DNA of 64,000 nucleotides from Desulfitobacterium metallireducens DSM 15288 (lineage in GTDB: Bacteria > Bacillota > Desulfitobacteriia > Desulfitobacteriales > Desulfitobacteriaceae). Position 1 is the first letter of the stretch; each line of letters opens with the position of its first letter. A program made the position numbers and the translations under genes. Shown in pieces: positions 1-64,000 of this stretch. The stretch lies in NCBI RefSeq assembly GCF_000231405.2, contig NZ_CP007032.1:1798001-1862000 (forward strand). The letters are read 5' to 3'. The notes beneath the pieces were generated by a model, which was given only the letters and a program-made list of their open reading frames with translations, made no database searches and was not told the origin of the DNA.

Positions 1-510
1 AACACACCCAATGATGCTTGAAAGAGGTAAACTTTCATACGCACGAATTCCTGCAATATCACAATCACTTTTAAATTCTAAACCCATTCTTGCCCAATCA
101 ATGACATTTTTAATAGTTTCTAAAATAAATAGATTTTCTCCAATTCTGGCTTTGCCACTTGCTCTTTTAAAGTTGGTCATTAAATTACCATTAAATTTGA
201 ATCCATCAATATAAGTCCAATCTCTTAATTGTTTAGTCGTTTTTTCTTCATTTGCTACTTTGTACTTTTTAGTATATTTAACATTAACAATGTCTAATGT
301 ATATAGTTTTCCATCTACTTCTTTGATTTCAATACCTTCAAGTAATTCCTTATTTTCTACTAGTTCAAATGAATAATCTAATTTCCCATTTAACAATTTA
401 TCTAAGTACTCATAATCAATTTCATAATTCTTAGTTTCACTATTATTAGCTTTATATAGCCAACATGCCTCAATATTTGGTATATATATTCCACTTTCTA
501 AGTTGTTCAT
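1..510 (-). CDS. Hypothetical protein, N-terminal 170 residues only (cut by window edge)
   Basis: An open frame starts at an ATG at 510 and runs off the left edge without a stop. The start is supported by an AGAGAGGATGG ribosome-binding site 12 nt upstream. The visible part is rich in Glu, Lys and Asn and has no signal peptide or membrane segment. A stretch near residues 115-130 (FKRASGKARIG then LFILE) is Gly/Arg-rich and might be a nucleotide- or nucleic-acid-binding loop, but I do not recognise the family. It is the next gene downstream of the possible replication initiator, 69 nt away, and shares its low GC content, so it probably belongs to the same mobile element. Confidence 0.6.
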   Translation of the reverse strand, partial: MNNLESGIYIPNIEACWLYKANNSETKNYEIDYEYLDKLLNGKLDYSFELVENKELLEGIEIKEVDGKLYTLDIVNVKYTKKYKVANEEKTTKQLRDWTYIDGFKFNGNLMTNFKRASGKARIGENLFILETIKNVIDWARMGLEFKSDCDIAGIRAYESLPLSSIIGCV

Positions 511-579
511 TATCTATATATTCCATCCTCTCTTTATTAAACACACGATTCCCCACTCAGGGGATTTTACAATAAAATG

Positions 580-1701
580 TTAACCACTCAATACATGAAA
601 TGGCATTTGATCATCATTATCCTCTTCTTCACATGCCCTATCAGCCTTAGCCTCATAACTCATATCAACATAAATCTGAGATAAAGACTTTCCTGGATTC
701 TCTCTTTTAAGTCTTTCTTCTTCTAACTTTCGAACATTAACATCATTGTCATATTGCCATTTTTGTTTTTGTCGAAGTAGCTTTGACAACTCTTTTTTCT
801 CGGTTTGAGTTATTTTACTATCCTCTTTCTTCTTTTGGAGTATATAGATTCTCAGGGAAACTGATCTTTTTTCATTAGCAGTAACTTCATTAACCTTTGA
901 AGTAAAACTCCACCCTGCTTTTCTTTTCTGGCTCTTAAAAGCGGTAATACTATTATCTAATTCCGCTTCCCATCCGTCACGAAACAAGGTGTATGTAAAA
1001 TTAGCTTTTCTTCTAATAGGCTGCTGCCCATCTAATTTAAATATCATATCCCCTGCACACATGTATCGAATAAGATCTAACTCGACCAACCTATTAATAT
1101 ACTGCTTTAGCGTTGCCTGTGATTGGATAAAGATATCTTCTCCAATGGTTTCATAACTTGGATATGCCACTTCAGGTTTTCTTTCAGCCGGAGAAATATC
1201 ATTCGCATTTCTTTTAATCCGGCTCTTGATATTACAAAATAAATTAAGCAAATTGTATTTATCTAATTTTCCATGATCCGTATTTATAATCGTGTTAAAT
1301 TCAGAATCCAAAAGTCCAAAATACCTTTGCACATTACCATTGCCATTACGTTCATATATATCTAACCTTGCACTTACAAAATCATCTGCATTCAAAGATT
1401 CAATATCAATCTCACCACAGAACTCAATTAAAGAATTATCTTTCAATGCAATTAGAAAATCTCTGAAATATTTCCTTTCGTGACTCGGACTATTTTTAAT
1501 CTTTAGCAACCACAAAATCATATTGATAGAGAAATAGGCATAACCTCTCCTATTTTGAAGTTCTAATAAAGCATATAAATATGCTACAGTCCTTTTACCA
1601 AACATTTGAATATAGCTATTATTTAAAACACCATCAAGTGTTATATTTTGAACAACAATATTAGGTATCATTTTGTACTCAGGATCAACATTACTATCCA
1701 T
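580..1701 (-). CDS. Putative replication initiator-like DNA-binding protein (373 aa)
   Basis: The protein is soluble, basic and has no signal peptide. Two stretches read like winged-helix units: about residues 40-95 and about residues 195-220 (TLKQYINRLVELDLIRY). The C-terminal third (290-345) is a highly charged Lys/Glu/Arg helix. This layout, plus three regularly spaced palindromic repeats and AT-rich DNA directly upstream, resembles plasmid or phage replication initiators that bind iterons and control their own promoter. The role is inferred from context; I cannot assign a family. The start is an ATG preceded by GAGGAG. A transcriptional regulator of a mobile element is the main alternative. 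Confidence 0.55.
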   Translation of the reverse strand: MDSNVDPEYKMIPNIVVQNITLDGVLNNSYIQMFGKRTVAYLYALLELQNRRGYAYFSINMILWLLKIKNSPSHERKYFRDFLIALKDNSLIEFCGEIDIESLNADDFVSARLDIYERNGNGNVQRYFGLLDSEFNTIINTDHGKLDKYNLLNLFCNIKSRIKRNANDISPAERKPEVAYPSYETIGEDIFIQSQATLKQYINRLVELDLIRYMCAGDMIFKLDGQQPIRRKANFTYTLFRDGWEAELDNSITAFKSQKRKAGWSFTSKVNEVTANEKRSVSLRIYILQKKKEDSKITQTEKKELSKLLRQKQKWQYDNDVNVRKLEEERLKRENPGKSLSQIYVDMSYEAKADRACEEEDNDDQMPFHVLSG

Positions 1702-1789
1702 TTAAAACTCCTCTCAAAATACAATTTATTTATAGAAACAGAACAAAAAAGAAACCTTACCTTGCAAAAAACAAGAAAGCAAAGTAAAG

Positions 1790-1890
1790 ATTCTTTTTTA
1801 GGGTTTATCCCTAAAATACAATACTTATTCTATTCTTATTAATTATTATTCTTATCTTGTTATATATTAGTATTATCTTGTTACACTTAT
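1790..1890. other. AT-rich tract, possible DNA-unwinding element
   Basis: This stretch is almost pure A/T with many TTATT/TCTTA steps. It contains TTATCTTGTT twice (1852-1861 and 1873-1882), 21 bp apart, so both copies face the same side of the helix. It lies between the initiator-like gene and the palindromic repeat array. AT-rich DNA beside iterons is typical of replication origins; that function is inferred. Confidence 0.4.
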
Positions 1891-1895
1891 CTGAC

Positions 1896-1999
1896 GTTTA
1901 GAATCTCTACATTTTTTGCTTAAATACTTGAAGTGTTTGTAGAGAATCTCTACATTATTTGATTTTACACTTAAAGTGTTTGTAGAGAATCTCTACATT
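1896..1999. repeat. Three iteron-like palindromic repeats at exact 43-bp spacing
   Basis: The core GAATCTCTAC begins at 1901, 1944 and 1987, an exact 43-bp period (about four helical turns). Copies two (1931-1956) and three (1974-1999) are identical over 26 bp and include the palindrome GTAGAGAaTCTCTAC; copy one keeps only the right half. They sit upstream of the 373-aa gene. Either iterons of an origin or an autoregulatory operator would fit. Downstream, CGTGGTCGA also occurs twice (2072-2080 and 2095-2103). Confidence 0.7.
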
Positions 2000-2159
2000 T
2001 GCCAAAACACTTGTCTAGCGGTAAGGGTTTATGAGCTATTAAAAACAGGTCGTTTGGAAGTGTCTTGTTTTCGTGGTCGACGTCCTCGGTTAAACGTGGT
2101 CGAATTCTATTTTTCTATAACCAGATTTCATAGGCAATTGGGTATCCTTGGTATTTTCA

Positions 2160-2441
2160 CTAATTATTTATCCTCACCGATACTTCTTTTTTTGTTTTAT
2201 TAATCTTGTTGAATGCTTCAGCAATGTCATCTTCTATCGATGACTCATTATTTTCAATCTTCCTAAGCAGATCATAAATCATTTTTCTTAACTCAATGAT
2301 ATTTGTGGCAAGATAACCATCCATCCTTGCCCCTGATTTTTCATAAATCCTTTCAGATTCAAGCTGCCGAAGTTTATTATCAATATCTTGAATTTCATGA
2401 CTATATCTCTTTTTAATTCCAGTTGGTTTTGATGTTTCCAT
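2160..2441 (-). CDS. Hypothetical small coiled-coil protein (93 aa)
   Basis: A charged, soluble protein with heptad-like Leu/Ile spacing through most of its length (DIDNKLRQLESER, then MIYDLLRKIENNESS), so a coiled coil is likely. It has no cysteines, signal peptide or membrane segment. The ATG start follows GCGAGGAT at good spacing. It is transcribed toward the iteron-like array and the 373-aa gene, so it may be an accessory replication, partition or regulatory protein of the element. I do not recognise a family. Confidence 0.55.
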   Translation of the reverse strand: METSKPTGIKKRYSHEIQDIDNKLRQLESERIYEKSGARMDGYLATNIIELRKMIYDLLRKIENNESSIEDDIAEAFNKINKTKKEVSVRINN

Positions 2442-2955
2442 AATTCTATCCTCGCTCTCTTTTTAACAATTTTCTATATTTCTGATATTCGGTTTTTTAC
2501 AATTTAGCATAAAACCTCGATTTTATGCCCTTTATTTCCATATCAAAGACTTGTTTCATGCGGTCTTGTTTGATCCTCTCCTTTCATTATTTGTTGTTAC
2601 AACTATCCAAGCTTGGATAGGAATTTTAGATGATAATATTGACAATACACGAAGCTTCTTTTATACTAAAAAAGTAGATAGCATATAAGTAAATTAGTTA
2701 TGCTCTAGTTGGTAAAGGACATTAAAAAAATAGACAAATAGACAGGGCAAGCTCTTATCGAGTTATGCCTTATTTGTAATTTATACCCTAATTGAATGTT
2801 AACATACAATTTTTAGAAGTCAAGGATTTGGATTCCTGTTCGTTTGAGCAGGAATTTTAATTTGCTCAAAACATGGTCCCCTAACCAAAAGCCTTATCTA
2901 CATGGGGTTTCAGGTTATTTGCTTCCATAAAAACTGGTAAGTCAGTCCGAGGTAA
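2442..2955. other. Non-coding AT-rich stretch with small hairpins
   Basis: No convincing gene is visible on either strand. Three hairpins can be seen: GCATAAAA/TTTTATGC around 2498-2522, ATTCCTG/CAGGAAT around 2832-2857, and TTTGAGCA/TGCTCAAA at 2843-2870. The last two overlap and are mutually exclusive. None is followed by a convincing T-run. Confidence 0.4.
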
Positions 2956-3117
2956 TCAAGTATCACAATTTAGCATAGCAGAAAGGTTTATTGTCTTAGG
3001 TTCATTATAATAATATTTCTCAAGAACATGGATTGCATCAATCATAGCTTTTAGCTTTGCAGCTCCCCCAGGATGGACAGGATGACATTTTAGATTATTG
3101 TTTAGACTTTCATTCAC
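2956..3117 (-). CDS. Small hypothetical protein (53 aa), last of an overlapping gene chain
   Basis: The frame starts at a GTG at 3117 and ends at a TGA at 2958-2956. Its start overlaps the stop of the preceding 25-codon frame by 8 nt (GTGAATGA), a common form of translational coupling. The product contains HPGGAAKLKAM and a Tyr-rich helix (VLEKYYYNEP), with two cysteines. It is soluble and unknown. The compact overlap with the genes before it is the main reason to consider it real. Confidence 0.4.
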   Translation of the reverse strand: MNESLNNNLKCHPVHPGGAAKLKAMIDAIHVLEKYYYNEPKTINLSAMLNCDT

Positions 3118-3187
3118 TCAATAACTCACTATACTCAGGTTCAAAATGTACTATTATCGCATCAATGACATGATCCAAAGTATCCAC
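3110..3187 (-). CDS. Possible micro-ORF (25 aa)
   Basis: A GTG-started frame begins 5 nt after the upstream 65-aa gene ends, preceded by GAAGGGG. It encodes a short acidic peptide (VDTLDHVIDAII, then EPEYSELLSE). It may be a real small protein or a leader that couples translation to the following 53-aa frame. Evidence is limited to position, ribosome-binding site and overlap. Confidence 0.3.
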   Translation of the reverse strand: MDTLDHVIDAIIVHFEPEYSELLSE

Positions 3188-3191
3188 CCCT

Positions 3192-3389
3192 TCACCCTAA
3201 TAATTTATTGATGAGTTTATCAAACCAACTTTCCTTATGTTCCTCTTCTCTTTGGCAGTTTTCCCTCCATAATTCTTTTTCGATATTATCATTCGAGGAA
3301 TAATATTGTTCATATAACTCATCGATATCGACCTTTGACCAATCGGTTTCTTCGGGAGTTTTTATAGGGAACTGAATTAGCTTGCACAT
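3192..3389 (-). CDS. Hypothetical protein (65 aa)
   Basis: A small acidic soluble protein (TPEETDWSKVDIDELYEQYY) ending in an amphipathic WFDKLINKLLG helix. Its ATG lies inside the 3' end of the 103-aa gene, overlapping by 13 nt, which implies co-transcription and coupled translation. No known motif is visible. It is part of the small-gene operon read from the divergent promoter near 3.76 kb. Confidence 0.5.
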   Translation of the reverse strand: MCKLIQFPIKTPEETDWSKVDIDELYEQYYSSNDNIEKELWRENCQREEEHKESWFDKLINKLLG

Positions 3390-3688
3390 ACCAACTCCAC
3401 CCTCTTTTCAACTAACACCATGTTCTCACCAGTAAAGGCTAGACTTTGGGTTATAAGTTCTTGATATTCAGCTTCTTCAATGTGAAACTCCAGGTTAAAC
3501 CCATATAATGCTTTGGCTTGATTGAGCTGGTCTAAAACTTGGGAAGCTCTATCTTCGGTTACATACATCATATACACACGATCCTCTATTGTATGATAAG
3601 AAATATAAGCAACAACAGCCTTTTCGATTAAACGAATTGAAGAAACAATATTCCCTTGACCATCTTTGACTACCCATACTTTTTTCAT
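3377..3688 (-). CDS. Hypothetical protein (103 aa), first gene of small operon
   Basis: A soluble alpha/beta-looking protein beginning MKKVWVVKDGQGNIV, without signal peptide, membrane span or recognisable catalytic motif. The start is supported by GAGAGAGGTAGG. A sigma-A-type promoter reads into it (minus-strand TTGACA at 3766-3761, 17-nt spacer, TAGAAT at 3743-3738). It is divergent from a Cro/CI-type regulator, whose operator covers both promoters, so that regulator probably controls it. Confidence 0.55.
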   Translation of the reverse strand: MKKVWVVKDGQGNIVSSIRLIEKAVVAYISYHTIEDRVYMMYVTEDRASQVLDQLNQAKALYGFNLEFHIEEAEYQELITQSLAFTGENMVLVEKRVELVCAS

Positions 3689-3732
3689 TAAAATTACCTA
3701 CCTCTCTCTTATTTGTTTATTTCTCAACTCTG

Positions 3733-3814
3733 TATATATTCTACAGCTTCATGTAGATACTGTCAAGCAAAGTTGTATTTTTTCTTTGACTTTATGTAGA
3801 ATATATACTATTAT
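3733..3814. promoter_or_regulatory. Divergent sigma-A promoters with a 13-bp inverted-repeat operator
   Basis: Rightward: TTGACT (3786-3791), 17-nt spacer, TATTAT (3809-3814). Leftward: TTGACA (3766-3761), 17-nt spacer, TAGAAT (3743-3738). A perfect 13-nt inverted repeat (TATATATTCTACA at 3733-3745, its complement at 3795-3807) places one arm on the leftward -10 box and the other in the rightward spacer. A partial site ATGTAGA is at 3751-3757. This is the expected layout for joint repression by the adjacent HTH protein; binding is inferred. Confidence 0.75.
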
Positions 3815-3850
3815 AGAAACATAATATAAGTTCTGGAGGAGATAATTATT

Positions 3851-4066
3851 ATGTCATTCAGTTTCAAACCATTATTTAAGTTATTAGTTGATAGAGATAT
3901 GACAGCCGAGGATTTACGAAAGGCTTTAGGTTTTTCCTTTTCTACAATGGCGAAGATGAAAAAAGGTGAATATGTTTCGCTTGAGGTACTCGATAAAATT
4001 TGTAATTATTTACACTGTAATTTGAGCGATGTTTTAAAGCACGTTCCTGATAATAAACAATACTAA
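3851..4066 (+). CDS. Cro/CI-type helix-turn-helix regulator (71 aa)
   Basis: A compact protein that is essentially one HTH domain. The recognition region reads MTAEDLRKALGFSFSTMAKM followed by KKGEYVSLEVLDKICNYL, ending NLSDVLKHV, as in the small Cro/CI proteins of phages and conjugative elements. The ATG follows TTCTGGAGGAG. It has its own sigma-A promoter, overlapped by an inverted-repeat operator shared with the divergent small operon, so it is probably autoregulated and represses that operon. Confidence 0.8.
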   Translation: MSFSFKPLFKLLVDRDMTAEDLRKALGFSFSTMAKMKKGEYVSLEVLDKICNYLHCNLSDVLKHVPDNKQY

Positions 4067-4088
4067 TTTCACTCTTCACCGTCCCCTA

Positions 4089-4122
4089 CCCCAAGTCCAT
4101 TATTCAAGGATTTGGGGTTACT
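4089..4122 (+). terminator. Terminator after the 71-aa regulator
   Basis: CCCCAAGTCC (4089-4098) pairs with GGATTTGGGG (4108-4117), with one wobble or mismatch, followed by TTACTTT. The T-run is weak. Confidence 0.5.
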
Positions 4123-4154
4123 TTATGCTTAGAAATAACATTTACCGTCCGAAT

Positions 4155-4200
4155 GAACAAAAAGCACTTTGGGGCAATTACATACCCTCAAAGTGCTTTC
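4155..4200 (-). terminator. Terminator after the 86-aa gene, probably bidirectional
   Basis: A long stem AAAGCACTTTG/CAAAGTGCTTT spans about 4161-4199. On the minus strand it is followed by TTTTTG, so it suits the gene ending at 4222. It may also stop read-through from the left. Confidence 0.65.
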
Positions 4201-4221
4201 TTATAGTTACAAACAATTAAC

Positions 4222-4482
4222 TTATTCAACCTCACTTCTGCGAACAAACCGACAAAGGGTCTCATCCCACATCCATTCAGTTTGGTCTTCAGGATTGTCC
4301 ATAAACCTAACCAAAACATCAAATTCAGATTCCTTTAAGGCAGTATCAAACCATTCTTGATAAGTGATCCCGAGGGATTTACATACAGCATCAAGTCGAG
4401 CCTTAACTTTTTCATCGCCTGGAAACGTGATAAACAAAAGATCACTCTCCTTATTTGGGACATAATAACAATTATTAAACAT
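4222..4482 (-). CDS. Hypothetical protein (86 aa)
   Basis: A soluble acidic protein that opens with an extended segment (MFNNCYYVPNKESDLLFITF). A likely helical part follows (KVKARLDAVCKSLGITYQEWF), which could be a ribbon-helix-helix or small binding fold, and it ends in a Trp/Arg-rich tail. The middle resembles a short DNA-binding helix pair, but this is not diagnostic. A strong hairpin terminator follows. It lies in accessory DNA between two regulators. Confidence 0.5.
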   Translation of the reverse strand: MFNNCYYVPNKESDLLFITFPGDEKVKARLDAVCKSLGITYQEWFDTALKESEFDVLVRFMDNPEDQTEWMWDETLCRFVRRSEVE

Positions 4483-4765
4483 AAGACCTCAAAATCCCTG
4501 CTAAATCATCTCATCATTTTCAATTTTAAGTCAAAATTCCCTTAATACAACAAGAGATTTTAATCCTATCTTTATTGTCTAGTAAGAATCCCTACCCCAT
4601 TATAATTCATTGCCAAAATCATGAGTATATACGTTTAAATGGACTTCTGAGCCTTTCAACTTCATTTTATGAGTTGTTCTGAATACACCAAATTTTGAAT
4701 TGATTCTAGGCTATTTAATTATCCTTCTAAGCGATAAATATAATTTTTTGTAAAGTCGAAAACGC

Positions 4766-4803
4766 GAGATATTTAGAGATAATCAGAGATATCTCATTAT
4801 AAT
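4766..4803 (+). promoter_or_regulatory. Operator-like GAGATA triplet and -10 box before the 351-aa regulator
   Basis: GAGATA occurs at 4766, 4776 and 4786, each 10 bp apart. The last is half of the perfect palindrome GAGATATCTC (4786-4795). A TATAAT -10 box follows at 4798-4803, with no clear -35 box, so an activator- or repressor-controlled promoter is plausible. The gene begins 61 bp downstream. Confidence 0.5.
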
Positions 4804-4864
4804 CTTGATTTATCGCCAATTCTATGTTATTTTATCCGTAATATAATCGAAGGGAGTAAATAGC

Positions 4865-5920
4865 ATGGAATACGTTTTACAAAATACAGATCTTTTTGAT
4901 GAAGAAATAGGCACAAAATTTAATGAAGCCATAAAACCAGACATAAAGAAATTTGATAAGGATAAAGTTTATAAGTTTACAGTTAGCTTTCATGTAAATT
5001 TATTGAAAGACTCACGAATGGAAGATTTCATTATTCCAGAACCGATTATGAGTAATATCGATACAAAAGAAGAAATAAATCAAGTTTTAAGTGTGGAATT
5101 AAATAGCAATATAGTCACCCGAGAAGATAAAATGAATGAGGTTTTAAGTGTGCAATTAAAGAGAATAGAAAGGATAGTGAATGAGTATGGGATAGATGCA
5201 GATTTAACAATCCAAGGTGATTATTTAGGTGCAGAAAATATTATTAAGATAGAAATTGCTGAAGATCCTACAGAGCCGATATTCACTAAAAAGGGTAAAA
5301 AGATAAAAAGGATCAAAGTCAACTCTGTTATACCAAGTTTGCCAGGTACAAAAGAACTAGTATCAGAACTATATACAAAGAGAATCGTTGAAATATATTG
5401 TAAACTCTTTAAACCTTTTCTTAATGATAAAAAATTCATATCGGAAATCTTAGACATTGAAAAAACAAATGATGTCATATTATTGATTAATGCATTTCGG
5501 CAGCAGTATGGAGATTTGTGGCTCGCTACTAGCGAAAGAGAAGAAGAAATACTTAATCGTTTAAAAGAAAGAGTTTTATTTGTTCTCAAAAAATATGAAG
5601 GACAATCTGGAATACAGCAAGATAATGGACTTTCCAATCATGATGCGAAAGACAATCCTGATGTGATAAACATTGATGATACCCTAGAAAAACCTAGATT
5701 TCCTAATAACCTCAGATATTTCAGGAAAAAATTAGGTATTACCCAACTAGAAATTGAGAAACAAACAAAATTAGGTAAGAACCAATGGAAACGATATGAA
5801 TCTGGTGAGCGAGAACCTAAAATAAGCTTAGTAAATACATTTGTTTCAGCCTATAATCAAATAGCTCAAGAAAAGGGTGTTGATTTAATAGTTACTCCCT
5901 CTGATCTTTATCCTGAATAA
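4865..5920 (+). CDS. Cro/CI-type DNA-binding protein with long N-terminal domain (351 aa)
   Basis: The C-terminal 70 residues form a Cro/CI HTH: NLRYFRKKLGITQLEIEKQT, then GKNQWKRYESGEREP. The first 265 residues are acidic, mixed alpha/beta and unrecognised. They end in a Gln/Asn/Asp-rich linker (about 255-275), so an effector- or protein-sensing domain is joined to a DNA reader. The ATG follows GAAGGGAG at 8 nt. A palindromic GAGATATCTC and 10-bp phased GAGATA sites sit at its promoter, suggesting autoregulation. HTH at the C-terminus, as here, is less common than the usual N-terminal placement. Confidence 0.75.
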   Translation: MEYVLQNTDLFDEEIGTKFNEAIKPDIKKFDKDKVYKFTVSFHVNLLKDSRMEDFIIPEPIMSNIDTKEEINQVLSVELNSNIVTREDKMNEVLSVQLKRIERIVNEYGIDADLTIQGDYLGAENIIKIEIAEDPTEPIFTKKGKKIKRIKVNSVIPSLPGTKELVSELYTKRIVEIYCKLFKPFLNDKKFISEILDIEKTNDVILLINAFRQQYGDLWLATSEREEEILNRLKERVLFVLKKYEGQSGIQQDNGLSNHDAKDNPDVINIDDTLEKPRFPNNLRYFRKKLGITQLEIEKQTKLGKNQWKRYESGEREPKISLVNTFVSAYNQIAQEKGVDLIVTPSDLYPE

Positions 5921-5934
5921 TAGAGTTATCGTAA

Positions 5935-5964
5935 AACCTTCCGACTACGGGAGGTTCTTTTTTT
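5935..5964 (+). terminator. Terminator after the 351-aa regulator
   Basis: AACCTTCC (5935-5942) pairs with GGGAGGTT (5949-5956) around a 6-nt loop, followed by a seven-T run. Confidence 0.8.
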
Positions 5965-6385
5965 GGTATCGTTTAATCATAACTCAAAACAATAGAAAAA
6001 CAGTTGATCCTATGGATTATCTAAAATGAACCTTCTACCGATCCCAAAAGGCTATCTTCTTTTCTGTCCCTTAGTCCAATCCTTCCCTCCTGTGCCTCCT
6101 ATCTCCCTCTATTTCCCTATCTTTCTTAAAGATTCATATATTTAATGTAACGGTCTTTATATCTAAAATCAATTAAGGCTCCTAGCCATTACGAATCCCT
6201 TACTATTATATTTTAAAAGCCTTAGAAGATAATTCTAAGGCTTTTGATGTAATTATATATTAAGAAATTAGTTATGTTTAGTTTCTAAACTATACTTTTA
6301 AACCTTAACTTTTTAGAAGGAATTTGTTAATAAAAATAGAAATATTTATTATATATTATCGAATATTGTTTCAGGAGAGTTATAA
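5965..6385. other. Intergenic stretch with an isolated strong hairpin
   Basis: No gene is supported. A near-perfect hairpin AAAAGCCTTAGAA/TTCTAAGGCTTTT (6216-6246) with A and T flanks would terminate in both directions, though no gene ends immediately before it. A pyrimidine-rich tract (about 6070-6130) is also present. Confidence 0.45.
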
Positions 6386-7012
6386 ATGAAAAAAATAGTA
6401 CATTCTTACTCCTTATATATACCTCCAGGTAACTACTTTATTGATAATCTATTAGAGATTTATGAGAAACTAAGAAGTGTATCATTAGATGTCAAGATCA
6501 CATCTAATGATTATGAGTTTGAAAGTTTTGAAGAACTTAGGCAGTATAATCAAGATATTAAAGAAATTTCTTTTTCTATTACCCAACCATATATAACTAT
6601 TGAGATCAATAAGTGGGTATGGATCTATACAAGCGACGATATTCCCTTTAACAGAGGAATGGTTGAACAACTTAGAGATATCTGTCTTAAACAGGTTAAG
6701 CCGTTTAATTCAAAGTCACAAAGTGGCTCAAAATTAAGTAATATTATAACAATATTATTTTTAAGTGTAGGAGGTTTTATTTTAGGTAAACAAAAAAATT
6801 TGATAGGCATGTTTTTTCTGATCTTCGGATGGTCATATTGGTTTTGGGATTACTATACAAGCCTTCACCGTCAATCTAGTATAAAACTAAAACCTAAAGA
6901 AGATGTTCCACCCTTCTGGATAGCGAATAAAGATAAAATAATTATTGCATTTATTAGTGCTATTCTTGGAGGAGTAGTAAAGGTCTTTTTAGATATAGTT
7001 ATTAAATCTTAA
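6386..7012 (+). CDS. Hypothetical membrane protein (208 aa)
   Basis: The N-terminal 110 residues look soluble. Two hydrophobic spans follow (about 116-132 SNIITILFLSVGGFILG and 137-153 NLIGMFFLIFGWSYWFW), then a polar loop, and a third span at the C-terminus (IIIAFISAILGGVVKVFLDIVI). The N-terminal domain is therefore probably cytoplasmic, with a three-span anchor. The ATG follows TTCAGGAGAG. Codon use and AT content match the accessory region. I do not recognise the family; membrane effectors or immunity proteins of mobile elements can look like this, but nothing proves that here. Confidence 0.55.
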   Translation: MKKIVHSYSLYIPPGNYFIDNLLEIYEKLRSVSLDVKITSNDYEFESFEELRQYNQDIKEISFSITQPYITIEINKWVWIYTSDDIPFNRGMVEQLRDICLKQVKPFNSKSQSGSKLSNIITILFLSVGGFILGKQKNLIGMFFLIFGWSYWFWDYYTSLHRQSSIKLKPKEDVPPFWIANKDKIIIAFISAILGGVVKVFLDIVIKS

Positions 7013-7051
7013 TAAATCGAAGAAGAATTTCTTACTAAAGCTTAAATGAAA

Positions 7052-7100
7052 AGAAATGCTCACTTGATTTAAATGAGCATTTCTCTAAATTTAAGTTTTT
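7052..7100 (+). terminator. Terminator after the 208-aa membrane protein
   Basis: AGAAATGCTCA (7052-7062) pairs perfectly with TGAGCATTTCT (7074-7084). The T-run comes late, with TTTTTTT near 7096. Confidence 0.65.
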
Positions 7101-7267
7101 TTATTCGACCGAATCTTGACCGAATTCTTATGAATTCCTATAGGTTTTTGGTAGAATCTAATCGAATTTATGGTAATTTGTCCAACCCCATAAAACATTT
7201 TTAAATCTCTCTAATCCGCCTGTGCCAATATTTCCAGAGTCTATATGTTAATGCTTTAAAGTTCTTA

Positions 7268-7332
7268 ATTGGTGCGGTCGAGAGGACTTGAACCTCCATG
7301 CCCTTGCAAGCACTAAGACCTGAACCTAGCGC
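7268..7332 (-). repeat. 65-bp copy of the 3' part of tRNA-Leu(CAG): attachment-site duplicate
   Basis: This segment repeats the 3' 65 bp at the tRNA-Leu locus (8107-8171) in the same orientation, including the encoded CCA, with only two mismatches. The 5' part of the tRNA is missing, so it cannot make a tRNA. Integrases of phages and integrative elements commonly recombine at tRNA 3' ends and leave such copies. It marks an att site, with a 0.8-kb remnant between it and the intact tRNA, and probably the end of the larger element to its left. Confidence 0.8.
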
Positions 7333-7411
7333 ATGTTTCTCTTCTGACACTTGCTATTGGGCTTTTTCTATCTCTACTATATCAATAGCTATAACATCTT
7401 AAAGCTTTTAT

Positions 7412-7590
7412 CTATTTCTTAAATGATACATTTTTACCCTTTTCATCGTCGTATACGGAGCTCACTGTTTTATTTACACCACTAGCTCAAGAATTTCACA
7501 TACATCCTTGGTGACGAATAACGACTCCCCAGCTTTGACGAAGGTTCTGACTTGCTGACCTTGATAGTTGAAAATCTCCGGCATTATCAT
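7412..7590 (-). pseudogene. Decayed phage antirepressor (BRO-N-like) fragment
   Basis: The minus strand from an ATG at 7590 reads IFNYQGQQVRTFVKAGESLF then VTKDVCEILEL, which strongly resembles the start of BRO-N phage antirepressors. The frame stops at 7474. A shifted frame continues with KTVSSVYDDEKGKNVSF, matching the family's conserved DDDEKG segment, and stops at 7412. So a frameshift and truncation have destroyed the gene. It lies between the two tRNA-Leu copies and indicates former prophage DNA. Confidence 0.65.
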
Positions 7591-7678
7591 TTCTCTCTTC
7601 TTACAGGATTATCCTTACTTGTGTCGAATTGGTAAATGATCTAAACCAAAATATTCACACTGAAGGGAGGTTGTCACA

Positions 7679-7867
7679 ATGATTTGTCCAAAATGCGGTC
7701 AAGATACTTATTTCATGAATTCCGATGTATGCGGTCTAGTTACACTTATGAAAACTCCCGAGAATGAAATAAGTACAAATCTAAATAGAGTTTTTCCGGT
7801 TCACGTATTCTTATGTCGCACTTGCAAGCACGTGGAACTCAAGTGGAAGGACCCAGAAGAGACGTAA
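7679..7867 (+). CDS. Small zinc-ribbon protein (62 aa)
   Basis: Two cysteine knuckles are visible, CPKCG at residues 3-7 and CRTC near residues 48-51. This is a typical four-Cys zinc ribbon separated by a hydrophobic strand (VFPVHVFLC). It has no signal peptide. The ATG follows a strong GAAGGGAGG site. It sits alone between the two att-like tRNA copies and has its own terminator. A nucleic-acid-binding or regulatory role is the usual inference for such proteins but is not shown. Confidence 0.65.
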   Translation: MICPKCGQDTYFMNSDVCGLVTLMKTPENEISTNLNRVFPVHVFLCRTCKHVELKWKDPEET

Positions 7868-7933
7868 GTTAATGCCCAATTTGGCAGGTAATTGTGCCAT
7901 CACAAGAATATTAATTTGATTCCGACTTCATTG

Positions 7934-7976
7934 GCCGAACTGAAACTTGTGTTTCAGTCGGCTATTTCTTTTTCTT
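7934..7976 (+). terminator. Terminator after the zinc-ribbon gene
   Basis: GCCGAACTGAAAC (7934-7946) pairs with GTTTCAGTCGGC (7951-7962), with one bulge, followed by a T-rich run. Confidence 0.8.
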
Positions 7977-8060
7977 TAGCAGCCGCCTTCGCTTCCAAAG
8001 TGATTACACGTTCACAATCTAACGTGCTTCATATAATTGAATCTAACGCATATGCGCAAA

Positions 8061-8095
8061 ATAAAAAGGATAGCTCATTTTCTAATGAACTATCC
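8061..8095 (-). terminator. Terminator of tRNA-Leu
   Basis: GGATAGCTCATT (8068-8079) and AATGAACTATCC (8084-8095) form a hairpin with one mismatch. On the minus strand it is followed by TTTTTATTTT. It lies just downstream of the tRNA 3' end. Confidence 0.75.
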
Positions 8096-8108
8096 TAAAA
8101 TCCAGTAT

Positions 8109-8195
8109 TGGTGCGGTCGAGAGGACTTGAACCTCCATGCCCTTGCGAGCACTAGGACCTGAACCTAGCGCGTCTGCCAGTTCCGCCACGACCGC
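8109..8195 (-). tRNA. tRNA-Leu (anticodon CAG)
   Basis: The minus strand folds as a class II tRNA of 87 nt. It has acceptor stem GCGGTCG/CGACCGC, a D arm, anticodon stem CTAGG/CCTAG enclosing the loop TTCAGGT (anticodon CAG), a long variable arm, a T arm with GGTTCAAGTCC, and encoded CCA. It is also the attachment target for the accessory region on its left. Confidence 0.95.
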
Positions 8196-8335
8196 GTAAC
8201 AAAAATTATTATATGACTCCAAATAAAATTTGTCAAGATTGTAGAAGAAATATAGATAGACCTCATTCCTTGTGTAAATACTATATACTATACCAAAATA
8301 TCATTGAAAGATTTGAGAATAGGGGCGATTACATT

Positions 8336-9973
8336 ATGACTACACCTAACCTCATCCGCCTTGAGATCGAACACATCTATGGACAAATTAGCCCATTTGA
8401 ATTAAAAGACCGTTTGATTAGCCTTGCAAAAGACCAAAGTAAAAAAAGTGCCCGTACCTTACTCGACGCCGGTAGGGGTAATCCTAATTGGACAGCTGCG
8501 ACTCCTCGTGAGGCCTTCTTCACTTTCGGCTTATTTGCAGTCGAAGAAACGCGGAGAGTATGGAATCAGCAGGACCTTGCAGGAATGCCTCAGCATGATG
8601 GAATTGCTGAACGCTTTAATAGATATGCTCAAAATCATCCCTATGCGCCAGGCATGATACTTCTTCGAACAATGATCGATTATGGAATCCGTTTCAAAGG
8701 CTTTAACCCAGATGATTGGGTTTATGAACTGACCGATGGAATCATAGGAGATAACTATCCCCTCCCCGATCGAATGCTTGTTCATATCGAGAAAATTGTC
8801 AAAGATTATCTATGCCATGAGCTTTATGGCTATAACTCCGCATCTCCAAATGGTGAGTTTGATGTGTTCGCTGTTGAAGGCGCAACTGCTGCCATGTGCT
8901 ATATTTTTGACACCTTAATCGCCAACAATATATTAGCTATCGGTGACACTATTGCAGTGATGGTCCCTGTTTTTACCCCTTATCTCGAAATCCCACTTTT
9001 ACCGCGTTATGATTTTAAGGTCATCCCTATTAACGCTTCAGAATTGACGCCTAATGGAACTCATACGTGGCAATATCCAGCCTCTGAAATTGAGAAACTG
9101 AAGAATCCAGATATTAAAGCGTTATTTATCGTAAACCCCAGTAATCCCCCTTCAGTAGCGATGAAACCTGAAACAATTGAACAAATCAAATTAATCGTAA
9201 AGGAACAGAATCCTAATCTGATGATTATTACAGATGATGTATATGGAACGTTCGTCGATCACTTCCATTCCTTGGCGTCCGACTTACCCTTTAATACTCT
9301 AGGGGTTTATTCCTTTTCAAAATATTTTGGTGTCACTGGCTGGCGTTTAGGCGTGATTACACTACATCACGAAAACATCTTTGATCGCTTGCTTAAAAAC
9401 TTACCAAAAAGGTTAATAGACAAAGCTAAAAAACGCTATGAGTCCCTCTCAACCCATCCTGGAGAAATCCGTTTCCTGGATCGAGTTGTCGCCGATAGCC
9501 GTCAAGTTGCCCTCAATCATACAGCAGGCTTATCCACTCCTCAACAAGTACAAATGGCGTTTTTCGCACTCTTTGCTCTACTCGATCAAGATAATCACTA
9601 TAAGGAATTGACAAAGGAGATTTGTCGTCATCGACAAAAACTCTTATTTGCTAGCCTCGGATTAGATCTACGAGCTGACCCTTATGATGCTTCGTATTAT
9701 ACCGAATTCGACTTATTAGAATGGGCAACCCATTATTACGGGGATCCTTTCGCCCAATATTTGCAAGAACACTATAAACCAATTGATGTTCTCATCCGCC
9801 TCGCCGAAGAATCTTCTATCGTTTTATTGAATGGAGGTGGCTTTCAAGGACCCGAGTGGTCGATTCGCATCTCCCTGGCCAACCTTGCTGACGAAGATTA
9901 CACCCAAATCGGTCAAGCCTTACATCATGTCCTCGAAGCGTATGTCGCCGATTGGAAAACAGCTACAATTTAG
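8336..9973 (+). CDS. aspD: Aspartate 4-decarboxylase (aspartate transaminase type), 545 aa
   Basis: This is a fold-type I PLP enzyme. The PLP lysine lies in SFSKYFGVTGWRLG, and NPSNPP and ITDDVYGTF are the typical cofactor-binding segments. The long N-terminal part (GRGNPNWTA, PHDGI-like segment) and total length match bacterial L-aspartate 4-decarboxylases, which form alanine and CO2 from aspartate and are about 530-545 aa. An in-frame ATG at 8213 would add 41 Cys/Arg-rich residues. I prefer the ATG at 8336, preceded by AGGGG, because it gives the family length. It stands alone beside the tRNA. A plain aspartate aminotransferase is less likely. Confidence 0.85.
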   Translation: MTTPNLIRLEIEHIYGQISPFELKDRLISLAKDQSKKSARTLLDAGRGNPNWTAATPREAFFTFGLFAVEETRRVWNQQDLAGMPQHDGIAERFNRYAQNHPYAPGMILLRTMIDYGIRFKGFNPDDWVYELTDGIIGDNYPLPDRMLVHIEKIVKDYLCHELYGYNSASPNGEFDVFAVEGATAAMCYIFDTLIANNILAIGDTIAVMVPVFTPYLEIPLLPRYDFKVIPINASELTPNGTHTWQYPASEIEKLKNPDIKALFIVNPSNPPSVAMKPETIEQIKLIVKEQNPNLMIITDDVYGTFVDHFHSLASDLPFNTLGVYSFSKYFGVTGWRLGVITLHHENIFDRLLKNLPKRLIDKAKKRYESLSTHPGEIRFLDRVVADSRQVALNHTAGLSTPQQVQMAFFALFALLDQDNHYKELTKEICRHRQKLLFASLGLDLRADPYDASYYTEFDLLEWATHYYGDPFAQYLQEHYKPIDVLIRLAEESSIVLLNGGGFQGPEWSIRISLANLADEDYTQIGQALHHVLEAYVADWKTATI

Positions 9974-10004
9974 CTCACTCTACCTCTAAAGACGTGACTT
10001 GATC

Positions 10005-10043
10005 TAAAAAAAGTGCCGTATAGTCCTTATAGATTATACGGCA
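10005..10043 (-). terminator. Terminator of the acyl-CoA operon
   Basis: TGCCGTATA (10014-10022) pairs with TATACGGCA (10035-10043). On the minus strand a run of seven T follows. It lies 55 nt beyond the thiolase stop and separates the operon from aspD. Confidence 0.8.
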
Positions 10044-10097
10044 AAACATATGGAGAGATGAGTTAGATGAACTTGAACCTAAGGGTCATGGATTAGA

Positions 10098-11336
10098 TTA
10101 TCCTTTATAATATCCATTCTCAAATAATAAGGCGATTCCTTGTCCGCCGCCAATACAAGCAGATCCAATTGCATATTTCTTAGAAGGATTGTTCTTGAAT
10201 TGATAACAAATTGATGTAATTATGCGTGCTCCTGACATTCCCAAAGGATGCCCAAGTGCTACCGCACCGCCATAAGGATTTAAGCGTTCATAAAGTTCAG
10301 TTCCTGGACCATTTCCTAATTCTATTAAGCAGCCCAATGTCTGTGCGGCGAAAGCTTCATTAATCTCAAGAATATCAATATCTGACAGTGTTAAGTTATT
10401 TTCAGCCAATACTGTATTAATTGCACTTACAGGACCCAAACCCATTAAACGAGGATCACAACCTGTAATTGAATAGCCCACTACTTTAGCCATAACTTCC
10501 AAATTGCGTTCCTTAGCCGTAGATTCTTTCGTGAAAATCTCAAATGCTCCGCCATCGTTTAATCCAGAAGCATTTCCTGCAGTAACTGTACCCCCCTTTT
10601 TAAACGCGGGTTTTAAAGTCGCTAAACCTTCTAAAGTGGTATTTAGCTTTGGATGACCATCTTTGTCAACAATAGTAACCATGCCTTTTTTACCCTTGAC
10701 TTCCACGGGTACAATTTCTTGCGCGAAAAGGCCAGCTTCCATAGCTTGTTTAGCCTTCATTTGGCTATTGTATGCAAATTTATCTTGTTCTTCACGGGTA
10801 ATGCTATATTTTTCAGCAACTAATTCTGCTGTAATACCCATATGAGTGATATCTTTATTAGGATAACCAGATGCTGAACGATGTCCTTCATCATTGGCAT
10901 CAATTAACTTGCTATCTCCCATTCTAAATCCTTCGTAGCGACTATTTGCTGGCAGATAGTATTCAGCGCGAGATAAGGATTCTGCTCCGCCTGCAGCAAT
11001 GAAGCTACGATTCATTAGTTGTAATTCCTGAACGGCACTAATGGCAGATTGGAATCCAGATCCACATATTCTGTTTACAGTAAAACCAGTTGAGACTTCT
11101 TTTAATCCGGTATTGATTCCAATGATTTTCCCTAAATTATTTGTTGTTTGTGAGCCTGTAACATGTCCAACAATAACTTCATCGATATCTTCTTTTTTAA
11201 TTCCGGCACGGTTAATTGCCTCTTCTAGAGCAATACGCCCCAATTCTTCTACCGGTACTGTTTTTAAATCACCCAAATAAGCTCCTACAGGCGTTCTTGC
11301 AGCACCAACAATAACGATTTGTTCCAATGATTTCAT
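10098..11336 (-). CDS. Acetyl-CoA C-acetyltransferase (thiolase), 412 aa
   Basis: A complete thiolase. The acylated cysteine is C91 in NRICGSGFQSA, the catalytic histidine is in ALGHPLGMSGAR (about 363), and the second cysteine is in ACIGGGQG (about 394). It would cleave acetoacetyl-CoA (or a 3-ketoacyl-CoA) with CoA, or run in reverse. It is the last gene of the CoA operon and is separated from crotonase by a perfect hairpin. I place the start at the ATG at 11336, since GAGAGGG is well spaced for it; a TTG two codons earlier is too close. Confidence 0.92.
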   Translation of the reverse strand: MKSLEQIVIVGAARTPVGAYLGDLKTVPVEELGRIALEEAINRAGIKKEDIDEVIVGHVTGSQTTNNLGKIIGINTGLKEVSTGFTVNRICGSGFQSAISAVQELQLMNRSFIAAGGAESLSRAEYYLPANSRYEGFRMGDSKLIDANDEGHRSASGYPNKDITHMGITAELVAEKYSITREEQDKFAYNSQMKAKQAMEAGLFAQEIVPVEVKGKKGMVTIVDKDGHPKLNTTLEGLATLKPAFKKGGTVTAGNASGLNDGGAFEIFTKESTAKERNLEVMAKVVGYSITGCDPRLMGLGPVSAINTVLAENNLTLSDIDILEINEAFAAQTLGCLIELGNGPGTELYERLNPYGGAVALGHPLGMSGARIITSICYQFKNNPSKKYAIGSACIGGGQGIALLFENGYYKG

Positions 11337-11388
11337 GGTCAAATCCCTCTCTTCTCTTTTCAGTTTTTCCTATATTTATTATTTATCC

Positions 11389-11424
11389 GGGTTAAAAGGC
11401 CACCCTCTTGTGGCCTTTTAACCC
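11389..11424. other. Perfect 15-bp intercistronic hairpin
   Basis: GGGTTAAAAGGCCAC (11389-11403) pairs perfectly with its complement (11410-11424) around a 6-nt loop. There is no T-run on the minus strand. It could attenuate or stabilise the mRNA between crotonase and thiolase, or be an inserted palindrome. Confidence 0.6.
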
Positions 11425-11491
11425 CCCACTGAACACGGCGTGAGGATTTCTCGCACCGGCCTCTTCGGAATTGACTCACAGAGTAAGATGT

Positions 11492-12271
11492 TTACTGGTT
11501 TTTGAACACGGCTTCTCGTTTATTAATAAAGGCATCGAGCCCTTCACGGAGATCATCCGTCGTAAAAATCTTCTCAACATACTTCATTTCCATTTCCAAG
11601 GCATCGGCTAATTCAAGCTCCAATCCTCTATTTACCAATTGCTTAGTACTACTCATGGCTACGCCCGCTCCCTTGGCAAGCTTTTTAGCTAAGGTAAGAG
11701 CTTCGTTTAAGGATTCACCCGCAGCGACAACTTGATTAACCAACCCAATACTTAAGGCTTCTTCAGCCCTAACCATTCTCCCCGTAAATAAGAGTTCTTT
11801 CGCTTTTGCCGGCCCTACCAATCGTGCTAATCTCTGTGTCCCACCGAGTCCTGGAATTAGGCCAAGATTCACTTCAGTTAATCCAAATTTAGCTTTTTCA
11901 TCTGCTATTCGAAGGTCACAGGATAAGGCCAACTCAAGTCCTCCCCCTAAGGCAAGACCATTTAAAGCACAAATGACAGGCTGGGGAGCATTTTCTAAAT
12001 AAGAAAACATTTCTTTATAGATCGTCGCATTTTCCCGTGGGCCTACTTCGAATTGATTCGGAAAATCTTTGATATCGGCACCTGCAACAAAGCACTTCGG
12101 ACCAGCCCCTGTAATCACGATAGCCCTAATCTCACTGTTTTCTTTAACTTCCTGAAGAACCTCCTTCAGTTGCCCTCTAACCTCTAACGTCAGCGCATTT
12201 ACCGGTTGATTATTAATGGTAACAACCCCTACACCCTCGGTAACAACAAGTTCAACAACTTTATTTGACAT
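11492..12271 (-). CDS. Enoyl-CoA hydratase/crotonase family protein, 259 aa
   Basis: This has the crotonase fold with both oxyanion-hole segments, CFVAGADI (about 61-68) and NGLALGGGLELALSCD (about 105-120). A Glu-rich active-site loop (LTEVNLGLIPGLGGTQR) suits hydration of 2-enoyl-CoA to (S)-3-hydroxyacyl-CoA. Length is normal. An ATG at 12271 is chosen over the GTG just before it because GGGGGG is better spaced. It lies 40 nt after the dehydrogenase gene, in order with beta-oxidation. Confidence 0.9.
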   Translation of the reverse strand: MSNKVVELVVTEGVGVVTINNQPVNALTLEVRGQLKEVLQEVKENSEIRAIVITGAGPKCFVAGADIKDFPNQFEVGPRENATIYKEMFSYLENAPQPVICALNGLALGGGLELALSCDLRIADEKAKFGLTEVNLGLIPGLGGTQRLARLVGPAKAKELLFTGRMVRAEEALSIGLVNQVVAAGESLNEALTLAKKLAKGAGVAMSSTKQLVNRGLELELADALEMEMKYVEKIFTTDDLREGLDAFINKREAVFKNQ

Positions 12272-12311
12272 CACTCTTCCCCCCCTTTAAGTTTAAATGA
12301 TAGATTCTAGC

Positions 12312-13169
12312 TTACTTATTGTAGTCATACCAGCCTGCACCGGTCTTTTTCCCCAGTCGTCCAGCGCGTACAAGATTTTTCAGAAGCTGCGGTGAATTCC
12401 ATTTCATATCGTGATATTCACTCACGAAATAATCTGCAACGTGAACGGAAATCTCTACACCCGTGAAATCCATTAGTTCAAAGGGTCCCATTGGGTAATT
12501 CAAGCCCAGTTTTACTGCCGTATCAATATCTTCGATCGAGGCAATTCCCTCTTCCGCAATGCGAATCGCTTCTAAGAATTGAGGCATCATAATCCGATTG
12601 ACGATAAACCCTGGTGTGTCCCTTTTCACTTCGACCGGTGTTTTTCCCATCGCTTTAGAAGCCTCAAAGACCTTAGCGACCGTTTCGTCACTCGTATAAT
12701 AACCACGGATCACTTCGACCAGTTTCATAACTAAAGGCGGATTGAAGAAATGCATCCCAACCACTCGATCTGGACGAGAAGTTGCTGCCGCTAAGGTGGT
12801 AATGGACATGGAAGAAGTATTCGAGGCAATGATTGTTTCAGGTCCACAAATCTTATCTAGTGTCGCGAAAGCATTTTTCTTAACATCGATATCCTCAAAA
12901 ATAGCTTCAATGACAAGAGGAAGCGAAGCAAAGTCCTCCATTTTTGTAGTGGTCGTTATGCGATTTAATGTTGCTTCTTTCTCTTCAACCGTTATTTTTT
13001 GTTTTTGAACACTTTTATCCAGGAAACCCGAAATACGAGTAATTGCTCCGTCGACAAAACGCTGCTCCACGTCACAAAGTACAACCTCTAAGCCCTTAAC
13101 CGCTGCTAAATGAGCAATTCCTCCACCCATTGAACCTGCACCTAAAACACCAATCTTCGTAATTGTCAT
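12312..13169 (-). CDS. hbd: 3-hydroxybutyryl/3-hydroxyacyl-CoA dehydrogenase, 285 aa
   Basis: The N-terminal NAD-binding Rossmann motif GAGSMGGGIA is followed by the family's SNTSSMSI and HFFNPPLVMKLVEV (catalytic His). The C-terminal dimerisation domain carries DTPGFIVNR and PMGPFELMDFTG. Length fits the single-domain clostridial Hbd type. It oxidises 3-hydroxyacyl-CoA to 3-ketoacyl-CoA. The ATG at 13169 follows GGAGGT; the GTG at 13184 would overlap that site, so it is rejected. It is the middle step of the operon's beta-oxidation set. Confidence 0.92.
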   Translation of the reverse strand: MTITKIGVLGAGSMGGGIAHLAAVKGLEVVLCDVEQRFVDGAITRISGFLDKSVQKQKITVEEKEATLNRITTTTKMEDFASLPLVIEAIFEDIDVKKNAFATLDKICGPETIIASNTSSMSITTLAAATSRPDRVVGMHFFNPPLVMKLVEVIRGYYTSDETVAKVFEASKAMGKTPVEVKRDTPGFIVNRIMMPQFLEAIRIAEEGIASIEDIDTAVKLGLNYPMGPFELMDFTGVEISVHVADYFVSEYHDMKWNSPQLLKNLVRAGRLGKKTGAGWYDYNK

Positions 13170-13208
13170 TTTTCTTACCTCCACTTTCGTTTGATTTATT
13201 TTTCAAGG

Positions 13209-14963
13209 TTATGCCGTGTACTTTCCGTTTTCTGAAATCACAGCAGCGACTTCCTGTCTTAACGCCACGGTATTCCGTAGAGTATATTGGGTCAGCTTTT
13301 TCAAATTTTCGAGTAGATTTGTTAATTCTTCACCTTCAGCGAGAGCGGTCAATGTCTCCTTAGCGGTATATTCTGAGAGACCAATGGTTGAGTTAATGTA
13401 AGCCATAGCCATACTCAATTTGAGTTTTGCTTTTGCTTCTCCCTCATTTACGACAGCCTTCTGTGCACGTAACCAGGCACTATCCATTGCATAAGCTTGC
13501 ATCGATAGGTCAGCTAGTCTCCCCACAATCTCTTGCTGTTTGGCCAAATCTTTCCCATATTTTTGCTGGCTAGCATCTAAGGTCAACAGGAAGATATCCT
13601 TCGCTGCCTGTACTAAGCCTTCTTCCCCATCTCTAGCAATACTTCCTGAAGTGATTTTTGTCTTGAGCGCATCAATCGTTTCCTGGAGGGGTAGCTCCTC
13701 CTTCGCCGCACGCTTAAGCAAAGTCGATGGAATGATCGTGCGATTAATTTCATTTGTACCTTCAAAAATGCGATAGATCCGGGAATCTCGGTAAAGTCGT
13801 TCTATGGTATATTCCGCACTAAACCCATAGCCGCCATGAATTTGTACCCCTTCATCTACACAATAATCTAACGCTTCGGTAGCAAAGATCTTATTCATAG
13901 AGCACTCGATGGCATATTCCTCAACACCCTTAGCAGCTACCTGACCCCCATCAGGACCGGAGGTATCAAGGCTATGCATCATCTCATCCAAAAGCCCTCC
14001 GGTACGGTAGACCATACTCTCCGTTACATACGTCTTAATGGCCATTTCAGCAAGTTTCTCTTGAATCATGCCGAAGCTGGCTAGGGGATTACCGAATTGC
14101 TTACGCTCATTTGCATAGGTAGCTGCCAGTTCCAAGGCAAACTTAGAGCCTCCCAAGGAATTCGCCGAAAGTTTATATCGACCCAGGTTCAAGATATTAA
14201 AGGCAACCACATGTCCTTTACCGATTTTATACAACATATTTTCAACCGGCACTTTAACATCTTCAAAAATGACTTGACGTGTGGAAGACCCTTTAATTCC
14301 CATTTTGTGTTCTTCAGGGCCAGTCGAAAGTCCCTCTGAATCCGCATCAACGATAAAGGCTGTAAACTTATCCCCATCAACTTTGGCATAAACGATGAAG
14401 ATATCTGCAAACCCTGAATTGGTGATAAATTGTTTGGTCCCATTAAGAATGTAATACTTTCCATCCGGGCTCAGATCTGCCCGAGTTTTAGCGCCTAAAG
14501 CGTCTGATCCCGCTCCGGGTTCAGTTAAAGCGTAGGCTCCGACAATTTCTCCAGAACCAATGCCCGGAAGATATTTTGCCTTCTGCTTAGGTGTACCAAA
14601 CATAACGATAGGCATACTGCCAATACCGGTCTGTCCCCCCTGAGTCATTGCAAAGGATCCTGACCACCCCATACATTCCGCAATGATTGTGGTACTGATT
14701 TTGTCCATCTCCGTGCCGCCGTACTCTTCCGGAATTTCTGAACCATTTAACCCTAATTCGCCAGCTCCTTGCAGCAATTTGCGATTCAAGCCTTCTGTTT
14801 TGAGCTCAAGATCATCCATTTGAGCCAAAACATTATCCTTTACAAAACCAGCTGCCGTCCGGAAAATCATTTTATGTTCAAGGGTAAAATCTTCAGGAGT
14901 AAATAGGGTTTGAGGGTCAGTTCGACCTAAGAGGAAACTTCCGCCTTTAGCTATGATCGTCAT
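13209..14963 (-). CDS. Acyl-CoA dehydrogenase, long form (about 584 aa)
   Basis: The flavin-enzyme core is clear: GAYALTEPGAGSDA, FITNSGFADIF, QIHGGYGFSAEYTIERLYRD, and the catalytic glutamate in IFEGTNEINR. A C-terminal extension of about 150 residues follows, as in the roughly 590-aa Firmicute acyl-CoA dehydrogenases; ordinary short-chain enzymes have about 380. It should form 2-enoyl-CoA, passing electrons to ETF, which is not encoded here. I use the ATG at 14963, with GAGAGAG about 8 nt before it. It is followed closely by hbd. Confidence 0.9.
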   Translation of the reverse strand: MTIIAKGGSFLLGRTDPQTLFTPEDFTLEHKMIFRTAAGFVKDNVLAQMDDLELKTEGLNRKLLQGAGELGLNGSEIPEEYGGTEMDKISTTIIAECMGWSGSFAMTQGGQTGIGSMPIVMFGTPKQKAKYLPGIGSGEIVGAYALTEPGAGSDALGAKTRADLSPDGKYYILNGTKQFITNSGFADIFIVYAKVDGDKFTAFIVDADSEGLSTGPEEHKMGIKGSSTRQVIFEDVKVPVENMLYKIGKGHVVAFNILNLGRYKLSANSLGGSKFALELAATYANERKQFGNPLASFGMIQEKLAEMAIKTYVTESMVYRTGGLLDEMMHSLDTSGPDGGQVAAKGVEEYAIECSMNKIFATEALDYCVDEGVQIHGGYGFSAEYTIERLYRDSRIYRIFEGTNEINRTIIPSTLLKRAAKEELPLQETIDALKTKITSGSIARDGEEGLVQAAKDIFLLTLDASQQKYGKDLAKQQEIVGRLADLSMQAYAMDSAWLRAQKAVVNEGEAKAKLKLSMAMAYINSTIGLSEYTAKETLTALAEGEELTNLLENLKKLTQYTLRNTVALRQEVAAVISENGKYTA

Positions 14964-15011
14964 TAGGTTCACTCTCTCTTTCTCTCTAGATTGAATCGGA
15001 TAACTGAGAAT

Positions 15012-16349
15012 TTAAGCTTTCACGTTGACACTTTCTATACTTTTTCCTTTAGTTTCAGTCACAAAAATTGCCATTAAAGCGGCTATTACGGCTGGAACTG
15101 CGAAGAATACAAAAATTCCGGTAAACCCTACCCCGATCTGTTGGACATAACCTGCAAGAATAGGACTAAGAAATCCTCCGACTCGACCAAAGGACTGTGC
15201 CCAAGAAACGCCCGTACTTCTAAATTCAGTCGGATAAGCTTCGGCAAGGAGGGGTTGAGTCCCACTTAACCCATAATTCATAGCAAAACCGACCAGCGCA
15301 CCGCAAACAACCACTTGCCACTGATTTGAAGCCACGCCTAAGAGAATAACTGAAACAGCTGTAGTAGCCCAACCCATAATGCTGTTTGTCTTACGCCCAA
15401 TGATATCAGCCATGTAGCCTGTAACAAATCCGCCAATCGCTCCGAAGACATTTTGCAAAACGGCAAAAGAATAGCCCTTTACTAACCCATACCCTTTTCC
15501 TACAAGCAGAGTTGGCAACCAACCGTTAATTCCGTATATTACGACAGAACCCATGAAATAGATGATCCATAGCGTCAAGCTTGTTTTACGATATCCTGGA
15601 GAAAAAAGAGCGCTAACTCCAACTTTATTCGGAGGGGATGGGATAACTAAACAACCTGGCGCATATTCGTTTGCTTTCCCTTTAGCAACCCTCTCAATCG
15701 ATTGAATAACCTTGATTGCTTCATTTTCTCGCCCTTTACCTAAGAGCCAGTGGGGAGATTCAAGAAGAGTAGCCAATAAAATGAAAGCATATAGGGCTGG
15801 GATTCCCCCTATTAAGTAGACAACTCGCCATCCATAAGCTGGAACGACATAAATGGCTGCAATCCCCGCAACGACCCAACCGATAACATAAAAGGACATA
15901 ATTGAGGAAGTAAAGAAGCCTCTATTTTTGGTAGGAACATTTTCAGCCATCAAAGTAATGGCGATGGGTATGCAAGCGCCAAAACCAATACCCCCTAAAA
16001 TCCGCAGAATAGCAAATGCTTCAAAACTATTCACAAAGTAAATTGGAAACGTGAGCAAGGAGAATACAAGAGTAAAAATGGCCAAGCTCTTTTTTCTCCC
16101 AATTCGATCAGAAATGACGCCAGCGATCATTCCACCAATCATTAAGCCCAAAAGGCTCCACGAGGCTAGACTTCCTGTTTGAACCTTCGTTAATGACCAT
16201 TCCGCTGCCATCTGCGGCATCGTATAAGAAATAATCATATAGCTGAATCCGCAAAAGATCAGGGTAAGACCGACCAACAAATAGACTTTAAACGTATACT
16301 TGGAGATACCTATCTCATCAATAATTTGAGAGATTGATGTTTTATTCAT
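15012..16349 (-). CDS. MFS transporter, probable carboxylic-acid/proton symporter (445 aa)
   Basis: Twelve hydrophobic spans are visible. The MFS loop signatures are SDRIGRKKS between spans 2 and 3 and ADIIGRKTNS in the second half. The overall pattern (GGMIAGVISDRIGRK, then RILGGIGFGACIPIAITLMAE) resembles the aromatic-acid and metabolite:H+ symporter branch. Its place between the CoA-transferase and acyl-CoA dehydrogenase genes suggests it imports the acid that the operon activates. The substrate is not predictable from sequence alone. Confidence 0.85.
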   Translation of the reverse strand: MNKTSISQIIDEIGISKYTFKVYLLVGLTLIFCGFSYMIISYTMPQMAAEWSLTKVQTGSLASWSLLGLMIGGMIAGVISDRIGRKKSLAIFTLVFSLLTFPIYFVNSFEAFAILRILGGIGFGACIPIAITLMAENVPTKNRGFFTSSIMSFYVIGWVVAGIAAIYVVPAYGWRVVYLIGGIPALYAFILLATLLESPHWLLGKGRENEAIKVIQSIERVAKGKANEYAPGCLVIPSPPNKVGVSALFSPGYRKTSLTLWIIYFMGSVVIYGINGWLPTLLVGKGYGLVKGYSFAVLQNVFGAIGGFVTGYMADIIGRKTNSIMGWATTAVSVILLGVASNQWQVVVCGALVGFAMNYGLSGTQPLLAEAYPTEFRSTGVSWAQSFGRVGGFLSPILAGYVQQIGVGFTGIFVFFAVPAVIAALMAIFVTETKGKSIESVNVKA

Positions 16350-16368
16350 TCGCTTCCCCCCTTACTCT

Positions 16369-17652
16369 TTAGATCACACCTTTTTCACGGAAATTAGCAA
16401 TTTCGCGATCACTATAACCTAAGAGCGTGTGAAGAATCGTATCTGTATCTTCTCCAAGCGTCGGCGCCCCACGCCATACTTGTGCTGGAGTCTCGCTCAT
16501 CTTTGGTACAAAACCAAAAGCTTTCACATTTTTATCCAGCGTCTCATCTTTATATTCAATGAAGTTATCCCGTTTCTGATAGTGTTCGCTGGCCGCTAGA
16601 TCAGCAGCTGTTCTAACGATGCCGCTTGGCACTTTCAAACTCAGCAAATACTTCAGCGCCTCTTCTGAATCACGAGCAGCCACCCAATCAATAGTAAGCT
16701 GGTTTAACTCGAGTCCCAGTTCAGAATTTACCGCTTCTACCGAATTTCCACAGGCTTCGTGAGTATACTTGTTTAAGTCAAGACCTAACGCTTTTACAAA
16801 CCGTTCGTAAACAGCTCGCCCATAAGCACCAATGTAGAGGTATTTTTCATCTTTTGTCTTGAATAAGTTTCCCGGCTGGAAGATTGCAACTTTATTTCCA
16901 TTCCGTTGCCTTACTTTACCAAGCTCAAAATAAGAGACAAAAGTATCATTAAGAACCCTACTCATAGACTCGATCTGAGAAATATCAATAGCCTGGCCCT
17001 TACCCGTCTTTTGAGCATGCAAATAAGCCATCAGTATCCCATTGACTGCAAACATTGCTGTAAGGTAATCATTGATAAACGTCGCAGCATGAGAAGGGGG
17101 CATCGGCTCGGGAAAACCATTGACGAACATATATCCCCCTTCAGCCTGACCGATCGGATCATAAGAAGGTCTATTACACTCATCGGGAACCCCTCCAAAC
17201 TGAGGCCTGCCAAAACCACTGATGTGCGCAATAACAAGCTTCGGATTTACTTCCAAGAGTAGCTCTTCTGTAATTCCCAGCTTTTCTGTCCAAACCATAT
17301 TCTCGACCCAAACATCACAATTCTTGATCAGGGAAAGAAAAATTTCTTTACTTTCAGGAATCTTAAGATTAATTTCCAACGTTAGGCTCAGTTTATTTCT
17401 CCCATCTTGAATCCATCCCGCACTAATCTTTCGATCACCACGCGTGATAACCGGCGCTTGTTCACGATAGGGGTCTCCTATGTTTGGTCGCTCAACATGA
17501 ATGACCTCAGCACCGAATTCTCCCAGCACTGATGCTGCAAATGGAGCTGCAACAATACTTCCTGTCATTAAAACTCGCATCCCTGTGAGTGGACCATAGG
17601 ATGCCGCAATAGCGGGGGCGGGAATGTAATTGATTTCTTTCCATCTTTCCAT
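16369..17652 (-). CDS. Family III CoA-transferase (CaiB/BaiF type), 427 aa
   Basis: A class III CoA-transferase: LTGMRVLMTG and GEFGAEVIHVERP at the N-terminus, GRNKLSLTL in the middle, and D165 in SYDPIGQAEGGY at the position of the catalytic aspartate (Asp169 in CaiB). It would activate a carboxylic acid by CoA exchange from an acyl-CoA. It is the first gene of the operon, 130 nt downstream of a sigma-54 promoter. CaiB (carnitine) is the closest named relative I can think of, but no other carnitine gene is present. Confidence 0.88.
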   Translation of the reverse strand: MERWKEINYIPAPAIAASYGPLTGMRVLMTGSIVAAPFAASVLGEFGAEVIHVERPNIGDPYREQAPVITRGDRKISAGWIQDGRNKLSLTLEINLKIPESKEIFLSLIKNCDVWVENMVWTEKLGITEELLLEVNPKLVIAHISGFGRPQFGGVPDECNRPSYDPIGQAEGGYMFVNGFPEPMPPSHAATFINDYLTAMFAVNGILMAYLHAQKTGKGQAIDISQIESMSRVLNDTFVSYFELGKVRQRNGNKVAIFQPGNLFKTKDEKYLYIGAYGRAVYERFVKALGLDLNKYTHEACGNSVEAVNSELGLELNQLTIDWVAARDSEEALKYLLSLKVPSGIVRTAADLAASEHYQKRDNFIEYKDETLDKNVKAFGFVPKMSETPAQVWRGAPTLGEDTDTILHTLLGYSDREIANFREKGVI

Positions 17653-17780
17653 ATCTTTCTAATCTCCCCTCTGCTTATGTGTTATTCTGAAGCTTTATAC
17701 TGAAGTAGGTTTACTTTATTACCCCCTCCTTTGCACGATATTTTTGAGTATTTATATTATTTTATATATTCTGAATTTAT

Positions 17781-17797
17781 TGCAATTACTGTGCCAA
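17781..17797 (-). promoter_or_regulatory. Sigma-54 (-24/-12) promoter of the CoA operon
   Basis: The minus strand reads TTGGCACAGTAATTGCA, matching the TGGCAC-N5-TTGCA consensus with exact spacing between the GG and GC pairs. It lies about 130 nt before the CoA-transferase start. The adjacent gene encodes a sigma-54 activator, which makes the call strong. Confidence 0.9.
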
Positions 17798-17864
17798 TTG
17801 TTTCTTTGCAATAATGCCCCCAAATGAAGCTGATTTTATAAAAAATCATAGACCCTTGAATTAA

Positions 17865-17895
17865 GCTGTAAAGAATTTTTACGACGCTGTAAAGA
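17865..17895. promoter_or_regulatory. Candidate upstream activator sites
   Basis: GCTGTAAAGA occurs at 17865-17874 and 17886-17895, exactly 21 bp (two helical turns) apart. They are about 70-100 bp upstream of the sigma-54 promoter. GTAAA/TTTAC also forms a short inverted repeat between them. Binding by the PrpR-like activator is inferred. Confidence 0.6.
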
Positions 17896-17927
17896 TTATT
17901 AACATACTCTCTTCTTTAACGCGATAA

Positions 17928-17968
17928 CAGAAATGCCCTCAACACTTCCAAATGAAGGTCGAGGGCAT
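17928..17968 (-). terminator. Probable terminator of the activator gene
   Basis: ATGCCCTC (17933-17940) pairs with GAGGGCAT (17961-17968), with an inner CTTC/GAAG stem. The minus-strand tail TTCTG is weak. It insulates the activator gene from the operon promoter. Confidence 0.55.
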
Positions 17969-17987
17969 CAATTAAATAATTATGAAA

Positions 17988-19916
17988 CTATTGCATTCGA
18001 TTTAAGACTTTAAGTAAAGTAGGACGACTAATCCCCAATTTTAACGCAAGTTCTGTATTACTGATTCGTGTTTTTTCTCGTATTCTTTGAATAATCTCTG
18101 CATTCATTTCCTCCAGAGTACTCATGCTCACATAAATTCTATCCTCAGCTTGCTTATGATCATCCTTATCTAAAACGTTGATGTGCAATTCTTCTTCTAA
18201 CAACTCACTAACAAGATCTAACCAGTCCCTTTCATTTTCTGAGAGAATAGTGCATCTCTCGAGAAAATTCTCAAGCTGTCTAACATTCCCCTGCCACTCT
18301 AAGGCCGAAATTTTATCCAGGATAGGTTGAGGCAATGTATAACTTGGCCTTGCATACTTTTGGTTTAGTTTTTGTAATAAAAAATGAACAAGAGCAGGAA
18401 TATCTTCTTTTCTTTCTCTTAAAGGGGGCAAATTCAATTGCAAAACATTTAAGCGAAAATAAAGATCTTCTCGGAAAGCACCTTTTCGCACTAAACTCTC
18501 TAAATCTTCATTCGAAGCTGCGATGATCCGAACATCTATCGGGATCACTCGATCACTCCCGATCCGTAGAACTTCCTTTTCCTGAAGAACCCTAAGCAAA
18601 CTCCCCTGTAGTTCGATTTTCATCTTTCCTATTTCATCTAGAAATAGAGTCCCTCCTTGGGCCAGTTCAAATAATCCCGGTTTCCCCCCTTTTAGTGCTC
18701 CAGTAAAAGATCCTTCAGTATATCCAAAGAGCTCACTTCTTAATAAACTATCTTCTAAAGATGCACAATTGACAGCAACAAAAGGCTTCTTGCTCCTTAA
18801 TTGATGCCCGTTATGCAGACTTTGCGCCAACAATTCTTTCCCTGTGCCGCTTTCCCCTCGAATAAGCACAACACTATCCGTATTTGCATACTTTTTAGCT
18901 TTAGCTATCACTCGATCCATCTTTGGGCTGTCGTGGATAATATCTTCAAAACAATATTTTGCAGCAAAGCCTTTTTCTAAAACTTCTCGATTAAATTTAC
19001 CGTCTTCTCGAGTGTTCTTAATTTCTTTAAATGTTATAAAAACATCCATTAAATTTTGGTTATCATAGTGCGGTGTTCGATTAACCGTAATGGCTCCCTT
19101 CGACGTCTGCATAACATAACCGAGCTTTTTATAGGGACTTTCAAACAATTTTATAAGGTCTCGGCAATGGCTTATATCTGCCAGCGAATGACCCATGACC
19201 TCTTTTTCCTTCAGTCCAAAGAATCGCGCAGCGACTGTATTAAAGACCGTAAAAACTCGCTTCTCATTGATCGCAATAATTCCTTGATTCGAAGAATTGG
19301 TTACTTCTTTCATATATTCAAAAACTGTTTTTTCACGCCGTTTAGCTTCTAAAATAGCTTTAGCTCGTCCTAGTGCGGCCCTTATCGTATTTTCTCCACC
19401 CATAACGGAAATATATTGCATACCATTTTGCTCAACGACCGCGGCGATCTTTTCTCCGGCTCCGATAACTAACTCTATCCGATCATGACGTGCCTTCTCG
19501 ATTTGAGTGAGAAGCTCTAACCAATCGCGATAGACATAAACATTAACCGGAAATCCTAGAACACTCGCAATCGTATTGATAATCCATATTTTCTCTTGCT
19601 CAGCAAAAAACACGCCTATTTTGCATCGCAATTTCTTCGCTTGTTCTAGAGCTAACGCTAAATCGTACTCCGTTGGGTAGATATTAACCCAAGGTAGAGA
19701 GCCAAAATCTTGGCGCAGAAGTTTTAACGTTGCACCACCGCTAGCGATTAACGCAAGTCGATCGGGATTTTGGGATATCATATTCCGTGCGACGTGAACA
19801 GCATCCTCAAATGTTGTTTCACGCACAATAATATTCAGATCAAATTCCTTTTTTACTTTGTCTAGCAAAACTGTAAATTCTCTCTGCGGTGAGGTTAATA
19901 GAATTTCACCGGGCAT
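17988..19916 (-). CDS. Sigma-54-dependent activator with PrpR-type sensor domain (642 aa)
   Basis: Residues 1-195 match the PrpR_N sensor (LALIASGGATLKLL, VMGGENTIRAAL), which senses small metabolites. A PAS domain follows (about 205-300). Next come the AAA+ core, with Walker A GESGTGKE at 354-361, a GSFTGA sigma-54 contact loop at 402-407 (usually GAFTGA) and Walker B TLFLDEIG at 423-430, and a Fis-type HTH near 612-642. It should activate the sigma-54 promoter found directly downstream, switching on the CoA operon when its substrate or a CoA or acid intermediate accumulates. Confidence 0.92.
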   Translation of the reverse strand: MPGEILLTSPQREFTVLLDKVKKEFDLNIIVRETTFEDAVHVARNMISQNPDRLALIASGGATLKLLRQDFGSLPWVNIYPTEYDLALALEQAKKLRCKIGVFFAEQEKIWIINTIASVLGFPVNVYVYRDWLELLTQIEKARHDRIELVIGAGEKIAAVVEQNGMQYISVMGGENTIRAALGRAKAILEAKRREKTVFEYMKEVTNSSNQGIIAINEKRVFTVFNTVAARFFGLKEKEVMGHSLADISHCRDLIKLFESPYKKLGYVMQTSKGAITVNRTPHYDNQNLMDVFITFKEIKNTREDGKFNREVLEKGFAAKYCFEDIIHDSPKMDRVIAKAKKYANTDSVVLIRGESGTGKELLAQSLHNGHQLRSKKPFVAVNCASLEDSLLRSELFGYTEGSFTGALKGGKPGLFELAQGGTLFLDEIGKMKIELQGSLLRVLQEKEVLRIGSDRVIPIDVRIIAASNEDLESLVRKGAFREDLYFRLNVLQLNLPPLRERKEDIPALVHFLLQKLNQKYARPSYTLPQPILDKISALEWQGNVRQLENFLERCTILSENERDWLDLVSELLEEELHINVLDKDDHKQAEDRIYVSMSTLEEMNAEIIQRIREKTRISNTELALKLGISRPTLLKVLNRMQ

Positions 19917-20112
19917 TCATATCCCCCCATACACTAAGCATCACGCTTCTCAAGTTTGTCTTTACAAGTCTGAGATCAGAGCTATGTATAAATAAGGATA
20001 TAAACAAAATCATCTGCTGCATTAACTATTATGTAAAAAAGTTCTAACCAGCTCTATTTTATTTTATTTGTCTGAATATTACAATATTTGTGAAAACTAA
20101 TTTATATATTTA

Positions 20113-20167
20113 AAGGGCTACCCAGGATGAATTCGAGAAATCTCACCCTAAGTAGCCCTTCTTTTTT
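20113..20167. terminator. Terminator-like hairpin between activator and ferredoxin genes
   Basis: AAGGGCTAC (20113-20121) pairs perfectly with GTAGCCCTT (20152-20160). The T-run (CTTTTTT) is on the plus strand. On the minus strand only TAAATATAT follows, but the hairpin lies just beyond the stop of the minus-strand ferredoxin gene and may still serve it. Confidence 0.6.
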
Positions 20168-20195
20168 ACTGTACGCAAGAGATCATTCCATTCCC

Positions 20196-20870
20196 TTATT
20201 TTACGGCATTTTTTGGAATGATAACCAAACATGGCGCAGTCATTGTCGGAGAAGGCAGCCCTTCTAACTGTCCACGAACAGCTCCTGGAGTTTTCAGGAG
20301 TTCACTCAGTTCTCCATACTGGAGTGCATTCACAGGGCAAGCTCTTACACAAGCGGGTTTTTCCCCTTGGTCCTGAAGATTATAACAAAAATGACACTTA
20401 CTGATTGCTCCGGATTCCTCACCAAATTGTGGCGCATGATAAGGACAAGCGTATAAACAGTATTTACAACCGACACAACGCTTCTTGTTATGGATTACAA
20501 TTCCATCCTTTTCGCGTTTCTTATATGCCCCAACAGGACAAACCGAGACGCAAGCCGGCTTTTCACAATGATTACAGCTCATTGATAAATTGTGCTGATC
20601 CCCAATAATCAGCTTACGCCACTTAACGCCCTCCTCCCATTGATTCGTTTGTTTACAAGCTTGAGCACAGGCCCCACATAAAATACATTTTCCTTCATCA
20701 TACATAAAGCCCAGTTGTTTTTTTCCCTCAGAGTCAGGTTTACTTGTGTCTTCAGTATCTGCATGCGCTACTTTTCCAGGGATAATTCCTAACGTCAATG
20801 CTCCTCCTATGAGAACGCTTGCTTTTATCACATTTCTACGTGTTAATCGGATCTGCCTCACCCTGGTCAT
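20196..20870 (-). CDS. Tat-exported four-cluster ferredoxin subunit (DmsB/NrfC/PhsB type), 224 aa
   Basis: A twin-arginine leader ([20 protein letters not shown], ending AHA) precedes four Cys clusters: [39 protein letters not shown] and CHFCYNL then CVRACP. These bind four [4Fe-4S] centres, as in the electron-transfer subunits of molybdopterin and NrfD-type oxidoreductases. It probably works outside the membrane. No catalytic or membrane-anchor subunit is next to it, so it is an orphan here; an NrfD-like gene is cut by the right edge of the window but is 43 kb away. GGAG precedes the ATG at 10 nt. Confidence 0.88.
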
Positions 20871-21057
20871 CCAATAAACAGCTCCTTTCTTCTCATCGAT
20901 TAAATTACTATTTACACAATTATAACATATAATTGTTATAGTGGAAATTATTTACATTTCCTATTCTTTATGCTATTAATTAGTAATAAGAAAAGGAATT
21001 TTTTATTCCTCTGATTTGTGAATTTTTTTATTTATGAAATTAAATTGTGTCCTTTTC

Positions 21058-21102
21058 AGCTCATGAACATTGGCTGAGCTTAATATATTTAAATGAGCTG
21101 AT
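21058..21102. promoter_or_regulatory. AGCTCA/TGAGCT operator-like repeats before the pentaheme lipoprotein
   Basis: AGCTCA (21058-21063) and TGAGCT (21075-21080) form a 6-bp inverted repeat, and TGAGCT recurs within ATGAGCTGAT at 21093-21102. The spacing from first to third is about 36 bp. The pentaheme gene starts 38 bp downstream. A regulator site is plausible but unproven. Confidence 0.35.
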
Positions 21103-21139
21103 TTAAACAAAATATATAATTAAGAAAGGAAGGTCATTC

Positions 21140-22123
21140 ATGAAACCAAAGAAGCTCTTGCTTATAGCCTTGGTTTCCCTTTCCGCTCTCGTCATTCTTT
21201 CTGGATGCGGTAAGTCCAAACCAACGGTGACTGTGCCAGAAACGCCCGCTCCGCAAGTTTCAACTCAAACAACCAAGGTCTCTAGCATCATCGATCAAGT
21301 CCGGAATAGTCAACATTTTAAAATGTTTCCCACGTTAATTAGTGAAAAAGAAAAAGACCCAAGCTTTGACTATGAAGATGGATGTATCAGCTGCCACTCC
21401 GAAATTGCAATATTAAAAGATCCTGGTGCAAAATTAACGGATTTCTTCAAAGGTGGAAAATATGCCAATGAGCGTGAAGGAATCACTTGCTTAGTCTGCC
21501 ATAATGTTGGAGGTGAAGAGATGATTTCACTCCGCAATCCCGGTTGGAAATCATGCACCACCTGCCATACTTCCGGCGGTACGATTACTCTTGGGAAAGA
21601 AGTCCATCACTCACAAAAAGAAATGATTGAAGGCATCGGAGTTGGCATCGTAGCTACTACACCCTCTTATAAATGGGTCGCTATGAAAGATACCTTTTCT
21701 TGCACGGATTGTCATGTAACAAATGGCCTTAAACATGATTTCATGGTTCCCGGTGTAACGGTTACCTATGACGCACTTGGAACCACCCGAACAGGAACGC
21801 AGATGGATTACACCAAATTTGCAGATATGTTTAAACAGGATAAATGCGTCACCTGCCATTATGAACCTTCCTCTACAATATCTAAAATCCAACAACGTCA
21901 AACGGAAATCAGTCAAAAAATCGATACTCTGAAACCGAAGTTTGATTCTTGGGAAAAGAAAGTCCAATCCCTAGATCCAAAAGATCCCAAAGTTGCTCAA
22001 TTTAACAATGCTCGGACGTATTACATGTATGTCACCTCAGATGCCTCAAAAGGAGCCCATAATTATGCGTTAACTAAATCGCTGTTGCAACAAGCCGAAA
22101 TTGAGATTAATAAACTGAACTAA
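21140..22123 (+). CDS. Pentaheme c-type cytochrome lipoprotein (327 aa)
   Basis: The N-terminus is a lipoprotein signal with lipobox LSGC (C23), so the protein is anchored to the outer face of the membrane. Five CXXCH motifs are visible (CISCH, CLVCH, CTTCH, CTDCH, CVTCH). The C-terminal helix region (PKFDSWEKKVQSL then FNNARTYYMYV, KGAHNYA) resembles the C-terminal part of NrfA-type pentaheme nitrite reductases. The CWXCK active-site motif of NrfA is absent, so an electron-transfer role is more likely. A paralogue with four hemes lies at about 40.9 kb. It has its own terminator. Confidence 0.85.
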   Translation: MKPKKLLLIALVSLSALVILSGCGKSKPTVTVPETPAPQVSTQTTKVSSIIDQVRNSQHFKMFPTLISEKEKDPSFDYEDGCISCHSEIAILKDPGAKLTDFFKGGKYANEREGITCLVCHNVGGEEMISLRNPGWKSCTTCHTSGGTITLGKEVHHSQKEMIEGIGVGIVATTPSYKWVAMKDTFSCTDCHVTNGLKHDFMVPGVTVTYDALGTTRTGTQMDYTKFADMFKQDKCVTCHYEPSSTISKIQQRQTEISQKIDTLKPKFDSWEKKVQSLDPKDPKVAQFNNARTYYMYVTSDASKGAHNYALTKSLLQQAEIEINKLN

Positions 22124-22160
22124 TTTTCAGCGAGGAAGAACAAAAAAACAATCAAAACCT

Positions 22161-22207
22161 AAAACCGTAGGGTTAGCCATAAAAGGCTTAAACTCTACGG
22201 TTTTTTC
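22161..22207 (+). terminator. Terminator after the pentaheme lipoprotein gene
   Basis: An AACCGTAG/CTACGGTT stem with inner GCC/GGC pairs is followed by a six-T run. Confidence 0.8.
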
Positions 22208-22256
22208 ATGGAGTATCAATATGTTCATCAATTTCAGTTGAGCAAATGGAGATTGG

Positions 22257-23222
22257 TTAAGTCTTTTCTCTGTTTTCTTGCCAAAGCCGCTCGTACTTAC
22301 GGATGAGCACTGGAACATTTTGAACATAGTCTAACGTTTCGGGTATTTTTATCCAATGCCCGTTCTCTGCTTCCCCCGGACCTGCATTATAGGCGGCTAA
22401 TGCAGTCTGGACGCTTCCAAAACTTTCAAGCTGCTGTTGTAAATAATGGGCTCCCCCATCAATATTTTGGGCGGGATCATACGGATTAACCCCCATTAGC
22501 TCAGCTGTGGAAGGCATCAGTTGCATTAAACCGATTGCACCGACTGGGCTTAAGGCTTCAGGCTCACCACCGGATTCTTGTTCGATTACCGCAGCGATGA
22601 GCGCCGGCTCTATATCATACTTTTCAGCTGCTGTTTCGATTTCCTTCTGCCAACGAAGTACCCGATCATCGAGATTAATTGGCTGTGATCCTTCGCCTAC
22701 AATCATTTTCTGAGGCTGATCCTGAGCTGGGTCCTGACTAGGAACGGTCACGATTGTAATCGACCAAAATTCGAGGAGGGTGCTGGCTGCATCGGAAAGA
22801 TCGTTCCTTATCCTATACCCATAGGACTTATTACTCGTGTTTTCTTCGTCTAAATCACTTTCTTCGTTTAAGCTTTCATCTTTTCCCGGAGCATTCTTGA
22901 AATCAAGTTGAACTACATATACTTTTTTCTTTAACTCTGCTAATTTTACCCGCTTAATTTTCTTCGTTTGCTCAATATCAATCACTGTATTAGGTTGAGA
23001 GGGGACTAACCACGTTGGTGGATTTCGACGACTTAAGAAGTCAATTAAACTCTCTGAAGTTAATTTAGTAGGTGGGTTGAAAAAGAGAAAATAATATATT
23101 ACTGCCATAGCTCCAAATAAAACAAATAATTTATAAATCTTAATTTTATCTATTTTAATCCGATACAAGATTTGTGAATAGATTTTATATGCATTCGGCT
23201 TAATTTTATTCAATAAAATCAT
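22257..23222 (-). CDS. Membrane-anchored lytic transglycosylase, SLT domain (321 aa)
   Basis: A single N-terminal membrane span (about 31-50, FVLFGAMAVIYYFLFF) precedes a linker and a C-terminal SLT domain (about 195-310). The domain carries the catalytic Glu in AVIEQESGGEP, then GAIGLMQLMP, the NIDGGAHYL loop and LAAYNAGPG. It cuts peptidoglycan between MurNAc and GlcNAc. It is directly downstream of the 13-heme cytochrome gene, so local wall remodelling to place large extracellular cytochromes is a reasonable inference. Confidence 0.88.
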   Translation of the reverse strand: MILLNKIKPNAYKIYSQILYRIKIDKIKIYKLFVLFGAMAVIYYFLFFNPPTKLTSESLIDFLSRRNPPTWLVPSQPNTVIDIEQTKKIKRVKLAELKKKVYVVQLDFKNAPGKDESLNEESDLDEENTSNKSYGYRIRNDLSDAASTLLEFWSITIVTVPSQDPAQDQPQKMIVGEGSQPINLDDRVLRWQKEIETAAEKYDIEPALIAAVIEQESGGEPEALSPVGAIGLMQLMPSTAELMGVNPYDPAQNIDGGAHYLQQQLESFGSVQTALAAYNAGPGEAENGHWIKIPETLDYVQNVPVLIRKYERLWQENREKT

Positions 23223-23284
23223 ACAATTAATACGCCGCCTTACTGTTCTCAGTAGAAAGGGCTTTAGTTTTTAAAATTTATTCA

Positions 23285-25633
23285 TCAATTATCATGACAC
23301 CCTGAGTTGGGAACCGTACTACATGAATTTTTAATCCAATTATTTGTTGTTCCTGAAAGAGAAGTGATTTTGCTTTTACTATCAACCGCAGTTGTAGACA
23401 GCAACTTGGGATTTGAAGATCCATGAGGGACTGTTACATGACAGGAATTACAGGCTACATTTACATGTTTATCAATGGTGTGCAGGTTTTTACTCCCCAC
23501 TTCTGCTGAAAATCCAGAATCGTTAGTTGATTGAGTATGACAATCTATACACAGATTATTTCCTTGCTTAACAGTTAAAGCACCACTTGATACGCTATGC
23601 GGATCATGACAATCAACACATTCAGCATGACGATTATTCGTGCTTAGCTTAGATGAAGTCGTTTCCGTATCTTGATGTAGTCCACTCATTTCGAGAGTTG
23701 GATGATGAGAGCTTTGACTAAAAGATGTTCCGACATTAGTGTGACAAGATAAACATTCTCCGCTTGTGCTTGCAGTATCTTCAGGCCGACTTTGCAGTCG
23801 AGGATTTGAGGAACCATGAGGTTCATGGCATTGATTACAAGTAATTCCGTTTGATGCATGGATACTACTCGTATAGCTTGCTTTATTCCAACCGCTATTG
23901 ATAAAGGTTGTTTGAGGAAAAAGTATACTAAAGGGAACAAGCTGAGTTGCCGATCGAGCTGCGACTGGTGGTTTATCGCCATGACAACGAAGGCAATAAT
24001 CCGTCATATTGCCGACTGTTGCATTCGGCGTTCCCGCAACCGTCGTGAACACATTTTTAGTATTTTGAGGGTCAGATAAATCAGAATACGCTTTTCCTTC
24101 ATTTAAAGAAGCCACTCCCACCGTGTGGGATCCGTGGCAGCTGGAGCATTCGACTTTTCCTCCAGTTGAGGAGGTAATATCATGCTTAGAAACAATCGTT
24201 ACTGTTGGACTTCCAAAAAACTCCTCTTGGATATTTCCCTGCCCACTATGCGAATTCGCCTTGTTATCATGGCAGCTTAAGCATAGATTTTCCTCTAGCT
24301 GGTCAGTAAGTTGATTAAACTTTCCACTATGCGAGGTGTGACATTTCGTACAAGTGATTTTTGTCAGCGTATTGAGAGCAGTTTTTGTTGTATCATAATG
24401 CGCAGCTATAGGATTCGTATGATCTCCGGCAGTATTATTATAATAAGTATCTGTAAACTTTCGGTCGGTCTTGCCATGACAGGTAAGGCAGAATTCATTT
24501 CCTTGATAAATGGTGTTTGTTCCATCATTAACTCTGAGTAACTTTTCATAGGTATTTCCAAGTGGATCTGCATCCCCATGTGGGTTATGACAATCACTGC
24601 ATTGAAACAGTTGTTTTGCTTCGAGATTTCCGGTATCCATAATTGGATGAAAGGACTGATTATTTGAAGAACCGAGCATTCCGGAACTAATATTGATATT
24701 ACTCCCCGTCCCATCATGGCACGTAAAACACAACGCCGTTTCCGTCGTTTTATTTATAAGAGATGTATTCAAAGCATTATGTGTTTGATGACAGGTGGCA
24801 CAGGCATTAGAATTGATCATATAGACTCCGTGAGGATCATAAAATTCGGTGTTTCCAGTTGTAAAAGACCAGACATAATCCTTAGTAAGATTTACTCCAG
24901 TGCTATCCTTAACTCCAGTACCATCTGGAGCTCCTTTTAAAGTCACTGTATATTTTGTATTGGTGGTTAAGGTACTTGCCGGCACGAAGGCAGCAATTCG
25001 GCTCGAGGCATCATAGGTTATCGATTTGGCCGTAACTGGATTATTGTTCTCATCTACCATCGTAAAGGTCGTGGTATTAATTGAGTTGGGATCCATATCA
25101 TGATTAAATTGAGCAGAAATAACTCTTTTAGTTCCCACTTGAGAAATCGATTCCTTGGGAATCGTATCTATTATAAGGGGTTGAGGGGTATCAGAAGAGA
25201 GTGTTGTTTTAAAGGAGCTCACATAGTTTGCTAAAAGGGGGAGGCCAGTCGTATCTTTAATCCCCGTTAAAATTGTTATTTCGTAGCTTTCATCCTGTTT
25301 GAGTGAAATTTGGGGTATAAATACTGTTGTTTTACTCGTTGGATCATAATGGATACCACGTGCTGGAACGCTTTGCCCCTTACTATCTTTAACGATTATA
25401 TTTGAGCTTATCATAGTTGAAGCATCCATATCACGGTCAAACGTAATATATAGGGGTAAATTAATGTCCACCTGCTCTTTTTGATCTTCTGGACTTGTTG
25501 ATGTAACAATAGGATTACCTGTTACGGCCTGAACTGGTGTTATAAAATAAACCATCAAAGCAACCAGGATTATAAAATTCAAAATTAAAATAACTGATTT
25601 TTGTACATATTTTATATCCCAATCATTACGCAA
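23285..25633 (-). CDS. Secreted 13-heme c-type cytochrome with two N-terminal Ig-like (Big_5) domains
   Basis: After a signal peptide (IILVALMVYFITPVQA) come two Big_5-type Ig-like domains (SPEDQKEQVDINLPLYITFD and a second copy). Thirteen CXXCH motifs follow, many as CHxxH or CHGxH, typical of doubled-CXXCH cytochromes. The C-terminus has an unusual C-X7-CH (CSTVPNSGCH). I choose a TTG start at 25633, because GGGAGGT is 8 nt before it. An ATG at 25678 overlaps the upstream gene and has no such site. It is coupled to an NHL protein upstream and lies before the lytic transglycosylase. No substrate can be named. Confidence 0.85.
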   Translation of the reverse strand: MRNDWDIKYVQKSVILILNFIILVALMVYFITPVQAVTGNPIVTSTSPEDQKEQVDINLPLYITFDRDMDASTMISSNIIVKDSKGQSVPARGIHYDPTSKTTVFIPQISLKQDESYEITILTGIKDTTGLPLLANYVSSFKTTLSSDTPQPLIIDTIPKESISQVGTKRVISAQFNHDMDPNSINTTTFTMVDENNNPVTAKSITYDASSRIAAFVPASTLTTNTKYTVTLKGAPDGTGVKDSTGVNLTKDYVWSFTTGNTEFYDPHGVYMINSNACATCHQTHNALNTSLINKTTETALCFTCHDGTGSNINISSGMLGSSNNQSFHPIMDTGNLEAKQLFQCSDCHNPHGDADPLGNTYEKLLRVNDGTNTIYQGNEFCLTCHGKTDRKFTDTYYNNTAGDHTNPIAAHYDTTKTALNTLTKITCTKCHTSHSGKFNQLTDQLEENLCLSCHDNKANSHSGQGNIQEEFFGSPTVTIVSKHDITSSTGGKVECSSCHGSHTVGVASLNEGKAYSDLSDPQNTKNVFTTVAGTPNATVGNMTDYCLRCHGDKPPVAARSATQLVPFSILFPQTTFINSGWNKASYTSSIHASNGITCNQCHEPHGSSNPRLQSRPEDTASTSGECLSCHTNVGTSFSQSSHHPTLEMSGLHQDTETTSSKLSTNNRHAECVDCHDPHSVSSGALTVKQGNNLCIDCHTQSTNDSGFSAEVGSKNLHTIDKHVNVACNSCHVTVPHGSSNPKLLSTTAVDSKSKITSLSGTTNNWIKNSCSTVPNSGCHDN

Positions 25634-25664
25634 GATACCAGACCTCCCTCTTGTTAAACACGAT

Positions 25665-26693
25665 CTATTTATAGCCAAAAACTTGAATACGATTATTTTC
25701 TCGATCTGTTATATAGATAAGTCCTTTATTATCTATGCATATTCCATTGGGAAAATTGAATTGTCCTTGGTTACTTCCCATTCCACCTAAGACCCAGAGT
25801 TCATAACCCGTCTCATCGTAAACACGTACCGAATTTGAAAATACATCAACAACATAGATTTGTCCTTGGTCATTTACGGCAACACCGCGGGGTAAAGTCA
25901 TCGCCCCGAGTTTTCCATTCGAGCCCGTAATCTTAGTTAAAAACTCTCCTTCGCTGTTAAAGATCTGAAGTCGGGCATTGTTCGAGTCGCTTACATAGAT
26001 TTTATTGTCCTTATCGATAAACAGAGCATTTGGATAATTAAATTGCCCATCGGCAGTTCCAGGACTTCCAAAACTCCTGAGTATTTTTCCTTGTTGATCG
26101 AGAACTACAACACACTGATTCGCTATATCTGTAATATAAAATAAGTGATCCGAGCTCACTTGAATATTAGAAGGCCTAATGAATTGACCCGGTTTGCCAT
26201 CTTTTAGGATTAGCCTTTGATGCTCTAAAAGAGCAGGCAGCTCCTCTCCATTTTCTTGGTAGATAAAAATTTTCTGTGCTTGAGGATCACTGACATATAA
26301 TTTTTGTTCAAAAAAAGCAAGTCCCGTTGGATAAACAAGGCTACCCCTACCAAAATCTTTTTCCCACTCTCCCCTTGAGCTTAAAACTTGAATTTGAGAA
26401 TGGCCTGTATCGGCAACAAAAATTTTCCCTTCAGTTGAGGTGGTCACAGCGAGCGGACTTTTAAATTTTTGATTACTTCCATTGAATTCATAGAGAAATT
26501 GCGGAGGTCGAGTTGCATTGGCAAGGGATTCACTGCTCTCTGCCAATGCCTTCTTACCAGAAAAGATACTATTAACGACCTGCCTTCCGCCAGCTAACAC
26601 AATTAACAAGATTGAAACAAAGATCGCTACGTAAATTTTTCTTTTCGTTCTATTTTTCATATCTTGATTAATTATTCGATAACGACAAAGCAT
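25665..26693 (-). CDS. Membrane-anchored NHL-repeat beta-propeller protein (342 aa)
   Basis: An N-terminal membrane helix (about 19-36) is followed by about six NHL repeats. They are recognisable by repeated GxxGxxxGQFNFPNGICID-type strands and by FVADTGHSQIQVL, YVSDSNNARLQIF and YITDRENNRIQVFG. The propeller would sit outside the cell as a binding or docking scaffold. It ends 31 nt before the start of the 13-heme cytochrome, and a second NHL-cytochrome pair is found at 35 kb, so the two protein types work together. AAGGTG precedes the ATG at 26693; an inner ATG 11 codons on lacks a clear site. Confidence 0.85.
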   Translation of the reverse strand: MLCRYRIINQDMKNRTKRKIYVAIFVSILLIVLAGGRQVVNSIFSGKKALAESSESLANATRPPQFLYEFNGSNQKFKSPLAVTTSTEGKIFVADTGHSQIQVLSSRGEWEKDFGRGSLVYPTGLAFFEQKLYVSDPQAQKIFIYQENGEELPALLEHQRLILKDGKPGQFIRPSNIQVSSDHLFYITDIANQCVVVLDQQGKILRSFGSPGTADGQFNYPNALFIDKDNKIYVSDSNNARLQIFNSEGEFLTKITGSNGKLGAMTLPRGVAVNDQGQIYVVDVFSNSVRVYDETGYELWVLGGMGSNQGQFNFPNGICIDNKGLIYITDRENNRIQVFGYK

Positions 26694-26846
26694 AAAGCAC
26701 CTTCTTAACTTAGTTTAAGCAATCTAATCGCTTCTAATTTAAAGTTTCATACATTTAATTCTCTATAAATTGCGGATTCCCTTTACATATATTCCCATTT
26801 ATTTAGACTTGATTCTATTAAATGTTCCATTAATTGTTATCATAAC

Positions 26847-26875
26847 TTCACAATTTGAGCAAAATTGCATATAAT
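26847..26875 (+). promoter_or_regulatory. Sigma-A promoter of ncRNA copy 1
   Basis: TTCACA (26847-26852), a 17-nt spacer and a perfect TATAAT (26870-26875) read rightward into the repeated RNA element. The second copy of the element has an equivalent promoter with identical spacing. Confidence 0.7.
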
Positions 26876-26881
26876 AAAGAC

Positions 26882-26986
26882 AAAGCCTTATAAAGGCACC
26901 GCGAGTACCCCTATAAGGCTCATCATGATTAGGTAAATCTTAACTCAATTCTTGGACTAGCTGAACGTTTTAGCTAGTTCTTTTTT
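26882..26986 (+). ncRNA. Candidate small RNA, copy 1 (about 105 nt)
   Basis: Predicted transcript from a sigma-A promoter to an intrinsic terminator. Parts: a 5' hairpin closed by GCCTTATA/TATAAGGC with apical ACCGCGAGT; a middle hairpin around TTAGGTAAATC; and a 3' terminator ACTAGCT/AGCTAGT followed by TTCTTTTTT. Copy 2 (at 32.65 kb) shares this layout and most of the sequence. The RNA ends at the stop codon of a decayed cytochrome gene on the other strand. On the minus strand the first hairpin could also terminate that gene. I recognise no known RNA family. Confidence 0.6.
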
Positions 26987-27535
26987 ATCAGTTAGGAGCT
27001 ACGGCCGTCTTGTTGTGGCAAGCTTGGCAAACGCCCATGTTCGGTAAGCGTGAGAGCCGTTGTACGAGAAGTATCATAAGTTTGGAGAATCGTGTCTCCT
27101 TTAGCATTGGTGCCCGAGAAAGCTGTACCTTGTCCGAGTTGAGTCAGGGAAGCTTAATAAACGCATCACTGGTTCCATGAGCATAGTGGCAGTATAAATA
27201 GTCAACTGAAGATGCCTTAGATGCTGCATTTTCTAAGGATTGGAGGTATTAAATTTGAGTCCTGGATAAGAAGCATTTAAGGAATTAGGATCTGCAAGAT
27301 AAAAGCCAACAGAGTAACGATAAGCTTGAAGATAGTCTCCTAGCATTACATTATAAGCTCCACCTATTCTTAACTTTAAGGGTCCGTCAGCATTTATCGC
27401 TTGTTGATCAGGCTTTCGATCTCTTGCCTCAATATGAGTGGCATTGATTGCGTTTGTTTTTACATCAGTAAATCCGTTCGGAAAACTAAATTGGCCATTT
27501 CCACTTCCCACTCCACCTAACTCCCATAGTTCCAC
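26985..27535 (-). pseudogene. Chimeric pseudogene: NHL-protein fragment fused to a cytochrome C-terminus
   Basis: The 5' part (ELWELGGVGSGNGQFSFPNGF) matches the last NHL repeat of the neighbouring propeller proteins. It then jumps into GGAYNVMLGDYLQAYRYSVGF, which matches the C-terminal half of the 6-heme cytochrome at 32.9 kb (GGAYDELLGDYRKAYRHSVGF). A stop at 27233 and at least two more frame changes follow. One heme motif is lost (CLTCHYAH has become YLYCHYAH), while the last survives out of frame (CQACHNKTAVAPN). This is the scar of a lost NHL-cytochrome pair. Confidence 0.8.
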
Positions 27536-27571
27536 ACTTTTATTAAGCTATTAAGTTGCAGATAGAAATTG

Positions 27572-27609
27572 AAAAAAGGGCATCTTAGATTTACTTTTGA
27601 GATGCCCTT
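27572..27609 (-). terminator. Terminator of the Ig-repeat gene
   Basis: AAGGGCATCT (27576-27585) pairs with AGATGCCCTT (27600-27609). On the minus strand a six-T run follows. Confidence 0.85.
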
Positions 27610-27624
27610 AAAGTGTATTTAAAT

Positions 27625-29511
27625 TTAGATTGTATATGTTATGTTTCTGGTAACAGTAGTAACATTACCTGCAGCATCCGTTGCAGTTACAGTAATTATG
27701 TTAGTACCCGTTACAAGAGAGATGGTTTTGACGAAATTGCCATTGACATCTGGGTAAACTCTGACATTATTAACTTTTATGATGCTACCAACCTCTGACT
27801 GGCCTGTTATCGTTATCTGGGCTAAGCTAACTGTAGTATCTTCAGCAGGTGAACTCACTACGAGTGATGGTGCAGTTGTGTCTTGTGTAACCGTTCTCAA
27901 TACGGTGGTGGTTCCTGCCACTACCGTTATTGTGTTTGTTCCATCCTGAAGCGTTAATTCATAACTGTAATTGCCACTAGCATCAGGTGTTACGACGATG
28001 TCATTGATGGTGAGTGCTGTTCCCATAGCCACTTTTCCGGTGACCACTACGGTTCCCTGATTGGTTAATAGATTATCCGCTGGGGCCGTTACGGTTACAT
28101 ATGGGGCGATCACTGTAATGTTCTTTTCCGTTACGTTACCTGCGGCATCCGTTGCGATGACTTTGATCGTATTTTGTCCGAGGTTCACGGTGATTGCTTT
28201 CGAAAAGTTACCGCTGCCATCGGGATAAACCATTACTCCATTTATTTTGACACTTGCTCCTACTTCTACTGTTACTGTTCCGCTTACAGTAACCTGGGTT
28301 CCACTCAGATTTTCACCCTCTTTGGGACTGCTAATAACCAGGTCTGGTCCATTTGTGTCTTTTGTAACCATTCTCGTTACGGTTGTGCTTCCTGCCACTA
28401 CCGTTATTGTGTTTGTTCCATCAGCTAGGGTATAGGTATAACTGTAGTTTCCACTGGCGTCCGGTATTACAACAGTGTCATTGATGGTGAGTTCTGTTCC
28501 CACGGCAACTTTTCCAGTGACCACTACGGTTCCCTGATTTGTTAGTAGATTATCCGCTGGGACCGTCACGGTTACATACGGGGCAATCACTGAAATGTTC
28601 TTTTCCGTTACGTTACCTGCGGCATCTGTTGCAATGACTTTGATCGTATTTTGTCCGAGGTTCACGGTGATTGCTTTCGAGAAGTTACCGCTGCCATCGG
28701 GATAAACCATTGCTCCGTTTATTTTGAGACTTGCTCCTACTTCTACCATTCCAGTTACGGTAACCTGGGTTCCACTAAGATTATCGCCCTCTTTAGGACT
28801 ACTAATGGTCAGGGGCGCCCCTGTTGTGTCCTGTGTAACAGTTCTCGTTATGATGGTAGTTCCTGCTTTTACTGTGATGGTATTGGTTCCATCCTGAAGC
28901 GCTAATTCATAACTGTAATTGTCACTGGCATCCGGTGTCACGGAGGCATTATTGATGGTGAGTTCTGTTCCCACGGCAACTTTTCCGGTGACCACTACGG
29001 TTGCCTGATTGGTTAGTAGATTATCCGCTGGGACCGTCACGGTTACATACGGGGCAATCACTGAAATGTTCTTTTCCGTTACGTTACCTGCCGTATCTGT
29101 TGCAATGACTTTGATCGTATTTTGTCCGAGGTTCACGGTGATTGCTTTCGAAAAGTTACCGCTGCCATCGGGATAAACCATTGCTCCGTTTATTTTGAGA
29201 CTTGCTCCTACTTCTACCAATCCAGTTATGGTAACCTGGGTTCCACTAAGATTATCGCCCTCTTTGGGACTACTAATGGTCAGGAGCGCCCCTGTTGTGT
29301 CTTGCGTAACAGTTCTCGTTACGATGGTAGTTCCTGCTTTTACTGTGATGGTATTGGTTCCATCCTTAAGCGCTAATTCATAACTGTAATCGCCACTGGC
29401 ATCCGGTGTTACAATGGTGTCATTGATGGTGACTTCTGTTCCCGCGGCAACTTTTCCGGTGACCACTACGGTTGCCTGATTGGTCAGCAGATTATCTGAT
29501 GGGGCCGTCAC
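27625..29511 (-). CDS. Ig-repeat secreted protein, C-terminal part (downstream of a frameshift)
   Basis: This frame encodes about 628 residues of tandem Ig-like repeats (LLTNQATVVVTGKVAVGTEL then GQNTIKVIATDAAGNVTE). It is the continuation of the gene starting at 32288. The GTG at 29511 lies in mid-repeat, has no ribosome-binding site, and gives no signal peptide, so it is not a true start. Restoring one base at 29591-29593 joins both parts into one protein of about 1,554 aa. The C-terminus (VTTVTRNITYTI) has no LPXTG or other anchor. It is followed by a strong terminator. Confidence 0.7.
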   Translation of the reverse strand: MTAPSDNLLTNQATVVVTGKVAAGTEVTINDTIVTPDASGDYSYELALKDGTNTITVKAGTTIVTRTVTQDTTGALLTISSPKEGDNLSGTQVTITGLVEVGASLKINGAMVYPDGSGNFSKAITVNLGQNTIKVIATDTAGNVTEKNISVIAPYVTVTVPADNLLTNQATVVVTGKVAVGTELTINNASVTPDASDNYSYELALQDGTNTITVKAGTTIITRTVTQDTTGAPLTISSPKEGDNLSGTQVTVTGMVEVGASLKINGAMVYPDGSGNFSKAITVNLGQNTIKVIATDAAGNVTEKNISVIAPYVTVTVPADNLLTNQGTVVVTGKVAVGTELTINDTVVIPDASGNYSYTYTLADGTNTITVVAGSTTVTRMVTKDTNGPDLVISSPKEGENLSGTQVTVSGTVTVEVGASVKINGVMVYPDGSGNFSKAITVNLGQNTIKVIATDAAGNVTEKNITVIAPYVTVTAPADNLLTNQGTVVVTGKVAMGTALTINDIVVTPDASGNYSYELTLQDGTNTITVVAGTTTVLRTVTQDTTAPSLVVSSPAEDTTVSLAQITITGQSEVGSIIKVNNVRVYPDVNGNFVKTISLVTGTNIITVTATDAAGNVTTVTRNITYTI

Positions 29512-30700
29512 GGTTACATACGGGGCGATGACTGAAATGTCCTTTTCCGTTACGTTACCTGCGGCATCTGTTGCAATGACTTTGATCGTATTTGTCCGAG
29601 GTTCACGGTGATTGCTTTCGAGAAGTTACCGCTGCCATCGGGATAAACCATTGCTCCGTTTATTTTGAGGCTTGCTCCTACTTCTACCGTTCCGGTTACT
29701 ATAACCTGGGTTCCACTGAGATTCTCCCCTTCTATTGGACTGTTAATGGTCAGGATCGGTCCAGTTGTGTCTTTTGTTACATTTCTTATTACTGTGGTGG
29801 TTCCAGCTACTACCGTTATCGTGTTTGTTCCATCGGCTAAGTTTAAGGTATTGGAAAAACTGTAATTGCCGCTGGCATCCGGTGTTACAATGGTGTCATT
29901 GATGGTGAGTTCTGTTCCCACGCCAACTTTTCCGGTGACCACTACGGTTCCCTGATTGGTCAGCAGATTATCTGCTGGGGCCGTGACGGTTACATACGGG
30001 GCGATCACTGAAATGTCCTTTTCCGTTACGTTACCTGCCGTATCTGTTGCGATGACCTGGATTATATTTTGTCCTAGGTTCAAGGTCATGGCTTTCATAT
30101 AGTTGCCGCTGGTATCGAGATTGACTGTTACTCCGTTTATTTTGAGGCTTGCTCCTTTTTCTACCGTTCCGGTTACTATAACCTGGGTTCCACTGAGATT
30201 CTCCCCTTCTATTGGACTGTTAATGGTCAGGATCGGTCCAGTTGTGTCTTTTGTTACATTTCTTATTACTGTGGTGGTTCCCGCCACTACCGTTATCGTG
30301 TTTGTTCCATCGGCTAAGTTTAAAGTACAAGGAAAACTGTAATTGCCGCTAGCATCTGGTGTTACTGGGGTGTTGTTAATGGTGAGCGGTGTCCCCACTA
30401 GCACTTTTCCAGTTACCATTACGGTTGCCTGATTGGTCAGCAGATTATCTGCTGGCGTCGTCACGGTCACATACGGCGCAATCACTGGAATGTCCTTTTC
30501 CGTTACGTTACCTGCCGTATCTGTTGCGATAACTTTGATCGTATTTTGTCCGAGGTTCACGGTGATTGCTTTGGAAAAGTTACCGCTGGCAGCGGGATAA
30601 ATCATTGCCCCGTTTATTTTGAGACTTGCTCCTACTTCTACTGTTCCAGTTACGGTAACCTGGGTTCCACTAAGATTCTCGCCTTCTCTTGGACTGCTAA
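27880..30700 (-). repeat. Tandem DNA repeats of about 460-480 bp encoding paired Ig-like domains
   Basis: The landmark TTTTCCGTTACGTTACCTGC recurs near 28134, 28611, 29072, 29543, 30019 and 30495, giving six units of about 461-477 bp. Each encodes about 155 residues: one GENLSGTQVTVTG domain plus one LLTNQ-TVVVTGKV domain. High DNA identity implies recent expansion or gene conversion. Confidence 0.85.
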
Positions 30701-32288
30701 TGGTCAATTCCGGACCTACGGGTATGGGATTGACCACATTAATAACCCGTGTTACAGATGAAGCCTTATTTCCGTTTGAATCAATTGCACTATAGGTTAG
30801 CGTATAACTTCCTACCATGTTTATATCGACGCTTCCGCTTGCAATTACTGTAACGTTTTGATCATAGTTATCACTTGCGGTTGCTCCAGGATCACTGAAG
30901 TTGCTGCCTACCTGTACCACTAAAGGATCCTCTCCGTTTAGAGTGATAACAGGGGCTTCGTTATCCACTACCTCAACCGTTCTTGTCTTAGTGGTTTGGT
31001 TACCGCTGATATCTGCTGCACTGTAAGTAATCGTATAGGTTCCAACCGTATTCGTATCGACGCTTCCGCTTGCAATTATTATAACGTTTTGATCATAGTT
31101 ATCACTTGCGGTTGCTCCAGGATCACTGAAGTTGCTGCCTATTTGTGCCACTAAAGGATCCTCTCCGTTTAGAGTGATAACAGGGGCTTCGCTATCCACT
31201 ACCTTAACCGTTCTCGTCTTAGTGGTTTTGTTACCACTGACATCTTCTGCACTGTAAGTAATCGTATAGGTTCCAACCGTATTCGTATCGACGCTTCCGC
31301 TTGCAATTACTGTAACGTTCTGATCATAGTTATCACTTGCGGTTGCTCCAGGATCACTGAAGTTGCTGCCTACCTGTACCACTAAAGGATCCTCTCCGTT
31401 TAGAGTGATAACAGGGGCTTCGTTATCCACTACCTCAACCGTTCTCGTCTTAGTGGTTTGGTTACCGCTAATATCTGCTGCACTGTAAGTAATCGTATAG
31501 GTTCCAACCGTATTCGTATCGACGCTTCCGCTTGCAATTATTGTAACGTTTTGATCATAGTTATCACTTGCGGTTGCTCCAGGATCACTGAAGTTGCCTC
31601 CTACCTGTACCACTAAAGGATCCTCTCCGTTTAGAGTGATAACAGGTGGTAAATTATCATAAAAACCGGTACGAGTAATAATCGTTACTGTTGGTGGTTT
31701 AGTTGAATTGTCAGTATCAGATACTGTTATTGTATTAAGACCAGGAACTAAGGGAACTGTTTGGCTAAATTCACCCACCCCACTGAACGCTGGTTCATTA
31801 TTAATCTGGACCGTTGTTGAATTCTCTGCCGTTCCACTAATAATGATTGAATCTTGATTGATAAGGAAACCCTGAACAGGAATTACTAAGGTAAGCCCTG
31901 GCGCAATTGTATCCACATAAAAATCACATTTTTGTTTTTTTTCATTTATTGGTTTCCCATGTTTATCATATACTGTACTCCAAAATGTTAAAACATTATG
32001 TCCAGAAATAGCATCAAAGGTAACACTATTCAGCGCCGTTTTCTCAATATCACTACCCCATTGATAATGAATCGTAGCATCGGAATATTCTTCAGCATTA
32101 TAATCCGCTGTTAAAGAAATTGTAAGTACGTTTGTACTGCTCTGGTTAGCAGGATTCACTGTAATAGAAGTATGTACCGGTCTGTCTTCTGCATAAACAG
32201 TTTTAGTTAAGAACGTAAAACACAATGTCAGAATAAAAATAGATAATATTGCAAACTTGCTTCTATTCTTAAAATTCAATAAATGCAC
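29550..32288 (-). CDS. Ig-repeat secreted protein, N-terminal part (frameshifted gene)
   Basis: The start is a GTG at 32288 preceded by GAGGAGGGGG; it opens a signal peptide (FAILSIFILTLCFTFLTK, ending VYA). An ATG at 32354 has a weaker site and would add 22 residues before the signal. The mature protein has an N-terminal unique domain, four DUF5011-like Ig repeats (ITLNGEDPLVVQVG then GTYTITYSA), and Ig-like pairs. It ends prematurely after LGQIRSKS because one T is missing from a T4 run at 29591. It is probably a wall-associated adhesin or scaffold for the neighbouring cytochromes. Confidence 0.75.
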   Translation of the reverse strand: MHLLNFKNRSKFAILSIFILTLCFTFLTKTVYAEDRPVHTSITVNPANQSSTNVLTISLTADYNAEEYSDATIHYQWGSDIEKTALNSVTFDAISGHNVLTFWSTVYDKHGKPINEKKQKCDFYVDTIAPGLTLVIPVQGFLINQDSIIISGTAENSTTVQINNEPAFSGVGEFSQTVPLVPGLNTITVSDTDNSTKPPTVTIITRTGFYDNLPPVITLNGEDPLVVQVGGNFSDPGATASDNYDQNVTIIASGSVDTNTVGTYTITYSAADISGNQTTKTRTVEVVDNEAPVITLNGEDPLVVQVGSNFSDPGATASDNYDQNVTVIASGSVDTNTVGTYTITYSAEDVSGNKTTKTRTVKVVDSEAPVITLNGEDPLVAQIGSNFSDPGATASDNYDQNVIIIASGSVDTNTVGTYTITYSAADISGNQTTKTRTVEVVDNEAPVITLNGEDPLVVQVGSNFSDPGATASDNYDQNVTVIASGSVDINMVGSYTLTYSAIDSNGNKASSVTRVINVVNPIPVGPELTISSPREGENLSGTQVTVTGTVEVGASLKINGAMIYPAASGNFSKAITVNLGQNTIKVIATDTAGNVTEKDIPVIAPYVTVTTPADNLLTNQATVMVTGKVLVGTPLTINNTPVTPDASGNYSFPCTLNLADGTNTITVVAGTTTVIRNVTKDTTGPILTINSPIEGENLSGTQVIVTGTVEKGASLKINGVTVNLDTSGNYMKAMTLNLGQNIIQVIATDTAGNVTEKDISVIAPYVTVTAPADNLLTNQGTVVVTGKVGVGTELTINDTIVTPDASGNYSFSNTLNLADGTNTITVVAGTTTVIRNVTKDTTGPILTINSPIEGENLSGTQVIVTGTVEVGASLKINGAMVYPDGSGNFSKAITVNLGQIRSKSLQQMPQVT
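30918..31640 (-). repeat. 231-bp tandem repeats encoding DUF5011-like domains
   Basis: The segment CACTAAAGGATCCTCTCCG (one base varies) starts at 30918, 31149, 31380 and 31611, an exact 231-bp (77-codon) period over four units. The near identity of the units points to recent duplication or ongoing homogenisation. Confidence 0.9.
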
Positions 32289-32610
32289 TTTTTTCCCCCT
32301 CCTCGTTTTAGGATTATGTCTACAACCAATTCGCTTATAAGTCCATCCTTGCACCCTCCTCTGTAGTCTTCTACCAGTTTAAATATCGTCTTTTTCAAGT
32401 TAAATATCAGCATACAAAAGAATACTTTAAAAATTCCCAAAGGGATAATACAAATTATCCCTTTGTACACTATATTTTCTACTTATGTAGTCTTGAAGAA
32501 CTTACCACTACGAATTCTACGGAGGCAGCCCTTAAGAGCACTTAATAAGCAATTCTCAAAATCACCATTTGTACATTCAGGCTAATTTTTAGCTTATCTG
32601 CCGAAATATG

Positions 32611-32639
32611 TTAACATTTTGAATAAAATTGCTTATAAT
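32611..32639 (+). promoter_or_regulatory. Sigma-A promoter of ncRNA copy 2
   Basis: TTAACA (32611-32616), a 17-nt spacer and TATAAT (32634-32639) read rightward. The -10 box and spacing are conserved with copy 1, although the DNA around them differs. Confidence 0.7.
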
Positions 32640-32645
32640 AAAAGG

Positions 32646-32751
32646 GAAGCCTTATAAAGGCACCGCGAGTACCTCTATAAGGCTGATCGATTTAGGTAAA
32701 TCCTAATTCATTACTTGGACTAGCTGAACGTTTTAGCTAGTTCTTTTTTTA
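32646..32751 (+). ncRNA. Candidate small RNA, copy 2 (about 105 nt)
   Basis: Same order of parts as copy 1. The 5' hairpin closed by GCCTTATA/TATAAGGC has one change (CCTC for CCCC) that improves pairing. In the middle hairpin, CCTAA replaces CTTAA opposite TTAGG, so G-C replaces G-U. The 3' terminator ACTAGCT/AGCTAGT is identical and followed by TTCTTTTTTT. It lies downstream of, and opposite to, the 6-heme cytochrome gene. A cis-antisense, 3'-end or trans-acting role is possible; the function is unknown. Confidence 0.6.
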
Positions 32752-32790
32752 TCATCTAGAAGCTATACCCGTCTGGTTGTGGCAAACTTC
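32752..32790 (-). pseudogene. Remnant of the former 3' end of the cytochrome gene
   Basis: The minus strand reads VCHNQTGIASR then stop, matching the ending of the pseudogene next to ncRNA copy 1 (ACHNKTAVAPN, stop). It lies 64 bp beyond the present stop of the 6-heme cytochrome. The intact gene was therefore extended or rearranged at its 3' end, leaving its old C-terminus behind. Confidence 0.55.
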
Positions 32791-32853
32791 AAAACTATGG
32801 TTTATTGCTACTTTTCACGTATTATATTGATCTATCCTCACACTTGTATACGT

Positions 32854-34866
32854 TTATTTTGCAATGACTTTGAAGTAAGCGGTATTGCTTGCAACAACAG
32901 CTCCTGAAGCATTTGTAACTACTTCAGTAACTTGATAAATTTCACCAACTGTTGCACCGCTCAGCACTTTGGCACTGAGTCTTGTAATTTGATCTACGCT
33001 AGAATTAACTGTAACTGCAGAACTAACATTAACAGTAGAAGTAGTAGGTGTTGCAGTTACAACGTCTGCGAAGTTCTCTGCACTAGTTCTTGCTGAGATT
33101 TTAAATGTACCAGCAGTACTATCAAACAGATCGCTGAAGTTAACTGCTGTACCATCAAGTTTTGCCAAGCTGAGTGATGTTGTTAATCCTGTAACTTCTG
33201 TACCACTAGATAACGTAAAGTCTTTAGCAAGAGAAGCTGCCTGTTTAACCTCTTGTGGAGCTGCAGCGGAATACGTTGCTGTAGCTAGGTTAATTCCAAG
33301 GACTGGAGATTTACCTTCTTTGTTATGGCAAACTTGGCAAACGCCCATGTTAGGTAAGCGTTTAAGAGCTGTTGTACGGGTAGTATCGTAAGTTTGGAGG
33401 ATCTTGTCGCCTGCAGCATTGGTGCCCGCAAAGGTTGTACCTTGTCCGAGTTGACTCAGAGAAGTTTCAATAAACTTATCACTAGTTCCATGAGCATAGT
33501 GACAGGTTAAGCAGTCAACTGTAGGAGCAATAGCGCCAGGTGCCTTCGGATTAGAGGTATCAAATTTGAGTCCAGCATAAGTAGAGATCAAGGAATTAGC
33601 ATCAGTAAAGTTAGGATCGGCAGTGGTAGCAGTGCGCGTAAAGCCAACGGAGTGACGATAAGCTTTACGATAATCTCCAAGGAGTTCATCATAAGCTCCA
33701 CCAGTCCCGTATGAGGCTGAATCAGTTTTATTTACGTTGTTGTAGTCAGTATGGCAAGCACCGCAGAATTGGTTGATACCATTTTCATATTTAACGGTTT
33801 CAGCTGCGGTTAACTTAGCAGCAACCGTCATTTCAACAACTAGAGCCGGTTTATAGGCGGCTGTAACTGTACCAGTTTGAGGTCCTGTGAATGTAACAGT
33901 CCCATCTTTGTATTGAACTGTAAAATCAGTATTCTCTTTTTTCGTCACACCAGCGACTTTAACAACAGGCTCATTATTACGGCCACTCATCCAGTTGCCT
34001 TTGGAAGCTTTGAACACTGTATTAGTTGCATCAGTAGCTGTGAGCGTATCAGGAGTTGTTTTCAATGCTGTAAAAGCTGCAGAAGCAACTCCGTTGACAT
34101 CAGGATTGAGAATACGAGCATTACCATAGGTTCCATGAGGATCATGGCAAGCGATACAAGTAAATTCAGTATTCCAGTCTCCATTTATATCTTTGTTGCC
34201 AGTTGCACTAGCGAAGTCTTCAGCACCACCGGGTGCAGCTGCGGTTGTTACAAAAGCTGTTTCCTTCGGAGACATACCATGGTTTGAAAGGCCTTCTGTA
34301 GCTGCTTCCGAACCTGTTCCGAAAAGTCCACCGGAGTTCACCTGAGAACCAGCAGCGTGAGTACCGTTAACGACGTCATAAGTAGCTGCTACTGTACCAT
34401 CATGGCAAGCCCAACATGCGGTCTGAGGGTCTTCCCATTGTAACAATGCACCAGTAGTATTAACCGAGGTGTGGATTGCGTGACAAGAAGCACAAGCATC
34501 AGAGGTTTTGCTATAAGCGCTGTGAATTACTTTGTTATTTGTGCTGTCATACTTAATTGGTTCGTTAAGGTTATCCGGGCTATCAAACCCAGTTCCACTA
34601 TTTCCACCTGTTTTGCCATCAGCATCAGGTGTCATGCGGTAGTTTTGACCAGTTACAGTAGTTACTGGGTTTCCATCTGCATCTAAGGATATGGTTCCAT
34701 CTGCGTTATACACAGCGGCATCTCCAACCCCTAGACCATTCGTTGTTAAGGTTTGTGCATCAATGCCAGTAAAATCTGGAGCAACCGTTGCTGCTGCGAA
34801 TGCAGTCGATGCAAAACCCAATGTGACTGCTAATGTAAGAGTGGCTAATAAGCCAAATTTACGCAT
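32854..34866 (-). CDS. Secreted 6-heme c-type cytochrome (670 aa)
   Basis: A signal peptide (MRKFGLLATLTLAVTLGF, ending AFA) precedes six CXXCH motifs: CASCH, CWACH, CIACH, CGACH, CLTCH and CQVCH. The first two match a doubled-CXXCH unit. Between hemes 3 and 4 there is a beta-rich insert (about 270-350). After the last heme comes a heme-free domain of about 150 residues with Ig-like character (SGTEVTGLTTSLSL, AYFKVIAK). The ATG at 34866 follows GGAAGGAGG; one 9 codons upstream does not. It follows an NHL gene and faces ncRNA copy 2. A terminal extracellular electron carrier is likely. Confidence 0.85.
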   Translation of the reverse strand: MRKFGLLATLTLAVTLGFASTAFAAATVAPDFTGIDAQTLTTNGLGVGDAAVYNADGTISLDADGNPVTTVTGQNYRMTPDADGKTGGNSGTGFDSPDNLNEPIKYDSTNNKVIHSAYSKTSDACASCHAIHTSVNTTGALLQWEDPQTACWACHDGTVAATYDVVNGTHAAGSQVNSGGLFGTGSEAATEGLSNHGMSPKETAFVTTAAAPGGAEDFASATGNKDINGDWNTEFTCIACHDPHGTYGNARILNPDVNGVASAAFTALKTTPDTLTATDATNTVFKASKGNWMSGRNNEPVVKVAGVTKKENTDFTVQYKDGTVTFTGPQTGTVTAAYKPALVVEMTVAAKLTAAETVKYENGINQFCGACHTDYNNVNKTDSASYGTGGAYDELLGDYRKAYRHSVGFTRTATTADPNFTDANSLISTYAGLKFDTSNPKAPGAIAPTVDCLTCHYAHGTSDKFIETSLSQLGQGTTFAGTNAAGDKILQTYDTTRTTALKRLPNMGVCQVCHNKEGKSPVLGINLATATYSAAAPQEVKQAASLAKDFTLSSGTEVTGLTTSLSLAKLDGTAVNFSDLFDSTAGTFKISARTSAENFADVVTATPTTSTVNVSSAVTVNSSVDQITRLSAKVLSGATVGEIYQVTEVVTNASGAVVASNTAYFKVIAK

Positions 34867-34892
34867 TCTATATTTCCTCCTTCCGATTGTCA

Positions 34893-34972
34893 AACATCCC
34901 TAGTTCTTTATGTTCTAATAGCTGTTTTACTCCCTCCTTTTTTATAGATTTGGAGACCTGCCGAGGGATGTT
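34893..34972 (-). promoter_or_regulatory. Leader with a 9-bp inverted repeat before the 6-heme cytochrome
   Basis: AACATCCCT (34893-34901) and AGGGATGTT (34964-34972) are perfect inverted repeats flanking about 62 nt, which contain an unused Shine-Dalgarno-like GGAGGGAG. The near arm ends about 10 nt before the real ribosome-binding site. It could stabilise the abundant cytochrome mRNA or control its translation. Confidence 0.4.
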
Positions 34973-35047
34973 CAAAACCAATTGGCGGTAACTCCCATAG
35001 GGAAAAGTGATACTAGAGATCATGAATAGAGCTGACCTTAAAACGCA

Positions 35048-36007
35048 TTATTGAAAGATTGCAGTCCGGGTATTCCCCACATCGGTTATATACAACCGGC
35101 CCTGGTTATCTCGAGTTAAACCATTCGGAAACCTAAATTGTCCATCATCTGATCCCATTTGTCCAATCGTCGTTAACTTTTCGCCATTAGGTTTGAAAAC
35201 CACAACCTTATTGGTTAAGTTACTGACTACATAGATGTTGCCCTGCGGATCTACGCTGATCCCACGAGGATTAGAGAGTAGGCTTGAGGCCTTGAGAAGA
35301 AAATTACCCTGTTCGTCAAAAACTTGAATCCGATCGTTTCCTGTATCCGAAACGTAGATCTTATTCCCAGCATGCACAAGGGCATTGGGTGAATTCAACT
35401 CACCATCGCCTGCACCTTTTTTCCCAAAACTCAGCAGTTTTGTCCCATCAAGGGAAAAGACTTTAATTTCACTACTTTGAACATCACTGACATAAAGTTT
35501 ATCACCATCAATCGCTAACCCACCCGGACCTTTAAATTCTCCTTTTTCTCCGAAATACTTAATAAATTGTCCATCTGGACTAAAAATCGAAATATTCCCG
35601 TTATAGAGATCAGCGATATAGAGTTGACCTTGAGCATCACTGGCAATTCCATAAGGAAAGCGAAATTGCCCTTCTCCTTCTCCAGGTTCACCAAACATGG
35701 AAATCGGCTTCCCTTCATAGTCAAAAACCTGTATCCTCTGGTTATTGGTATCGGATATATATATGGTACGATTTGAAACGGCAACAGCCATTGGCTTGTT
35801 TAAGGGAGCGGATAAATCTCCATAAATATTTGCTTGAAAAGTCGGTATTATTGAGCCTATAGGTAAATATTGCGTAGCTGTTTTCGTAATGTTTGTTTTG
35901 GAAAGAAAAGCCCAAGTGAATAACCCCACCTCAAGGAGCAGAATAAGAACTAAGATTAAGTACATATTTCGCCTTCTCATAGGACGATTAATAATACTCG
36001 TTGACAT
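35048..36007 (-). CDS. Membrane-anchored NHL-repeat beta-propeller protein (319 aa)
   Basis: A membrane helix (about 15-35, MYLILVLILLLEVGLFTWAF) is followed by about six NHL repeats (YISDTNNQRIQVFD, YIADLYNGNISIFS, YVSDTGNDRIQVFD, YITDVGNTRTAIF). The start is an ATG behind AGGAGGTG, 1 nt after the TPR gene ends. It precedes the 6-heme cytochrome gene, repeating the NHL-then-cytochrome order seen at 25-26 kb. It probably acts outside the membrane as a scaffold or docking site; enzyme activity is not indicated. Confidence 0.87.
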   Translation of the reverse strand: MSTSIINRPMRRRNMYLILVLILLLEVGLFTWAFLSKTNITKTATQYLPIGSIIPTFQANIYGDLSAPLNKPMAVAVSNRTIYISDTNNQRIQVFDYEGKPISMFGEPGEGEGQFRFPYGIASDAQGQLYIADLYNGNISIFSPDGQFIKYFGEKGEFKGPGGLAIDGDKLYVSDVQSSEIKVFSLDGTKLLSFGKKGAGDGELNSPNALVHAGNKIYVSDTGNDRIQVFDEQGNFLLKASSLLSNPRGISVDPQGNIYVVSNLTNKVVVFKPNGEKLTTIGQMGSDDGQFRFPNGLTRDNQGRLYITDVGNTRTAIFQ

Positions 36008-36008
36008 G

Positions 36009-36722
36009 TTACTTTACACCTCCTAGACGGCTTAAGGCTTCTTGGGCTAATGCAAATTGGGGATCAAAATTAAGGGCATCCTGATAATCTTTTTTGGCTT
36101 CATCGACACTCCCCATTTTTTCATGGAGTTGACCAATATCATAAATAATCTTCGTTGAGCCAGGGTGAAGCTTCTCTGCCAGTTGTAATTCCTCCAAGGC
36201 TTGATCTAATTTATCGTTACTCTGATAGGCTAGGCCAAGGTAGTAATGCGCTTCATAAGACTTTGGAGCAAGTTCGACTGCCTTTTGGAGTGTAGTGATG
36301 GCTATATCAATCTTATCTACCTGTTGATAAGCAATACCTAAGTTAAGATACGCTTTGAAGTTCTTTTCGTCTAATTCAGTGGCTTTTTTATATTCCGCTA
36401 AAGCTTCATTATATTGACCTTTTTGAAAGAGAGCCCAACCGAAATCGACGTGGCTCGTCGCACTGTCGGGGTTCTGCTTTACCTTCTCCATGGCACTCTG
36501 ATACTCTTTTTCAAGAATAGGGGTCTTATCAAACTGGTTCCAGAAATAGGTATTGCCAATATATATTCCAAGACTAAAAATGCCGAAAGTAAAAGCTAAA
36601 AGGATCAAAACCTCTTTCCAAAGCTTAATCGTTTTATAGGGTTTTTTTTGACCCTGATTAGGTTGGACTTGAGGAATAAATCCTGGGTTCTGATTGATAC
36701 TCGGGTTCATGGGTTCCGTCAT
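36009..36722 (-). CDS. Membrane-anchored TPR protein (237 aa)
   Basis: A Pro/Gln/Asn-rich N-terminus and one membrane span (about 36-55, VLILLAFTFGIFSLGIYIG) are followed by at least four TPR units (SATSHVDFGWALFQKGQYNEA, AYLNLGIAYQQVDKID, AHYYLGLAYQSNDKLD, IIYDIGQLHEKMGSVD). TPRs bind proteins, so it is likely an assembly factor or scaffold for the cytochromes. It lies 13 nt after the 12-heme gene and 1 nt before the NHL gene, a tight operon. Confidence 0.88.
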   Translation of the reverse strand: MTEPMNPSINQNPGFIPQVQPNQGQKKPYKTIKLWKEVLILLAFTFGIFSLGIYIGNTYFWNQFDKTPILEKEYQSAMEKVKQNPDSATSHVDFGWALFQKGQYNEALAEYKKATELDEKNFKAYLNLGIAYQQVDKIDIAITTLQKAVELAPKSYEAHYYLGLAYQSNDKLDQALEELQLAEKLHPGSTKIIYDIGQLHEKMGSVDEAKKDYQDALNFDPQFALAQEALSRLGGVK

Positions 36723-36735
36723 TACGATTTCCTCC

Positions 36736-37938
36736 TTACTTGTGGCACTTCGAACAGTTATTCTTCGAATGGCATTTGTAGCAACTCGTTACAAGGCCTA
36801 CCCCCGATTGAATGGGTACAGGATGTAATCTAGATATATAATGTTCCTTCTTATGGCAGGAGATACACACGGTTTTAGTCGCTACCTTCGCTTTCTTATT
36901 TGGTGTTTTTTCATGACAGACAAGACATACTCTCTGATCCTCGGAGGCCCTTTCTCCATGCAAAAATGGTTTTATGTTATGACTCGAAGGTTTTTTTGCA
37001 TGACATTCAACACAAAACGAATTGCTGCGTGCGTAAGAAATAACCTTGTCATCGTTCTGGACGCGTACTAAATTTAACGAATAACTATGACACTCATTAC
37101 AAGAATCAAGATTTTTGAAAGCATCCTGACCATGTATCCCTTTTTTTATCCAATCCTCCGTCTGATGCGACGGCGGCGGGACGATTCTGCTATGGCAAGA
37201 TTCACAGTCCTGGGGCCCTTCACGGTCTTTGTGACAGATTATACACTGTTCCATACTCATGGTTTTATATTGCCAAACCATATTTTGTCTTCCGGTTACC
37301 TCGTCCCAACGATTAAAATCTCCATCAATCGTTTCTTGACGTTCTGCGATTCCACCATGAGCAACTCCGATATGACAAGTCGTACAGGCTATGCCCTCTG
37401 CCTCATGCTTTTGATGCGGTACAATTAGATCACCGCGTGGAGTCACCGCGCGATTTTGAGAATGACAATTTTCACAGACTTCATTCCCCACAGGTGCTTT
37501 AACTTCGATGGGTAAATAATATTTCTTGGTAAAGTGCTTCGTTTGGAAAAAATGAGTAGGACCAATATCAGTATGACAGTTGATACAAGCAATTTGGGAA
37601 TGACTTGATGCTTTCCAGGTTGCGATTTCAGGTTTCATCTCGTGGCAGCTCTCACAAATGAAGCTGGCGCTGGGTGATTGCGTCAAACCAATTGCCCCAA
37701 AGGCTAGAAAACTAAACATTAAGGCAAGCATTAGCCTTTTAATCCAGCGTTTTTTACGTTTAGGTCCTTTTGGAGGGGGACCAGAATTGCTGTTTTGATC
37801 GCCCATGCCTTCCGAGAGATCAAATAATATCTCCTTCTCACCATTATGACCTTCCTGAGTCCCTTGAATGTCTTGAACTTCTTGGATATTTTCCCTATTC
37901 AATTTCTCATTTTCAAAGGAGGACTTGTTATTTTCCAT
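36736..37938 (-). CDS. NapC/NirT-like membrane cytochrome with 12 heme motifs (400 aa)
   Basis: A charged, probably cytoplasmic N-terminal tail (about 65 aa) precedes one membrane span (about 66-84). The first heme motif (CESCHEMKP, C95) and the next three match the NapC/NirT tetraheme quinol dehydrogenase fold. Eight further CXXCH motifs extend to the very C-terminus (CSKCHK). Such proteins take electrons from menaquinol and pass them outward. Here the quinol module and an extended heme chain are fused. It starts a tight run with the TPR and NHL genes. Confidence 0.88.
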   Translation of the reverse strand: MENNKSSFENEKLNRENIQEVQDIQGTQEGHNGEKEILFDLSEGMGDQNSNSGPPPKGPKRKKRWIKRLMLALMFSFLAFGAIGLTQSPSASFICESCHEMKPEIATWKASSHSQIACINCHTDIGPTHFFQTKHFTKKYYLPIEVKAPVGNEVCENCHSQNRAVTPRGDLIVPHQKHEAEGIACTTCHIGVAHGGIAERQETIDGDFNRWDEVTGRQNMVWQYKTMSMEQCIICHKDREGPQDCESCHSRIVPPPSHQTEDWIKKGIHGQDAFKNLDSCNECHSYSLNLVRVQNDDKVISYARSNSFCVECHAKKPSSHNIKPFLHGERASEDQRVCLVCHEKTPNKKAKVATKTVCISCHKKEHYISRLHPVPIQSGVGLVTSCYKCHSKNNCSKCHK

Positions 37939-37953
37939 TAATACTTATCTCTC

Positions 37954-38318
37954 CTACTCAATAAAAGCCGGTCCAAGGTTCTCTTCATGGCATCTCGAGC
38001 AATAATTTATTATTGGATCTAATTTTTACTTAAGCTGACTCATATCATCACTTACTAGACATCAAGTGATATCTTCCTCGTTACTCCCTTGTGCCAATCG
38101 ATACAGATCACTCCATTCAGGTAATGTTAATCATGAGGAATGATAAGAGCATTTCTCGGGGTAACCGTTCAATTAGGGTATGACACTGTAAACACGCTTC
38201 ATTACAAATCGAGTTTTCAGTATGAATCGAATCGATATGACACGTGCACAAGGGATATTCCGGTGTGAGGAAGGAACAAACCCGCCTTAAACACTTTTGT
38301 GATCCGCCGGTTTTTCAT
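37954..38318 (-). pseudogene. Decayed small c-type cytochrome gene
   Basis: An ATG at 38318 with AAAGGAGA before it begins MKNRRITKVFKAGLF, a signal-like start. A shift leads to EACLQCHTLIERL (one heme motif). Another frame gives LPEWSDLYRLAQGSNEEDI, and the last gives NYCSRCHEENLGPAFIE and a stop at 37954. At least three frame changes separate recognisable cytochrome pieces. It sits between the 10- and 12-heme genes, so the locus once had one more heme carrier. Confidence 0.55.
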
Positions 38319-38449
38319 TCTATCTCCTTTTACCCTACTTCCTTAAACCGATTTCCCTCGTGCCTAATCAATTTATTAAACTTAAGTGACAAGTGCTAGT
38401 TCACTAAATGCCGTATAATACAGACCCCTCTTTCAACTCGTATACAATT

Positions 38450-39637
38450 CTATTGCGGAGTCTCCACCTTACCATTTTTAAACCAGTGACAGGTATTACA
38501 GGTTACGGCGTTCACACCGGGCATCTTTTGGTTATTCTGATCGGTTGCCTTTTCCGTCTCATGACAGACGAGACAGTTCTGTGCGCCTTTATCTTTCACG
38601 ACATTTCCATGAGTCGGCAGCCATTGTTGTTTATTTTCCAAGTGTCCCGTAGGTCGTTTTTCATGGCAGGGAGCACATAAGGTGTTGGAACGGGCATAAT
38701 CTTGAACCGTTGTTTGGGCTGTTATAAGAACTCTATCGCGTTGTCTGGAGTGACATTCAGCACACCATTTAATATCTTGTGCAGCAGTTATTCCATGAGT
38801 ATTACTCCAAGATTTATCGACGTGATTGACGGGTGTTTGGATCTTGAGATGACAGGGAGCACAGCGCATAGGAGCCGTAAGTTCACTGGTTCCAGCCTTC
38901 GCTATCGCTTGCACAGCTCCAGGGAGTTCCCCGTTTCCATCCTTCGCTTGTTTTTCGGATGCTTGGCGTTCAGCTACTCGTTGGGCTTCTGTTTTCCCAA
39001 GACCTTGATTTTCTTCCCAAGGTTTTAGCCCTTGATTCACTTGTTCATGACAATCCATACATGCTTCCATCGCTGTTTTCGTATCGTCAAATTTACTGAC
39101 TTCTTCCGCTTTGGCCAATGTCCATGTAGCTGAATTTTCTTGGGTGGTCAGCCCCCGCTCCGCTACAAAGGCGTGAGCTACTCCTCCGTGACAGGCTGTA
39201 CAGGCGATATCGTGTTCTAAGTGCTTTTCATGCGGGATATTGATGTCTCCAGATGCCGTCACTTTCCGCATGGTCGAGTGGCACTTTTCGCAAACTTGAT
39301 TGGGAATGGGCTCAGATGCAACAATTGGGCCTTTATAATTTCCGGTGATATGCTTACCAATATAGCCCATGACTTTGACTTTACTTTCGATATAGCTTCC
39401 GACTCCAGGTGTAAGATGGCAAGTGGTACAAGAAAATTGGGCATGGGATGTCACCTTATAAGTCAAGTGTTCTGGCTGCATTTCATGACAGGTTATACAA
39501 AACGAATTAGATGAGGTAACACTTAACCCTACTCCACCAGCGAAAATAAGGATAATAACAATAACTAACAATAGTCCTAAGCTTTTGCCTTGTTGAAATT
39601 TTAGCTTACTCATAATTGTGCTAAGCCTTTTTTTCAC
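38450..39637 (-). CDS. NapC/NirT-like membrane cytochrome with 10 heme motifs (395 aa)
   Basis: One membrane span (about 20-40, LLLVIVIILIFAGGVGL) leads into CITCHEMQPEHLTYK, CTTCHLTPG, CEKCHSTM and CTACHGGVAHA, the NapC/NirT tetraheme quinol-oxidising fold. Six more CXXCH motifs follow, ending CNTCHWFKNG. The GTG at 39637 is the preferred start (AAGGAGGG at 9 nt); a TTG two codons earlier is too close to it. It is a paralogue of the 12-heme protein. Two alternative quinol-linked inputs to the same outer carriers would fit. Confidence 0.87.
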   Translation of the reverse strand: MKKRLSTIMSKLKFQQGKSLGLLLVIVIILIFAGGVGLSVTSSNSFCITCHEMQPEHLTYKVTSHAQFSCTTCHLTPGVGSYIESKVKVMGYIGKHITGNYKGPIVASEPIPNQVCEKCHSTMRKVTASGDINIPHEKHLEHDIACTACHGGVAHAFVAERGLTTQENSATWTLAKAEEVSKFDDTKTAMEACMDCHEQVNQGLKPWEENQGLGKTEAQRVAERQASEKQAKDGNGELPGAVQAIAKAGTSELTAPMRCAPCHLKIQTPVNHVDKSWSNTHGITAAQDIKWCAECHSRQRDRVLITAQTTVQDYARSNTLCAPCHEKRPTGHLENKQQWLPTHGNVVKDKGAQNCLVCHETEKATDQNNQKMPGVNAVTCNTCHWFKNGKVETPQ

Positions 39638-39921
39638 GAACAAAATCCCTCCTTTTTGGAGCCCTTATTTAAATCTATTCACCTCCTGAGAAAACTAAAC
39701 CCAAAATGTGAAGACTCAAACGTATGATTCTAGTTTACTTATCTTTCCCAAAGAGCAATAACTCTCTTGCACGTATGCTTACTACCTTATGGAGAGTATC
39801 TTGCTATACTCTTACAGTTTACATTTTTTTACAAATTGGCTCAGGATCAGGCTTTGAGGGAAATCAATTTGAAACCAAAATTAATTTTATTTTTAAAAAT
39901 AATGAAAAATATGTGAAACCT

Positions 39922-40581
39922 TCACTCTTGAAGTGCAATAATTCCTTTCCGAATTGCATATTTTACAAGATCCACGCGATCATGAAAGCCTAATTTATCC
40001 ATAATATTACGGCGATGAGTCTGGACCGTCTTCGTGCTGATAAAAAGTTGCTTTGCGATTTCTTGATTCGTAAGCCCTTCTGCCGCCAAATGCAAAACTT
40101 CCATTTCACGATCGGTTAAACAGGGGGCCATCTCTCTTCCTGCGATAACTTCGTGACCGTGTTGCATAATGCCATTAACAATAAGTTTCGAAACCATCGG
40201 ATGGAAATAGGAATTCCCTTGAGAGATGGCTCGAATAGCATGGAGCAATTCTTTAAATGAGCACTGCTTTAAGAGATACCCAGAAGCACCCGCTTCTATG
40301 GCTGAGCGAATCGCCTCGATACTACAGAGGTTTGTTAAGATAAGAATTCTTATCTTGGGGTAGAACGTGTGAATTTGACGAATCGCTCGAATTCCATTAC
40401 AAATCGGGGAATGCAGATCCATCATAATGATATCCGGCTGCGACTCGGATATTTTATTCACGGTTTCTTGTACATCTCGAACCGTCTGCCTAACCTGAAT
40501 GTCCTCAACCGTCTCAAAGAGTTTTTTCAGCCCTTCCAACTGTATATAATTTTCATCTGCCAAAAGGATCTGAACCGACAT
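39922..40581 (-). CDS. NarL/FixJ-type response regulator (219 aa)
   Basis: A receiver domain with acidic pocket ADE near residue 8, phospho-acceptor D55 in IIMMDLHSP, and the conserved Lys in YLLKQ is followed by a LuxR HTH (LTDREMEVLHLAAEGLTNQEIAKQL then TVQTHRRNIMDKLG). The ATG at 40581 follows GGGAGGTG, so the GTG at 40599 is not used. No histidine kinase is in the window. It is placed between the cytochrome operon and the divergent tetraheme gene, so it may control them. Confidence 0.9.
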   Translation of the reverse strand: MSVQILLADENYIQLEGLKKLFETVEDIQVRQTVRDVQETVNKISESQPDIIMMDLHSPICNGIRAIRQIHTFYPKIRILILTNLCSIEAIRSAIEAGASGYLLKQCSFKELLHAIRAISQGNSYFHPMVSKLIVNGIMQHGHEVIAGREMAPCLTDREMEVLHLAAEGLTNQEIAKQLFISTKTVQTHRRNIMDKLGFHDRVDLVKYAIRKGIIALQE

Positions 40582-40897
40582 TCTATCACCTCCCTTCACT
40601 TGAAAATACGTTCTGCAAGGTAGCTTTTTTCTTACAGGTTACCTTGTAGTCAGTATTTACGATGACCAGACGTTAACTTATACTGTATTTTAGATATTTG
40701 GGTTTATTTGGAAAACACTAAACCTATTCTCTAGTTTATGATAAATCTCCTCTCGCGAATTACTTCTTATTAGGGAGATTCTTTGACTAATCCTCTCCCT
40801 TTCTGTAGTTTCCTGTTCATGTAATGTGTAAGGGATTTTTATCATATTCATCTAACAGGATTAAATGTTATATTCCTAAGCGAATGGAGGTACCCTT
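40582..40897. promoter_or_regulatory. Divergent control region between response regulator and tetraheme gene
   Basis: CAAGGTA (40616-40622) and TACCTTG (40640-40646) form an inverted repeat just before the regulator's ribosome-binding site. No clear -35/-10 pair was found for either gene. Nothing else is visible. Confidence 0.35.
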
Positions 40898-41926
40898 GTG
40901 AAAATTCATAAGATACGCAATGTCATTATTGTCCTAGGCATTTTTGGGTTACTCTCTGGTTCCCTCTACGTAAACTCTTCCACGATCACCAACAAAGCCT
41001 TACCTCGTGATATACAGCTGTCTTCAAACCCCCTCGAACAAACTCCCCTTCCTCCTTCCGAATCAAGCAGTTCCTCAGTAGCGCCCAAAGCGACTGCTAC
41101 CCCTTCTTCGCCGTCCTCCGATTCTTCTTCATCTGCTTCTACAAGTGAGACTTCGGTCCCCGATTCTTCTTCGCCCTCACAGCAGGGCCAAACGGCTTCA
41201 GATTTAAGGGGAGAAAATAATTCAATCCAAACCCAAGTTCAAAACAGCGCCCATAATCAACTTTCCCTCCAAGGGAATGGAGTGATCTGTAATATCTGTC
41301 ACAGCATAAATGGTAATACGTATTCCTTACGAAATAAGGGCTGGGAATCCTGCGGTTCGTGTCATGTTAATTCTAACGGGAATCCCACACCAGGGCATGA
41401 AGTCCAACATCCCCAGTTCCAAATGATTCAAGGTACTGCAATAGGTGACATTTTACCGATGCCCTCTTACAAATACAAATATATGAAGGATACCTTCACC
41501 TGTACCGATTGCCATCTCACAAATGCGAGCAAACATGACTTTTTGGCTCCAGGAGTTTCAATAACGGATACCTCTGAAGGAATTCGCCATACCGGAACAG
41601 AAATTGATTATCAAGCTTTTAGGGCCATCTTTAATCAAGATAAATGTGCAGTTTGTCATCCGTCGGGCGCAGACATGGTCGAACGTGTAAAAATTGAACA
41701 AGAAACCATCTCAAAAAGACTGGACGAACTCGAACCGATTTACATAGAATGGAGCGGTAAGATAGCCTCGATGAATCCCGAAGATCCAAAAGTAATTGCC
41801 TTCAAAAATGGAGCAACCTATTTCACCTTTGTCGATGCTGATGGTTCAAAGGGCGTTCACAATTTTCCCTATGCCCAAGCTCTTCTGGATAAGGCTGAAA
41901 GTTATTGGAAGATACTTAAGCAATGA
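40898..41926 (+). CDS. Tetraheme c-type cytochrome with Ser-rich spacer (342 aa)
   Basis: An N-terminal hydrophobic segment (VIIVLGIFGLLSGSLYV) acts as signal or anchor. A low-complexity Ser/Pro/Thr spacer (about 50-105) could reach into the wall. Four CXXCH motifs follow (CNICH, CGSCH, CTDCH, CAVCH). The C-terminal region (KRLDELEPIYIEWSGKI, KGVHNFPYAQALLDKA) matches the pentaheme lipoprotein at 21.1 kb and resembles the NrfA C-terminal region. Compared with that paralogue it lacks the first heme and the lipobox. The start is a GTG behind GGAGG. It has a strong terminator. Confidence 0.83.
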   Translation: MKIHKIRNVIIVLGIFGLLSGSLYVNSSTITNKALPRDIQLSSNPLEQTPLPPSESSSSSVAPKATATPSSPSSDSSSSASTSETSVPDSSSPSQQGQTASDLRGENNSIQTQVQNSAHNQLSLQGNGVICNICHSINGNTYSLRNKGWESCGSCHVNSNGNPTPGHEVQHPQFQMIQGTAIGDILPMPSYKYKYMKDTFTCTDCHLTNASKHDFLAPGVSITDTSEGIRHTGTEIDYQAFRAIFNQDKCAVCHPSGADMVERVKIEQETISKRLDELEPIYIEWSGKIASMNPEDPKVIAFKNGATYFTFVDADGSKGVHNFPYAQALLDKAESYWKILKQ

Positions 41927-41963
41927 TAATCGTTTACTTGAAGTGGAGTTATAAGCTAAAGAC

Positions 41964-42006
41964 AAGAAAAACGAGATTTCCCATACGGGAAATCTCGTTT
42001 TTCTTG
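41964..42006. terminator. Bidirectional terminator between tetraheme gene and larC
   Basis: AAAAACGAGATTTCCC pairs perfectly with GGGAAATCTCGTTTTT around ATAC, with T-runs on both strands. It serves the converging genes. Confidence 0.9.
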
Positions 42007-42040
42007 GGTCATATTTCTAAATGAACGAATGGGTCAAAAT

Positions 42041-43249
42041 CTACGAGTTCAGATCCATTGCTTGTCTTTTCACCTCTTCATAAACTTCCTTCAAGGGAAC
42101 ATTCGCCGCTTCAGCAAGACGACGACAATCCTCATATTCTGGGGAGAATGTTTGATACACTCCTCCAGCCTCTACCATTTTCACTTTTGCCTTGCCCCAA
42201 GGAGTATCTATTGCTACCACTTGGTAAGGAAGCATATATTTGGTCACTGGGTACACCCGAACTCCGATCGTTGTCGTCTCCTTTAAAATAAGCGTAGTGA
42301 ACTTCTCCACCTGACTTGGGTGAATTTGCACTGACAGAGTGGTTGCAGGGCGATTCTTCTTCATCTGAATCGGTTGAAGAAAGACATCCATTGCTCCCTC
42401 TTTCAAGCATTTCTGAATGATGTAATCATAGAACTCTGGGTTCATATCATCAATATTGGCCTCAATCATTAGCGCTTGCCCCGTCTGAATAGATTGACTG
42501 ACCTTGGAATCAACAATTTTGTCGATGCCTTGATCTCTTTTCTCTCCGATCATCACTCTTAATAAATTGGGAATCGCTAATTCACGAGTTCCTGCTCCAT
42601 ATCCGATCCGCTCGACCTCCATCACAGGCATCTCCCCAAAATCGCAACAATAAGTAGAAAGAATAGCCGCACCGGTCGGAGTAACCAACTCAAACGGAAT
42701 ATCTTGGGTATAGATTGGAATTCCACTCAGTAATTCCAGAGTCGCCGGAGCTGGAATCGGAATCATTCCGTGCGCCGCTTGGGTAAATCCTTTCCCCGTA
42801 TGAACAGCTGAAGCATACACTTTTTCAATTCCAAGATGATATAAGCCGATTACCGCTCCGACAATATCCACGATCGCATCGACCGCACCGACTTCATGAA
42901 AATGAACCTGCTCGGGTGTAGTACCATGTACTTTACCCTCAGCTTCTGCAAGTCGCCGAAAAATAGCGATTGCTTTTTCCTTCACTTCCTCAATGAGTTC
43001 ACTTTCTTCAATAATTCGGGTGATATCCTGTAAGTGCCGATGAACATGTCCTTCTTGAGCCAACACATGAATTTTGGTCCCTGTCATCCCTAGTTTAGTC
43101 ACTTTTTCCTGCTGAATTTCAAAATCATGGAGATGAAGCTTCGCTAGCTCTGACTTGAGAACTTCAAAATCAAGTCCAGCATCCACTAACGCTCCCAGTG
43201 TCATATCACCGCTGATTCCTGCAAAACAATCAAAATAAGCAATTCGCAT
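42041..43249 (-). CDS. larC: Nickel pincer cofactor nickel-insertase LarC (402 aa)
   Basis: Recognisable by the start AYFDCFAGISGDM, the HFHEVGAVDAIVDI motif, and the C-terminal ATTLSVQIHPSQ and ETTTIGVR. LarC inserts nickel into the sulfurated pyridinium mononucleotide that forms the cofactor of LarA-type racemases and epimerases. Here it is one intact frame, whereas L. plantarum makes it by frameshifting. It starts 2 nt after larB ends, with AGGAG inside larB. LarE and LarA are not in the window. Confidence 0.9.
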   Translation of the reverse strand: MRIAYFDCFAGISGDMTLGALVDAGLDFEVLKSELAKLHLHDFEIQQEKVTKLGMTGTKIHVLAQEGHVHRHLQDITRIIEESELIEEVKEKAIAIFRRLAEAEGKVHGTTPEQVHFHEVGAVDAIVDIVGAVIGLYHLGIEKVYASAVHTGKGFTQAAHGMIPIPAPATLELLSGIPIYTQDIPFELVTPTGAAILSTYCCDFGEMPVMEVERIGYGAGTRELAIPNLLRVMIGEKRDQGIDKIVDSKVSQSIQTGQALMIEANIDDMNPEFYDYIIQKCLKEGAMDVFLQPIQMKKNRPATTLSVQIHPSQVEKFTTLILKETTTIGVRVYPVTKYMLPYQVVAIDTPWGKAKVKMVEAGGVYQTFSPEYEDCRRLAEAANVPLKEVYEEVKRQAMDLNS

Positions 43250-43251
43250 CT

Positions 43252-44013
43252 CTAGTTCTCTCCTAAATGATTAATTAAACTGGCCTGATAACCTGCTCCG
43301 AAACCATTATCGATGTTAACCACGCTGACCCCACTAGCACAACTATTGAGCATAGCCAGCAGCGCTGCCAACCCTCCAAAACTAGCGCCATACCCTACAC
43401 TGGTCGGAACCGCGATTACGGGTCTGTCCACAAGCCCGCCAACGACACTAGCTAAAGCGCCTTCCATTCCTGCCACCACAATGATTACTCGAGCATAGCG
43501 AAGTTTTTCCGTTTGGCTGAGCAAGCGGTGAATCCCCGCAACGCCAGTATCATACACTCTTTCAACATGATTCCCCATCATCTCAGCTGTAATTGCTGCC
43601 TCTTCAGCAACGGGTAAATCCGAAGTTCCCGCACTTAAGACAAGAATATTTCCTATTTTCTCTTGCTTTCCCCGGCGAATCATGATAGTTCGAGCTAGAG
43701 AATGGTACTCCGCATCAGGGATTCGTTCTAAAACAGCTGCATACACCTCAGGCGTTGCTCGTGTAGCTAAGATATTTCCTCCACCCTGCGCAGAAAGCTT
43801 CTCTGCAATCGCCACAACTTGTTCTGCCGTCTTGCCTGCACAATAGATCACCTCGGCAAAACCCTGTCGAAGATTACGATGATAATCTACTTTAGCAAAT
43901 CCCAAATCTTCAAAAGGGAGAATTTTTAACCGCTCTACTCCTTCTTCTATGCTTAAATCCTGCTGTTTGATTTTTTGCAGCAAAAGTCGTATCGTTTCTT
44001 CATTCATTCCCAC
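43252..44013 (-). CDS. larB: Nickel pincer cofactor biosynthesis protein LarB (253 aa)
   Basis: The C-terminal two thirds match the AIR-carboxylase (PurE) fold: AGTSDLPVAEEAA, DTGVAGIHRLL, VVAGMEGALASVVGGL and PTSVGYGASFGGLAALLAMLNSC. LarB carboxylates and hydrolyses nicotinic acid adenine dinucleotide in the first step of the nickel-pincer cofactor pathway. The start at GTG 44013 or ATG 44007 is uncertain. It is translationally coupled to larC. Confidence 0.9.
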   Translation of the reverse strand: MGMNEETIRLLLQKIKQQDLSIEEGVERLKILPFEDLGFAKVDYHRNLRQGFAEVIYCAGKTAEQVVAIAEKLSAQGGGNILATRATPEVYAAVLERIPDAEYHSLARTIMIRRGKQEKIGNILVLSAGTSDLPVAEEAAITAEMMGNHVERVYDTGVAGIHRLLSQTEKLRYARVIIVVAGMEGALASVVGGLVDRPVIAVPTSVGYGASFGGLAALLAMLNSCASGVSVVNIDNGFGAGYQASLINHLGEN

Positions 44014-44225
44014 TTTTCTTCAATCCTTTTTCACAATTCTTAAACGCATATATCAAATTCTTGAACCACTAACTATAATTTATAGCATAGCACAATTAAA
44101 GCTTGATACACAATTTCAACGTCTAATTTTCAGCCTTCCTTCCTTATTTCCTATTTTTCCCCTTTGCTTCTACTCCTCTTTTCCTTTAAACTATAAGGAA
44201 CACTAATTTAGGAGATATAATAATA

Positions 44226-44639
44226 ATGAATGTTCTCTTTTTTCTCATTCCTAAAAATGAAGTCATCTATTTAAAAAACACGGCGACGATGAGACAAGCT
44301 TTGGAACGAATGGAATTTCATCGTTATTCCGCTATTCCACTCATCAATGAAGATGGACGATATGTGGGAACCCTAACTGAAGGAGATCTCTTGTGGAAGC
44401 TCAAAAATACACCGGGTCTCACCTTTGCGAATACGAACACCATCCGACTAACTGAAGTCGAACGACATATACAAAACTACCCCGTTTCCATCGATGCGCA
44501 TATCGAAGATTTGTTTTCACGGGCAATTGAACAGAATTTCATTCCCGTCGTAGATGACCAAGAAATCTTCATTGGGATTGTCCGCCGCCGCGAAATCCTG
44601 GAATATATTACCCAGCAGCTACAGAAAAGAGAGGCTTAG
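44226..44639 (+). CDS. CBS-domain protein (137 aa)
   Basis: Two CBS motifs make one Bateman module: about residues 1-60 (ATMRQALERMEFHRYSAIPLI then YVGTLTEGDLLW) and about 75-130 (SRAIEQNFIPVVDD then FIGIVRRREIL). These modules sense adenine nucleotides. There is no attached enzyme domain, so it is a stand-alone sensor with unknown partner. The ATG follows AGGAG at a slightly long spacing. It ends in a hairpin overlapping its stop. Confidence 0.82.
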   Translation: MNVLFFLIPKNEVIYLKNTATMRQALERMEFHRYSAIPLINEDGRYVGTLTEGDLLWKLKNTPGLTFANTNTIRLTEVERHIQNYPVSIDAHIEDLFSRAIEQNFIPVVDDQEIFIGIVRRREILEYITQQLQKREA

Positions 44640-44664
44640 CTCATGCTATCCTCTCTTCCTTTTT
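44627..44664 (+). terminator. Terminator after the CBS gene
   Basis: AAGAGAGG (44627-44634) pairs with CCTCTCTT (44650-44657), followed by CCTTTTTCC. It overlaps the stop codon. Confidence 0.6.
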
Positions 44665-44681
44665 CCATTCTTTTTCACAAT

Positions 44682-45419
44682 TTAAATAAAGTTACCCCCA
44701 TCAACGACGATGACCTGTCCCGTAACGAAGCTCGCCTTAGCAATTAAGCCATACGCGACTTCTGCAATATCTTCTGGCGTAGCAATCCTTTGCAAGGGAG
44801 TGCCCTCACCAAGATGTTTAATGTGATCTTCTTGTCCTGCAACCCAGCGAGTATTGACGACTCCAGGAGCGATTGCATTAACTCGTACTTCAGGAGCAAG
44901 TACCCTAGCTAAGGATTTGGTGATACTAATGTTCGCCGCCTTTGAGGCTGAGTAAGCGATCGAGCTTCCTAACCCCGTAAGCCCAGCTATGGATGCCATA
45001 TTGATGATACACCCTTTTTGTTTCCTGAGCTCCTCTGCTGCAGCCCGACAGCAGAAGAAAAGTCCTTTTACATTGACGGCCATGATGTCGTCCCAGTATT
45101 CTTCTTTTAAACCTTCTAAATCCGAATGATCTACAAAATGCGTCATACCTGCATTGTTAACCAAAATATCCAAATGTCCAAAATCAGTAATGACCTTGTG
45201 TACCATTTCTCTTACTTCACGATCAATAGCGACATTAGCCTGATACGTTAAGGACTTGACACCTAAAGCTTCAACTTCGTCTTTGGTCCGCTCTGCCTCT
45301 TCAGCTGAACGAGAATAGTTCAAAGCGACATTCACGCCCTCACGTGCGAGAGTTAGCGCAATCGCTCGTCCAATTCCAGTACCTCCACCGGTAATCAATA
45401 CTGTTTTCCCTTGTAACAT
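44682..45419 (-). CDS. SDR-family oxidoreductase, FabG-like (245 aa)
   Basis: A classical short-chain dehydrogenase: NAD(P)-binding TGGGTGIGR at 10-18, NNAG in DILVNNAGMT, the catalytic Ser in MASIAG and YSASK (Tyr-X3-Lys), ending SFVTGQVIVVDGG. An Arg/Ser-containing second-strand loop suggests NADPH. It could be a 3-oxoacyl-ACP or 3-oxoacyl-CoA reductase, but no fatty-acid genes are adjacent, so the substrate is open. AGAGGAG precedes the ATG. Confidence 0.88.
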   Translation of the reverse strand: MLQGKTVLITGGGTGIGRAIALTLAREGVNVALNYSRSAEEAERTKDEVEALGVKSLTYQANVAIDREVREMVHKVITDFGHLDILVNNAGMTHFVDHSDLEGLKEEYWDDIMAVNVKGLFFCCRAAAEELRKQKGCIINMASIAGLTGLGSSIAYSASKAANISITKSLARVLAPEVRVNAIAPGVVNTRWVAGQEDHIKHLGEGTPLQRIATPEDIAEVAYGLIAKASFVTGQVIVVDGGNFI

Positions 45420-45598
45420 ATAAGGATCATCTCCTCTCTCATTTTACTCAGTATATCGTACATATAAAGGTTCAGCAAGAAAGAGTAATATAACAACACT
45501 TCCTACTTAAATGTGTGTTATAAAAGTGCAAAATAGAAGGAGAAATGTAATTCGAAGTAGAATTTATTATCCTGAGAAGTTTGAGGAGGAGTAGAAAT

Positions 45599-46750
45599 TT
45601 GGAAGTAGAAACCGCCCAGTTAGCCCAACCCAAACCCAAGCCTTGGAAAAAAGCAATAATTATATTTCTTATGATTATCCTATCACTCTCACTTATAGGT
45701 TGGGGAGGACTTTATCTTTACACCAAAGATAACGGACTAATCCCCGATGGAGTTAAAATCGGTGATATTAATGTATCAAACCTAACTCCAGCAGAAGCTA
45801 AACAAAAACTTGAAAGTACTATTATACCTATTCTTGATCAACCCCTTGAATTTATGATTAAATCTACCGCCACGGAAACAGTTAAAGTGCCACTCCGTGA
45901 TTTAGGACTTACCTATAACCTGGAGGAGGGAGTAGATCAAGCCTATCAGCTCGGTCGCGATGGGAATATCCTTCAAAAGGCTTTGAGCAAATATCATGCT
46001 CAAAGGGGAACTACCATTCTTCTTCCCTTAGACTTCACCTGGGATAAGGAGAAGCTCCAAAAAACACTTCACGCTAAATTTTCTTCCTATAATAAACCTT
46101 TGACAGATGCGACCTTCAAAATTACACCCGATAACCAAATGGTGATTACAAAAGAAACCCTAGGGCAGGAAGTCAATCTTGATGCCTTAACCTCAAGTAT
46201 TGAAAACCTTGATCCCCTACATCCAACTTCGCTCGAAGTTCCCATCCGAGTATTAGATCAACCCCAAATGACTGCTGCCCAACTCGAAGCGATGAAGATT
46301 ACCGGTTTAAAAGCGAAATATTCAACTTGGTTTGATGCTAGCAATACTGAACGAACAGAAAACGTCCGTCTCTCAGCAAAAGCGCTTGATGGTGTTGTTC
46401 TTACGCCGGGTGAGGAATTTTCCTTTAACAAAACTGTTGGCGAACGTACTTCTTCGGCCGGATACAAAGAAGCATTTATTATCGTTAATGACGAATTTGT
46501 CCCTGGTCTAGGAGGTGGAGTCTGCCAAGTTTCCTCAACGCTCTATAACGCAACCATTAATGCCAATCTGGAAATTACCGAACGTCACCCTCATTCCTTA
46601 GAGATTACCTATGTACCCCCAGGTCAGGACGCTACTGTTGCCTATCCATACCTTGACTTTAAATTTAAAAATAATACTTCCGGGTTGCTCTTAATTAGAA
46701 GTGCCGTTCAAGGGAACACACTAACCTTCCAACTTTACGGACACGTCTAG
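45599..46750 (+). CDS. VanW-family membrane-anchored protein (383 aa)
   Basis: One membrane span (about 20-40, AIIIFLMIILSLSLIGWGGLY) precedes a domain similar to the peptidoglycan-binding-like domain of YoaR (INVSNLTPAEAKQKL). A VanW domain follows (GEEFSFNKTVGERTSSAGYK, GLGGGVCQVSSTLYNA). Such proteins act at the cell wall; the exact role is unknown. The TTG at 45599 is chosen because GGAGGAG is 7 nt before it; an upstream TTG at 45581 lies inside that site. Confidence 0.87.
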   Translation: MEVETAQLAQPKPKPWKKAIIIFLMIILSLSLIGWGGLYLYTKDNGLIPDGVKIGDINVSNLTPAEAKQKLESTIIPILDQPLEFMIKSTATETVKVPLRDLGLTYNLEEGVDQAYQLGRDGNILQKALSKYHAQRGTTILLPLDFTWDKEKLQKTLHAKFSSYNKPLTDATFKITPDNQMVITKETLGQEVNLDALTSSIENLDPLHPTSLEVPIRVLDQPQMTAAQLEAMKITGLKAKYSTWFDASNTERTENVRLSAKALDGVVLTPGEEFSFNKTVGERTSSAGYKEAFIIVNDEFVPGLGGGVCQVSSTLYNATINANLEITERHPHSLEITYVPPGQDATVAYPYLDFKFKNNTSGLLLIRSAVQGNTLTFQLYGHV

Positions 46751-46795
46751 ATACACTTCTCCTAATAACCGAAAAATTTATACTTATTGATCGCA

Positions 46796-46852
46796 TAAAA
46801 ACCTCCAGATGAAGTTTCACAAGCTTCACCTGAAGGTTTCTTATTTTTTTTA
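46796..46852 (+). terminator. Terminator after the VanW gene
   Basis: AAACCTCCAGATGAAG pairs with CTTCACCTGAAGGTTT with two mismatches, followed by TTATTTTTTTT. Confidence 0.85.
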
Positions 46853-46926
46853 CAGATTTAGGCATACTACTCGTAGGGCTATTCGAGAATTGCTCGGATA
46901 AGCAGATCATGTAAAGGACGGTTAGA

Positions 46927-47916
46927 ATGAATATCTCGACTATACAATCGTTAAAATTTTCTGAGGAATCTCCTGTCGTTCTTCCTGAATTACTGATCGT
47001 GGAGGAAGAGCTTCACAAAACAGTAGCAAAGGCACAGGGCATGATCCTTAAATCCTGTTCTCATCTACTCTCTTCGGGTGGAAAACGGCTTCGACCCCTA
47101 TTGACTCTGCATAGTGGTATGTGCTTTGGGCCCTTAAATACGGCTACCCTCCAAGCTGCCGTCGCCGCGGAACTCATCCATATGGCATCCCTAATCCATG
47201 ATGATGTCATCGATCATTCTGATCTAAGGCGTGGACAACCCACGATCAATTCCCAACAAGGAAATCTTAACGCCGTTCTTACCGGAGATTATCTTTTTGC
47301 TGAAGCGTTTCAGATTCTTTCTTCTCACCAACTTATGGATAGCATGCATTACCTTGTCGAAGCGATCCAATCCATGTGTACCGGAGAAGTAGAACAAGCC
47401 AAACATCAATTCAATTTTTCACTCACAATAAATGACTACTTTGAACGCATCGCACAAAAAACGGGGATTCTTCTCGCAAGTTCATGTCGTTCTGGAGCTG
47501 CCACAGCCGGAGCTTCACAAGGAGATATTGAACGTCTCGGAACCTATGGAATGTACCTCGGCTATGCTTACCAGATTATTGATGATCTCCTTGATTACAC
47601 CGGAAACCCTGAGCAGACAGGCAAGCCTGTGGGGGCTGATCTAATAAACGGGAATCTTACCTTACCCATGATCTATCTTTTAAATAATCCGCTTTATGGA
47701 CCATGGGCTCGTGAGCTTCTTCAGGATAAGATCACTTCTCAAAGCCTGCGTAAAATAATTCAAGCCTTAATCTCTTCTGACGCCATGGATGAAGCCTTTT
47801 CTACAGCCCAGACCTGTATCACATCTGCTTTATCCTACCTCGAAAAGATTCCAGACGGTTCCTCAAAAACTGTATTAACAGACCTTGCTTATCAAGTGCT
47901 CTATCGGACGCACTGA
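46927..47916 (+). CDS. All-trans polyprenyl diphosphate synthase (329 aa)
   Basis: Trans-isoprenyl synthase motifs are complete: GGKRLRP (51-57), first Asp-rich motif IHDDVIDHSDLRRG (92-96 DDVID), CTGEVEQ, KTGILL and second Asp-rich motif QIIDDLLDY. It condenses isopentenyl diphosphate on an allylic primer. The length fits the large subunit of heptaprenyl-type synthases, used for menaquinone side chains. The small HepS partner is not seen. The gene faces a DUF2600 terpene synthase, which uses C35 substrates in Bacillus, so it may also supply that enzyme. Confidence 0.88.
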   Translation: MNISTIQSLKFSEESPVVLPELLIVEEELHKTVAKAQGMILKSCSHLLSSGGKRLRPLLTLHSGMCFGPLNTATLQAAVAAELIHMASLIHDDVIDHSDLRRGQPTINSQQGNLNAVLTGDYLFAEAFQILSSHQLMDSMHYLVEAIQSMCTGEVEQAKHQFNFSLTINDYFERIAQKTGILLASSCRSGAATAGASQGDIERLGTYGMYLGYAYQIIDDLLDYTGNPEQTGKPVGADLINGNLTLPMIYLLNNPLYGPWARELLQDKITSQSLRKIIQALISSDAMDEAFSTAQTCITSALSYLEKIPDGSSKTVLTDLAYQVLYRTH

Positions 47917-47942
47917 ACTCTTACCTTACCTGATTTTAACTT

Positions 47943-49010
47943 TTACAATATCCCTTTTTTACGAAGCAGCATACACATCCCATAAAGAATACGGATTTCG
48001 ATTCCCCCTGATAAGAGCAAAGCACGAGCCCCTCCGCTTAGCTCCTCAATTTTAGTTTTCGGGTCAGATAAATACATGGCCAAAAGCCCTTCAACCACGG
48101 TTTGATGAAATTTGGGATAACCTAAGTGCTGAGTGCGTTCTAACGATTCTCGCAGAATAAGCCCAAGTCTCTCCTCACGCTCTGAAATATTCGTATAATA
48201 CTGAACGAAATTAAGCTGCTTTGTTTCACGATCTTCCACTAAATCAATATAGTAATCGAGAAGAATATGTAAAGCACTGATCCATGGAAAATAGGCTTGT
48301 TTTATCTGTTCCACTTCTTCTGCCGTCAACCCAGGTCGATGAGCAGCAGCAACTAAGCAATAAATTCCCAAGGTAGAGCCTGTAGCAGCCGCCAACTCCC
48401 AGATAGAGACTTCTGGATAGTTGACTTGGTTCTGTGATAACCAGGAGAGCATTTTCTCTTCTCTTACCTCTAAATTCAGGTGCTTATACGTCTGTAAAGA
48501 GGAGTAAAGTGAAGCTAGCCAAGATAACTCCGCTTTCACAACGGGGTAAGACGGAAGAGACTGCAAATTAGCTTGGCAGGTGCTAACCAATTGATCTAAA
48601 TACCCACCATCCTCACGTTGAGGATATTTTGCATAATAGTAGGAGTGTTTTGCTTCAGGATCTAACGCTTCATTCATCGCGCGATGAAGCTGAGTGAAGG
48701 CCTCTTCATCCTGCACCTGCGTAGCGTCCACAAGATTATCTAAATAATCGCTAATTGTCTGATAGGCAACAATAAACTCGATCATCGCATCTCTGTCAGC
48801 CCTAGGATAGAGAGCGAAGATACATCCCCCTAAACAATGGAACGCTTTGCGTTGCAAAGAATCGAGAGCCTGTTTTGAGAGAACTAAGTCAGGAACCTTT
48901 TTCGCTCTCAAACGCCAAAAACGGAGTTCTTTTTTCACTTGGGGAAAGACCTCTTTAACGAAATTTAGAATAATAAAGAATTTAGAATTTTCTTTAGTAA
49001 CGTATGACAC
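47943..49010 (-). CDS. ytpB: DUF2600-family large-terpene synthase, YtpB-like (355 aa)
   Basis: An all-helical protein with two Asp-rich segments (ISDYLDNLVD about 86-95 and LLDYYIDLVED about 250-260). The segments ALYPRADRDAMIEFIVAYQT and YPQREDGGYLDQLV match the DUF2600 family. The known member, B. subtilis YtpB, cyclises heptaprenyl diphosphate to tetraprenyl-beta-curcumene. A GTG start at 49010 follows GAGGAG. It converges on the polyprenyl synthase gene, 26 bp apart. The product here is inferred. Confidence 0.85.
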   Translation of the reverse strand: MSYVTKENSKFFIILNFVKEVFPQVKKELRFWRLRAKKVPDLVLSKQALDSLQRKAFHCLGGCIFALYPRADRDAMIEFIVAYQTISDYLDNLVDATQVQDEEAFTQLHRAMNEALDPEAKHSYYYAKYPQREDGGYLDQLVSTCQANLQSLPSYPVVKAELSWLASLYSSLQTYKHLNLEVREEKMLSWLSQNQVNYPEVSIWELAAATGSTLGIYCLVAAAHRPGLTAEEVEQIKQAYFPWISALHILLDYYIDLVEDRETKQLNFVQYYTNISEREERLGLILRESLERTQHLGYPKFHQTVVEGLLAMYLSDPKTKIEELSGGARALLLSGGIEIRILYGMCMLLRKKGIL

Positions 49011-49096
49011 TTACATTGCTCCTCATCATAAATCTTATAATTCTATATTGTCCCAATTCAAGTTCCAAATAAACCCTATTTATTTATCGTTCATCA

Positions 49097-49149
49097 GAAA
49101 AAGAGCATTTGAAATATACGCTATCTAAAATAGCTAATATTCCAAATGC
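49097..49149 (-). terminator. Terminator of tatA
   Basis: AGCATTTG (49103-49110) pairs with CAAATGCT (49142-49149), with an inner GCTAT/ATAGC stem. On the minus strand CTTTTTC follows. A second hairpin (AATCTAGT/ACTAGATT) overlaps the tatA stop. Confidence 0.8.
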
Positions 49150-49208
49150 TCCAATGAATATTCTTTATCTTTAAAATGGATAATCTAGTCTTATTCAAGG
49201 AAACTAGA

Positions 49209-49412
49209 TTACTCTGATTTGCTAACTTCTTTCTTCTCTTCTTTTTTTTCTTCTTCTTTGTCATCACCATTTGTTGCTGATTTGAATTCGTTGATGCCTT
49301 TACCTAAAGCTTTTCCTAGATCAGGTAGTTTACCTGGTCCAAAAATAACTAAGGCAATAACTAAGGCAATAACTGCGACAGTTGGCGTAATTATACCAAA
49401 AGTTGCGAACAT
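49209..49412 (-). CDS. tatA: Sec-independent translocase subunit TatA (67 aa)
   Basis: A short N-terminal membrane span ([13 protein letters not shown]) is followed by the [17 protein letters not shown] hinge and amphipathic helix, and an acidic Lys/Glu tail. This is the TatA/TatE pattern for export of folded proteins with twin-arginine signals. TatC is not in the window. The ferredoxin at 20.2 kb is a candidate cargo. GGAGGTG precedes the ATG. Confidence 0.92.
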
Positions 49413-49572
49413 ACTTGTCCACCTCCATGATGATATTTGAACATGTAAATACTATACCATAGAAATATAAATGAATCTAATCAAGATTCGCTCGTGAAGA
49501 TTTTAACACGCTTCACATCACTTATCCTAAACTAGATTCATAAAAGATGCAATAGTATTTTCTGGACAACTT

Positions 49573-50388
49573 TTAATCAACACATTCCATCTGATTAAAT
49601 AATTCCTCATATCCAAGGTAGAGGCTCCAAATCACGTCCCATAGTTCACCATCCGCATCCGTGACTTTTAACCCAAGCTCTCTTGCTTCACGGCGCCCGA
49701 TAGGATAACCGTGAGAAAAATATCCCTCGGTCAGTGCATGCGTAACTCCTGACACCTGAGCTGGGGATTCCTTTAACATGTATCGTGAAAGTAAGGCTTC
49801 AGCATACTGGTGTGAGGCTTTAAGCGATTTTTCATAATCACCGATCAACCACGGATCCAGCTTATTCAGAACTGGATTGATAACAAAAGTGGCTAACTCC
49901 GGATCCGGACTATTTGTAATCGTTCGCTGTAGATAATCCAGACAATAACGAATAGCCTGTACTGGTACCCACAAATCCTTGTAAATGGGATGTTTGACTA
50001 AAGGATCAATGGGTCCTAACTCAGAAACAGGCCCCATCACCACTTCGTCTGCTCCTAAAACAACCATCGATGCAGCAGACTTCGCCACAAGCGGTACAAT
50101 CACCCCAAACTCCTCACAAAATTCTCGAATGAGCATCACAAGCTTATACGGAGTGTCCACTGCCCCACCATAACTATGCAAAATCAAATCAATTTTGCGC
50201 GTATGCCCAAGCGCTTTGAGCTGCTTATAGAGGGGAACCAAGATACTGTCATCCAAAGGCGTATACGAAAAATATACTAAAACTTTAGAATTCCTTAGCT
50301 TCTCTAAACGTTCCAAGTATTGAAAACGGTTCTCTGCATCCACCGTCTCTCCCCCCAATTCATAAGAATATAGTGCATTATATTCCAT
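49573..50388 (-). CDS. SDH-type (ClpP-fold) serine protease family protein (271 aa)
   Basis: The segments DLILHSYGGAVDTPYKLV, AKSAASMVVLGADEVVMGP and SELGPIDPLV match the serine dehydrogenase proteinase (SDH_sah) family, a cytoplasmic ClpP-like fold with Ser in the SAAS region. There is no signal peptide. Members occur in many bacteria without a clear physiological role. It stands alone between terminators. The ribosome-binding site is weak. Confidence 0.82.
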   Translation of the reverse strand: MEYNALYSYELGGETVDAENRFQYLERLEKLRNSKVLVYFSYTPLDDSILVPLYKQLKALGHTRKIDLILHSYGGAVDTPYKLVMLIREFCEEFGVIVPLVAKSAASMVVLGADEVVMGPVSELGPIDPLVKHPIYKDLWVPVQAIRYCLDYLQRTITNSPDPELATFVINPVLNKLDPWLIGDYEKSLKASHQYAEALLSRYMLKESPAQVSGVTHALTEGYFSHGYPIGRREARELGLKVTDADGELWDVIWSLYLGYEELFNQMECVD

Positions 50389-50427
50389 TTTTATCCATCA
50401 TGTGCACTATGTGGGGAAAGAACAACG

Positions 50428-50469
50428 CACTTAGAAAAGGCGCTTTCCAACTCTGGAAGCGCCTAAGTG
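50428..50469 (-). terminator. Terminator of the heme operon
   Basis: GGCGCTTTCC pairs with GGAAGCGCC, with outer CACTTAG/TAAGTG pairs, and on the minus strand TTTTC follows. It ends the long transcript after the small cytochrome. Confidence 0.85.
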
Positions 50470-50513
50470 ATCAGATATGAGAAGCTCACGCTTCTACGTT
50501 ATGTAACAGACAC

Positions 50514-50798
50514 TCATTGAGGCAGACTAACCTTCACTCCGGATTGATCATGACAGGATTGACAATAAACCTGACCGCCTAACCCCTTTTTTTCATGACA
50601 AGGATAGCATTGTTCAGCTGGAGCCTGATTATTATTCACAACGTAACCATGCCCTTGCGGCCCACTCAACCAAGTCTCTCTCGAAATCGTCGAGTGTGGG
50701 TTCGACGGGTCTCTATTTTGAGAAATAATAATAACCGCAACCAACGCAACAAAGAGTCCAAGGGTAATTAAACTTCGGACGATTTTTTTCCGTTCCAT
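50514..50798 (-). CDS. Small membrane-anchored diheme cytochrome c (94 aa)
   Basis: An N-terminal span (about 9-27, SLITLGLFVALVAVIIIS) precedes two CXXCH motifs (CYPCHEKKG and CQSCHDQSG) in a short exposed domain, like the small diheme subunits of NapB or cytochrome c3-type carriers. It is the last gene of the heme and cytochrome-maturation operon, 41 nt after hemL. It might pass electrons at the membrane; I cannot name its partner. AGGAGG precedes the ATG. Confidence 0.83.
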   Translation of the reverse strand: MERKKIVRSLITLGLFVALVAVIIISQNRDPSNPHSTISRETWLSGPQGHGYVVNNNQAPAEQCYPCHEKKGLGGQVYCQSCHDQSGVKVSLPQ

Positions 50799-50839
50799 AT
50801 GAAACCTCCTAAAATCTTCTCCCCTGCGGATGGAGCAGA

Positions 50840-52129
50840 CTAAAGTGTCTTAAAGACTGTCCGAGCTTGTTCTAGGGTAAAATCAAGATCAGCATCCGTG
50901 TGAGCAAGCGAAAGAAAAACAGCCTCAAATTGACTTGGAGCAAGATAAACGCCACGCTCCAGCATACCTCGAAAATACGTTGCAAACTGTTCGACATTTG
51001 AGGTGCAGGCACTCGCAAAATCTTTGACGGGTTGGTCTGTGAAGAAAGGACAGAACATTGCCCCAATGGAATTGACCCATACCGGCAAGCCCTTTTCTTC
51101 CGCAATTTTTGATAGTCCTTTGGCTAAATAAGACGTTTTCCGTTCGAGTTCTTTATAAACGCCAGGTTTTTGCAATAGCTTCAACGTTGTTAAACCGGCC
51201 GCCATCGCCAGTGGATTCCCGGAAAGAGTTCCAGCCTGGTAAATAGGACCATTTGGTGCTACCTGATCCATGTACTCTTTCTTGCCCCCAAAAGCTCCGA
51301 CCGGAAGACCTCCCCCGATGATCTTGCCCAGACAAGTCAGATCTGGATCTATGCCGAATCGACCTTGAGCTCCACCATAACTAACACGAAAACCTGTCAT
51401 GACTTCATCCAAGATCAATAAGGCTCCATATTGACGAGTGACTTCCCGGAGGCCTTCCAAAAAACCGGGTTCAGGCAGAACAACTCCCATGTTTCCGGCT
51501 ACAGGCTCCACAATAACCCCGGCAATGTCTTCTCCCACTTCGCGGAAAAGCGCTTTAACTCCTTCTAAATCGTTATATTGGGCAACGAGTGTAGTCGAGG
51601 CTGTCGCGTTTGGAACCCCAGGTGAAGTCGGAACTCCGAAGGTTAAGGCTCCACTCCCTGCTTTAATCAGCAACGAATCAGAATGTCCATGATAACAGCC
51701 TTCAAATTTAACAATCTTATTACGTCTCGTAACGCCCCGTGCTACGCGCAACGCGCTCATTGTCGCTTCAGTACCTGAATTGACCATCCGAACTTTCTCC
51801 ATTGATGGATAAGCTTTGAGAACTTCTTCTGCTAATTCGGACTCAAGCTCTGTTGGGGCACCGTAACTCGTTCCCCGTTCTGCTGTCTGCTTTATCACTT
51901 CAACGACTTGCGGATGAGCATGTCCCAAAATCAAGGGTCCCCAGGAACCTACGTAATCAATATAGGTATTGCCATCAATATCCCAAAGATGCGCTCCTTC
52001 GCCTCTATCTATAAAAACGGGATCTCTGCCTACAGAACGATAAGCACGTACTGGAGAATTTACGCCCCCAGGAATAACCTCTTTGGCCCGTTCAAAGGCT
52101 CGACTACTCCGTCCATCTTGAAAACTCAA
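50840..52129 (-). CDS. hemL: Glutamate-1-semialdehyde 2,1-aminomutase HemL (429 aa)
   Basis: A fold-type I PLP enzyme with [12 protein letters not shown] near the start, [38 protein letters not shown] and the PLP lysine in [17 protein letters not shown]. It makes 5-aminolevulinate from glutamate-1-semialdehyde, the second step of the C5 pathway. The start is a TTG at 52129 with GGAGGT 7 nt before. It follows ahbAB by 28 nt. Confidence 0.96.
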
Positions 52130-52157
52130 ACGTAAGACCTCCTATCGCTATCGTTAT

Positions 52158-53168
52158 TTAATCTATTGCTGCTTCTACAAAGTATTTCATGCTACTCTTC
52201 TTAAGTTCAGCTTGACTAAAGAGCATTCGATAATCTTCAACCCCTGTGGCCTGCGCTATGCGCTCCATAACATTCTGACAGTCCTCAACTGAACGACCAT
52301 GAATCATGGTAAAGAGTGTATACGGCCAATCAGGAAGCGTTGGACGCTGATAACAATGGCTCACTTCCCGAAACTCCGCCATTTTCGCTCCGATTTCTTC
52401 CGCGTGATCTTCAGCCACTGGCCAGACTCCCATCGCATTGGCCGTAAACCCCGCCTTTTGGTGCCGCAAAACAACGCCAAAACGACGAATCAAGCCTCTT
52501 TCTAGCATGCTCTGAGTGAGATCTAGAACTTCCCTTTCCGTCCATTTTAAGGCTTTGGCAAGCTCAGCGAAAGGGGTTAGAGAATAGGGCAAATCACCCT
52601 GGACCAGACGAATAAGCGCTTTGTCACGCTCCGTAATCTCAATGGTTTCTGCTTGACTGCTTTCCCAGGCTCCAGGAGCTTTAGAGGAACTAATTGCTGT
52701 ATCACTATCTGAGTCATCTTCTTTAAAATTAAAATCAACACTAATTTTAAAGAGGCGGATTGCAGGCAATGAATAGACCTCATCTGATCCCGCAATCTGG
52801 CGCACTTTATCGAGTATCTTCTCAACTTCAGCTTTAGTTGAAGCAATAATGGTGAACCACATATTATATTGATGAGGGCGTAAATAATTATGCGTTACAC
52901 CCGGTATTCCGTTGAGATATTCTGCTACTTCGGAGATTTTAGCCTCAGGGACTTTTCCTGCACATAATGTACTGTGATACCCTAAACGATGGGAATCAAA
53001 CACACCTCCTAAGCGCCGAATAATCCCTTCTTCTCGGAGTCTGATAATGCTTTGCCAAGCTTCTTCTTCAGAAACTCCGGCAAGCTCACCAAGGGTTTGA
53101 TAAGGGTGGGAAGTGACCGGGAAAGCAGTCTGGACGGTATTTAGCAATATCCGTTCGACAGTATCCAA
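52158..53168 (-). CDS. ahbAB: Fused siroheme decarboxylase AhbA-AhbB (336 aa)
   Basis: Two Lrp/AsnC-like units are joined in tandem, each with an HTH-like part followed by a ligand domain. The first has LGELAGVSEEEAWQSIIRL and HNYLRPHQYNMWFTI; the second has FAELAKALKWTEREVLDL and HCYQRPTLPDWPYTLF. AhbA and AhbB together decarboxylate siroheme to 12,18-didecarboxysiroheme; here one chain holds both. A TTG at 53168, one base past the ahbD stop, follows AAGGGGG and is the likely start; an ATG at 53312 would lie deep within ahbD. These domains are enzymes, not DNA-binding regulators. Confidence 0.88.
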   Translation of the reverse strand: MDTVERILLNTVQTAFPVTSHPYQTLGELAGVSEEEAWQSIIRLREEGIIRRLGGVFDSHRLGYHSTLCAGKVPEAKISEVAEYLNGIPGVTHNYLRPHQYNMWFTIIASTKAEVEKILDKVRQIAGSDEVYSLPAIRLFKISVDFNFKEDDSDSDTAISSSKAPGAWESSQAETIEITERDKALIRLVQGDLPYSLTPFAELAKALKWTEREVLDLTQSMLERGLIRRFGVVLRHQKAGFTANAMGVWPVAEDHAEEIGAKMAEFREVSHCYQRPTLPDWPYTLFTMIHGRSVEDCQNVMERIAQATGVEDYRMLFSQAELKKSSMKYFVEAAID

Positions 53169-53169
53169 G

Positions 53170-54168
53170 TTACTTAACCCCCTTCCGTCCTTGGTATAGG
53201 CACCAGGGCTCCTCTGCCATATAATCTCCATTTTCATAGAACGCAGCTCGAGCACGACAGCCTCCGCAAATCTTTTTGTATTCGCAGGTACCGCACCCCC
53301 CCTTGTAATCAAGCGTTCTTAGCTCTTTCAGAACAGGATTATTCTTCCAGATCTCATCAAACGGTGTTTCTCGAACATCCCCGAGAGGAATATTTAAATA
53401 AGCACAAGGTTGAACCTGGCCTTTGGGGCTAATGATACAGTACGACGTACCCGCTAAGCACCCCCGTCCAAAGCGTAGATTCAATCCCATTTGTTTCGCA
53501 ATCCGCATAAATTGGGGAGCACACGTCGGTTTTAGCTCAATATCCACGGTTTGTTGTTTTTTCATAATGCGGGTTAATACATTTTCGTACTCTTCCGCGC
53601 GTAGTGATTCTTCCTCGATCGAAACCGCGCGACCCGTTGGGACAAGGAAGAAGAAATGGTGGGCTACAGCGCCTTCGCTTACTGCAAAATCGGTAATATC
53701 TTCAAGCTCATGCTGATTCCAATCCATGACCGTGGTATGGATCTGAAACGGAAGACCCACTTCACGGCAATTTCGCATACCTTGAACGGCGCCTTCCCAG
53801 GCTCCGGGGTATTTACGAAACTGGTTATGCTTTTCAATATCCAAAGAATCAAGGGAAATTCCCATTCCCATGGCACCTGCTTCTTTAAGACGGCGAGCCA
53901 TATCTAACGTAATGAGTGTGCCATTTGTTCCAAAAACGGGTCTCAATCCTAAAGAGGTGGCATAAGCAACCAGCTCCACAATGTCTGGTCTAATCAACGG
54001 TTCACCACCGCTAAAGATCATAATTTTAAAACCTGCTTTAGCAATCTGTTCCAATAGCGTTTTTGCTTGTGAAGTACTCAGTTCATCCTCAGCCTTAGCG
54101 CCAGCATCTCGGTAACAATGATCACAATACATATTACAAGCATTTGTTGTATTCCAGGAAACGATCAT
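53170..54168 (-). CDS. ahbD: Radical SAM heme synthase AhbD-like (332 aa)
   Basis: The radical SAM cluster motif is CNMYCDHC (CX3CX2C) near residue 11-18, with GGEP in FSGGEPLIRPD. The C-terminal SPASM-like part has CLAGTSYC, QPCAYL and a dense CGTCEYKKICGGC, enough for an auxiliary [4Fe-4S] cluster. AhbD decarboxylates two propionates of Fe-coproporphyrin III to give heme b. NirJ-type names are also used for this group. I start at the ATG at 54168 (GAGGAG); an upstream ATG overlaps hemB by 65 nt. Assignment against AhbC rests on length and on the auxiliary Cys cluster. Confidence 0.83.
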   Translation of the reverse strand: MIVSWNTTNACNMYCDHCYRDAGAKAEDELSTSQAKTLLEQIAKAGFKIMIFSGGEPLIRPDIVELVAYATSLGLRPVFGTNGTLITLDMARRLKEAGAMGMGISLDSLDIEKHNQFRKYPGAWEGAVQGMRNCREVGLPFQIHTTVMDWNQHELEDITDFAVSEGAVAHHFFFLVPTGRAVSIEEESLRAEEYENVLTRIMKKQQTVDIELKPTCAPQFMRIAKQMGLNLRFGRGCLAGTSYCIISPKGQVQPCAYLNIPLGDVRETPFDEIWKNNPVLKELRTLDYKGGCGTCEYKKICGGCRARAAFYENGDYMAEEPWCLYQGRKGVK

Positions 54169-54187
54169 CTTACTCTCCTCTTTTCTC

Positions 54188-55159
54188 TCATTTTTGCAAC
54201 CAGCGAGCCACATCCAAAGCGTGATAGGTGATAATAAGATCGGCTCCTGCACGTTTCATACTGACTAATGATTCCATGACGATTCGTTCTTCATCAATCC
54301 ACCCCTGAGCTGAGGCAGCCTTAACCATCGAATATTCGCCGCTGACATTATAGGCCACAACAGGAACACCAAAACGTTGTTTGGTACGATAGGTAATATC
54401 ACCGTAAGCCAACGCTGGCTTTACAATAATAAGATCCGCTCCTTCTTCAATATCTAAGGCTGTTTCAAGCATTGCCTCATTGCCATTCGGCGGATCCATT
54501 TGATAAGTGCGACGATCTCCAAACTGTGGTGTAGATCCTGCCGCTTCACGGAAGGGTCCATAAAAACCTGAGGCGAATTTTGCAGAATATGCCATCACAG
54601 GGATGTTCGTAAAGCCCGCTTGATCGAGTCCTTGGCGAAGTGCTCCAACACGACCATCCATCATATCTGACGGGGCAACCATATCAGCACCCGCTTGGGC
54701 ATGAGATATCGCCGTTTGGGTCAAAAGGTCCAAGGTTGGATCGTTCAGAATTTGACCGTCCATAATTAGCCCACAATGCCCATGATCGGTATACTCACAC
54801 AAGCAAACATCGGTAATTACATATAGATCAGGGTAATATTTTTTTGCAACCCGAACAGCTTCTTGAACGATACCATGTTCGTGATAGGCACCCGTACCGA
54901 CCGCATCTTTCGATTCCGGAATTCCAAAAAGCAAAATCGCTGGAACACCTAAGTCTACTACTTCTTTCAAAGCGTCAACAAAAAGATCTAACGAGTATTG
55001 ATATACTCCCGGCATCGAAGGAATTTCATTTTTAGTATTCTCCCCATAGATTACAAACATGGGGTAAATCAAGTCATCAACACGTACATGATTCTCACGA
55101 ACCATATTACGAATAGCAGCATTGGCCCGTAACCGACGCGGGCGATGTTTAAGTTCCAT
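54188..55159 (-). CDS. hemB: 5-Aminolevulinate dehydratase (porphobilinogen synthase) HemB (323 aa)
   Basis: Zinc-type metal site [14 protein letters not shown], the first active-site lysine in [16 protein letters not shown], and the Schiff-base lysine in [10 protein letters not shown]. It joins two 5-aminolevulinates into porphobilinogen. Length is normal. GGAGG precedes the ATG. It follows a GC-rich structured intergenic stretch of about 390 nt that interrupts the otherwise tight operon. Confidence 0.97.
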
Positions 55160-55547
55160 AAGTCTACCTCCAAAATAGTTCTCCCAGAGAGCTTTTTGTT
55201 ATTCATTAAAGTCAGGCATTCAACCCTAACAAAAAGCTCTTTTAAGTCATATATCCGACAGGTCTTATTCTCGTGAGACTTCGAAGCAAGTTGCGATTAC
55301 AGTAAGCGAGGACTTTTAGCGAGCTGCTACCAAGCTTGGGCAAAACTGCCCTTGCATAGCGGGACGGGGCACAGGACGGGGCACAGGACGTGCCTAGTGC
55401 AGAGTGCGCCAAGGATGGCATAGCAACTCTGCGCGGCGAATTAGGAGGAAATCCCGTAGCTTACATCCAGCAGTTATGCCCTTAGCTTGGTCTGCGAGCG
55501 TCCGTCCGAGTGTCTGTAACGCAACTCTGCTTGCAAAAGACCTCTTT
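55160..55547. repeat. GC-rich structured intergenic element with tandem 12-bp repeats
   Basis: No gene is visible. GGACGGGGCACA occurs at 55362-55373 and 55374-55385, followed by a partial GGACGTGCC. GCAGAGT/ACTCTGC forms an inverted repeat (about 55400-55433), GGGCA/TGCCC another, and GCAACTCTGC recurs near 55425 and 55520. The base composition is much richer in G/C than neighbouring genes. It could be an inserted non-autonomous repeat element or a structured RNA. Confidence 0.55.
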
Positions 55548-56720
55548 CTATAGCCCTATTTCCTCATCCGTCAAATAACATGCCGGATCTGACTCCCAGA
55601 AGTTACCGGTTACTGCTTCCGCACGGGTTCGGAAATTCCCATTACAGATATCGAGGTATTGACATTTCGAACAACGTCCTTTAAGCAAAGGTTGACGGTC
55701 TTTCATGCCTGCAAGGATAGGATTGGATAGATCGGTCCAGATATCTCCGAACTTTCTTTCCCGAACATTACCAAACGAAATATGTTGCGTAAATTGGTCT
55801 GGGTGGACATAGCCCATTGGATCAACTTCAGAAAATGCAATTCCGGAACGGTTTCCACCATTAAGACCAATCAAACGTTTAATATCAGCCGCTTTCTCTG
55901 GGTCCTCTTTTAAGGTGCGAAGATAAAGATATACGCCATCGCAATGATTATCAACCGTCAGAATTTCTTTTTTAAGACCACGATTTTCAAAATCGATCGT
56001 GCGACGAACAATGGTCTCCATCGCTTGACGCGATTCCTCTGGGCTTACATCTTGAGCAATCATTTGGTTCCCCCGGCCGGAATAGACGAGATGGTAAAAA
56101 CAAACACGATTGATATTATTTTCTTCAATAAAATCGAAGATATTATCTAACTCTTTTAAATTATGGCTGTTAATCGTAAAACGAAGACCCACTCTTTGAT
56201 CAACCGCAACGCAGTTTTGAATCCCTTCCATGGCCTTTTGGAAGGCTCCCTCTTTCCCTCTAAATTCGTCATTCACTTCACGTAAGCCGTCAAGGGAAAT
56301 ACCAACATAACCTACGCCAATATCTTTAATCTTTTGCGCTACTTCCCGAGTGATCAGTGTTCCATTCGTAGATAACGTGGGACGAATTCCTTTGGAAACA
56401 GTATAAGCGGCAAGCTCAAAAAAATCGGGACGAATCAAAGGTTCCCCGCCTGAAAAGAGAAGCACAGGTACTCTAAATTCAGCAAGATCATCAATAAAAC
56501 GCTTTGCTTCTTCAGTCGTTAGCTCTCCTTCGTATTTTTGAGCATCAGATTCCATATAACAATGTTTACATTTTAAATTACAAGTACGAGTCGAATTCCA
56601 AACGACAACTGGACCGCTTCCTATCGTCGTCCCGTTTTTTGCTCCTTTTGAGTCAGCACTATAACGGAGTGAATCTCCGAAGTATTCCGTATTAAACAAT
56701 AATTTTGTGACACTAATCAT
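55548..56720 (-). CDS. ahbC: Radical SAM 12,18-didecarboxysiroheme deacetylase AhbC-like (390 aa)
   Basis: The radical SAM motif is CNLKCKHC in STRTCNLKCKHCYME, with FSGGEPLIRPD after it. The C-terminal SPASM-like region has CSKCQYLDICNGNFRTRAEAV. Length and the long N-terminal lead (ISVTKLLFNTEYFGD) fit AhbC/NirJ proteins, which remove acetate side chains from didecarboxysiroheme to give Fe-coproporphyrin III. It begins 2 nt after cobA-hemD ends, with GGAGGG inside that gene. NirJ of heme d1 synthesis is the main alternative, but no other nir gene is present. Confidence 0.83.
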   Translation of the reverse strand: MISVTKLLFNTEYFGDSLRYSADSKGAKNGTTIGSGPVVVWNSTRTCNLKCKHCYMESDAQKYEGELTTEEAKRFIDDLAEFRVPVLLFSGGEPLIRPDFFELAAYTVSKGIRPTLSTNGTLITREVAQKIKDIGVGYVGISLDGLREVNDEFRGKEGAFQKAMEGIQNCVAVDQRVGLRFTINSHNLKELDNIFDFIEENNINRVCFYHLVYSGRGNQMIAQDVSPEESRQAMETIVRRTIDFENRGLKKEILTVDNHCDGVYLYLRTLKEDPEKAADIKRLIGLNGGNRSGIAFSEVDPMGYVHPDQFTQHISFGNVRERKFGDIWTDLSNPILAGMKDRQPLLKGRCSKCQYLDICNGNFRTRAEAVTGNFWESDPACYLTDEEIGL

Positions 56721-56722
56721 TA

Positions 56723-58228
56723 TTAACCCTCCACCAAGGCTTGAACTAGCCCTGTAATTGTATATTTTTCTGCTTCACGATGAATGGTCAAGCCGAGCTC
56801 ACGTGCCGTTGTACTGGTAATCGGCCCGATCGAAAAGAGCTTAACCCCTTCAAGCAAAGTGAGGTCTCCATCAAGAATTTGCAAAAAGTTACGAACAGTA
56901 GAAGAACTTGTAAACGTTACAGCATGAATCATATGATCGCTTAATAATGCTTTTAATTCTTCTTTATCGGCCTGTCCTACTATTGTTCTATAGGCTGGAA
57001 CATCCCAGACATCCGCACCCAAAGCTTTTAGGGACTCTGGCAAAATATCCCTCGCCTCTTCTGCACGAGCAAGGAGCACGCTTTGTCCGGGGAGGACTCG
57101 ACTGGCAAGCCCTTCAATAATTTTTTCTGCGCGATATTCTTCAGGTACGAAGGAAACCCGTAAGCCACGCTTCTCTAAAGAGGCTTGTGTTGCAGGGCCT
57201 ATCGCCACAAGTTCAATTCCGGCTAAATCACGAACATCTTTTCCTTGATCGTTAAGCACTTTAAAAAACGCTTCAACTCCATTAACGCTTGTGAAAACCA
57301 ACCAATTAAAACGTTTGAGTTGCTGAATGGCTTGGATAAGTTTTTGAGGTTCACTCGCCGGTGCAAGTTCAATAGCTGGGAATTCCCAAGGCTCTCCACC
57401 CAAATCTTCAATCGCTTGGGATAACACACTGGCTTGATGACGTGCTCGAGTAACCACAATGCGTTGTCCAAAAAGAGCTTTCTTTTCAAACCATTGGATC
57501 TTTTCGCGGAGACTTACCACTTCGCCAACAATAATAATCGATGGATTGCTAAATTCCTCTTGCTCTGCGCGTTCTTTAATATTTTGTAATTCTCCAACCA
57601 GCGTTCTTTGTTCTGGTCGGGTTCCCCATTGAATCAAAGCAACCGGAGTGGTCTTTTCTCGACCGTTTTCCATCAATTTATTAGCGATCAGGCCCAAATT
57701 TTCCATGCCCATTAAGAAAATTAAGGTACCATGAGAGTTTGCGATGTGTTCCCAAGGAATTGCTGAGTTGTTCTTGGTTGGATCCTCATGACCCGTAATG
57801 ACAGCAAAAGAAGAGGTTAAGTCCCGATGGGTCACCGGAATTCCGGCATATGCGGGAACAGAAATAGCTGAGGTCACACCTGGAACGATTTCGAAAGGAA
57901 CACTAGCATTAAGCAATGCTTCAGCTTCTTCTCCACCCCGTCCAAAAACGAACGGATCTCCCCCTTTAAGGCGAGTCACGATTTTTCCTTCGAGTCCTTT
58001 TTTAACTAAGACCTCATTGATTTCTTCCTGGCGAAGAGTATGCCGATCCGGAGATTTCCCAACATAAATCATTTCACATTCAGGATTTGCTAAGGTAAGT
58101 AAACGTCGAGAAGCTAAGCGATCATAGACGAGAACCTCTGCTTTCGCAATGCACTCGGCCCCTTTGACGGTAATTAACTTCGGATCTCCCGGACCTGCTC
58201 CGACTAAATAAACGTATCCTGTGTCCAA
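56723..58228 (-). CDS. cobA-hemD: Fused uroporphyrinogen-III methyltransferase and synthase CobA-HemD (501 aa)
   Basis: Residues 1-245 are SUMT: VGAGPGDPKLITVKG, LVYDRLAS, RLKGGDPFVFGRGGEEAEAL and TLIFLMGM. Residues about 255-501 are HemD (VVTRARHQASVLSQ, FTSVNGVEAFF, FTSSSTVRNFL). One protein thus closes the uroporphyrinogen-III ring and methylates it to precorrin-2, sending flux toward siroheme. The fusion is common in Firmicutes. The start is a TTG at 58228. Confidence 0.95.
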   Translation of the reverse strand: MDTGYVYLVGAGPGDPKLITVKGAECIAKAEVLVYDRLASRRLLTLANPECEMIYVGKSPDRHTLRQEEINEVLVKKGLEGKIVTRLKGGDPFVFGRGGEEAEALLNASVPFEIVPGVTSAISVPAYAGIPVTHRDLTSSFAVITGHEDPTKNNSAIPWEHIANSHGTLIFLMGMENLGLIANKLMENGREKTTPVALIQWGTRPEQRTLVGELQNIKERAEQEEFSNPSIIIVGEVVSLREKIQWFEKKALFGQRIVVTRARHQASVLSQAIEDLGGEPWEFPAIELAPASEPQKLIQAIQQLKRFNWLVFTSVNGVEAFFKVLNDQGKDVRDLAGIELVAIGPATQASLEKRGLRVSFVPEEYRAEKIIEGLASRVLPGQSVLLARAEEARDILPESLKALGADVWDVPAYRTIVGQADKEELKALLSDHMIHAVTFTSSSTVRNFLQILDGDLTLLEGVKLFSIGPITSTTARELGLTIHREAEKYTITGLVQALVEG

Positions 58229-58255
58229 ATTCCCACACTCCGTTTCATCTCTAAT

Positions 58256-59176
58256 TTAGCTAAGAACTCTTATCTGATCAAGAATTGCCTTCGCCCCTTG
58301 AGCAATCAGTTGCTCTGCAACGTCATAGCCAATTTCTTCGGGGTTTTGCCCTTCTACTGATGCTCTAAGTAAGTGTTGGCCATCCAATGAAGCGACCATT
58401 CCCTTCAATTGGACCCTACCTTCAATGACAATTCCTAATGCTCCAATCGGGACCTGACATCCCCCTTCTAAACGACGCATAAGCGCTCTTTCTGCGCGAA
58501 CGGCTAAACTTGTTTCCTCGTGATGAAGAGGCTTCAGTAGCTCGTAAATATCCTGACGTTCGGTGCTAATCTCAATTGCAATTGAACCTTGTCCAACGGC
58601 AGAAAGCATAATATCTTCTGGAATAAGCTGAGTGATCCGTTCTTCCCAACCTAAACGCTTGACTCCTGCATAGGCTAAGACAATCCCCGCCATTGCGGAT
58701 TCCTCAAGTTTACGCCAACGGGTCTGCAAATTACCTCGTAAATCTGCAAAATTCAAATCTGCTCGATAGTGTTGTAGTTGCGCTTTGCGTCGGAGACTGC
58801 TTGTCCCAATCACAGAGCCTGGAGGAAGATCTTCAAGTCGGGTCCCATCTTTACTCAAAAATACATCTCGAGGTTCTTCGCGCTCACAAATTGCACCAAT
58901 ACTTAAACCCTCTGGCAATATAGTCGGCAAATCTTTGAGGCTATGCACAGCGAGATCAACCTCGTCGCGCAATAAGCCATTTTCAAGTTCTTTCGTAAAC
59001 AATCCTTTGTCCCCGATTTTAGCAAGAGGAACATCGAGAATCTTATCTCCTTTTGTCTTCATCGACACGAGGATAAATTGATGTTCAGGATAAATCATAC
59101 TCAGCTGTGTCTTAACCCATTCGGCCTGCCACAGGGCAAGTACGCTATCTCGTGTTCCAATTCGAATGATACTCAT
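58256..59176 (-). CDS. hemC: Hydroxymethylbilane synthase HemC (306 aa)
   Basis: [17 protein letters not shown] at the start, [31 protein letters not shown], and the dipyrromethane-cofactor cysteine in [11 protein letters not shown]. It polymerises four porphobilinogens into hydroxymethylbilane. Its ATG follows GGAGGGC at the 3' end of hemA, 1 nt after the hemA stop, so the two are tightly coupled. Confidence 0.97.
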
Positions 59177-60511
59177 TTAGCCCTCCTTGGTTATTACCTG
59201 GCTTGAATTCTGGGGTACACTCCGCATTGAGCGAACTGATTCTTCATCAACATCCAAGCTAAATAAGTTCTGAAAGATTTCAGTATAAAGGTGTCCCTGG
59301 CGAGTCGTCGCAAATTCCTTTAAATTCGTGATAGGGGTATGAATCAATTGATTGACAATCGAATTTGCCATCGAGCGAATGACCTTTTCCTGTTTCTCTG
59401 TAAGTCCCCCTAATTTACTCAGTGCATGCTCAAGTTGATAGTTTTTAATTTCTTCCCCTCGATGCTGCAAGGCAACGATTGTGGGAATCGCAAAGAGAGA
59501 ATTATGCCATTTCATAAACTGGGCCATTTCTTCTTCAATAATAACTTCCGCTTTTTTCCCCGCAATTTCTCTTGCGTTTTGATGCGTATCAATGACTTCT
59601 CGCAAATCATCGATATCGTATAACGTTATCCCAAGGATTTCACTAACATCAGGGTGAATATCCCGAGGCACGGCAATATCCACAAGTAAGAGAGGTCGAT
59701 AATTTCTTTGCTCCATGACCTCTTGAATCTGTTCAGGAAGTATCACGAAATTAGTAGCTGCAGTTGCCGAAATCACAATATCGACTTTCTGCATACATTC
59801 CCCAAGCTGATCGAAGGGAACAGCTATTCCGTCAAATTCAGCAGCTAAGTTTTGGGCCCGTGCATGAGAACGGTTGGAGACCATTACCGTACTCGCGCCA
59901 TTCGCGACAAGATGTTTTGCAGTTAACGCACTCATCTCACCTGCTCCCAGAATAAGGATACTTCGTCCTGTAAGATCTCCCAAAGCTTGTTTTGCAAGCT
60001 CCACTGCAGTATATGAAATAGAGGTAGGATGCTGGTCGATTTGTGTCTCCGTCCTAACCCTCTTTCCCACAGTTAAGGCATTCTGAAAAAAGACATTGAT
60101 TACTTTATTCGTCACACCTGCTTTTACAGCCTTTTCATAAGCCTGTGCAACCTGTCCAAGGATTTGGGTCTCCCCTAAAATCATGGAATCTAAACCCGCA
60201 ACCACCCGAAATAGGTGCCGAACCGCTTCATATAGTGTATGGACGTATAAGTGTTGAAAAATGACTTGCTCTTCAAGATGAGCATGATTAACTAGAAAAC
60301 TTTTAATCGAATTGATTCCAAGATCTACATCCGTTGTTGCAGCATAGATCTCTAGCCTGTTACAAGTATTAAGTATAACTAAGCCCTCTAGACCTGGATA
60401 AGATTTAAGCTCAAGGAGTGCACTTTCAATCTGATAATGAGGGAAGCTCACCTTCTCCCGGATCTCAACTGGAGCTGTACGATGATTTAATCCAACAATG
60501 ACCGGAAACAC
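59177..60511 (-). CDS. hemA: Glutamyl-tRNA reductase HemA (444 aa)
   Basis: GLNHRTAPVEIREKV near the start and the nucleophilic C50 in ILNTCNRLEIYA; then GLDSMILGETQILGQV, the NADPH fold GAGEMSALTAKHL, and DIAVPRDIHP. It makes glutamate-1-semialdehyde from glutamyl-tRNA, the first step of the C5 pathway. The start is a GTG at 60511 with AAAGGAG. It overlaps the upstream dehydrogenase gene by 25 nt. Confidence 0.97.
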   Translation of the reverse strand: MFPVIVGLNHRTAPVEIREKVSFPHYQIESALLELKSYPGLEGLVILNTCNRLEIYAATTDVDLGINSIKSFLVNHAHLEEQVIFQHLYVHTLYEAVRHLFRVVAGLDSMILGETQILGQVAQAYEKAVKAGVTNKVINVFFQNALTVGKRVRTETQIDQHPTSISYTAVELAKQALGDLTGRSILILGAGEMSALTAKHLVANGASTVMVSNRSHARAQNLAAEFDGIAVPFDQLGECMQKVDIVISATAATNFVILPEQIQEVMEQRNYRPLLLVDIAVPRDIHPDVSEILGITLYDIDDLREVIDTHQNAREIAGKKAEVIIEEEMAQFMKWHNSLFAIPTIVALQHRGEEIKNYQLEHALSKLGGLTEKQEKVIRSMANSIVNQLIHTPITNLKEFATTRQGHLYTEIFQNLFSLDVDEESVRSMRSVPQNSSQVITKEG

Positions 60512-61125
60512 CGTTCTACCACTCCTTTCGCCTCACTAAGCCGGCCTTTTTTAATCAGTTCCAGAATTTCACCATCGGTCACTTTGGACCAAAATACGTG
60601 TTTTTGTTCTGAAGATAAACCGGACTTAACTTTCTTACGCCATTCTTTTAATAATGAAAGATAATCTTCAAATTCCTGGCCGTATTGCATTTGGAGTTGC
60701 TCTCGAATCTGTCGTGCTACAATAGGGCTACTGCCCCCTGTGGAAACAGCAATCTTCAAGTCTCCTCGTTCCATAATCGAAGGAACGATAAAAGAACATT
60801 TTTCCGGATCGTCAACAACGTTAATCAATCGCTTATTCTTTTGAGCATCGATTGAAACGTTAGCATTGACCTCATCTTTTTCTGTGCAGGAAAAAATAAT
60901 CGTGGCATCTTGGATGTCCTCAGAACTATATTCTTTATTTGCCCAAAAACAACGTTGCGAATCCACTAAGTCCTTTAACTCCATAATCAAGTCTGGAGAA
61001 ACGATATGTACAATCGCACCATGTTCTAACAAAGTTTGAACCTTACGGTATGCTACATTTCCTCCACCCACCACCAAAACAGGTTTTAATCTTAAGTCCA
61101 CAAAAATGGGGTAGTAATCTGACAT
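60487..61125 (-). CDS. Precorrin-2 dehydrogenase (SirC/CysG-N/Met8-like), 212 aa
   Basis: Rossmann fold VLVVGGGNVAYRKVQTLLEHGA, catalytic-region STGGSSPIVARQIREQLQ, and the usual length of about 200 aa. It oxidises precorrin-2 to sirohydrochlorin with NAD. The iron chelatase needed next (SirB/CbiX type) is not in the window; a Met8-like chelatase activity in this protein is possible. It is first of the heme biosynthetic genes, following ccsA. Confidence 0.9.
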   Translation of the reverse strand: MSDYYPIFVDLRLKPVLVVGGGNVAYRKVQTLLEHGAIVHIVSPDLIMELKDLVDSQRCFWANKEYSSEDIQDATIIFSCTEKDEVNANVSIDAQKNKRLINVVDDPEKCSFIVPSIMERGDLKIAVSTGGSSPIVARQIREQLQMQYGQEFEDYLSLLKEWRKKVKSGLSSEQKHVFWSKVTDGEILELIKKGRLSEAKGVVERCFRSLLD

Positions 61126-61205
61126 GTACTTAGCACCTTCTTTTAATCACTCACACAATAATTCGACAATTGACCTAAGACTTCCCCCTTTCTAACCGAG
61201 TTTTC

Positions 61206-62063
61206 TTATGCATAGGAATGCAGGCCTGGCAAGAGATAATTAACACCGAAGAAGGTGAAAAGAACCGCAATAAATCCAAGTACCTCTAACCAAGCAGCTC
61301 GCTTCCCTTTCCAACCATACATTAATCGAGCATGGAGATACGCCGCATAGATAATCCAGGTAATCAAGGACCAGGTTTCCTTCGGATCCCAAGACCAATA
61401 CGTTCCCCATGCATAATTCGCCCAGATTGCTCCCGTTATGATACATAGGGTCAACATTGGAAAGGCGAAACCGATGATCTTATAAGCAAGCTCATCAAGA
61501 ACCTGGGAAGCAGGAAAACGGGAAATCCAACTTTGATCCTTTGATTTTCCATCTTCATCTTCCTTAGGAGATTTAAGTAAATACATCAAACCTAATCCAA
61601 AGGAAATCGCAAACGCACCATAGGAGAGCATGGCTGTTATGACGTGGAAAGTTAACCACTGGCTTTTCAGAGCTGGAGGAATTGAAGAGGCAACCCGCTC
61701 ATCAGGTCCCATGGTCATAATGATAAATAATAGAAGCAGGAGAGGGATGGGTATTACAAAGTTTCCCAAAGATTTCACCTTGTACCTCACTTGTGCGAAC
61801 AGGTAAACTGCAACAATCCCCCAGCAAAACGTGAGAATGAATTCATATCCATTCGATAAGGGGGGTCTTTGGGAAATAATCGCTCGTGAAATAAGTGCAA
61901 CTGTATTTCCGACTAGGCCTAGCAATGCCATTCCTGTGGCCAAATGTTCAAGCCATCCCTTTTTTACGACGAGTGTTAACCAGTACAACATTGTGCTTGA
62001 TAAATAAGCAATAATCATGAGGTAAAACATAGCCACTTCAAGGTTGTTTAAGGTCTCGTTCAT
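61206..62063 (-). CDS. ccsA: Cytochrome c biogenesis protein CcsA/ResC (285 aa)
   Basis: About eight membrane spans. The heme-handling tryptophan-rich motif is WGTYWSWDPKETWSLITW, with flanking conserved histidines (TFHVITAML, AAYLHARL). With ResB it forms the System II synthase, which exports heme and attaches it to CXXCH motifs outside the membrane. It follows resB by 27 nt. It is needed for the many multiheme proteins of this window. Confidence 0.93.
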   Translation of the reverse strand: MNETLNNLEVAMFYLMIIAYLSSTMLYWLTLVVKKGWLEHLATGMALLGLVGNTVALISRAIISQRPPLSNGYEFILTFCWGIVAVYLFAQVRYKVKSLGNFVIPIPLLLLLFIIMTMGPDERVASSIPPALKSQWLTFHVITAMLSYGAFAISFGLGLMYLLKSPKEDEDGKSKDQSWISRFPASQVLDELAYKIIGFAFPMLTLCIITGAIWANYAWGTYWSWDPKETWSLITWIIYAAYLHARLMYGWKGKRAAWLEVLGFIAVLFTFFGVNYLLPGLHSYA

Positions 62064-62090
62064 GTTACACTCTCCCCTTATTCACGAATT

Positions 62091-63419
62091 TCATCGGGTA
62101 ACTGCTGATGAATCAGCCGTAAGTCGCTCCTTTATATCGGCCTCAATCCGCTTAAACTCATCTTGTGTTCCCACTGCAAGTTTCCCTCGGACTGCCCCCA
62201 TAAGTAAGCCGGATTCCTTTTTCATTTCGAGAATACCTGTAACAGTGTACGGTCTCCAATAAAAGGAGAGAACAAGCCCCAGCATTAAAAACGCGCATCC
62301 TAACCAAACCCAATTTACCCCAGGATCCTTTTTCACTTGAAGGCCGGTAAAGCTCGTTAACCCATCAAACGTTAACGAAACCGTGTCATTAACTTTACTC
62401 GATTGGCCTAAATTCATTTGACCCATCGCTACAGGCTGTGAAGAATATCCTTGATAGGCTTGATAAAGGACAACCGGTGCTTTGGGATCAGCCTTCATTG
62501 CAGCAAGGATAAAATAAAGATTTGTCCCAGGAACCTCAAAATAATTTCCACCTTGGTTCTGAAGGACAAAAGGAACCTTTTGACCATTCACATCTGCGGT
62601 AAATTTACCTCCTTGGGCAAAGCTTGATTGATAAAATGTAACTCCTTTGTAGGAAAATGGATGGTTAACAGATAGTGTCTGGCGGGCAACCTCTTGGCCC
62701 GATTCAAGAATACTCAAATCGGTGTACCAATTATCTCTATCTCCATTAGCAAGGAGTCGATCCTCAGCAGAATTGATCTGAACGCTAAAGTTCTCTTTAA
62801 CATTTCCTTTGCTCACTTGGATTTGCTGAATTGATAAAGTCTCCCCTTCTCCTGCCATAAAGAACCCTTTAAAACCGATCATTGATCCTAGGAGGGCACC
62901 TAAAATAAGTAAAATAAAAGCAATATGTGTGATTAATGAGCCCCAATTACCCCATTTATGTTTTTGTGCTATAAAACTCCATTGTCCTTCTTGCTCATTC
63001 GTCGTCAGATGATACCCTTTACGGTTAAGTACATCGGTCACAGCTTCACGCAATTCTTTTTCATTTCCCAAGATTCTGGTTTGGATTTTTTGAGGTATAC
63101 CTTTTGACGATTGCGGTGGCATAGATTTAAACGTTATACGATAAATTCCGCCGATACGTTGAATACTGCAAACGAGAAGATTTACACAAAGTAGTCCAAG
63201 TATAAGTCGAAACCAGATCGTTGAGTACAGATGCGTAAAGCCAAGCGTTTTCCATATCGTGTTGACTTGCTTCACTCCCGACGGATCCAATGCTTCTTGC
63301 GGAATTAAAGTACCTATACCGGATACGATAGCAATAACGCCTAAGAGAATTAATCCCGTCTTCATTGAACTGAAAACATTCCAAACCTTGTCCATTACGC
63401 TTTCAGACTGATCACTCAT
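62091..63419 (-). CDS. resB: Cytochrome c biogenesis protein ResB/CcsB (442 aa)
   Basis: Three N-terminal membrane spans (LILLGVIAIVSGIGTLIP with the following spans), a large external domain (about 205-360), and a last span (WVWLGCAFLMLGLVLSFYW). GWN-like and HIAFILLILGALLGS segments match ResB/Ccs1. It partners CcsA in System II cytochrome c maturation. It is shorter than B. subtilis ResB. GTGGAGG precedes the ATG. It is the first gene of the heme operon. Confidence 0.92.
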   Translation of the reverse strand: MSDQSESVMDKVWNVFSSMKTGLILLGVIAIVSGIGTLIPQEALDPSGVKQVNTIWKTLGFTHLYSTIWFRLILGLLCVNLLVCSIQRIGGIYRITFKSMPPQSSKGIPQKIQTRILGNEKELREAVTDVLNRKGYHLTTNEQEGQWSFIAQKHKWGNWGSLITHIAFILLILGALLGSMIGFKGFFMAGEGETLSIQQIQVSKGNVKENFSVQINSAEDRLLANGDRDNWYTDLSILESGQEVARQTLSVNHPFSYKGVTFYQSSFAQGGKFTADVNGQKVPFVLQNQGGNYFEVPGTNLYFILAAMKADPKAPVVLYQAYQGYSSQPVAMGQMNLGQSSKVNDTVSLTFDGLTSFTGLQVKKDPGVNWVWLGCAFLMLGLVLSFYWRPYTVTGILEMKKESGLLMGAVRGKLAVGTQDEFKRIEADIKERLTADSSAVTR

Positions 63420-63604
63420 GAAATACCTCCACTCCCCTTAATCTTGTACATTGGTTTGCACGAATATAATTTTACTATATATATTCCATTTCTCCTACTG
63501 ATAAAAGTAACTTCTTTTCAGACAGATTTCATTCTCATACCTCTTTTTTCACGTTCAATTTCTTAATTATATAAAGTTTGTCTTCACTTTCACTAAATTT
63601 TGAT

Positions 63605-63667
63605 AAAAAAAGAGCAAAGCTTTTTTTCATGTTACAGGTAATGATACATGAAATAATAAGCTTTGCT
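63605..63667 (-). terminator. Terminator after the NrfD-like gene
   Basis: AGCAAAGCTT (63613-63622) pairs with AAGCTTTGCT (63658-63667), with an inner TTCATGT/ACATGAA stem. On the minus strand CTTTTTTT follows. It separates nrfD from the resB operon. Confidence 0.85.
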
Positions 63668-63695
63668 TTTATATTTAATAAATTTATCTTTTAGC

Positions 63696-64000
63696 TTACT
63701 TCAAAACGCCATTCCATAGGGGGAGCGCTGCAAAGATAACGACGAATCTTAAAATAAATCCTCCGATAATAACCCCAGTATCAACGGTTAATAAGGAGCG
63801 TGAACAATCGATTTCTTCAACATGTGCTCCTGAATGTTCTGCTTGACTTGATGCTGTAGCAACTTCAAATTTAACAGGTACTTTAACTTTAAATTTTGAT
63901 AACTTTTTATAATTCATCATAAAGACCGCGAGGGGAATAACTAAGCCGACACCCACGAGTAAAATCCAAAAAGGCAAAGCGAGTGACCCTGCAAGAATCA
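63696..64000 (-). CDS. NrfD-like membrane subunit, C-terminal end only (cut by window edge)
   Basis: The frame is open to the right edge: reading inward, ILAGSLALPFWILLVGVGLVIPL matches the penultimate helices of NrfD/PsrC-type quinone-binding subunits. A charged loop (KFKVKVPVKFEVATASS) and a last span (TGVIIGGFILRFVVIFAALPLW) follow. NrfD proteins pass electrons between the quinone pool and an external four-cluster ferredoxin subunit. A TTG at 63977 is not the real start; the gene extends beyond the window. Confidence 0.75.
   Translation of the reverse strand, partial: ILAGSLALPFWILLVGVGLVIPLAVFMMNYKKLSKFKVKVPVKFEVATASSQAEHSGAHVEEIDCSRSLLTVDTGVIIGGFILRFVVIFAALPLWNGVLK

Follow-up and report, generated by a model that had tools for sequence, protein, structure and literature searches.

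Results

Two copies of a promoter-to-terminator unit adjoin cytochrome remnants

Within the window (the whole 64,000-nucleotide stretch of DNA that was analysed), two segments lying 5.76 kb apart share 87% identity over 140 nt (copy 1, 26847-26986; copy 2, 32611-32751), and a search of the complete, single-contig genome (3.18 Mb) identified them as its sole instances. Each copy consists of a sigma-A-type promoter followed by three hairpins, the third of which is a rightward terminator (Table 1). A preceding sequence-only reading had described both segments at these positions, with a TATAAT box and 17-nt promoter spacing, a first hairpin (GCCTTATA/TATAAGGC) and an identical ACTAGCT/AGCTAGT terminator with a T-run. 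These elements were all recovered: both promoters match the consensus at 11/12 positions, the first hairpin is present, and the terminator stem is the same in the two copies, followed by six and seven T residues. As that reading had also noted, no protein gene follows the unit rightward, and the T-run comes within 2 nt of a cytochrome TGA on the opposite strand (26988-26990 for copy 1; 32752-32754 for copy 2). The duplication, the hairpin anatomy and the terminator are thus directly visible in the DNA. For the RNA itself, the 5′ start was inferred 6-8 nt past the -10 box and the 3′ end was placed in the T-run.

Two other readings of the unit were rejected. A leader or riboswitch is not compatible with the lack of a rightward gene behind it. 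A short peptide (a 23-25 aa TTG frame, KPYKGTAST..IRLI, found in both copies) was dismissed because the predicted transcript begins downstream of its initiation codon.

Table 1. Positions of the duplicated unit, its predicted parts and the adjoining cytochrome sequences
Feature	Position	Strand	Description
Frame-broken multiheme cytochrome remnant, fused upstream to NHL-repeat end	26988..27535	-	similar, in different frames, to intact-cytochrome residues 386-450 and 455-530
Decayed cytochrome C-terminal tail (VCHNQTGIASR*)	32752..32790	-	outside the intact cytochrome gene 32854-34893; 31/43 nt identical to copy 1 tail
Promoter, copy 1	26847..26875	+	TTCACA (26847-26852), 17-nt spacer, TATAAT (26870-26875); 11/12 consensus
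Promoter, copy 2	32611..32639	+	TTAACA, 17-nt spacer, TATAAT; 11/12 consensus
Predicted small RNA, copy 1 (~105 nt)	26882..26986	+	fold z = -4.1; covariance model match 26881-26988
Predicted small RNA, copy 2 (~105 nt)	32645..32750	+	fold z = -5.1; covariance model match 32645-32751
Hairpin 1, copy 1	26883..26921	-	18 pairs, 3-nt loop leftward, then TGTCTTTATT
Hairpin 1, copy 2	32648..32684	-	17 pairs leftward, weaker T-rich tail (TCCCTTTTAT)
Middle hairpin, copy 1	26929..26943	+	TTAGG-TAAAT-CTTAA
Middle hairpin, copy 2	32692..32706	+	TTAGG-TAAAT-CCTAA
Intrinsic terminator, copy 1	26954..26986	+	12-pair stem and T6
Intrinsic terminator, copy 2	32717..32750	+	stem same as copy 1, and T7

Alignment of the two copies showed that their likeness begins at the -35 box and stops at ~27031, ~45 nt into the leftward cytochrome tail, with flanks that are near background (31/86 identical positions upstream and 47/129 past the cytochrome tail). 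Both copies directly adjoin a short leftover of an older cytochrome C-terminus (CQACHNKTAVAPN and EVCHNQTGIASR), while the nearest intact cytochrome gene (32854-34893) ends ~100 nt from copy 2. One duplication carrying the cytochrome tail together with the element explains the setting of both copies. Related genomes carry cytochrome homologues that are not followed by the element, and in one relative (G010) an NHL gene lies within ~60 nt after the cytochrome. The proposal that the small RNA is linked to this cytochrome family is not supported in that form, since it rests on one duplication, the relatives' cytochromes lack the element and the cytochrome at copy 1 is frame-broken. As read from these genomes, the physical link between cytochrome and element is real, yet it is a single evolutionary event and not a recurrent association.

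The surrounding cluster bears further signs of rearrangement. On the - strand at 27233-27535, the remnant frame runs from the final residues of an NHL-repeat protein (ELWELGGVGSGNGQFSFPNG) straight into the C-terminal portion of a multiheme cytochrome, a scar left where NHL and cytochrome genes of the cluster recombined. At 32752-32854, the intact cytochrome has a C-terminal extension past its last CXXCH and is followed by the remnant of the older C-terminus; the gene looks as though it had acquired a new end by insertion. Between the two copies (27625-32354, - strand), two adjoining Ig-repeat frames resemble one large gene split near 29590 by a one-base frame change (NLGQIRSKSLQQMPQVT in place of NLGQNTIKVIATDAAGN), which may reflect a frameshift, phase variation or a sequencing error.

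Promoter and terminator are paired far more often than in shuffled sequence

Both 11/12 promoters are the joint best on the + strand between positions 22 and 38 kb of the window. To relate the promoter-terminator arrangement to its background, 822 kb of the same genome, the window included, were scanned for promoters matching at least 11/12 positions with a same-strand terminator at most 160 nt downstream. Eight pairs were recovered, seven of them non-coding or nearly so: copies 1 and 2, two tRNA genes (one at 8112-8195, another near 2.1707 Mb), the leader of a TerC-like gene and two others. In intergenic stretches alone there were five pairs, whereas 40 dinucleotide-preserving shuffles averaged 0.025; given this excess and the recovery of tRNA genes and a leader, the filter is fairly specific for genuine RNA units. 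A 25-mer core of the element occurs twice where no occurrence is expected, and both predicted RNAs fold better than all 200 shuffles. In silico, each copy has its own promoter, its own Rho-independent terminator, no coding frame and a stable fold, the general features of an intrinsically terminated sRNA gene.

An orphan terminator on its own would be unremarkable, because 46 of the 156 strong intergenic terminators in the 822 kb also lack an obvious same-strand gene immediately upstream. Here, the left-hand neighbour genes are oriented leftward and leave the rightward terminator without another nearby client.

Elsewhere in the genome, a ~140 nt promoter-to-terminator unit with neither a coding frame nor an Rfam match (1643792-1643963, - strand) is a candidate RNA gene. 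At 1754481-1754633 (+ strand), the promoter-terminator leader that lies 50 nt before the TerC-like gene looks similar to that of a manganese (yybP-ykoY) riboswitch, with an Rfam score below threshold.

Structural parts change slowly between the copies

Changes between copies 1 and 2 are unevenly distributed. Hairpin 1, the terminator hairpin and the next 8 nt differ at 2/74 sites, compared with 8/30 in the linker and middle region and 12/43 in the cytochrome tail. The contrast between structure and cytochrome tail is significant (Fisher p ~1e-4), a value that is optimistic because the partition into parts was chosen after viewing the alignment. The -10 box is unchanged and the -35 box is identical at 5/6 positions. 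This bears out the earlier description of sequence that has drifted outside boxes and stems that were kept.

The T-rich stretch leftward of hairpin 1 has drifted (TTTGTC vs TTCCC), while the TATAAT/ATTATA box just beyond it has not, a pattern better explained by a promoter than by a leftward U-tract alone. Within the paired part of hairpin 1, the lone change converts G-U to A-U on the leftward strand and an A-C clash to A-U on the rightward strand. The middle hairpin had been credited with a pairing-preserving change; the hairpin is present and its + strand pairing is kept, but the lone change is one-sided (G-U to G-C). No compensatory double changes were found between the copies, a comparison of only two sequences.

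Hairpins favour opposite strands

On the - strand, hairpin 1 forms a continuous stem of 17-18 pairs that includes G-U pairs; on the + strand it contains A-C mismatches. Its calculated stability is -24.7 kcal/mol leftward vs -13.5 rightward in copy 1, and -24.3 leftward vs -15.1 rightward in copy 2; the copy 1 hairpin is the top leftward terminator-like site of the region. Hairpins 2 and 3 instead show their best pairing on the rightward strand. The terminator stem has two G-U pairs on the + strand and A-C clashes on the - strand, and in copy 1 it reaches -13.3 kcal/mol rightward vs -7.3 leftward.

Past hairpin 1, the leftward strand continues with TTTGTCTTTATT in copy 1 and TTCCCTTTTATT in copy 2, a moderate U-tract. 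Because hairpin 1 is best paired leftward and a T-rich stretch follows its stem, the leftward cytochrome transcript probably ends there, the hairpin having a second role as the 5′ stem-loop of the predicted rightward RNA. The locus would then hold two overlapping convergent units, a predicted ~105 nt rightward RNA and the 3′ end of the leftward cytochrome transcript. The proposal of a functional small RNA gene requires amendment in this respect: a rightward promoter-to-terminator unit does occur twice with its structural parts kept, but hairpin 1 is much better paired leftward and this part very likely doubles as the cytochrome terminator.

A promoter-like site, TATACA-18-TATAAT (10/12), is located just behind the intact cytochrome (32821-32850, - strand) and could start a short RNA that runs leftward and stops at copy 2's hairpin 1.

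The element is confined to one genome among those searched

No family in Rfam release 15 matched at the gathering threshold or at relaxed thresholds, in agreement with the initial impression that no RNA family fits. The suggested search for homologues by BLASTN and covariance model returned nothing among ~110 relatives: BLASTN across 60 relatives detected no homologue beyond the two own copies, and a covariance model run across 100 relatives and a class set found these two copies only. An exact 17-nt core had 11 matches in 84,980 species genomes (257 Gb), spread over unrelated phyla and of the order expected by chance. Viral contigs, plasmids and phages contained nothing relevant. An unfiltered model search of cytochrome-bearing loci in relatives gave a 21-bit match (locus L060), which was rejected because it is that gene's ordinary leftward terminator; the window itself gives a 19.9-bit chance match. 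On the searches made, the element is a credible new sRNA candidate, ordinary-looking and restricted to one lineage.

A candidate small RNA gene convergent with a cytochrome transcript

In the proposed mechanism, RNA polymerase would start just right of TATAAT and stop at the ACTAGCT/AGCTAGT terminator, producing an RNA of ~105 nt that has a stem-loop at its 5′ end and the terminator at its 3′ end, with a partly open stretch in between. The RNA of each copy would converge on the leftward multiheme cytochrome transcript and be wholly antisense to its 3′UTR. Read leftward, the DNA of hairpin 1 forms a perfect 17-18-pair hairpin that is the probable end of the cytochrome transcript, so that the convergent units would overlap. 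By geometry, complementarity to the opposing transcript would be full, provided that the leftward transcript reaches hairpin 1. The RNA would most likely act by base-pairing, in cis on the cytochrome 3′UTR, in trans on other mRNAs, or both; Hfq, for which the genome has a gene, may take part. A crude predictor applied to 731 predicted genes (822 kb) gave no target above shuffled-sequence background, and the start regions of the cytochrome cluster ranked unremarkably, offering no sign of RyhB-like pairing with cytochrome 5′ regions.

We consider the best explanation, held with moderate confidence, to be that each copy is a gene for a base-pairing small RNA, convergent on and antisense to a cytochrome 3′UTR. 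Against it stand the weaker rightward pairing of hairpin 1, the lack of homologues in the genomes searched and target scores no better than those of shuffled sequence. A bolder version, in which one DNA segment carries information on both strands (a small RNA's 5′ domain on one, the terminator of a multiheme cytochrome mRNA on the other) and the copies form an antisense circuit tuning the respiratory cytochrome cluster of a Gram-positive, metal-reducer-type bacterium, is speculative and we regard it as unlikely.

It is conceivable, if not the reading we would expect to prevail, that the unit makes no functional RNA and only separates transcription, the promoter match being incidental or noise-producing. 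Hairpin 1 would end the leftward cytochrome mRNA, for which its near-perfect leftward pairing and T-rich tail are well suited, and hairpin 3 would block stray rightward antisense transcription into the cytochrome gene, in keeping with the many orphan terminators in this genome that face the end of a convergent gene. Such a device does not account for 11/12 promoters with equal spacing in both copies, nor for a -10 box kept while the adjoining T-rich tail drifted. Moreover, the middle hairpin and both loops were kept, whereas a mere terminator needs no conserved loop, and the unit persisted though the adjoining cytochrome tails are remnants in both copies.

Persistence beside decaying cytochrome ends would also be expected of a trans-acting base-pairing sRNA that has nothing to do with cytochromes and merely lay beside such a gene when duplicated; its absence behind the relatives' cytochrome homologues and the presence of an Hfq gene point the same way. 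However, no target for it beat shuffled controls (731 predicted genes in 822 kb, crude predictor), and we hold this explanation to be improbable. Chance similarity, or a recent neutral duplicate without function, agrees with the finding of just two copies in one genome; it is very improbable in view of the uneven conservation (2/74 vs 12/43) and the base rates of promoter-terminator pairs. A further candidate identity is the antisense member of a Fst/par-like type I toxin-antitoxin pair, which would converge on the mRNA of a small toxin; in fst-Sm/srSm (PMC3543317), a small convergent RNA likewise overlaps a terminator region with its end. The opposite strand of neither copy contains a small hydrophobic frame equipped with a ribosome site, the short leftward frames being only that of the cytochrome tail and an unrelated one of 23 residues, and this identity is extremely unlikely.

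Comparison with known systems

To our knowledge, no small RNA is known for the multiheme-cytochrome clusters of Desulfitobacterium-type bacteria, and a literature search found none. If transcribed, the element would therefore be a concrete and easily tested candidate small RNA at such a cluster. Its two diverged copies would also offer a straightforward example of convergent units that overlap, with the hairpin used on each strand preserved for that strand's direction.

RyhB of the metal-reducing bacterium Shewanella oneidensis, an Hfq-dependent small RNA controlling c-type cytochrome mRNAs (PMC5826389), is an example of the role that such an RNA might have and is not a homologue. Under Fur control, RyhB regulates in trans by way of its targets' 5′ ends, whereas the element described here showed no sequence relation to it in the Rfam searches and has no predicted target. 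The fst-Sm/srSm pair (PMC3543317) shares with it a small RNA transcribed convergently against a short mRNA and a common terminator region, but the present element lacks a toxin frame. Parallels in layout, though not homologues, are convergent antisense RNAs, 3′UTR overlaps and excludon-type arrangements, in which opposed transcripts overlap at their 3′ ends (PMC7154746). The element differs from these in being noncoding and in having its own terminator and two diverged copies; as in those systems, a small transcript would be antisense to an untranslated region.
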